Source: a virus. Taken from it: DNA of 22,574 nt. Both the position numbers and the translations under genes were made by a program. Positions 1 to 22,574 of the stretch are shown here, piece by piece. Positions within the stretch are counted from its first letter, which is position 1. Each line of letters begins with the position of its first letter. Location: IMG/VR virus record IMGVR_UViG_3300048130_000131, positions 1 to 22,574 of that record. One strand, 5' to 3'. Under the pieces are notes generated by a model that was not told where the DNA came from, did no database searches, and saw only the letters and a list, made by a program, of their open reading frames with translations.

Positions 1-270
1 TCTGATTGGATACTCCGAGTCAATAGCATCGAAATAATTTTGGTTACCCCATATACCTTTTGCAGAGTTTGCCTTCGGGTTAAATAATTCATACCCTTCA
101 CGGCGAAGCTCTCCATCCGTCTCCCTACGAAAGTTTATCTTGGTGGTGTAATTTGCTGAGGATGAAAGGAAGTTGGACTCCTGCGTAATGGGTACATCAT
201 CAGATGCAGAACCAATCAAAGCACCGCCCTGTGCGGGGTGGATGGTTATGTTTCTATATCTTTTAGCCAT
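1..270 (-). CDS. Virion or tail protein, N-terminal part only
   Basis: The reading frame is open from the ATG at 270 to the window edge, giving 90 codons of a longer protein. It begins MAKRYRNITIHPAQGGALIG and contains the polar stretch RRETDGELRREGYELF. The start overlaps the stop of the upstream fibre gene by eight bases (ATGGCTAA). No Shine-Dalgarno sequence is visible, so translation is probably coupled. It is the last link of a chain of overlapping virion genes, so a structural role such as a tail tube/nozzle or stabilisation protein is likely. I recognise no family with certainty. The rest of the gene lies outside the window. Confidence 0.75.
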   Translation of the reverse strand, partial: MAKRYRNITIHPAQGGALIGSASDDVPITQESNFLSSSANYTTKINFRRETDGELRREGYELFNPKANSAKGIWGNQNYFDAIDSEYPIR

Positions 271-3200
271 GTGAGTACAACTCGTTCTTTAGTTGAGCGA
301 TCGCATCAAGAATATCTTGCTTGGTTGCAACACTAAGGTCTTTTCCTCTTTCGTTCTCTTGTATTGCATCAATTTGTGAGGGATAACATTTTACTCTATT
401 GCCCCATAGTTGAGCTTCTCCTGTTAGGGTAAGATACAAACCGCTACCATTTGTCTGTATGCGCAAATCGCCGTACTCACCAATGCTCCTGTCATAGCAC
501 ATGATGTACCCGAAACCGGAACTAACTCCCATCTCGGTAGCGAGACCATGCATGCTTGTGTCACCCGTAAACCACCCCTGCGCTCTCACCATGTTACTCG
601 ACTCAATCACTCCTCCGACATCAAGTGCGGCTCCGGGATTGGTGTTTTTTATACCGACTTTACCCGAAGAAGTGATGCGCATTGCTTCAGGTCTAGTGGT
701 TCCATTATCAGTACAAAAAGCCAGTGCTCCTTTTCGCAATGTTGCGCTTTCAGAAACCAAGCTTATGGAAGCTATATGATTATGTGTAAGTGCCTTTAAA
801 TTGAATTGTAAAGTTGCGTGATTATTCTCTGCTTCAGTCGTAGGATTGTTCGTTACACTAATAACGGAACTCGTTAAGTTGGGTACGCTTTGGGTATAAC
901 TTGTATCAACTTCAACTACGGGTCTAAAACTACCTCCTGAAATCGAGAGATTACCTCCTAAAATCGAGAGATCACCTCCTGAAATTTGCCAGCCCGCAGT
1001 AGTCCACAAAATAGACTTATCAGTTGTACCTTTGACCACAAGACCACCGCCATCTGCTGTTGCATCAGTTGGTGAATCGGTGGAAGCAAGCTCTATAATT
1101 TTATCGTCTACTTGTAATGTTGTTGAATTGATTGTGTTGGTTGCACCATAAACATTAAGGTTACCACGCACCGTTACATCGCTACCAACATCCAGTGTAG
1201 TTGATACCTTTACATCACCATTAACATCCAACTTGGCTGCAGGTTCATCGATACCGATCCCTACATTTAATGCCTCATCAATACGCATTGCCTCGACCTC
1301 TCCGACATTGAAAGAGACCACATTGCTACGCACAGTCTCCTCTACAGTTTCGGTAAGAGTGGTAATTGTTTCACCTACGGAAGTGGCTAAGCCATTATCT
1401 ACATCCTCCTGTGTGGCGGTTTGCTCAACTGCAACAGGCCCTGTCGTTTCCACAGCAGTTGCGGCTCTTTTTTCCTCCTCCTGAATAACAACAATGGTTT
1501 CACCTACGCTAGTGGCAAGACCTGCATCCACATCATCTTGAGTCGCTGTAGACTCCTGGGCAACATTACCCGCCTTCTCGACTTCGGTTGCTACTCTCTC
1601 TTGATTCTCCTTAGTGGTTACTATGGCTTCACCTACGCTTGTAGCTAATCCACTATCTACATCTTCCTGAGTCGCTAATGACTCTTCAGCTATAAGTACA
1701 TTTGATACCTCTCCTGATGTCGCAAGTCTTTCGGTAGGCTCGTCTACTTTGACAATAACCTCTCCAACTTGAGTAGCTAATCCGCTATCAACATCATCTT
1801 GGGTGGCGGTAGATTCTTGAGCAACTGGTTTATTTGTTGTCTCTTGAGTAGTCGCTATTCTCTCAACAGGCTCTTCGATTTTAACAATCGTTTCACCTAC
1901 ACTTACTGCAAGACCCGCATCTACATCATCCTGTGTAGCTACAACTTCTTCTGCTATAGTACCTGCTTGCTCTTGGGATGTTGCGAGTCTCTCGACTCCG
2001 CCCACTTCCTTAACAATAACTATCGTCTCCCCGACTGTTGTCGCTAATCCTAAATCTACATCTTCCTGAGTGGCAGTTTCTTGGATAGGAATGACATTAT
2101 CAATAAGCTCTTGCTCGGTCTTGGAGTCAGCTACTATCTCAGTAACGGTGACAATAGTTTCGCCCACGCTAGTGGCTAATCCTAAATCTACATCTTCCTG
2201 AGTCGCGGTCTGCTGGACAGGTATCGCCTCCTCAATAATCTCCTGATCGGTCTTAGAGTTAGTTTCGATCTCCGTGATGGTGATGATTTCTTCTCCCACA
2301 GAAGTGGCTAATCCTAAATCTACATCCTCTTGGGTTGCGGTCTGTTTAACAGGAACTGCATTGTCTATAATGTCCTGATTGCTAACTGAATTTTCGATAA
2401 CCTCTGTAACAGTTACGATTGTCTCACCAACGGAGGTGGCAAACCCATTGTCTACATCTTCCTGCGTGGCAACCTGCTCAACAGGCACTGCACTTTCTGC
2501 AAGCTCCTGCTCTGTTTTGGTGTTCGTAACTACTTCAGTTACAGTAGTGATTGTTTCGCCTACAGAAGTAGCAAGTCCCGCATCCACATCTTCCTGAGTG
2601 GCTGGTTTTTGAACCGGAGTCGAGTTTTGTAAAATCTCCTCAGGGGTAAGACTGCTTGTCTGCTCCACTTCAACCACTTCCTCAGAGAAAACGGGACCCA
2701 AGGGGATCTTCGTCCAATCCGTAGAGGATATTTTAAAGTAAAGGTTTTCGGAGTCGTATGCAAAATCTCCCTGATGACCAGTTGCGTCGGTATTGCCTGC
2801 GGGTGTGAAATTGTACCGAAGTGCGTTTATATAATCCTGTATCTTCTGATCCGCCTCCGAAGTGGTGTAAATATCGAAAGAACTAAGAGTAATATTGTGT
2901 GGATTTGATTCAGCTATGTGCTGATTAAATAGCTCGAGGACATTAACATTGGGAACGAGATCAAGTCCTACATCCGTCTTGCTTACACTGTGTGGATTGC
3001 TCGTGGATGCAATATGCTCATTGATTCCACTAGGTAAACCACCACCTGCGGCTACCATCTCTGAGGGAGTTAGATTCTCAACTTTATCCAAACCAACTTG
3101 CGATTTGGTTACATCGTGAGGGTTATCCTTTAATGCTGTATGATCCTGTACAAGTAAGTTTGTTTTACTCTGTATTTCCCCACCTAGTCCGTCGATCTCT

Positions 3201-3940
3201 GTATGATCGTGATTGTGTGGAGCATAGGAGATAGTCTCCAGCATACTGTTTACTTCAGTCTTCGTGAAGTAGTCATTCAGGAAGTTTAAATCAATTATGT
3301 CATCAAGAACATGGTCGTGGTCGGGGCCAACAAGGGATGCTAATTCGTTTTTTGTCGCTAAGCCTTGAAGTGCGATATTGATGTCATCAATGGCAGACTG
3401 AAGTGCGGCAACCTCTTCTGTTTCGTCTGAAAGCTCTATGTTAGTGATACTATCCATGAGCGAGTCACGGATACTATTAAGTTCTGTAATTGAAGCCCGC
3501 AGATCCAAGTCAGCCTGTAGTCCTGTTATATCTGCTATGGTATGATTATGTACTAAACCCGCCCGATCTCCCACTTGTGCAGTTAGGCTTGTTATATCTG
3601 CCTCTAAATTATTTATCTGCCCGGCAAAGGGTAGTCCATTGATGGTTGTATCTACAGCTACAAGTAAATTGTCTACCTCTGCTTTATCATAGTAACCCTG
3701 AGCAAAAGATGCTTCCCCTCCCTCCAAGGTTGTAACACGACCCATTAAATCGGAAATCTTTGTGTTAAGCTCAGACCCTGCGGAAGCTGAAAGAGGTTTT
3801 ACCGTAGAGGATGATGTTAATCCTGTTACTAAATCCTCAACAATAAGGGATGAATCAATAAGGTCTGCAAAGTCCGACTCATCAAGAGTCGCACCCATCA
3901 TAAAATAAGACTTAAGGGTCGTTCTGTTTTGTACGCTCAT
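263..3940 (-). CDS. Large repeat-containing tail fibre
   Basis: 1225-aa fibrous protein. Residues 1-30 (MSVQNRTTLKSYFMMG, then FADLIDS) resemble attachment segments of phage fibres. Residues 60-240 are heptad-like and probably coiled coil. HxH-type motifs follow at about 131 (HNHTIADITGL), 208 (DHDH) and 242 (HNHDH); such motifs bind metal in some trimeric fibres. NPH-x-V-x-K-x-x-VGL motifs occur near 273 and 316, with a looser NPHNITL at 347; these are common fibre modules. Residues 447-887 hold ten 44-aa repeats. The C-terminal third has fibre signatures such as VGIGIDEPAAKLDVNGDV and KVGIKNTNPGAALDVGG. The start overlaps the previous stop (ATGA). It is likely the host-binding fibre; no enzyme domain is visible. 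Family is strong, receptor unknown. Confidence 0.88.
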   Translation of the reverse strand: MSVQNRTTLKSYFMMGATLDESDFADLIDSSLIVEDLVTGLTSSSTVKPLSASAGSELNTKISDLMGRVTTLEGGEASFAQGYYDKAEVDNLLVAVDTTINGLPFAGQINNLEADITSLTAQVGDRAGLVHNHTIADITGLQADLDLRASITELNSIRDSLMDSITNIELSDETEEVAALQSAIDDINIALQGLATKNELASLVGPDHDHVLDDIIDLNFLNDYFTKTEVNSMLETISYAPHNHDHTEIDGLGGEIQSKTNLLVQDHTALKDNPHDVTKSQVGLDKVENLTPSEMVAAGGGLPSGINEHIASTSNPHSVSKTDVGLDLVPNVNVLELFNQHIAESNPHNITLSSFDIYTTSEADQKIQDYINALRYNFTPAGNTDATGHQGDFAYDSENLYFKISSTDWTKIPLGPVFSEEVVEVEQTSSLTPEEILQNSTPVQKPATQEDVDAGLATSVGETITTVTEVVTNTKTEQELAESAVPVEQVATQEDVDNGFATSVGETIVTVTEVIENSVSNQDIIDNAVPVKQTATQEDVDLGLATSVGEEIITITEIETNSKTDQEIIEEAIPVQQTATQEDVDLGLATSVGETIVTVTEIVADSKTEQELIDNVIPIQETATQEDVDLGLATTVGETIVIVKEVGGVERLATSQEQAGTIAEEVVATQDDVDAGLAVSVGETIVKIEEPVERIATTQETTNKPVAQESTATQDDVDSGLATQVGEVIVKVDEPTERLATSGEVSNVLIAEESLATQEDVDSGLATSVGEAIVTTKENQERVATEVEKAGNVAQESTATQDDVDAGLATSVGETIVVIQEEEKRAATAVETTGPVAVEQTATQEDVDNGLATSVGETITTLTETVEETVRSNVVSFNVGEVEAMRIDEALNVGIGIDEPAAKLDVNGDVKVSTTLDVGSDVTVRGNLNVYGATNTINSTTLQVDDKIIELASTDSPTDATADGGGLVVKGTTDKSILWTTAGWQISGGDLSILGGNLSISGGSFRPVVEVDTSYTQSVPNLTSSVISVTNNPTTEAENNHATLQFNLKALTHNHIASISLVSESATLRKGALAFCTDNGTTRPEAMRITSSGKVGIKNTNPGAALDVGGVIESSNMVRAQGWFTGDTSMHGLATEMGVSSGFGYIMCYDRSIGEYGDLRIQTNGSGLYLTLTGEAQLWGNRVKCYPSQIDAIQENERGKDLSVATKQDILDAIAQLKNELYSHG
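1280..2602 (-). repeat. Ten 44-aa (132-bp) repeats in the tail fibre
   Basis: Ten copies of a unit built on ATQEDVDxGLATSVGETIV recur at an exact 44-residue period, at about residues 447-887 of the fibre. Copies 1-4 share a linker with a (K/N)xEQELxExAxPV-like segment. Copies 5-9 carry a different linker (ER-(I/L)-AT followed by VAQES). There are therefore two repeat subfamilies. The core resembles the ATQ-x-E-V-D-A-G motif frequent in tail-fibre proteins. Boundaries are approximate. Confidence 0.85.
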
Positions 3941-4710
3941 CCTATTACTGTGTCCTCCAGTGCCCCACCAAGCATACTCGTTAAGGCTGACGGGTCGGAT
4001 GGGGTCTCATATTGTTTACGGTTTATGTATATTTGTGAGCGCTCTTTTTGGTACATCTGCATGTACGCTTGATACATCGATAGGTCATTCTCGACATCTT
4101 TTGATAACTCGGCTTTGACATAATCAGAGACTGCCTTTGCCTCCATTTCGTCTAATATTACGGGTCGATTTTTTTCGTCGTCCGACGCTTTATAAATCGG
4201 GGTGTATGAAAGTTCTCCTGAGTGGTACAGGTATAGTGCCTCATCATCTCTTACCTTGGGTGCTATCCAAAACTTGCCATCGCCGAATGCAATTCTGCCT
4301 GGTAATCCCTTAGACTTCTCTAGGTTTCCACTATCTATGAGGTTGAATCTTTGTTCCCACGGAATCTTTTGGGGATAGAAGTACTGAGAAATGTCCTGTC
4401 CATTATCATTGGTAGGGATTCTTCTTATGATGATCTGCTTGATTCGTGCATTAGGAACCGCGAATACACCCTTGTGTACATTCAGGTCTTCTGCATTTAC
4501 TGCATTCAAATCTATTGGGTCAGGCTCAACTAGAGTAGAACCCGCATAGTGACTAAATTGATGATCCCGCAACTCCTTCACATAGGTGGATAAGTCACGA
4601 ACAGCGTTTGCTATTAAAGAGTCTATCTTCTCCTGAACTCCCCTACCTTTACGCTCGCTATCAACCAAAAGGAAAACCCGAACCTTATCATTAAACTGTT
4701 GCCAATTCAT
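3937..4710 (-). CDS. Putative head-tail adaptor (neck) protein
   Basis: 257 aa. It starts MNWQQFNDKVRVFLLVDSER and is helical at both ends, with a beta-rich middle containing FGDGKFWIAPKVRDDEALYL and YHSGELSYTPIY. This layout, with an N-terminal helix pair ending in a region that maps residues to preferred sidechains and a C-terminal helix with DEMEAKAVSDYVKAEL, fits the adaptor proteins that sit beneath the portal in short-tailed phages (T7 gp11, P22 gp4 and SU10-type families). That assignment is inferred from pattern and position, not a firm match. A good Shine-Dalgarno (GGGAGG) lies about six bases before the ATG, and the start overlaps the previous stop (ATGA). The next gene overlaps its stop in the same way. 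Confidence 0.6.
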   Translation of the reverse strand: MNWQQFNDKVRVFLLVDSERKGRGVQEKIDSLIANAVRDLSTYVKELRDHQFSHYAGSTLVEPDPIDLNAVNAEDLNVHKGVFAVPNARIKQIIIRRIPTNDNGQDISQYFYPQKIPWEQRFNLIDSGNLEKSKGLPGRIAFGDGKFWIAPKVRDDEALYLYHSGELSYTPIYKASDDEKNRPVILDEMEAKAVSDYVKAELSKDVENDLSMYQAYMQMYQKERSQIYINRKQYETPSDPSALTSMLGGALEDTVIG

Positions 4711-5171
4711 TTTCTACCTCCCGGTGTGTAGTAAAATCCGACAACCATAGGGCATAGAATGACAACGAAATAGGCACTTAAATGTCCGGTGGTGACCATA
4801 ATGGGCGACTGTTTAGCAGGAAAAGAGAGGAGCCCGAAGAGGAACTCTGCTTTCCCTTCTCCACTTGCGTTGCTGAGGGTGATGATTTCTGCTGAGGGGT
4901 AAAGGGTGCAAAGAATGACGACCGCTGAGAGGGTTCCGATGAGGATGAGTGCGAGCAACCTCCTTGTGGCACGAGTGAAAGCACCACCAGGGCCATTATT
5001 AAGTTGTTGCTGAAATTTAAGTGCAAATTCATTTCCTCGTGCCTCCCTTGCTAATTCTAGTTCAAATTTTTGTTGGCGATTGTCCGCTATTGTTCCGAAC
5101 ACACCTTTAAGGATAGAACCTAAAGCGGCACTACCTCCTCCAGTTAAAAACATTGTAAGTAATTCAAACAT
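4707..5171 (-). CDS. Holin-like or virion membrane protein
   Basis: 154 aa from the ATG at 5171, chosen because GGGAGG lies six bases upstream and the ATG overlaps the preceding stop (ATGTTTGA). A longer in-frame reading exists but would run into the neighbouring gene. Residues 1-29 are Gly-rich and hydrophobic. A charged helix follows (RQQKFELELAREARGNEF). Two clear membrane segments come next: RLLALILIGTLSAVVILCTLY near 88-108 and LSAYFVVILCPMVVGFYY near 131-148. This resembles the three-helix holin-like proteins found in phage and gene-transfer-agent clusters. A lysis role is possible, but a membrane-acting virion protein is the alternative. Confidence 0.55.
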   Translation of the reverse strand: MFELLTMFLTGGGSAALGSILKGVFGTIADNRQQKFELELAREARGNEFALKFQQQLNNGPGGAFTRATRRLLALILIGTLSAVVILCTLYPSAEIITLSNASGEGKAEFLFGLLSFPAKQSPIMVTTGHLSAYFVVILCPMVVGFYYTPGGRK

Positions 5172-5892
5172 TTGCTCCCTCCCAAACTTTCTTAGACCTA
5201 GACTCAGATAGACTCTCATGAAGGGTAGCCTCACTAAAGTATCCCTCGAAGTACCTGTCGTCCATTCTGCCTATATTGAGATGACTAAATACTATGTCAC
5301 CAGCAGGTAAAAGGGATGCCCCTTGAGATGTACCTGTATTAGCCTCTAGCACCCGATTGTTATTTTGTGCTTTATCTGTGCCTGTAAATATCCTGGTAAC
5401 CTTATCGTTTATATCGCCAAGAATTACTTTCTTATTATTAAAGCTTACTCTACCGACGCTTGATGGTTCGATTGTGATCTTATCATAACCCCATCCTCCT
5501 ATTAAAGGTCTAGCCTGAACACCTGAACCCTTAACAGTAAGTGTAAAATCCCCAAGGCTAAACGGGCTAGGTAGGTCTATCTTCATGTATTGACCAAGTT
5601 CAAACTTAGCGACAATTCCATTACTGATTTGGACTGTGGGTTGCAGGCTCATATCCTCCTGAACTGCATGGTAGGGTGTGTGCCCTTTGTGTACCTTTTG
5701 GTCGTATATCTTTATGATCTTATCACCATCTTGCACCTGTTCTTCAGGGTAATCATACTCATATCCGCCCCTCTTAAACCTAAACAAAGGACCCTCGTAT
5801 CCGTACCTCAACTTCCTGTTTACCGATAAAGCAAAAACCGCAGGCATAACATCTGCGGGGAGAAATCTTGCAGCTCTTTTAGCAAGGATCAT
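5164..5892 (-). CDS. Virion protein with lectin-like beta-sandwich
   Basis: 242 aa from the ATG at 5892, which overlaps the preceding stop (ATGA); GGGGA sits nearby as a possible ribosome site. After a short leader the sequence reads ALSVNRKLRYGYEGPLFRFK, then an acidic stretch and IKIYDQ, then QPTVQISNG. That order matches the concanavalin-like domain related to the arabinofuranosidase-B catalytic fold, often found in phage tail proteins (typically YS-x-RKLR-x-x-Y-x-G, then a WYDQSG-like turn, then QP-x-I-x-x-NG). Here WYDQ is changed to IYDQ. Sugar binding at the host surface is inferred; whether it cleaves sugar cannot be told. It is likely a tail decoration or fibre-associated protein. 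Confidence 0.6.
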   Translation of the reverse strand: MILAKRAARFLPADVMPAVFALSVNRKLRYGYEGPLFRFKRGGYEYDYPEEQVQDGDKIIKIYDQKVHKGHTPYHAVQEDMSLQPTVQISNGIVAKFELGQYMKIDLPSPFSLGDFTLTVKGSGVQARPLIGGWGYDKITIEPSSVGRVSFNNKKVILGDINDKVTRIFTGTDKAQNNNRVLEANTGTSQGASLLPAGDIVFSHLNIGRMDDRYFEGYFSEATLHESLSESRSKKVWEGANV

Positions 5893-6602
5893 ATGAGTTC
5901 CCCGAAGGCATACCAAGAATCAACATTCCAATAAACTGTGCATGCCGAATATCTCTGAGATAACTTTGTTCCATTTGCCTTTACATCAGAGGCTAGCGTG
6001 GTGGTTGATCCAAGTCCTACATGGACAATGTTAAATACTGCACCCTCCTCCCCTACGGGAAAACTTATTACAGTGTCAGACCCCGACGGATCTGAGTGTA
6101 TGATTGCACCAGTCTGAGAATTATCAAGTGTCGTGTCCCCGGTTATGTTGACTATCACGGCATGGGTATTCGACTTACCCTTAACTACTCCTGCAGTAAG
6201 AGTACCGCCTACAGTAAGAGTACCGTCTACAGTAAGAGTACCGTCTACTACGGCATCTTCATAAATCTTAGCAGAATCAACATAAAGATCGTAATCATGT
6301 ACAGCACTAGGTACACGAAGTGTGTTGTAGTTCGATATACTTAGATCAAAGTATGGTCGTACGCGATCAGCCTGAAGTAATGTTTCCCAGTACTCACTAG
6401 AGGGATAAACAAGCACATCGTTCACCCATGGAGCAAAGCCATTAGTTGGGTCACCCCCATCAAGAACATTTAAATCATGATCACCCGATATTACATGAAC
6501 AGCATAATTATCAGGATTAGGTGCCTCGGAAGAAGATCCTTCTACAAAAGATATAAACTGATGAGTAGGACTATAGCCCGCACTGACATTTGAGGAAATC
6601 AT
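5889..6602 (-). CDS. Short fibre-like protein
   Basis: 237 aa, starting at an ATG that overlaps the preceding stop (ATGA). The N-terminal half is soluble and aromatic-rich, and may anchor the protein. A short repeat follows at about residues 119-138 (DGTLTVDGTLTVGGTLTAG), typical of the slim beta-helical shafts of fibres and spikes. The C-terminal portion (TVISFPVGEEGAVFNIVHVG, ending WNVDSWYAFGELI) resembles a terminal knob domain seen in several tail fibres. It probably works together with the large fibre further along the operon. The family call rests on motif style rather than a named domain. Confidence 0.6.
   Translation of the reverse strand: MISSNVSAGYSPTHQFISFVEGSSSEAPNPDNYAVHVISGDHDLNVLDGGDPTNGFAPWVNDVLVYPSSEYWETLLQADRVRPYFDLSISNYNTLRVPSAVHDYDLYVDSAKIYEDAVVDGTLTVDGTLTVGGTLTAGVVKGKSNTHAVIVNITGDTTLDNSQTGAIIHSDPSGSDTVISFPVGEEGAVFNIVHVGLGSTTTLASDVKANGTKLSQRYSACTVYWNVDSWYAFGELI
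6193..6246 (-). repeat. Three tandem 18-bp repeats
   Basis: Plus-strand unit ACAGTAAGAGTACCGTCT occurs at 6211-6228 and exactly again at 6229-6246, with a copy differing at two bases at 6193-6210. It encodes six residues per copy (TLTVDG-like) in the fibre shaft. Near-perfect DNA identity suggests recent expansion by slippage. Confidence 0.9.
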
Positions 6603-7465
6603 AGTGCGAAGAATCCGCTAATGTGGACTGGGTTGGTGTTGTCAGCATAGTTTCCGGCATCGCTTCCCAAGTTTATAGCTTCATACTCCGCAGTATTGTG
6701 CATACAAGGATAAACGAAATTTCCGCCATGACCGATATGCTCTATGGATTGTGCTGACTTTTCCTGCAGGACAATTGGATCTACGATCATAGAATCACCT
6801 TCTGTGTCAATATGCAGAATTGAACCGATCATATTATTCGTACCAAAAACACCAGGCTGATCTGTCAGTAGAGTATCTCTTGTGCCTAACTCCATGTTTT
6901 CAAGAAACGCACTATATGTACCAGCATCAGGGTTAAGTCTGATTGTAACCTTTGATTTCGTGTTACTTTGTGAGTTTGAGGGTGTAAGTGTTACAGCACC
7001 TGCTCCATCCATACCAATACGAGTCACATCATCAAAGATTGAGAAGGTAATAGAGTAGTCCGTACTTGGTAACTCAACCGTGAAGTCAACTTCTGTCCCA
7101 TCTAACATGGCATTATTACCGAGAGGTCGATGGCATGCACCAACTACCTTAGCTCCAACCATACCGTCATCTAGTCGCCTGCCGGATTCAATTGTTCCTA
7201 TCCATTCGGGAAAAGCATTATCCTCAAAGTCATCCACCATTTTAGGAACAAAGCGAGGTCTCATGCCTATGACCTTGCCCGAAAGGTTGGATACCCTAAA
7301 GCTACTTGCTCGATGCCAGGGTAAAGGGGTGTACTTATCTGTAACTGTGCAACCAAAAGTGCCAAACTGTCTGACCTTAGTTGTTACAACGAGCCGATTG
7401 TCGTCTACCCCAACATAGGTTGGATCAGTTATTGCCCCACGATTGTTATAGTTTACTACATTCAC
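6599..7465 (-). CDS. Uncharacterised virion protein
   Basis: 288 aa with a GTG start at 7465. That start is chosen because GGGGA lies about ten bases upstream and because GTG overlaps the stop of the holin-like gene (GTGA). No ATG earlier in the frame fits. The sequence is beta-rich and Gly/Asp/Asn-rich (for example PEWIGTIESGRRLDDGMVG) with few long helices. The end reads TNPVHISGFFAL, a compact hydrophobic terminus like those of beta-structured virion proteins. Its place between capsid and fibre genes suggests a tail, fibre-base or head-decoration role. I recognise no family. Confidence 0.65.
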   Translation of the reverse strand: MNVVNYNNRGAITDPTYVGVDDNRLVVTTKVRQFGTFGCTVTDKYTPLPWHRASSFRVSNLSGKVIGMRPRFVPKMVDDFEDNAFPEWIGTIESGRRLDDGMVGAKVVGACHRPLGNNAMLDGTEVDFTVELPSTDYSITFSIFDDVTRIGMDGAGAVTLTPSNSQSNTKSKVTIRLNPDAGTYSAFLENMELGTRDTLLTDQPGVFGTNNMIGSILHIDTEGDSMIVDPIVLQEKSAQSIEHIGHGGNFVYPCMHNTAEYEAINLGSDAGNYADNTNPVHISGFFAL

Positions 7466-7617
7466 TTTTTATCTTTCCCCTTTAGCTTCATGTAAATGCT
7501 AACACTCACATGAACAGCCGTCAACAATGCGCAGGCAGTCGCCGCGTATAAATGGATTGTTTCCAGGGTGTAGCTAGCGAAAGTTCCCGCCAGTCCCACC
7601 GCAGAATGCTTATCCAT
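7462..7617 (-). CDS. Small holin-like membrane protein, 51 aa
   Basis: This short gene starts at the ATG at 7617 and ends at TGA 7462-7464. A purine-rich ribosome site (AAGGGAAAGAG) precedes the ATG. Its ATG shares a base with the previous stop (TAATG), and its stop overlaps the next GTG (GTGA), so it fits the coupled operon exactly. The 51 residues start MDKHSAVGLAGTFASYTLE. One membrane helix follows at about 21-42 (IHLYAATACALLTAVHVSVS) and then a Lys-rich tail (KLKGKDKK). That layout matches small class II-type holins such as T7 gp17.5, which open the inner membrane at lysis. Function is inferred from architecture only. Confidence 0.7.
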   Translation of the reverse strand: MDKHSAVGLAGTFASYTLETIHLYAATACALLTAVHVSVSIYMKLKGKDKK

Positions 7618-7979
7618 TACTCTTTCCCTTCAAGAGGGTCTTCAACTTCAGCTTCTGCAACCTCTACTAAATCCTCTGCCTTAGACTGCTCCGATTCTTT
7701 GCTTTCGGTCTCTGCATACACTGCATTGGGATCCTTGGCTGGGTCTTGGGGTAGCGTCCTGAAAGCCCGAAAACTTGTTGGCACTATCGTCAGCTTTTTT
7801 TTTAGCTCTTCGAATTGCTCCTCGGATAGTTCTTCGACTAAGTCTCCGTGCATCTTAAGCAGGATTTTAGCATCCTTATTTTCATAAGAACCTATGCCAC
7901 GCTTTTTAACACCATTAGAGAAAGGTTGTACTTCTGCCCCGTAATCATAAGGCATCTTTTTGAAATATAAATGTTTCAT
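7617..7979 (-). CDS. Small acidic protein of unknown function
   Basis: 120 aa. The first 30 residues are mixed and basic (MKHLYFKKMPYDYGAEVQPF). The middle is helical and charged (VEELSEEQFEELKKKL), and the C-terminal 35 residues are strongly acidic (ETESKESEQSKAEDLVEVAE and onward). A helix of this kind followed by a disordered acidic tail is common in small head-completion or capsid-associated proteins, but I do not recognise this one. It lies just after the capsid gene. The ATG at 7979 sits a few bases after a strong GC hairpin and its T-run, with no good ribosome site unless the GGGG of the hairpin serves. An internal ATG at 7955 is an alternative start. Confidence 0.6.
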   Translation of the reverse strand: MKHLYFKKMPYDYGAEVQPFSNGVKKRGIGSYENKDAKILLKMHGDLVEELSEEQFEELKKKLTIVPTSFRAFRTLPQDPAKDPNAVYAETESKESEQSKAEDLVEVAEAEVEDPLEGKE

Positions 7980-7983
7980 ATAT

Positions 7984-8032
7984 AAAAAAACCCCACCCCC
8001 CTCCTCCGCATGGATTCAGGGGGTAAGGGTTG
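7984..8032 (-). terminator. GC-rich hairpin with T-run after the capsid gene
   Basis: Read on the minus strand, AACCCTTACCCCC can pair with GGGGGGTGGGGTT across a 17-base loop, with one or two bulges. Seven Ts follow. It begins about 14 bases after the capsid stop codon. This fits an intrinsic terminator or a partial one that sets a high ratio of capsid to downstream tail transcripts. The same G-run could also mask the ribosome site of the next gene. Confidence 0.65.
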
Positions 8033-8045
8033 TTAAAGGTTGTGA

Positions 8046-9890
8046 TTAAGTGATGTAGTTCGACCAGTCGGAGACTGAAGCGTTAGCGTCGAAGTTTTCA
8101 ATAATCAAGTGACGAGCAGGGACATCCATCATCGTAGTCCACTTGGTGGAACGGAGTGAGTACTCAGTTTCCTTGTGGGCCATACGACATTTGTACAAGC
8201 GATCCGTTTCAGGATGTGGTGTCTTGCGAGTGATGGAGTTAGTACCAGCGATACCAATTTTAACATCGGACCAATCAACGAACCACATGGCTCTCATGAC
8301 CTTTGCGTAAGTAGCGGCACCAACAACTGCTTGTGAAGAGCGATTGCCGTCCTCGTCGATTACCTTGTCACCGTCAGGTTGTACGGAAGAACCGAACAAT
8401 GCAGACTGATGATTGATAAGATCGTCGAAGTAAGGATCGTGGAACACAGCCAACTGACATCCAACCTCAGGAAGGTCGTACATGGAGTAGTTGAACAACA
8501 AGATACCATTATGGGTGATCTGTTGGTTGATCTGTGCATTGCGATCAATTCCCCATCCGTAACGAGCTGTGTAGTATTTATTGAATACTTCGAACAACTT
8601 ATTGTAGGTGAAGCGATCGGTCATGCAGTCGATAACACTGATGTTTGATCCGTCTTGCTCACGGTTGCGTTTCAAGTAGTAGATGTCAGCCATCAACGAC
8701 TCGAGGTTAAGAGCGGCTCCGGCACCATCTTTAACACGATTAGCTTCAGCCAAAAGTGCTTTGATTCCCAATGCGTTGGATTTGTACTCCAATGTGCAGG
8801 AGTTATCCTCAGGGTCAGTAACCGCTGGAAGTTGCATGTAGGTCTCAGGGGTTTGAGCGTCATTGATTGGTTGGTTGAACCAAGTAGAGCGTAACCACTG
8901 ATCTTGAGATGCTTGAGAAGCAATCTTGTTTTGCTCAGCAAGCGGAGTGTAAACCATGGACTTAAGGAAGCTATTAACTTCTCCGTTCATGATTTTCTGA
9001 AGAGTTTCACGGTAGGACTGATCTACGGTGCGAGATTCACGAGTGGTTTGTAACCAGTTGACGATAAGCTTTACGCTGAGATCGGTTGGTTGGTTACGGC
9101 ACCATTCTTCGAAATCGTTAACATTGTTAGCGATCGTTTGAACAACACCTTTATCAGGGCCGTACTGAGCCTTGAAGTCATCACTAAGTGCATTCCACTC
9201 AACATCAGTGTATCCACTAGCTTTGATTTGCTTACCAGTTGGGCGAAGAGTTACTTTAGCCTTGGAGATTCCACCTGCACTTGCATTAGCGGCTCCAATG
9301 ATTTTGAACTGAACTTCGACAGGCTCATTAAGTGAGTCCCAATGATTTGCGATCAAGTATCCACCGGTAAGGAAGTAACGCTCGATATGGTCGATTGGGG
9401 ATGCCCAGTCGGATGCACCAAGGTTTACAGTTACTTCGTAGTCACCACCAGCGCGTGTATAAGCGCCATCGATTGGTGAAGATCCGTCAGCAAGCTTTCC
9501 TGCTTCAACTGCGAAGTATCCGCTATTGATTAAGGAACGCTGTCTGCGTTGGATGTAAGGAAGGATTATTGATTGCTCAGAAATGTTTACCTTGTTGATC
9601 AATGGCTTGATGTTTGTGATCGAGCTGTTGAGTAAGGAAACGAGACCTCTTTCCTGAACGCCTAGCATTCTTGCTTCTGCGGAGCCTGCGATTACGCGAG
9701 CTAAGTCAATTTCCTTATTGGAAAGAGCTTCAAATTCCGCAGGGGTCAAACCCTTGATGGAGGCGTTAGTAAGAGTACAGCCCGTTGAGTCATCACATTT
9801 GATGATACGAGCAACACCAGGATCTTTAACAAGCGTGCTGTTAGAGAGCGCCTGTGGATCCGATAGATGAGATGAGTTAGTTGCTGCCAT
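8046..9890 (-). CDS. Major capsid protein (putative)
   Basis: 614 aa. It lies directly after portal and scaffold genes, has its own leader, and is followed by a terminator-like hairpin, as expected for the most abundant virion protein. The sequence is soluble, without signal or membrane segments. Its N-terminal 50 residues are rich in Ser, Thr and Asn; a central part has mixed helix and strand (LPYIQRRQRSLINSGYFAVE). The C-terminal half is aromatic-rich (AMWFVDWSDVKIGIAGTNSI). It is longer than most capsid proteins of this type. I do not see a clear HK97-fold signature by eye, so the call rests on gene order and size. The ATG at 9890 has no Shine-Dalgarno. Confidence 0.7.
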   Translation of the reverse strand: MAATNSSHLSDPQALSNSTLVKDPGVARIIKCDDSTGCTLTNASIKGLTPAEFEALSNKEIDLARVIAGSAEARMLGVQERGLVSLLNSSITNIKPLINKVNISEQSIILPYIQRRQRSLINSGYFAVEAGKLADGSSPIDGAYTRAGGDYEVTVNLGASDWASPIDHIERYFLTGGYLIANHWDSLNEPVEVQFKIIGAANASAGGISKAKVTLRPTGKQIKASGYTDVEWNALSDDFKAQYGPDKGVVQTIANNVNDFEEWCRNQPTDLSVKLIVNWLQTTRESRTVDQSYRETLQKIMNGEVNSFLKSMVYTPLAEQNKIASQASQDQWLRSTWFNQPINDAQTPETYMQLPAVTDPEDNSCTLEYKSNALGIKALLAEANRVKDGAGAALNLESLMADIYYLKRNREQDGSNISVIDCMTDRFTYNKLFEVFNKYYTARYGWGIDRNAQINQQITHNGILLFNYSMYDLPEVGCQLAVFHDPYFDDLINHQSALFGSSVQPDGDKVIDEDGNRSSQAVVGAATYAKVMRAMWFVDWSDVKIGIAGTNSITRKTPHPETDRLYKCRMAHKETEYSLRSTKWTTMMDVPARHLIIENFDANASVSDWSNYIT

Positions 9891-9900
9891 TGTAATATAT

Positions 9901-9937
9901 GTTAGTTGTTATACGATAATTCGTGTTACAAACTAAC
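9901..9937 (-). promoter_or_regulatory. Long dyad in the capsid gene leader
   Basis: GTTAGTT (9901-9907) and AACTAAC (9931-9937) are perfect inverted copies. They enclose a second dyad, ATACGATAATTCGTGT (9911-9926), giving a near-continuous stem of about 16 pairs with a four-base centre. It lies 11 bases before the capsid ATG. The inner part matches a dyad before the terminase operon (17051-17066). It could be an operator, a phage-specific promoter element or an mRNA leader hairpin. The whole gap 9891-10049 holds no gene, and the rest is AT-rich without a clear terminator. Confidence 0.55.
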
Positions 9938-10049
9938 AATAGCGGGACTAAATCAAGAAATCAGCAAATCGAATGAATTTTGGTGTTTTTTTAGAAAAAC
10001 GATAGTTAAGCTAAAACTTTAGTGGTAACCTAAAACTATGTTTTTGGAT

Positions 10050-11432
10050 CTACAAACCTAACGCACCAAGGAGTGCATTATTGGTGGACTTGGGTTGAGG
10101 TTTTGGATCAACCGTAGTTCCCTGTCTTGGTGTAGTAGCTACAGAAGGTGGCTTAGGTGCAGGTTCTTTAGTCTGCACAGGTGCTTGTTGCTGAACAGGT
10201 TGTGCGTCCGATTTAGTGTAACCGGCTTTTTCCAACTGTGTCCTCTGATGAGTCAAAGCGTTATTAACCAAGTCCTGGTATCTGATTGCTAAAATCTTAA
10301 GTAGATCGTTGTCACTCCATGTGTAATACTGAGAGCGTTTATCTTCAGGCATTTGGTAATATCGCTCGCGACGCATAAACATTTTGCCTTCCTGCTCTGT
10401 TTGACCCGACTGAATAAATGATTCCTGCTCTTTTTGGAGCCAGTTATTTAAATCCTTATGAATTTGATTGTTTTCCAAATCAAGCCTTGTGGTTGGATCA
10501 AGGAAGATGTCAGTAAGTGCGTCACTATATGTAAGCAACTGTTGTGTGAAGTTCTCAAGGATTTGATACTCAAATGGATTCTCCTTTGCAAACTGCTGTA
10601 TTGCCTCATCACCTCCGGAAAGTGTTTTGCGGAACTCTTCAGGTATTACGGTTTCTTGTGCTACCCTTCTGAAATTAGCTTTTGCCTGATTAACTCTTGG
10701 TTGCACTTCTTGCCGTTGCAGTTTGGCCTCAAGCTCTTCAACCCTTTCATTCGTACGCTTTACCGTACGCTTGTCTGCTTCTTCAAGAATCATTTCACGA
10801 TAAACCTTATCCTCGTCAGCCCGTGAGAACTCAGGTCTATTCTTCTGTAAAAACTCTTTATACTGATCGTCTGTGGAGGGATCGTAGAAGTCATCCTCTG
10901 CCATTTTCTTATCAAGGTAGTCCTTACTCTTCTTTAAGAATGCTTTGAACTTCTTGGATTTCCCTTTGTGTTCTCCTCCCAATTTCTTGTCGGCATAGAG
11001 AATTTTCTCATACACAACCTTCTCTTCGGGTATAAGTGTATCAATAAACTCCTGCTCTTCAGTGTCGATTAAAGGCTCCTCCGTATCCACTTGTTGCCTA
11101 AATGCAGGCTGTTTCGCAACATCTTCGGGTATATCAGGATCAACAACCTTACGAAGTTTCTTTTTCTTGGGTTCAGCTTTTTCCGGCTCTTCCTCTTTAG
11201 CTTCCTCCTTTGGCTCCTCTTCCTTCTGCTCTTCTTCCTGTGGCTCAGATAGGTCTAGGCTATTTACCGCCTCATTGAGGTTAATAACCTCTCCCTGCCT
11301 TTCTTCCTCTTGCTCAACCTCTTCAGTAGCTTCCTCCGCTACATCAAATAAAGTCTTATATAATGGATTCTCCTTTGGAGTCTCCTCTTGTGGTTTCTCT
11401 TCTACTACCTCTTCAGTTTTTTCTTCGCTCAT
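10050..11432 (-). CDS. Scaffold-like acidic coiled-coil protein
   Basis: 460 aa. Residues 1-95 are extremely rich in Glu and Lys with little hydrophobic content (for example EEVVEEKPQEETPKENPLYK). The middle is helical and charged (ERVEELEAKLQRQEVQPRVN), consistent with coiled coil. The end is a Pro/Gln/Thr-rich linker (KEPAPKPPSVATTP) followed by a small conserved-looking tail, NNALLGALGL. Such a charged helical protein with a short C-terminal capsid-binding tail, between portal and capsid genes, is typical of phage scaffolding proteins. They guide capsid assembly and leave or are cut afterwards. The start overlaps the portal stop (ATGA). No protease domain is seen. Confidence 0.75.
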   Translation of the reverse strand: MSEEKTEEVVEEKPQEETPKENPLYKTLFDVAEEATEEVEQEEERQGEVINLNEAVNSLDLSEPQEEEQKEEEPKEEAKEEEPEKAEPKKKKLRKVVDPDIPEDVAKQPAFRQQVDTEEPLIDTEEQEFIDTLIPEEKVVYEKILYADKKLGGEHKGKSKKFKAFLKKSKDYLDKKMAEDDFYDPSTDDQYKEFLQKNRPEFSRADEDKVYREMILEEADKRTVKRTNERVEELEAKLQRQEVQPRVNQAKANFRRVAQETVIPEEFRKTLSGGDEAIQQFAKENPFEYQILENFTQQLLTYSDALTDIFLDPTTRLDLENNQIHKDLNNWLQKEQESFIQSGQTEQEGKMFMRRERYYQMPEDKRSQYYTWSDNDLLKILAIRYQDLVNNALTHQRTQLEKAGYTKSDAQPVQQQAPVQTKEPAPKPPSVATTPRQGTTVDPKPQPKSTNNALLGALGL

Positions 11433-13690
11433 AACTGGACTTGTTGTTCAGGTGATGTCATTGGTTGTTGCTCGCCCTCCATAGGTGGTGCGCCCGGTGG
11501 TGCTTGCGGTGGTTGTTCTGATTGTTGCATCTTCTGCATTATCATTTGAAGTGCCTCAGTAACCTGCGGCCATTGTTCCTTCAATTGTGTGATAAATTGC
11601 TCGTTTCCAATATTGGACATTTCCTGTTGTTCGTCTGCCTCATCAACCTCAAGCTTGAGGTCATGCGCACCAGACATACGGAATATCTCGTTGAACATAT
11701 TAAAGATTCTCTCCTTGCCCAAGGATTGTGCCATGTCGGGTACTCCCATAAGTTGCATTACCAACTGACCAAGAACCTGTGCTGACTGAGTGTCCCTTGC
11801 TCTTTCAGCTCCGTCCCTTGAACTAAATAAATATTCGAAGATTAGACTATCGGGTGTGCCAATAACATTTCTTTTTATTGCATTTGGGTCCCCTGATGTT
11901 TCCACATCAAATCCTGCTTCACGGATAATATTCTCTGAGTACCTGCCTCGGATCGGAACTACATACTTATCTGAAGAGCAGGACACTAAATGTTCGTATA
12001 TTACTTTCTTCATTGCCGAACGCATGTCATCCACTCCTTCTGATATAAAAGAATAAATAGCGTTGGTAGTGTTACTAATCTCTGCGACCTCCGTTGCACT
12101 AATCTCCCGTGGAGCGGGCTGTCCCAACTCTTGTGGAGATAGGATCAGCAATCGCTCTACGAGATTTAATAGTTGGAGAATAGCCTGGATCGACTGGTTG
12201 ATCCCTGCGGAAAGTTCTCTTTGGACATCTACTACCTGTATGAAGTTATTACTGTTGATACCTAAGTCTGCCGCCTTTTGTCCCGAGTAGAATAGTGCCT
12301 TGGGTTTAGCATAGAAACTATCTTCACTGATTGCGGTCTTTATGTATTCTTTAACATCATCATCTAGTGCGTCTTGGTCTATAGTAAATATCTTAAACAT
12401 ACTCATCTTCATCTGCTCGAGCATAGAGGTAAGTATATTTGTTAATTGGTCTTGGTAAGGCATGATTTCGTGAGCGACAGATATATTCGCCATGCGATCA
12501 TCATTCTCATTTATCCCACCATAAACTGCTGGCATCGAGGGGAGATACTCTGCATAAAGTACGGTTTCGTCACTCGCTACAGTTAGCTTGAGCCAAACAT
12601 CATGTGGGTACTCACCTAGTCCATCACGCTTTGGATTAACACGCATGTACATCTGAGTAACGAACATCCCCTTGTCCTCGTCTTCGGCGGCATAAAGTCC
12701 GACCTGAGCGACACGATCATTATTCATTGAAAAGGTGTCACCAACTTTAGGGAAGACCATGTCATCCTTGAAGTAATATCCAAAGAAGTCTGCGTATGTA
12801 TTATATATAGAAGACAGGCTGTTGGTGAAACTGATTTGGTCGGAGTTCCATGTTGCGGCATTACCGTGTATATCTCCGTAGCGTACAATATCCCAATACC
12901 CTATCCACTCGGGTCCTTGGTTATTATTTACATCGTGTAATGGTCTTGAGATGTCCCTAATTACGCGAGTTGGGTGAGGAGTAGCAAACTTTACACCTGC
13001 ACGCTCTGCATAAGACTCTTTTGACTTCTCCCCAGTAAGATCATCTGTGGTGTACCTCCACTGTATATCCTCAGTCCATGAGGTTTCAGGGAATGAAACG
13101 CAATGACCGTACATAAACATGTGGCGGATAGTTTGCTCGAACTGATGGCGGTAGCCGAATTGCTCTGCCATGATCTCCACTCTTTGACTTAATACATCAG
13201 CTCGTAATTTGTCTACCAGCTCAGTGCTTCTTGGCTCATATTTAAAATACGGGAATAGATTACAGAATCTACTAGACTGAGCCGCCACACGACGGGTTAC
13301 ATAGGATCGGATAATATTAACAGAAACCTCATAAAGCCTTAGAGCGTTAATTGATTTTAATTCATTCTGATCATCGTACTCACAGAACCGATCCGCCACC
13401 CCTAGATCGCCAAGCTTATTTGCACATTGATCTATATCAATCTTACCTTGTGCATACTGTAGTAAAGGGATTGTAGACTTATTGATCGGCAATGAATCCC
13501 ATGCCATGTCCACACTCATATACAACTTTGCATCCTTAGCGCACCGACGAATACCCTCAAGTATCCTTGATTGTATTATGTCTTGGAATCGCTCGCGTGT
13601 CTCGAAATCCTTGCCTTCTGTTGCTGTGAAAATCTCTCTTAGGCGTGCTTGTGTACACCCGTACTCTCTAAGTATGTCCTTATTAACCAT
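11429..13690 (-). CDS. Portal protein
   Basis: 753 aa, between a small gene and the scaffold gene, overlapping both starts and stops. It has the mixed helix-strand pattern of podovirus-type portals: a basic helical N-terminus (residues 30-60), a long region containing an HPTRV-x-R-D-I turn, a helical middle (DQLTNILTSMLEQMKMSMFK) matching the stem and wing helices, and a later stretch (QPAPREISATEVAEISNTTN) typical of portals, where A-x-E-x adjoins a long helix. The last 80 residues are Gln/Pro-rich and disordered (QAPPGAPPMEGEQQPM). Twelve copies would form the DNA entry ring where terminase docks. The start at 13690 overlaps the upstream stop by eight bases (ATGGTTAA). Confidence 0.85.
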   Translation of the reverse strand: MVNKDILREYGCTQARLREIFTATEGKDFETRERFQDIIQSRILEGIRRCAKDAKLYMSVDMAWDSLPINKSTIPLLQYAQGKIDIDQCANKLGDLGVADRFCEYDDQNELKSINALRLYEVSVNIIRSYVTRRVAAQSSRFCNLFPYFKYEPRSTELVDKLRADVLSQRVEIMAEQFGYRHQFEQTIRHMFMYGHCVSFPETSWTEDIQWRYTTDDLTGEKSKESYAERAGVKFATPHPTRVIRDISRPLHDVNNNQGPEWIGYWDIVRYGDIHGNAATWNSDQISFTNSLSSIYNTYADFFGYYFKDDMVFPKVGDTFSMNNDRVAQVGLYAAEDEDKGMFVTQMYMRVNPKRDGLGEYPHDVWLKLTVASDETVLYAEYLPSMPAVYGGINENDDRMANISVAHEIMPYQDQLTNILTSMLEQMKMSMFKIFTIDQDALDDDVKEYIKTAISEDSFYAKPKALFYSGQKAADLGINSNNFIQVVDVQRELSAGINQSIQAILQLLNLVERLLILSPQELGQPAPREISATEVAEISNTTNAIYSFISEGVDDMRSAMKKVIYEHLVSCSSDKYVVPIRGRYSENIIREAGFDVETSGDPNAIKRNVIGTPDSLIFEYLFSSRDGAERARDTQSAQVLGQLVMQLMGVPDMAQSLGKERIFNMFNEIFRMSGAHDLKLEVDEADEQQEMSNIGNEQFITQLKEQWPQVTEALQMIMQKMQQSEQPPQAPPGAPPMEGEQQPMTSPEQQVQL

Positions 13691-14054
13691 CGGTAAAATT
13701 GAATAGGTTGTCGATTGTGTCTTTTGTGTAGTCCTTTAAGTATCTGTGTTCGATAATAGATAAGAGGAGGCAAAGTGGACCAGGGAAAGGTTTTGGTTTT
13801 AGGATCACCCTCTGAAACTCCTTATGGGGCATTAGTAGCAAGCTTGCTATCTCCCCGTAATTCATCCTGAGAAAACCGCATAGTCGATCTACCCTTTCTT
13901 TATTCCATTTATTAACGACACCAATGCGCACATAATGCGCGTCCATAAGGATCGAAGCAGATGTAGCGTACTCTGAATCACCCGGCGCTTTCTTCAGCTT
14001 CTTCTTCGTCTGAATCGGCTTCGCTCTCGGCTTCATCATCCTCCTCTTCGCCAC
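13683..14054 (-). CDS. Small protein before portal, HTH-like
   Basis: Up to 123 aa with the GTG at 14054; an ATG at 14039 and one at 13946 are alternatives. If the long form is right it overlaps the preceding gene by 77 bases, and its first 25 residues are almost all basic (MAKRRMMKPRAKPIQTKKKL), mirroring the acidic tail of the other frame. The core (ERVDRLCGFLRMNYGEIASL and onward) looks like a helix-turn-helix, ending in IEHRYLKDYTKDTIDNLFNF. Proteins of this kind are found near terminase and portal genes in phages, but no function is established that I can name. Certain part: the residues after about 37. Confidence 0.55.
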   Translation of the reverse strand: MAKRRMMKPRAKPIQTKKKLKKAPGDSEYATSASILMDAHYVRIGVVNKWNKERVDRLCGFLRMNYGEIASLLLMPHKEFQRVILKPKPFPGPLCLLLSIIEHRYLKDYTKDTIDNLFNFTDG

Positions 14055-14241
14055 CTACTTTTGTAATCGTAACGCTTGAGTCATTATCATCAAATGAGGC
14101 AGTAAGGCGTTTATCGGAAAGTTCTTTAACTACGAACCCACCTGAAATACGCACTTTGTCCCCTACGGAAACCCCATCCAGCATATCCACTAGATCGGGA
14201 TACATTTCGAGGTCGAAGTTTGCTAGTGATTCCATTTGCAT
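13978..14241 (-). CDS. Small acidic-tailed protein
   Basis: 87 aa, or 85 if the second ATG at 14235 is used. The core has a compact strand-rich segment (VSVGDKVRISGGFVVKELSD) like a small beta-barrel. An Asp/Glu tail follows (EEEDDEAESEADSDEEEAEE). It follows the terminase gene after a 35-base gap. That gap holds GTGTTACAAA, also seen in the capsid leader. It may assist packaging or head assembly, but I recognise no family. The acidic tail overlaps, in another frame, the basic start of the next gene. Confidence 0.6.
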   Translation of the reverse strand: MQMESLANFDLEMYPDLVDMLDGVSVGDKVRISGGFVVKELSDKRLTASFDDNDSSVTITKVGGEEEDDEAESEADSDEEEAEESAG

Positions 14242-14276
14242 AGTAAGAGTAACTTATGTTTTAGTGTTACAAAAAG

Positions 14277-15818
14277 TCAACCCCCTAAATCCAAGATTTC
14301 GGTTTTAACCATTGGTTGAGTTTCCAAGTGCATAGCGTTGTAGTAAATCAACACATAAGACATCGCATCAAACGGGTGAACATAGACTGACCTCTTTGGT
14401 TTAAAAGAGATATTTGGATCGTATGATTTACCAGGCTTCTCGGATATTAAGTTCTGAAACATCTTCAATATAGAAGTACATTGTGCGGATACTAAAAACT
14501 CCTCCTGTTGTAACTTAGCTATTGTGAGCCTTACCCGCGACTCTACTGATCCATTAAACTTAGGGGCGGCTTTCATGCGGATTGGATCCAGCTTGAATGT
14601 TTCTGCCTTATCCCTAGATATTTCCTCTATATCTTTTACATCATAAGAGCCCGTCTTGGCTCGGAACTGATTAAATGCTGAGTTATCTGAGATATGGATG
14701 TATTTAAAATTGTGTTCACACTTTCTGTTCCAGTATGCCATCTTCCGCATAAGGAGGGGAACAAGTGTGGTGTAGGGTATCTTTTTGTTTATCGTGACAA
14801 ACTCATCAAAGACTATCCATATAGTTCTGTCTGCACCCGGTAATGCCTGCATGAATATACAAGCGTTGTTTACGGAACCCGGGTCGTATCCGATGGTTAT
14901 TGGGTAATTCTTATTGGGAAGAATGCCTTTCTTTGCGTCCCCACGGACATGAAGGGTTTTATTAAAGTAAGGACCAAATATTGCATTTCCTGCAGGGCGA
15001 TCTATCCATTCCCCGCGAACCATTCGTGCCTCTTCGATTGGATCAGACTTAACTGCTTCTTGAATCCGATCATAGTATCCGTCAGGTAGGTTAGCTATAT
15101 TATCTTCTATCTTCACATGGTAGACCGCGTAGTCTTTATTCCAGTTACCATCCTTGTCGTATGGATCTTCGAAGAATCTTTTATATACCCAATGACTCGG
15201 TCCGTCAGGGTTGCAAGCGGCGAGATATTGCTGAGGGCCGTGGATTCCTTGCCGTCTACCTAACTGCTGAACTACCGCATTGAAATAATCATCTGTATCC
15301 AAGTTGGTAAGCTCATCCACGAATATCAAACTTGGCTCAAACCCCTTGATTCGATCCTTAATGAACGCACCATAAGGTATAGAAATTAAACATATTCTTG
15401 AATGTCCACCGAATCGGTTTTCTATATCTATATATAAGTTCTTCTGCGTATCCTGTCTTTCATCTGTGTGGTTTAGACCAATCCCATCTACCCACTCAGG
15501 TAATATCTCAACCTGTAGCTTGTGCCACACACCACCCATAGTCGCCTGCGATCTGACACCAACAATGATTAGCGCTAAAGCGTTAAAATTCTCATAGCAA
15601 TGTCGGACTAGCTTGTGACCACCCAATGAGTAGGTTTTTCCGGAACCTCTCTCCCCATACGCAAGGATATATTTGGCGGGGTCATCGAATATCTTACGCT
15701 GAGTAATTGTAAGCGATGGTAACCAAGGCTTCGCATCTTCCTCATCCACTTGCTCGACGGGAGCAAACTTTTCAATGAGGATTTTATGATCAACCTTAGT
15801 TTTTTTCTTCCTCGGCAT
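14277..15818 (-). CDS. terL: Terminase large subunit
   Basis: 513-aa packaging motor and nuclease. ATPase domain: Walker A GERGSGKT at 55-62, Walker B LIFVDE at 164-169, coupling motif ACNP at 201-204. Nuclease domain (RNase H-like): Asp312 in IGYDPGS, Asp378 in HISDNSAF and Asp484 in HPFDAMSYVL, which together bind the metals. All key residues are present and the length is normal for the family. The start at 15818 has AAGGA eight bases upstream and lies within the end of the TerS-like gene (23-base overlap). It pumps DNA into the prohead through the portal and cuts the concatemer. Subfamily and cutting mode (cos or headful) cannot be told by eye. Confidence 0.97.
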   Translation of the reverse strand: MPRKKKTKVDHKILIEKFAPVEQVDEEDAKPWLPSLTITQRKIFDDPAKYILAYGERGSGKTYSLGGHKLVRHCYENFNALALIIVGVRSQATMGGVWHKLQVEILPEWVDGIGLNHTDERQDTQKNLYIDIENRFGGHSRICLISIPYGAFIKDRIKGFEPSLIFVDELTNLDTDDYFNAVVQQLGRRQGIHGPQQYLAACNPDGPSHWVYKRFFEDPYDKDGNWNKDYAVYHVKIEDNIANLPDGYYDRIQEAVKSDPIEEARMVRGEWIDRPAGNAIFGPYFNKTLHVRGDAKKGILPNKNYPITIGYDPGSVNNACIFMQALPGADRTIWIVFDEFVTINKKIPYTTLVPLLMRKMAYWNRKCEHNFKYIHISDNSAFNQFRAKTGSYDVKDIEEISRDKAETFKLDPIRMKAAPKFNGSVESRVRLTIAKLQQEEFLVSAQCTSILKMFQNLISEKPGKSYDPNISFKPKRSVYVHPFDAMSYVLIYYNAMHLETQPMVKTEILDLGG

Positions 15819-16467
15819 CCTTCAGTTCCTTTAGTGGTCGGAAACCTGGTTTCTTTTTGGTCTCCCTGTTATCTCTTTCATTGGCTAGCTTCAACTGAAA
15901 CTCCAACCCTTTTAATAATCTATCGTAGAACTTACCTTGCTGTTCTGTTGCCTGAAGAAATAGTCTTGTCTGAAGTATCCTCTCCTCGGGATCCATATCG
16001 TCACCATCTAGTGCCTCCTTTAATGCTTCGGTGACCTCAAAAAGGCTCATGTTCTGCCTGATGTTAACTTTTTGGGTAATCCTTAAAGCTTCTGCCATCA
16101 ATAAACCAACTGAATCATCAAAGTCCTCAAATATCTTGAGCTTTTGGACATTGTCTTGATTCGTCAAGATACTCTCTATGTCATTATTAAAAACAAATCT
16201 GCTATTCTTATCTAAAGCCTCAAGTAAGCGACTACCCTTCTCGTCATCATGCTCATGTTGTCGTTCCATTAACTCGATACCATCAGGTTTCATCTCCTTT
16301 GTTCCATTCTTCACCCAAATAGCATAAAGTTGTGGGTCTTTATATACCCGCTCCCTTATCTTCTTTGCAGTCGTACCGAAATGCTCCGCCGTTTTTTCGT
16401 AGTCTCCATCAAACTCTTTTAAAGCCTGAGCTAAGACATCGGTTTTTATCTTATGCGTTCTGGGCAT
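15796..16467 (-). CDS. Terminase small subunit-like protein
   Basis: 223 aa directly before TerL. The first 45 residues form a helix-turn-helix-like unit (LKEFDGDYEKTAEHFGTTAK, then KIRERVYKDPQLYAIW), which fits the DNA-binding domain of small terminases. The rest is helical (SVGLLMAEALRITQKVNIRQ, and a long helix near 165-195), suited to ring assembly, and ends in a charged tail. It would recognise phage DNA and control TerL. The call depends on position and HTH pattern; a DNA-binding accessory protein is the alternative. It overlaps the preceding gene by 17 bases. Confidence 0.65.
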   Translation of the reverse strand: MPRTHKIKTDVLAQALKEFDGDYEKTAEHFGTTAKKIRERVYKDPQLYAIWVKNGTKEMKPDGIELMERQHEHDDEKGSRLLEALDKNSRFVFNNDIESILTNQDNVQKLKIFEDFDDSVGLLMAEALRITQKVNIRQNMSLFEVTEALKEALDGDDMDPEERILQTRLFLQATEQQGKFYDRLLKGLEFQLKLANERDNRETKKKPGFRPLKELKDAEEEKN

Positions 16468-16828
16468 CTTGAAATATCTTTATGAGAGGTAGGAATGTGG
16501 TATTCCAATGATCCGATCTCCGCAGAAAAGCGTAAGTTCCTTTACGGGAGTAGGCAGATATACGATTCCTGTCTAAATAATTAAATGGGTCGAAGTTACA
16601 GCCCCTACAGAACCTGCGAGCGTCCCCTACCGTCACATCATCCCATGATGTAAGCTTGGAGATTTCGCGAACGCGATCCAAAGGCAACTCACCACGAATA
16701 GCAACCTCTTGGTCGCTAAGGGCACAGTGCATACGAGACCCAGCTCGTTCTTTTGCGTATAATCTTACGAAGACGGGTGGATACTTAACAAGTATCTCCC
16801 ACGGGTTCTGTTTTCCATTCTTGGGCAT
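16451..16828 (-). CDS. Conserved-looking phage protein of unknown function
   Basis: 125 aa. It contains PPVFVRLYAKERAGSRMHCA, then SDQEVAIRGELPLDRVREIS, which reads like a helix-turn-helix, and then a Cys pair in FCRGCNFDP followed by FLRRSDHWNTTFLPLIKIF. I have a sense that similar small proteins lie beside terminase genes in other phages, so a role in packaging or DNA recognition is possible, but the function is unknown. The ATG at 16828 has AAGGAG about 11 bases upstream and overlaps the previous gene by 44 bases. Confidence 0.6.
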   Translation of the reverse strand: MPKNGKQNPWEILVKYPPVFVRLYAKERAGSRMHCALSDQEVAIRGELPLDRVREISKLTSWDDVTVGDARRFCRGCNFDPFNYLDRNRISAYSRKGTYAFLRRSDHWNTTFLPLIKIFQDAQNA

Positions 16829-17015
16829 TGATGAGTTGCTCCTTCATTACGACAGAGTTTTTTTCAACATCTGCCAGGACTACTTTTGTTTTGCAACCCG
16901 CACGAGTGCCAGTCAATACCCATGAATCTAAGTACTCTTCAAGTATAGGACGCACTCTTTCAAATGCATCAAACATCTCCGACTTAACCTTCATTACTTT
17001 TTTACCATCCTCCAT
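16785..17015 (-). CDS. Small unknown protein, first gene of packaging operon
   Basis: 76 aa, mixed helix and strand (VRPILEEYLDSWVLTGTRAG, KTKVVLADVEKNSVVMKEQL), with no membrane segment. It is the first frame after the regulatory stretch 17016-17111 and overlaps the next gene by 44 bases. No strong Shine-Dalgarno precedes the ATG. I recognise no family. Its overlap is longer than others in this operon, so the true stop-start arrangement deserves caution, but the frame is continuous and fits the operon direction. Confidence 0.5.
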   Translation of the reverse strand: MEDGKKVMKVKSEMFDAFERVRPILEEYLDSWVLTGTRAGCKTKVVLADVEKNSVVMKEQLINAQEWKTEPVGDTC

Positions 17016-17050
17016 GTTTTAGAATTAACAAAACACTTGATTTAAATGCA

Positions 17051-17099
17051 ACACGAAAATTCGTGTAACTCTTAAAGTATGTGCAAAATAATATTTTGC
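17051..17099 (-). promoter_or_regulatory. Two dyads in leader of packaging operon
   Basis: ACACGAA-AA-TTCGTGT (17051-17066) and GCAAAAT-AAT-ATTTTGC (17083-17099) are perfect inverted repeats in an AT-rich stretch before the first packaging gene. The first matches the capsid-leader dyad in 14 of 16 bases. They probably bind a regulator of late transcription; the operon promoter should lie here, though no classical -35/-10 pair is convincing on the minus strand. Confidence 0.55.
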
Positions 17100-17111
17100 T
17101 CGTCCCTTTGT

Positions 17112-17173
17112 GGAGCAATGTGGAGCAATCCGTGGAGCGATTGGGAGCGATCTTAGGAGCGATTGGGAGCGAT
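17112..17173. repeat. Six phased GGAGCRAT octamers
   Basis: On the plus strand GGAGC(A/G)AT starts at 17112, 17122, 17134, 17144, 17156 and 17166. Steps alternate 10, 12, 10, 12, 10 bases, so three 22-bp units of paired sites, all on one face of the helix. The first two have A at the variable position, the last four G. The last two lie inside the end of the integrase gene. This looks like an iteron or operator array for a DNA-binding protein. Confidence 0.85.
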
Positions 17174-18220
17174 CGAGAAATATGCTTTTGCTATCTTCTT
17201 ATCCACCCTGTTGTTCTTGTAGTTTTTAAGGAATGTCTCGGATGACATGTGTCCCATGATGTCCAGGGATGTCTCAAAACCTAAGTGCCAATACGCATAA
17301 CTAGCGAAGGAATGCCTTGCTCCGTTTGCGGGATAGTCAAATCCTTCAACTCCTCCGCCTCCCCTTCTACCATTATTCTTCCAGCCGTATGCCCTTCTTG
17401 AAGCCCGTCTTCTCGCTTGGTTAAAACCTGAGTATGATGGCATAACTAATCCAGTAGTTCTTTTGGGTAACCACTTCCATAAATTTGGAGGAGGTACGAT
17501 CCATCGCTCATATCCTGTTTTAGTGATTTCTGCTTTTAGTCCGATTCTTTCCCCGTACTGAATATCTGAATACTGTAGTAGGCTTAACTCGCCTTCCGGT
17601 CGGATCCCCGTGAATAAAGCAATTGCCATGGCAGGCTTATACTTATCGGGCATTGCCTCCAATAGAGATCTTGCTTCTTCCACTTGTAAAATACCGGGTA
17701 ATTTAAAGAAGACCTTTTTTTGGACCAATTTTAGGCTCTCATTGTCCTTGATGTACCAATCTTTCTCATTTGCACCATATCCTTTTTTCCCACACCATGC
17801 CATGAATGTGCGGACGGATGCCGAGTAACCCTGCTTGGTTTTAAACGACCAATTAGAAGAGTTCACATATTCGTGGTAATCCTTTTCTTTTACTTCACTT
17901 ACGAACCTGCCTTCACCGAACCATTTTAAGAACTTATTAACTCTTTCCTCTGTAGTTAGGTAACCCTTCTGCTTCTTCTTGAATTTATTATAGTTTTCCT
18001 CGTCGTAGGCTTTTAAGTATTCATCCCGTGCTATTCGCAATATGGTCTTATCTCCCGTTGGTTCCTTTTCGGATAATTCACCCAACCAATCGACCACATC
18101 AAAAGAGTTAGCTTCTTTCCATGAATCGAAAAATTTTCTTCTTCTTTTACCTTGGTGTAGAATATTTACTACCCATTTTATCTTTCCTCGAACTTCGTGC
18201 TGTTTGATACTTACCTTCAT
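17153..18220 (-). CDS. int: Tyrosine recombinase integrase
   Basis: 355 aa, normal length. An N-terminal strand-rich arm-binding domain (residues 1-35, HQGKRRRKFF) and a SAM-like core-binding domain (85-145) precede the catalytic domain. Catalytic residues: Arg207 in FTGIRPEGEL, Lys234 in ITKTGYERW, Arg302 in NGARHSFASY, His324 in IMGHMS, and nucleophile Tyr334 in FLKNY. The usual first His of the H-x-x-R box is Asn299, a known variant. The enzyme joins attP to a tRNA-Arg gene. The ATG at 18220 lies two bases from paired TGTTGACAAA sites, so Int may control its own gene. Its last codons (APNRS) are also part of the phased octamer array. Confidence 0.95.
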   Translation of the reverse strand: MKVSIKQHEVRGKIKWVVNILHQGKRRRKFFDSWKEANSFDVVDWLGELSEKEPTGDKTILRIARDEYLKAYDEENYNKFKKKQKGYLTTEERVNKFLKWFGEGRFVSEVKEKDYHEYVNSSNWSFKTKQGYSASVRTFMAWCGKKGYGANEKDWYIKDNESLKLVQKKVFFKLPGILQVEEARSLLEAMPDKYKPAMAIALFTGIRPEGELSLLQYSDIQYGERIGLKAEITKTGYERWIVPPPNLWKWLPKRTTGLVMPSYSGFNQARRRASRRAYGWKNNGRRGGGGVEGFDYPANGARHSFASYAYWHLGFETSLDIMGHMSSETFLKNYKNNRVDKKIAKAYFSIAPNRS

Positions 18221-18221
18221 G

Positions 18222-18265
18222 TGTTGACAAATCTGTTGACAAAAAAACTGCTATTTAGTGTCAAC
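18222..18265. repeat. Putative Int arm-binding sites, int side
   Basis: TGTTGACAAA occurs at 18222-18231 and 18234-18243 (12-bp step). An inverted partial copy, TGTCAAC, is at 18259-18265. The family resemblance to TTGTTGCCAAA on the other side of the tRNA fragment suggests arm-type integrase sites. They lie over the int start region. Confidence 0.65.
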
Positions 18266-18298
18266 GATTGGTAAATAATGAATAATTTTATGTCTACC

Positions 18299-18326
18299 AA
18301 AAAAAAGAGCCTCACTGCTGAGACCC
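18299..18326 (-). terminator. Intrinsic terminator between att core and int
   Basis: On the minus strand GGGTCTCA pairs with TGAGGCTC around a GCAG loop (18326-18307, eight pairs with two G-T) and is followed by eight Ts (18306-18299). Flanking AAA/TTT pairs could lengthen the stem. It lies 33 bases after the tRNA fragment. It would end transcripts from the regulator operon and, after integration, those of the rebuilt tRNA gene. Confidence 0.85.
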
Positions 18327-18358
18327 TTTGTTTAAGCGAGATTGACGCTTTAAATGAA

Positions 18359-18408
18359 TGGCACACCCGGAGGGAGTCGAACCCCCAACCTCCTGGTCCG
18401 TAGCCAAG
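18359..18408 (-). other. attP core: 3' part of a tRNA-Arg(ACG) gene
   Basis: Read on the minus strand: an anticodon stem CTTGG/CCAGG with loop CTACGGA (anticodon ACG), variable AGGTT, T-arm GGGGG-TTCGACT-CCCTC, acceptor half CGGGTGT, discriminator G and encoded CCA. No D-arm or 5' acceptor half is present upstream, so it is not a whole gene. A tRNA 3' end beside an integrase is the classic form of a tRNA-targeting attachment site. After integration it would restore the host tRNA. The exact core boundary is unknown; homology may begin in the anticodon loop. Confidence 0.88.
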
Positions 18409-18438
18409 CTTTAATCGGCTATTTTACAAGGACTCAGG

Positions 18439-18684
18439 CTATTGTTGCCAAATTGTTGCCAAAACACAGGTGCAAACTATTAAAGTACAAACCACAACTG
18501 CGGTGCAGGCTATTGCAACTATCATTTGCTCCTTCCTTTGGGTATCTAGCTTAATGGCAACATCATGAATGTCATTTAATCGGTGTCCATCAATTCGCAC
18601 TTCGCCAATCTCGCCATCCAAATCAGTAGACCATTCTTGGGTGTCATGAAGTATTCTTATATTTTGGGTGGCGGGGTTGCTCAT
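18439..18684 (-). CDS. Small single-pass membrane protein
   Basis: 81 aa. A soluble region (EVRIDGHRLNDIHDVAIKLD) is followed by one membrane helix at about 54-77 (MIVAIACTAVVVCTLIVCTC) and a short end, IWQQ. The purine run AAAGGAAA lies about a dozen bases before the ATG. It follows the ribbon-helix-helix gene by 28 bases, probably in one transcript. The final codons overlap the TTGTTGCCAAA repeats. It might be a lysogenic-conversion or superinfection-type protein; no family is recognised. Confidence 0.55.
   Translation of the reverse strand: MSNPATQNIRILHDTQEWSTDLDGEIGEVRIDGHRLNDIHDVAIKLDTQRKEQMIVAIACTAVVVCTLIVCTCVLATIWQQ
18442..18463. repeat. Putative Int arm-binding sites, distal side
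   Basis: TTGTTGCCAAA is repeated exactly in tandem at 18442-18452 and 18453-18463. It differs from the int-side TGTTGACAAA by one base in the shared ten. Two on each side of the tRNA fragment is the expected layout for arm sites of an integrase. Confidence 0.65.
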
Positions 18685-18712
18685 CTATTGTTTGTTTCCT
18701 TTCCTGTGTTTG

Positions 18713-18934
18713 TTATTTGTTTTTTTCGCTCCCAAGACCAAATGCGAATTTGTCTATCTTTAAAGGTTTAAAGTCTTTCACGCCTTCACCTTTAACAGAT
18801 AAAATATAGAACTCTATTGCGTCCTTAACGAATGCTGCTGTTGATTTTTGGGTGTAACTTAGTAATCCCTGCATGTCATTATAAACATCTTTAGGGATTC
18901 TGCAGTTAATGGCTTGTAGGGTCTCAGTAGTCAT
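18713..18934 (-). CDS. Ribbon-helix-helix regulator (putative)
   Basis: 73 aa from the ATG at 18934, chosen because AAGGA sits seven bases upstream; a longer frame to 19012 would run through the promoter. The core QAINCRIPKDVYNDMQGLLS followed by TAAFVKDAIEFYIL has the strand-helix-helix pattern of Arc/CopG-type repressors, which bind DNA as dimers. The remainder is basic and polar. It faces the rightward early genes across a region with direct repeats, so it is the best candidate in the window for a lysogeny or early-gene repressor. The fold is inferred from pattern only. Confidence 0.68.
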   Translation of the reverse strand: MTTETLQAINCRIPKDVYNDMQGLLSYTQKSTAAFVKDAIEFYILSVKGEGVKDFKPLKIDKFAFGLGSEKNK

Positions 18935-18980
18935 ATAGTTCCTTTCTTGGGAGATTTTTGGGCAATTTAAAGAATCTGCA

Positions 18981-19009
18981 TTTAAAAATGTAAAATAATT
19001 TTCTGTCAA
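18981..19009 (-). promoter_or_regulatory. Sigma70-like promoter for RHH gene
   Basis: On the minus strand TTGACA (19009-19004) is followed after 17 bases by TTTAAA (18986-18981). The -35 is perfect and the -10 matches four of six. It lies about 50 bases before the RHH start at 18934. Confidence 0.55.
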
Positions 19010-19056
19010 CACTTTACTTCACTATTTCTCACTTCTATTCATATATTTGCATTATT

Positions 19057-19086
19057 TTGATAATTTTCATGCGTATGCATTATTTT
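19057..19086 (+). promoter_or_regulatory. Possible early rightward promoter with direct repeats
   Basis: TTGATA (19057-19062) and TATTTT (19081-19086) are 18 bases apart, 40 bases before the first early gene. The 11-bp repeat TGCATTATTTT occurs at 19048-19058 and 19076-19086, covering the edges of both elements. The repeats look like operator sites. The whole gap 18935-19125 is AT-rich and holds no gene. Confidence 0.45.
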
Positions 19087-19125
19087 ATCTTGCCATAGAA
19101 ATATAAGTTCTTAGAAACATCCTCA

Positions 19126-19359
19126 ATGGATGAGAAAAACAAAGAATCATACTTAATGAAAGGGTCTGAAGTTATCACTTTTCTAGGCTTAAAAGCCACG
19201 GCGGGGTACAGATACCTTCAACATCTTGAGAAGCATCAGATCATTCGACCAATCAAACTTCCCGGTCTTAAAACACCAAGGTGGAAGAAAGAGGAAATCG
19301 TGGAACTAGCGAACACTCGCGACTCGGTCGAATGCCCTGAATTTGTAGTAAATCAATAA
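19126..19359 (+). CDS. Excisionase-like winged-helix protein
   Basis: 77 aa. The sequence KGSEVITFLGLKATAGYRYL, then HQIIRPIKLPGLKTPRWKKE has the MerR/excisionase winged-helix order: a recognition helix, a turn, then the Trp-Lys-Lys wing, ending EEIVELAN. It is small like phage Xis or AlpA proteins and is the first gene of the rightward arm, near the attachment site. It may help Int cut out the prophage or control early genes. No good ribosome site precedes the ATG, so a leaderless or weakly initiated message is possible. Either role is inferred. Confidence 0.65.
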   Translation: MDEKNKESYLMKGSEVITFLGLKATAGYRYLQHLEKHQIIRPIKLPGLKTPRWKKEEIVELANTRDSVECPEFVVNQ

Positions 19360-19369
19360 ACTGAAGATT

Positions 19370-20140
19370 ATGGAACAATTACCAAACTTAGGCGGGTTTG
19401 CTGACCCCCAAAATGTTAGCAAAAAAGGAACCGGCAAATTTACTGCCGACTATATTAACTGGTCTCGGACTCTTCATGACATCCGACAAGAAGCACCGGG
19501 ATGGATGCCCGAGATGCAACAAGACATTGACGGGAATGAGATTCACAAAGCACCCGATGGCTCATGTTACTTAGTTATTAGATTCACCCATATTGATGGG
19601 ACGATGACTGCGGGGATTCCCCATGCGATTATGGATCACAAGATGCAACCATTAGCAGGAGACAGGATCGGAGCCCGCGATGTAGCAGATTCATTTGTTC
19701 GAGGAGCTTGTAAGGCGGCGGCAGGTCTGTTCGGCTACGCTTGGCAGTTATGGTCTAAGGATGACCCCTTAGAGCGTACTACAGAAGAAGATGAGGAGGT
19801 TGAGAAACTTCGGGACATTATGAGCCAACCTACTCAGCATGTGACTGAACGGATCCCCAAGGATCAGGAAATAGTTCCTGACGAGGATTTGGTTGACCCG
19901 CCTGCACCCGATAATGATCCCGATTGGCTTTATGATAAGGTCGTTTGGCTAGGTAAGCAAAAGTATCACAAGGAGATGCTCGGTGACATCGCAAAGAAGG
20001 ACTTGAACTATCTTAAAGGAGTTTTGAAAAATTCTTATGAGGTTCTTGCAGAATCAAACCCCGATCTTCTGAAGGCAGTTGAGAAGGTAGTAAGTAAATA
20101 CTCCGAGAACGGTGAACAGGATTTTAGGAAAGCGCAATAA
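19370..20140 (+). CDS. Single-strand annealing protein, Sak3/DUF1071-like
   Basis: 256 aa. Residues 25-130 fit the Sak3 (DUF1071) group of Rad52-like phage annealing proteins: KFTADYINWSRTLHDIRQE, a strand pair with YLVIRFTHIDG, then GIPHAIMDHKMQ and IGARDVADSFVRGACKAAAG ending in LFGYAWQLW. In that family the last segment reads N-S-x-x-R-x-x-x-K-A-x-A-x-x-GLG-x-x-L. The C-terminal 125 residues are acidic and less conserved, ending in a helix. It would pair complementary strands during phage recombination with the nuclease encoded two genes on. Position 11 bases after the Xis-like gene supports one operon. Confidence 0.72.
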   Translation: MEQLPNLGGFADPQNVSKKGTGKFTADYINWSRTLHDIRQEAPGWMPEMQQDIDGNEIHKAPDGSCYLVIRFTHIDGTMTAGIPHAIMDHKMQPLAGDRIGARDVADSFVRGACKAAAGLFGYAWQLWSKDDPLERTTEEDEEVEKLRDIMSQPTQHVTERIPKDQEIVPDEDLVDPPAPDNDPDWLYDKVVWLGKQKYHKEMLGDIAKKDLNYLKGVLKNSYEVLAESNPDLLKAVEKVVSKYSENGEQDFRKAQ

Positions 20141-20324
20141 GGCTCATCGGAGTTTCAAGCAGTTGAAAAAGTTCGATGCGTTTTACGAGGACGGATTTGG
20201 CAAGATGAAGAAAGCTATGGTCTTTGAGTGTTTCGATCAAGATGAGGCACAAGAGAAGGCAATCCGTTTCGCAACCTTAATTAAATGTAAATTCTCCCAT
20301 GTGATTCGTAGCAATGAGAAGTGA
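20112..20324 (+). CDS. Small basic protein of unknown function
   Basis: 70 aa from a GTG at 20112 that overlaps the annealing gene by 29 bases. It is basic at the N-terminus (ILGKRNKAHRSFKQLKKFDA) with a later helical part (DEAQEKAIRFATLIKC). The frame continues into the start of the nuclease gene (11-base overlap). I recognise no family. The overlap on both sides and the absence of another frame in the gap favour a real gene. Confidence 0.5.
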   Translation: MNRILGKRNKAHRSFKQLKKFDAFYEDGFGKMKKAMVFECFDQDEAQEKAIRFATLIKCKFSHVIRSNEK

Positions 20325-21018
20325 AGAAATAGATTCGAAATTATCGGCATCCAAGATGGAAGCTGCAAGTCTCTGTCCTGCTTACTTTCAAGCAAATCGC
20401 CAATTCATGTGGAAAGCAGACCGCGACTCTGCGAACGAAGGAACAATTCGTCATGAAAACGAGGAAAACCAAGTACCATTGGAGGACATCGAAGATGATG
20501 AAAGAAGACTTTGTGCGTATCGTTGCAGGATTGCAATGGAGGAATGCAGGGAGAAAGTTTTTGGTAGCAAGCTCGGCAAAGGGTTGGTCGAGCGAGAGTT
20601 ACGGCTATGGGTTGATGAGTCGTGGAGTGGTCAGTTGGATTATGTGGAGCATCTTGGGGTAGATGTTTTCATTGCAGACTATAAGACCCTCCACGGCTCA
20701 CATACCCCTGCTCCAAACAATGTTCAGTTACTAGCTCAAGCCTGTCTTTACTGGTACAACAATCAGGAGGTAGAGAATTTCTACTGTGCGTTGATCGAGC
20801 CTTTTAACGAAGTAACATACACAACCGTTTTATATACAAGTGATATTCTGAAGGAGAAAATAAATTGGCTCAATGAGGTTGTAGCAAAAAGCTACACCGA
20901 GAATCCCGAAAGAATATTTGGCCCCAAACAATGCAAGTGGTGTTCAGCGATGTGGGCATGTCCCGAAGCAAAGTCACACTTATTATCGTGTTTACAAAAA
21001 ATGAAGGAGGAAGAATGA
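20314..21018 (+). CDS. PD-(D/E)XK nuclease, DUF2800-type N-terminal part
   Basis: 234 aa with the RecB/Cas4-like nuclease fold. GTIRHE at 43-48 supplies the metal-binding His47; SGQLDYV gives Asp109; ADYKT gives Asp122 and Lys124; NVQLLAQACLY gives Gln138. Four Cys (21, 207, 210 and 216, the last three in CKWCSAMWACPE) match the iron-sulfur cluster of AddB and Cas4 nucleases. All catalytic residues are present. It likely acts on double- or single-strand ends to make tails for the annealing protein. Length is short for DUF2800 (about 370); the missing C-terminal part appears in the next gene. A second ATG at residue 15 is possible but the first is coupled to the preceding gene. Confidence 0.85.
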   Translation: MRSEEIDSKLSASKMEAASLCPAYFQANRQFMWKADRDSANEGTIRHENEENQVPLEDIEDDERRLCAYRCRIAMEECREKVFGSKLGKGLVERELRLWVDESWSGQLDYVEHLGVDVFIADYKTLHGSHTPAPNNVQLLAQACLYWYNNQEVENFYCALIEPFNEVTYTTVLYTSDILKEKINWLNEVVAKSYTENPERIFGPKQCKWCSAMWACPEAKSHLLSCLQKMKEEE

Positions 21019-21407
21019 CAAGAAGATGGGAAGATAGTACCGAGGATATAGCTGAAATGATGACCATAGCTCCACTGATGGAGCAGTTCGTCAAGCAAGT
21101 AAAAGCCTTGGTTAGAGAGAAACTAATGGAGGATGGAACAAGCATTCCAGGATTCAAGCTTCGCAAGGGTGGGAATATAACTACCTATGAAGCATTTGAA
21201 GTGGCGGAGATTCTGATGAGTACAAATGTGCTTACATGGAATGACTTCCTGAAGGGATGCAGATATGTCGATGGGGCTATGGCAAAGCAATGGGCAGATA
21301 AGCGTGGGATCTCCGTGGCGAAAGCTAGGGCAGACTTAAAGGACAGGCTCAAGGATGTCATGAAGACCAAGCCTAAAGCATCATCAATCATTAAAGACAA
21401 TGGGTAA
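21015..21407 (+). CDS. DUF2800-type C-terminal domain as separate gene
   Basis: 130 aa from the ATG at 21015, which overlaps the nuclease stop (ATGA) and has AAGGAGG close before it; a longer open frame starting at 20931 has no such site. The sequence (VKQVKALVREKLMEDGTSIP, then GFKLRKGG, then a helical end with KTKPKASSIIK) follows the pattern of the DUF2800 C-terminal region (a long helix, a PG-x-K-L turn, then helices ending in a K-P-K linker). With the nuclease it totals 364 aa, the usual full-length size. It may bind DNA or partner proteins. The link is by pattern, not alignment. Confidence 0.6.
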   Translation: MTRRWEDSTEDIAEMMTIAPLMEQFVKQVKALVREKLMEDGTSIPGFKLRKGGNITTYEAFEVAEILMSTNVLTWNDFLKGCRYVDGAMAKQWADKRGISVAKARADLKDRLKDVMKTKPKASSIIKDNG

Positions 21408-21735
21408 TGGAATCGGGAGAAATAATAACCCTCAGGATAGCGAAGCGAACCCCTTCCTTAAATACCCTTCTTCGAATGAACGAGTGGGAGAGGTTAAGGG
21501 AGAAACGAGATATGAACATGGAGACTCTCCTCGCCATCGAGTCCGCATTGTTAGCAAACGCGTCAGACTTTGCGACCCGGATAATTTGGTTGGGGGAGTC
21601 AAGCATCTCGTTGATGCGCTCAGGATTGCGGGAATTATACCAGAAGACGATCCAAAAGCGATCACCCTCGAGGTCAGTCAGGAAAAAGTCTCCTCGTACA
21701 AAAACGAAGAAACGTGGGTGGAGGTCTCAAGATGA
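21407..21735 (+). pseudogene. rusA: RusA-type Holliday junction resolvase, frameshifted
   Basis: The N-terminal part lies in one frame from ATG 21407 (coupled to the previous stop, TAATG): MESGEIITLRIAKRTPSLNT is a typical RusA opening. The catalytic part is in another frame up to TGA 21735: LCDPDNLVGGVKHLVDALRI then GIIPEDD has the D-x-DN, K and DD residues of RusA. The two frames are joined only by a shift between about 21500 and 21550, equal to a loss of one base (or gain of two). The stop of the second frame overlaps the next start (ATGA), so both ends keep operon coupling. Causes: mutation, sequencing error or programmed shifting; no classical slippery heptamer is seen. The intact enzyme would resolve recombination junctions. 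Confidence 0.75.
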
Positions 21736-22292
21736 GCGATAACGACGATTTAAAGGTCGCTGTACGCTTCAAAGGCAATCTTCGCGGGTTGCTAGAATGG
21801 TATTGCGATCAAGTGGATATGGCTCCGTCTGCGGTAATAAAATCATTGGTAGCCGATAAATTATCAAAATTCATAGGTAGTCCTGTAGTATCACCACAGG
21901 TCTACTTAGACTTAGATTCAGAAAATACCCAAGTATCACCACAGGTCTACCTGCCTCGTACGCATGCGGGGGATACTAAGAATTTATCGTTAGATAAATC
22001 TAACTCTGTCGAAGTCGACAAGCATGAGCAATTCTTCAAATCGTTTCTCGGGCATTCGGACTTTGTAAAGTTCCCCGAACGAATCTCCAAGGCAATCAAA
22101 GACCAATGGAATGAAATTCTTGATTCGAAGATGAGCGGAAAAGAAATGGCGCAAGCCTACGATCAATATGTCAAGCAATCCAAAAGAGATGGAGACAAGT
22201 TCAGTCACCCAAACTCATGGATCGCAGGGCATGGATGGAAAAACACTCAAACAAAGGAATCAAATGAACCAACAGGTAATTATGACTTCTGA
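21732..22292 (+). CDS. Putative replication initiator or helicase loader
   Basis: 186 aa from the ATG at 21732, which overlaps the preceding stop (ATGA). The first 45 residues (LKVAVRFKGNLRGLLEWYCD, then VIKSLVADKLSKF) look like a ribbon-helix-helix dimer. A linker of about 50 residues has VSPQVYL twice. The C-terminal helical part (FVKFPERISKAIKDQWNEIL, then WIAGHGW) is unfamiliar. It directly precedes the DnaB-like gene, the position of initiators such as lambda O, and the linker DNA contains repeats. No family is recognised, so initiator is a contextual inference. No ATPase motif is visible. Confidence 0.55.
   Translation: MSDNDDLKVAVRFKGNLRGLLEWYCDQVDMAPSAVIKSLVADKLSKFIGSPVVSPQVYLDLDSENTQVSPQVYLPRTHAGDTKNLSLDKSNSVEVDKHEQFFKSFLGHSDFVKFPERISKAIKDQWNEILDSKMSGKEMAQAYDQYVKQSKRDGDKFSHPNSWIAGHGWKNTQTKESNEPTGNYDF
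21887..22019. repeat. Origin-like repeats and dyads inside a gene
   Basis: AGTATCACCACAGGTCTAC (19 bp) is exact at 21887-21905 and 21932-21950. Overlapping dyads follow: ATTTATC/GATAAAT at 21982-21999, GTTAGAT-AA-ATCTAAC at 21989-22004, and the palindromic GTCGAC at the end of 22008-22019. The mix of direct repeats and AT-rich dyads in the linker of a replication gene is like the intragenic origin of lambdoid phages. Confidence 0.55.
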
Positions 22293-22574
22293 GCAATTCG
22301 ACTCAGAACGAGGACTCATTTCTTGCATCAGGGATGAAGATGATGAGATGTACAAAATATTCGCCTACGCAATCGAGCAAGGCATAACCGCGGAACACTT
22401 CCAAGAACCCGCTTGTAGGGAATATTGGATAGCAACGGTACTAGCCGAGAAAGAAGGAGACTTCGGAATGATCGGGACGCACCAAAGATTGTCCAAAGAG
22501 TTCTACAATGAATATCCACACTTTGTGGAGCAAGTTCTCCCTGCTCACGAGATGGTAACATTTGCGAAGGGGAA
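22264..22574 (+). CDS. DnaB-type replicative helicase, N-terminal part
   Basis: The frame is open to the window edge, 103 full codons and more. The ATG at 22264 is preferred because AAGGA sits six bases upstream; an ATG at 22282 is also possible. It overlaps the previous gene by 29 bases. The visible part (SERGLISCIRDEDDEMYKIF, then GITAEHFQEPACREYW) matches the N-terminal helical domain of DnaB helicases (E-x-x-x-LG, then a D-F-x-x-x-x-R-x-x-F/W turn). The ATPase domain lies beyond the window, so the call stays provisional. Together with the preceding genes it forms a replication module. Confidence 0.7.
   Translation, partial: MNQQVIMTSEQFDSERGLISCIRDEDDEMYKIFAYAIEQGITAEHFQEPACREYWIATVLAEKEGDFGMIGTHQRLSKEFYNEYPHFVEQVLPAHEMVTFAKG

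Follow-up and report, generated by a model that had tools for sequence, protein, structure and literature searches.

Why should a phage integrase gene run at its 3' end into evenly stepped copies of a single octamer, just where the packaging genes begin? The question is raised by the window analysed here, an entire IMG/VR contig of 22574 bases from an uncultured temperate phage. A first-pass annotation had proposed a binding array for an oligomeric protein, serving as a late activator site, a terminase recognition (pac) site or an origin of replication. We find that the array is real but that it does not correspond to the specific binding site of that proposal. The features concerned are these.

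17112-17173, plus strand: array of six GGAGCRAT octamers (ATYGCTCC on the int strand), in steps of 10, 12, 10, 12 and 10 bp
17153-18220, minus strand: tyrosine integrase gene (int), PHROG integrase match 3.5e-20
17082-17101: A+T-rich dyad GCAAAATATTATTTTGC, between the array and the operator-like palindrome
17045-17062: operator-like palindrome ACACGAATTTTCGTGT, exact or degraded in nearly every related spacer
17015-17045, minus strand: conserved stretch TTGCAT...TTCTAAAACATGG up to the start of g76, a putative promoter by eye only
16785-17015, minus strand: g76, 76 amino acids, first gene of the packaging operon, fast-evolving
15796-16467, minus strand: TerS-like protein, 223 amino acids, assigned by its position before TerL
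14277-15818, minus strand: large terminase (TerL), Pfam Terminase_3, 3.3e-12
19126-19359, plus strand: Xis-like protein, 77 amino acids, AlphaFold2 model

Direct reading confirms the six octamers and their steps. On the plus strand they start at 17112, 17122, 17134, 17144, 17156 and 17166, the first two being GGAGCAAT and the following four GGAGCGAT, and a repeat search recovers the three 22-bp units described earlier. The window has seven matches to GGAGCRAT, where 1.37 are expected and shuffled sequences reach four at most; six of the seven fall within the array. The Tandem Repeats Finder score of 60 was equalled in one of 100 dinucleotide-shuffled windows, and the four copies of a 7-mer within 62 bp were not attained by any 7-mer in 60 shuffles. 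The octamers do fall on a single helix face, with phasing above chance; for 10.5 and 10.8 bp per turn the phase coherence comes to 0.87 and 0.96, respectively. Read on the int strand, the array has 18 C and 5 G at regular spacing. No RNA family was matched in an Rfam search at the array, and a literature search found no description of arrays of this kind.

The overlap with int is as annotated; the octamers at 17156-17163 and 17166-17173 code part of the Int C-terminus (IAPNRS, stop), the gene ending at 17153. The coding part of the double constraint proposed earlier is incidental, since there are other relatives whose arrays sit fully outside int. The nearest cultured relative of Int is the integrase of Akkermansia phage Chantilly (24.7%). 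The minus strand continues after int with g76, g126, the TerS-like gene, TerL and a portal-like protein, so the array does lie directly upstream of the packaging operon (g76-g126-TerS-TerL), and both dyads reported beside it are present (17034-17083 and 17074-17108). Among the spacers listed, dyad GCAAAATATTATTTTGC is confined to the window phage and its identical contig L005. Two 80-kb contigs each have a single exact copy of the ACACGAATTTTCGTGT palindrome. The palindrome ACACGAAnnTTCGTGT (17045-17062), present in the spacers of most relatives, resembles the operator of a putative repressor. A promoter scan called none in the conserved stretch before g76, and a terminator scan between int and g76 gave no intrinsic terminator. 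The g76 product evolves far faster than its neighbours, with for example 42-44% identity where TerS retains about 90%; structure and family searches gave it no informative fold or family match, and a family search of the TerS-like protein was likewise uninformative.

What becomes of the array in related phages? All relatives are metagenomic contigs. A search with int found 23 loci. Five or six octamers are kept beside the near-identical ints (L002-L005, n=4), and five of the six are also present in L002, L003, L004 and L022. L006 has two octamers followed by a different 11-bp repeat, and the remaining int relatives carry other repeats or none. The L022 int is only 65% identical, yet its array and downstream sequence are as in L002. 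L002 shares int and array with the window phage but not the sequence beyond, and L022 shares with L002 the array and what lies downstream but not int; the array is therefore bordered by recombination joints on both sides.

In 80 relatives found by TerL, the spacer before g76 is again the array site, with unrelated units at periods of 9-12 bp. Forty-two related spacers were grouped into 30 clusters that are not fully independent. Arrays are found in 12 of the 30 clusters, one with a period of 9, and those under the repeat-finder threshold are missed. The other 18 clusters have none, some with room to spare, although the terminase genes and usually int are kept. This is an outcome that the first-pass annotation had named as telling against its proposal, and an array missing from 18 of 30 clusters cannot be essential.

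Where arrays exist, their period is held at the pitch of the helix, 10-12 bp or its multiples, and the sequence of the unit is exchanged completely from one relative to the next. About 20 unrelated units occupy the int/packaging spacer of the group, nearly all with a period of 10-12 bp. At the same place we find ATCGCTCCCA in the window phage, TCCACATAAC in L224, TCCTACATAAA in L235, CTATCGGCGAG and AAGGTGCTACC in L244, TTATTCCACC in L273, CACATAAACCT in L006 and TGGAACTGGT in L012. A single spacer can hold several units (at least four in L248, three each in L257 and L265). L265 has the longest arrays, in which three different decamers are joined, about 18 units in all, and the 10-bp step is unbroken across the joins; an intrinsic-terminator-like hairpin precedes them, and no int/xis module lies beside them. 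Scanned over lags 5-30, the self-similarity of the eight strongest clusters peaks at 10, 11 or 22 only. Copy number also changes between close relatives, L096 having two 11-bp units and L093 six in otherwise alignable sequence. Several arrays begin inside the int stop region, and other relatives carry 10-bp arrays just upstream of int. Within these genomes, hardly any other site carries non-coding tandem arrays, and the spacer is their hotspot. Over some 1.1 Mb of the group (whole contigs of 42-80 kb together with all loci, which partly overlap them) such arrays are confined to it or to sequence just upstream of int, with the exceptions of two A+T-rich 10-mers and one 12-mer; in control viral contigs the periods of non-coding arrays are mixed, from 8 to 31. 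Among relatives, place and helical period recur; the unit itself is swapped outright or the array lost. Predicted curvature, calculated with wedge parameters, is not consistently high (it is low in L006 and G291), and curvature as the conserved property was rejected.

The octamer is not restricted to this group. When viral contigs were scanned for pairs of octamers at a 10-bp distance, 66 stretches emerged, many of them chance or coding. The ATYGCTCC unit with 10- and 12-bp steps occurs in unrelated marine phage contigs, often adjoining other decamer arrays. It lies between TerS-like and TerL genes in L036, L051, L074 and L084, directly 3' of the TerL gene in L053 and L059, and also in L035, L063, L069 and the pair L072/L164, where no terminase gene was identified beside it. 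Since these contexts were found through the octamer itself, its prevalence is not estimable from them. A minority of the 80 relatives in the L084 group have arrays, which, judged against array-free relatives, belong to an optional stretch some 150 bp long. L164 comes from a single-cell genome of the Verrucomicrobia, and arrays of this type are absent from the sampled chromosome of that genome. A host-genome origin of the repeats was rejected, 400 kb of the single-cell genome having none except on the array-bearing contig, and the GGTTGGAACT repeat was absent from sampled members of the class. Bacterial matches to three phased octamers were set aside as mostly unrelated minisatellites, many with 12-bp (coding-like) steps.

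Some further observations concern these other phages. In L084 and L304-L382 a strongly conserved polypurine/G+C-rich block, GGGGGGGAGGGGG...GGCGGCCCGCCGGTCACCGAGACCG, follows the TerS-like gene about 200-300 bp upstream of TerL; it may be a cos/pac or control region of this second phage group, and the optional segments are inserted after it. In L059 (13939-14151), L053 and L222 as many as four different decamer arrays follow one another, those of L053 and L059, from another phage lineage, directly following the TerL stop codon.

How is the array best explained? Place and helical period recur, and sequence and the trans-factors tested do not, so we prefer an optional phased platform, a reading to which we give a probability of roughly 40%. 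The array would be one state of a rapidly rewritten tandem-repeat region immediately 5' of the conserved operator and the start of the packaging operon, maintained for phasing rather than sequence, with protein binding putative. Slippage and recombination would rewrite the units while phasing along one face of the helix persists. Most likely, we infer, the array provides a double-strand platform beside the promoter of the packaging operon, optional and tolerant of sequence, which might act through DNA bending or carry a filament of a small DNA-binding protein at about one subunit per turn. For the oligomeric-protein array of the first-pass annotation, phasing and place fit and a double-strand DNA binder is reasonable; the specific candidates are unsupported.

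There are precedents for such loose recognition. In BldC and RdfS filaments each subunit occupies about 10 bp and sequence specificity is low (PMC11963761), and the SF6 TerS offers a case of period-driven recognition in which bent DNA is selected without sequence (PMC4737164). The array resembles the sites of BldC/RdfS/Cox-type winged-helix filaments, which have head-to-tail repeats, a low sequence demand and a subunit for roughly every turn (PMC11963761), and the window phage encodes a protein predicted to have that fold; the best PDB match of the Xis-like model is DNA-bound BldC (TM 0.75 on target, E 0.02). The difference is that the Xis-like protein does not track the presence of the array. 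It is 90-95% identical in the array-free L007 and L009 and in L012, where the array is different.

Regulatory repeats are usually recognised by conservation of sequence. Here place and spacing recur instead, so standard motif searches would miss the arrays. If the phasing is functional, these spacers form a natural series on shape and periodicity versus sequence in DNA recognition upstream of packaging genes. If it is not, slippage at a phage module border can mimic a binding array.

The main rival is that second case, a neutral minisatellite at a recombination joint, which is quite possible and nearly as likely as the phased platform. The spacer would accommodate insertions, slippage would expand any short sequence and module exchange at the int/packaging border would spread and replace the units, the spacer being only a spacer. 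Like bacterial minisatellites and short tandemly repeated sequences, the array consists of head-to-tail copies in homogenised blocks with a copy number that varies among relatives, as between L096 and L093. The arrays starting within the int stop region, their absence from 18 of 30 clusters, the recombination junctions in L002 and L022 and the optional insertion of the second phage group all agree with neutrality. Against it, each genome of the window group has its arrays in a single spacer and with periods at the helical pitch, where the control viruses have mixed periods, and in L265 the phase persists through changes of unit. We caution that a 10-11 bp period could arise from a mutational rather than a selective cause.

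An unlikely variant supposes that the period is all there is, with selection or an active process holding a 10-11 bp step at one place while units are rewritten in blocks. The different units that sometimes share a phase (L265, L248 and L257) count towards it. If true, it would imply a protein that reads helical phase alone or a mechanism that writes units of about 10 nucleotides.

A pac element read by shape, in which TerS with weak, sequence-independent contacts would pick out bent, phased DNA as in SPP1 and SF6, we consider rather improbable. The SPP1 pac has direct repeats and overlaps both late promoters and the beginning of the TerS gene (PMC6316719; PMC4737164). The pac regions of SPP1 and SF6 thus resemble the array in having direct repeats upstream of packaging genes, near late promoters, in bent DNA recognised without strict sequence (PMC6316719, PMC4737164), and arrays adjoin terminase genes in the window phage, L059, L069 and the L084 group. 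They differ in that relatives of the window phage can lack the array despite a near-identical TerS, and in that the unit of the array is exchanged wholesale from one relative to another. TerS is 88-90% identical in L225, L226 and L229, which lack the array, whereas L002 has nearly the same array with a TerS only 57% identical; compared across relatives, neither TerS nor the Xis-like protein tracks it. The L072/L164 arrays next to no identified terminase gene and the inconsistent curvature also weigh against this explanation. The terminase recognition site of the first-pass annotation is accordingly unsupported as stated, the array not being kept wherever the same TerS is kept. For the late activator site, also unsupported as stated, the array does adjoin the operator-like palindrome; the palindrome is conserved and the array is not.

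Regularly spaced arrays of short repeats lie beside the terminal repeat of T7, near the genome ends and packaging region. The window-group array differs, its sequence not being conserved among relatives and no terminal repeat being known in the window phage.

A Rho-dependent terminator is quite improbable. C-rich, G-poor, unstructured RNA past int, with cytosines every 10-12 nucleotides, would separate int from the operon. Like rut sites, the int strand of the window array is C-rich, G-poor and evenly spaced, the bias is extreme in several relatives (24 C and 0 G; 20 C and 0 G) and the int-g76 interval has no intrinsic terminator. Unlike rut sites, the strand composition is reversed in several relatives, with G-rich arrays on the same strand in L012, L257 and parts of L265 and L244. 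In L265 a terminator-like hairpin already precedes arrays that have no int upstream, and the rut-like score of the window array reaches only the 94th percentile of the window. Rho was dropped as the main reading because of these G-rich arrays and because an apparent convergent gene in L002 overlaps g76 on the opposite strand.

Accessory recombination sites, either arm sites for Int or sites for Xis, are very improbable. The array adjoins int, its step is one turn and the Xis-like protein is modelled as a BldC-type winged helix. Yet the probable attachment site lies on the opposite side of int and has arm-like repeats of its own:

18222-18242: a pair of TGTTGACAA repeats at 12-bp spacing, probable arm-type sites for Int, flanking attP on its int side (direct reading)
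18360-18409, minus strand: tRNA-Arg-like gene, 3' half only, with the anticodon read as ACG; probable core of attP (direct reading)
18441-18463: a pair of ATTGTTGCCAA repeats at 11-bp spacing, probable arm-type sites across the core from the first pair

As judged by reading the sequence, attP is likely to span 18222-18463, about 1.1 kb from the array. The array is thus neither within the probable attP nor found together with int and xis; L265, with the longest arrays, has neither gene there, L007 and L009 keep a near-identical Xis-like protein without an array, and other relatives place 10-bp arrays on the upstream side of int. ARAGORN found no full tRNA in the window, and the tRNA fragment, searched in 113 genomes for host assignment, gave no match. 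At the same border L026 has a complete tRNA gene (10832-10904) right after a different integrase (34% identical), which is likely a different attachment site.

Replication-origin iterons, to which the 22-bp units are comparable in length, are scarcely credible, as most relatives have no array, no initiator gene was found nearby, and there is no origin signal at the array, the cumulative GC-skew minimum being at 19276, about 2 kb away.

Repetition of a different kind is seen elsewhere in the window, at 263-3940, where a long tail-like protein has many imperfect internal repeats, with a period of 132 bp at 2043-2379.

Follow-up and report, generated by a model that had tools for sequence, protein, structure and literature searches.

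Sequence comparison of a putative tRNA-Arg attP and its relatives points to arm sites that follow the integrase N-terminal domain and tRNA choice that follows the catalytic domain

The window analyzed here is the entire linear IMG/VR virus record IMGVR_UViG_3300048130_000131 (22,574 bases). Upstream of its integrase gene (int) lies a 48-nt core flanked by two direct-repeat pairs, and a matching host tRNA, the junctions left by relatives, conserved arm steps and fixed loop distances indicate that this element is an attP, of a type familiar from lambda and L5 (Table 1). Among its relatives, int-side arm sequence appears to track the N-terminal domain of the integrase (Int) and tRNA choice its catalytic domain, and comparison of closely related elements suggests that the DNA-reading end of the enzyme and its arm words travel together as a swappable cassette. 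The attP is ordinary in kind; the new part is the comparative series of relatives.

Table 1. Features of the putative attP and its surroundings (window coordinates)
Feature	Position	Strand	Remarks
Exchanged block, core to just beyond int	17106..18403	-	96% identity with L003, flanks ~70%
int	17153..18220	-	tyrosine-recombinase integrase, 355 aa; phrog_1 integrase, E=3.5e-20
Candidate int-side arm site TGTCAACA	18222..18229	-	one base from int ATG
Candidate int-side arm site TGTCAACA, second copy	18234..18241	-	12-bp step
Terminator-like hairpin and T run, 3' of tRNA 3' end	18304..18329	-	other hairpins here in relatives
attP core	18359..18406	-	48 nt identical to host tRNA-Arg(ACG), anticodon stem through CCA
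Anticodon loop CTACGGA	18397..18403	-	probable 7-bp crossover (overlap) region
81-aa ORF	18439..18684	-	ends LATIWQQ; far-side pair within final codons
Candidate far-side inner arm site TGGCAACA	18443..18450	-	39 bp from anticodon loop
Candidate far-side outer arm site TGGCAACA	18454..18461	-	11-bp step

Profile searches place int, terminase and portal genes to the left of the attP, and a PD-(D/E)XK exonuclease together with a weak Sak-like match to its right. At the position of the window hairpin, relatives carry different hairpins. The int stop codon lies within an array of three 22-nt units (17109-17174), each made up of two GGAGCRAT-like words, and several relatives have quite different short repeats at this position; such repeats could be relics of other arm arrays. 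Between int and the neighbouring gene, a palindrome that is kept in many relatives, ACACGAAAATTCGTGT (17051-17066), looks like an operator. Elsewhere, a 1225-aa ORF (263-3940) with repeated ATQEDVDxGLATSVGETI units is tail-fibre-like, by look only, and a plus-strand ORF starting with MNGTPGGSRTPNLL (18354-18554) runs antisense to the tRNA fragment. ORFs antisense to tRNA genes are a familiar origin of false genes.

Hosts were reached through integrase relatives in cellular contigs, which led to an Opitutales MAG (L063) and from there to 42 genomes of its family. The 45-nt segment from anticodon loop to CCA occurs with at most 3 mismatches in 31 of the 42 genomes and exactly in 12, and in those 12 the identity with the window runs 3 nt further (48 nt, 18359-18406) and then ends. 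A sequence-only reading of the window had proposed the 3' end of a tRNA-Arg(ACG) as core; the 12 genomes, which hold a tRNA-Arg(ACG) identical over 48 nt and matching through CCA, bear this out, with the correction that the 50 nt originally proposed were two bases too many (18407 differs from the matching hosts). There are two host tRNA-Arg alleles, and each phage carries one or the other. Segments of tRNA-Pro of the type used by some of the phages are found in 37 of the 42 genomes, with at most 3 mismatches. The host of the virus appears to be an Opitutales-type member of the Verrucomicrobiota. ARAGORN detected no complete tRNA in the window, as expected, since the tRNA part is a fragment. 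In L007 and L023 (4797-4872) the program calls a full tRNA-Arg across the far arm region, a call that is probably spurious, the 5' half being phage DNA.

A few genomes also preserve what integration has left behind. In L063, a complete tRNA-Arg(ACG) (7444-7520) is followed by a hairpin, a TGCCAACA pair and a decayed int, and within 5 kb another int copy, truncated, and a third core accompanied by a far-side pair of its own come after these; two or three prophage remnants are stacked here at a single tRNA-Arg gene (7444-12140). L129 shows the same order of complete tRNA-Arg, terminator, arm pair and decayed int. Among 30 tRNA loci examined, an intact 12-bp pair lies 155 or 156 bp from the loop in two (L109, L129) and a single arm copy is present in three (L104, L117, L120); the remaining loci have no arm pair, and several end at contig ends. 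Thus, the search for prophage junctions that the sequence-only reading had proposed yielded, in a few genomes, decayed attL-type junctions of relatives with the same arm pair. The L063/L129 and L109 junctions, with the tRNA restored and int downstream, indicate that relatives integrate at tRNA-Arg in this arrangement; they belong to decayed relatives, not to the phage of the window, of which no intact prophage was found in the 42-genome family or at the 30 tRNA loci. More distant integrase relatives in cellular genomes lie beside tRNA-Phe (L064, L075) or beside tRNA-Thr-like sequence (L068, L073); their arm words differ (TGTCACCC, TGTCAGCA, TGCCACCA, TGTCAAAA), with steps of 11 and 12 bp kept in L068 and of 10 in L075. 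A phage contig with a related integrase (L062, CALIKS010000046.1) is binned in a MAG labelled as an archaeon, a label that is likely a binning error.

The two repeat pairs with 12-bp and 11-bp steps described in the sequence-only reading are indeed present where it placed them. A comparable 9-mer repeat in the 45 nt upstream of int was obtained in 0 of 300 dinucleotide shuffles, and likewise no shuffle (0/300) was as good as the far pair of the window. Taken singly, the far pairs of some relatives are weak against shuffles (L002, 72/300; L009, 170/300; L011, 45/300; L014, 70/300; L021, 62/300; L038, 27/300). Family anatomy was compared in the window and 20 relatives with the int start present. 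In 21/21 elements the two copies of the best int-side repeat are 12 bp apart, and in 17 of the 18 with enough upstream DNA those of the best far-side repeat are 11 bp apart; in the exception, L014, the homologous pair also stands at an 11-bp step. The inner far site is 39 bp from the anticodon loop across elements (40 in L017), and the distance from the loop to the first int-side site is exclusively 145 or 155 bp, one helical turn apart. Four elements use tRNA-Pro(TGG) instead of tRNA-Arg, and here too the distances are 39 and 145 bp when measured from the true anticodon loop. Since the loop-to-arm distances are equal for the tRNA-Arg and tRNA-Pro elements, we place the crossover at this loop, and strand exchange probably takes place within its 7 bp; at many tRNA genes tyrosine integrases act at the anticodon loop, as stated in PMC8371274.

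In most elements the int-side pair ends 0-2 nt from the int start codon or overlaps it, leaving no space for a Shine-Dalgarno sequence. In the window the far pair differs from the int-side pair at position 3, so that equal binding of both by Int is not assured. The four repeats are candidate arm sites, which Int would bind. The attP had also been called complete; the paired arms stand, and completeness would further require sites for host bending proteins and for the excision factor.

Int was assigned by its predicted fold as well as by the phrog_1 profile (Table 1). A fold comparison was needed because Pfam scans returned no catalytic-domain model, only weak SAM-like matches, and phmmer found no solved relative by sequence; a full-length hhalign comparison of the Int family with lambda Int likewise gave no significant result. 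The AlphaFold2 model of Int (pLDDT 84) gave Foldseek probabilities of 1.00 to lambda Int and Xer chains, and the best fold matches were lambda Int, Xer and Tn1549 integrases (structural alignment to 1z19_B: Z 14.4, rmsd 4.0, 252 aligned). Its N-terminus is modelled as strands 2-10, 13-22 and 25-31 followed by a helix, 34-38 (pLDDT ~84-92), and is thus predicted to form the three-stranded, one-helix domain that PMC8138268 describes for arm binding. Residues R207, K234, H324 and Y334 align with R212, K235, H333 and Y342 of lambda Int in 21/21 rows. Box II reads N299-G-A-R302 and was put one column off relative to lambda by MAFFT; R302 is likely kept, and the first catalytic His of this box appears to be replaced by Asn299, which is invariant in 21/21 rows. 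In a search of a phage collection, the sole match to Int was Akkermansia phage Chantilly (24.7%). An earlier description of the enzyme as a new integrase thus holds for the branch, while the family itself is known. We infer that Int is active in cleavage and integration.

Covariation of arms, Int domains and target was analyzed in 20 elements with Ints at most 95% identical, tRNA choice being scored in 18. L002 was left out (its Int is >95% identical to that of the window), near-copies were represented by one row each (L003-L005, L014/L018, L015/L016, L047/L052/L053, L048-L051), and integrases cut by contig ends were excluded (L019, L020, L022, L024). By Mantel permutation, whose p values ignore shared ancestry, int-side arm distance correlates with distance over the N-domain (Int residues 1-52) at r=0.664 (p=0.0001); for the core-binding part the correlation is weak (0.21, p=0.02), and for the catalytic part there is none (0.054, p=0.27). 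With the catalytic part controlled for, arm and N-domain correlate at 0.697. In this test, tRNA choice is correlated with the catalytic part (0.379, p=0.0002) but shows no correlation with the N-domain (-0.017). When changes are counted on trees, the arm motif requires 8 on that of the N-domain and 12 on that of the core-binding plus catalytic parts, and the tRNA 2 and 1, respectively, counts that agree in direction only, the N-domain tree being poorly resolved (2/17 inner branches starred). Single residues follow single arm bases: His8 occurs with T at arm position 3 in 6/6 elements and is missing from the remaining 14; position 7 is T wherever Int has Asn11 (3/3) and C wherever it has Arg11 (17/17), and Tyr30 is paired with G at position 5 (3/3). 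Positions 8, 11 and 30 fall on the three strands of the modelled N-terminal sheet.

Exchange is seen most directly between L046 and L047, whose catalytic parts are 97% identical and whose N-domains are 45% identical, with arms TGCCAACA and GGGCAACA, respectively. Their DNA is ~90-97% identical on either side of a dip to ~55% over the arm pair and approximately the first 45 codons. At sites where L046 and L048 differ, L047 equals L048 at 91/99 inside this block and L046 at 123/157 outside it, a pattern reached by 0 of 300 shuffles; the first breakpoint (-226) is loose, informative sites being sparse there. A larger block unites the window with L003, and its boundary falls at 18403, the first base of CTACGGA, that is, exactly at the predicted crossover. 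In several other pairs the near flank is 0.93-0.97 identical and the far flank 0.54-0.69 (shuffled baseline 0.51). From the L003 boundary and this contrast between flanks, the tRNA core emerges as a recurrent joint between blocks, be it through Int or through general recombination.

The far-side pair is less uniform in its relation to Int, and here the alternatives have to be weighed. Its outer site is TGGCAACA in 14/17 elements whatever the type of Int, and at position 3 it agrees with the int-side site of the same element in 9/17 (p=0.24); as neither far site of the window equals the int-side site, the pair could be bound by an excision factor (Xis/RDF) instead of Int, or serve both. The inner site, however, agrees at position 3 with the int-side motif of its own phage in 13/17 (p=0.0004), and the far pair shares motif and orientation with the int-side pair, so that we consider the excision-factor explanation unlikely, if worth keeping in mind. 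The window is an exception to the inner-site match, which fits a recently acquired block from core to int. Three small proteins examined as candidate excision factors, of 77 aa (19126-19359), 76 aa (18713-18943) and 81 aa (Table 1), had no informative family match, and for this reason no excision factor is named.

Concerning the int-side pair, its location immediately before the int start codon and the similarity of TTGACA to a -35 box would also suit an operator for some other regulator, or parts of a promoter. Nevertheless, its sequence tracks the Int N-domain (r=0.66, partial 0.70) and is swapped along with it, the same motif recurs on the other side of the core, and a scan for sigma-70 promoters at int showed no excess (7 found versus 5.6 expected); we thus hold an operator or promoter role in place of an arm site to be improbable. 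We give still less credit to the idea that the far pair is just repeated coding sequence closing the 81-aa ORF. In most elements the far motif does lie in the last codons of small ORFs, but in two reading frames (W-Q-Q in L007, L010, L023 and others; L-A-T or R-A-T in the window, L012, L014, L021 and L002), indicating that DNA rather than protein is conserved; furthermore, L015 and L017 keep the motif without a long ORF, and the distance to the loop is constant at 39 bp. Finally, tRNA fragments generally mark prophage ends, but an integrated prophage end or a captured tRNA fragment is almost certainly the wrong description of this segment, which, as the sequence-only reading had argued, has phage genes on both sides, and which stands in the same order within larger virus contigs of relatives, the complete tRNA and junction occurring only in cellular genomes.

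We are therefore left with strong confidence in the reading of the element as the attP of a temperate tailed phage of an Opitutales-type host, in which Int would act on tRNA-Arg(ACG) while its N-domain holds the four arms, arm and N-domain forming a cassette. The catalytic and core-binding domains would act on the 3' segment of tRNA-Arg(ACG), with strands exchanged probably at the 7-bp anticodon loop. Upon integration the 5' half of the host tRNA gene would be joined to a 3' half supplied by the phage, which would restore the tRNA, and the phage-borne terminator-like hairpin would follow. The three-stranded N-terminal domain would assemble the intasome by binding the four arm sites, the far ones 11 bp and the int-side ones 12 bp apart. 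As the int-side pair directly adjoins the start codon of int, we propose that Int, when bound to this pair, probably acts as a repressor of int as well. Arm pair and N-domain code are contiguous DNA, and would be inherited, and sometimes exchanged, together and independently of the catalytic part, on which the choice of tRNA depends. The wider proposal strikes us as reasonably likely, short of firm: a ~200-bp cassette (int-side pair plus ~50 codons) would be exchanged independently of the catalytic part, the inner far site adapting and the outer remaining fixed; the eight arm types would represent a recognition code (His8/T3, Asn11/T7, Tyr30/G5), and the tRNA core would be a recurrent joint for blocks of int plus half an attP.

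The arrangement is reminiscent of mycobacteriophages of Cluster K, L5 and Giles, with paired arms, a tRNA or tmRNA core and a terminator before the int-side arms. According to PMC3203893, the Cluster K attP has two pairs of ~11-bp putative arm sites flanking a tRNA/tmRNA core 5' of int, a putative terminator separates the core from the int-side arms, and differences in arm consensus were proposed to match N-terminal residues at positions 17 and 19. One of the two Cluster K1 pairs, that on the int side, has the inverse orientation of the other, whereas all four sites of the window are direct, as PMC3203893 states for L5 and Giles. The Cluster K case is built on a one-position difference among near-identical integrases; the window family comprises eight arm types and a cassette swap. 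Phage lambda (NC_001416; 1z1b, 1z1g) similarly combines arm-binding, core-binding and catalytic domains with arms on both sides over a few hundred bp; sequence similarity between the two Ints is negligible, lambda int ends at attP whereas that of the window starts there, and the lambda annotation places a group of three sites past the core in one direction (27814-27854) and two sites, apart from each other, in the opposite one. In KplE1, the attL arm sites of IntS overlap the int promoter region beside tRNA-Arg (argW), and autorepression was measured, as reported in PMC2951348; arm sites at the int promoter or start are common to both systems, with the pair of the window abutting the start codon and its autorepression proposed by us. 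As in the marine Verrucomicrobia phage group G11, whose host was predicted by an integrase/att match, an environmental phage is here assigned by att match to a Verrucomicrobia tRNA; the account of G11 in the excerpt of PMC3861242 is without arm sites, unlike that of the window. Our search of the open-licence literature returned no paper on the phage group of the window or on swaps of an arm-plus-N-domain cassette.

The family provides a natural series of approximately twenty integrases whose arm recognition varies separately from their choice of target. With short synthetic DNA and small proteins, this series makes directly testable how the arm domain reads DNA, and whether arm specificity can be moved with target specificity untouched. 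In addition, a metagenomic phage is linked to hosts among the Opitutales, and one tRNA-Arg gene is seen to have received several phages successively.
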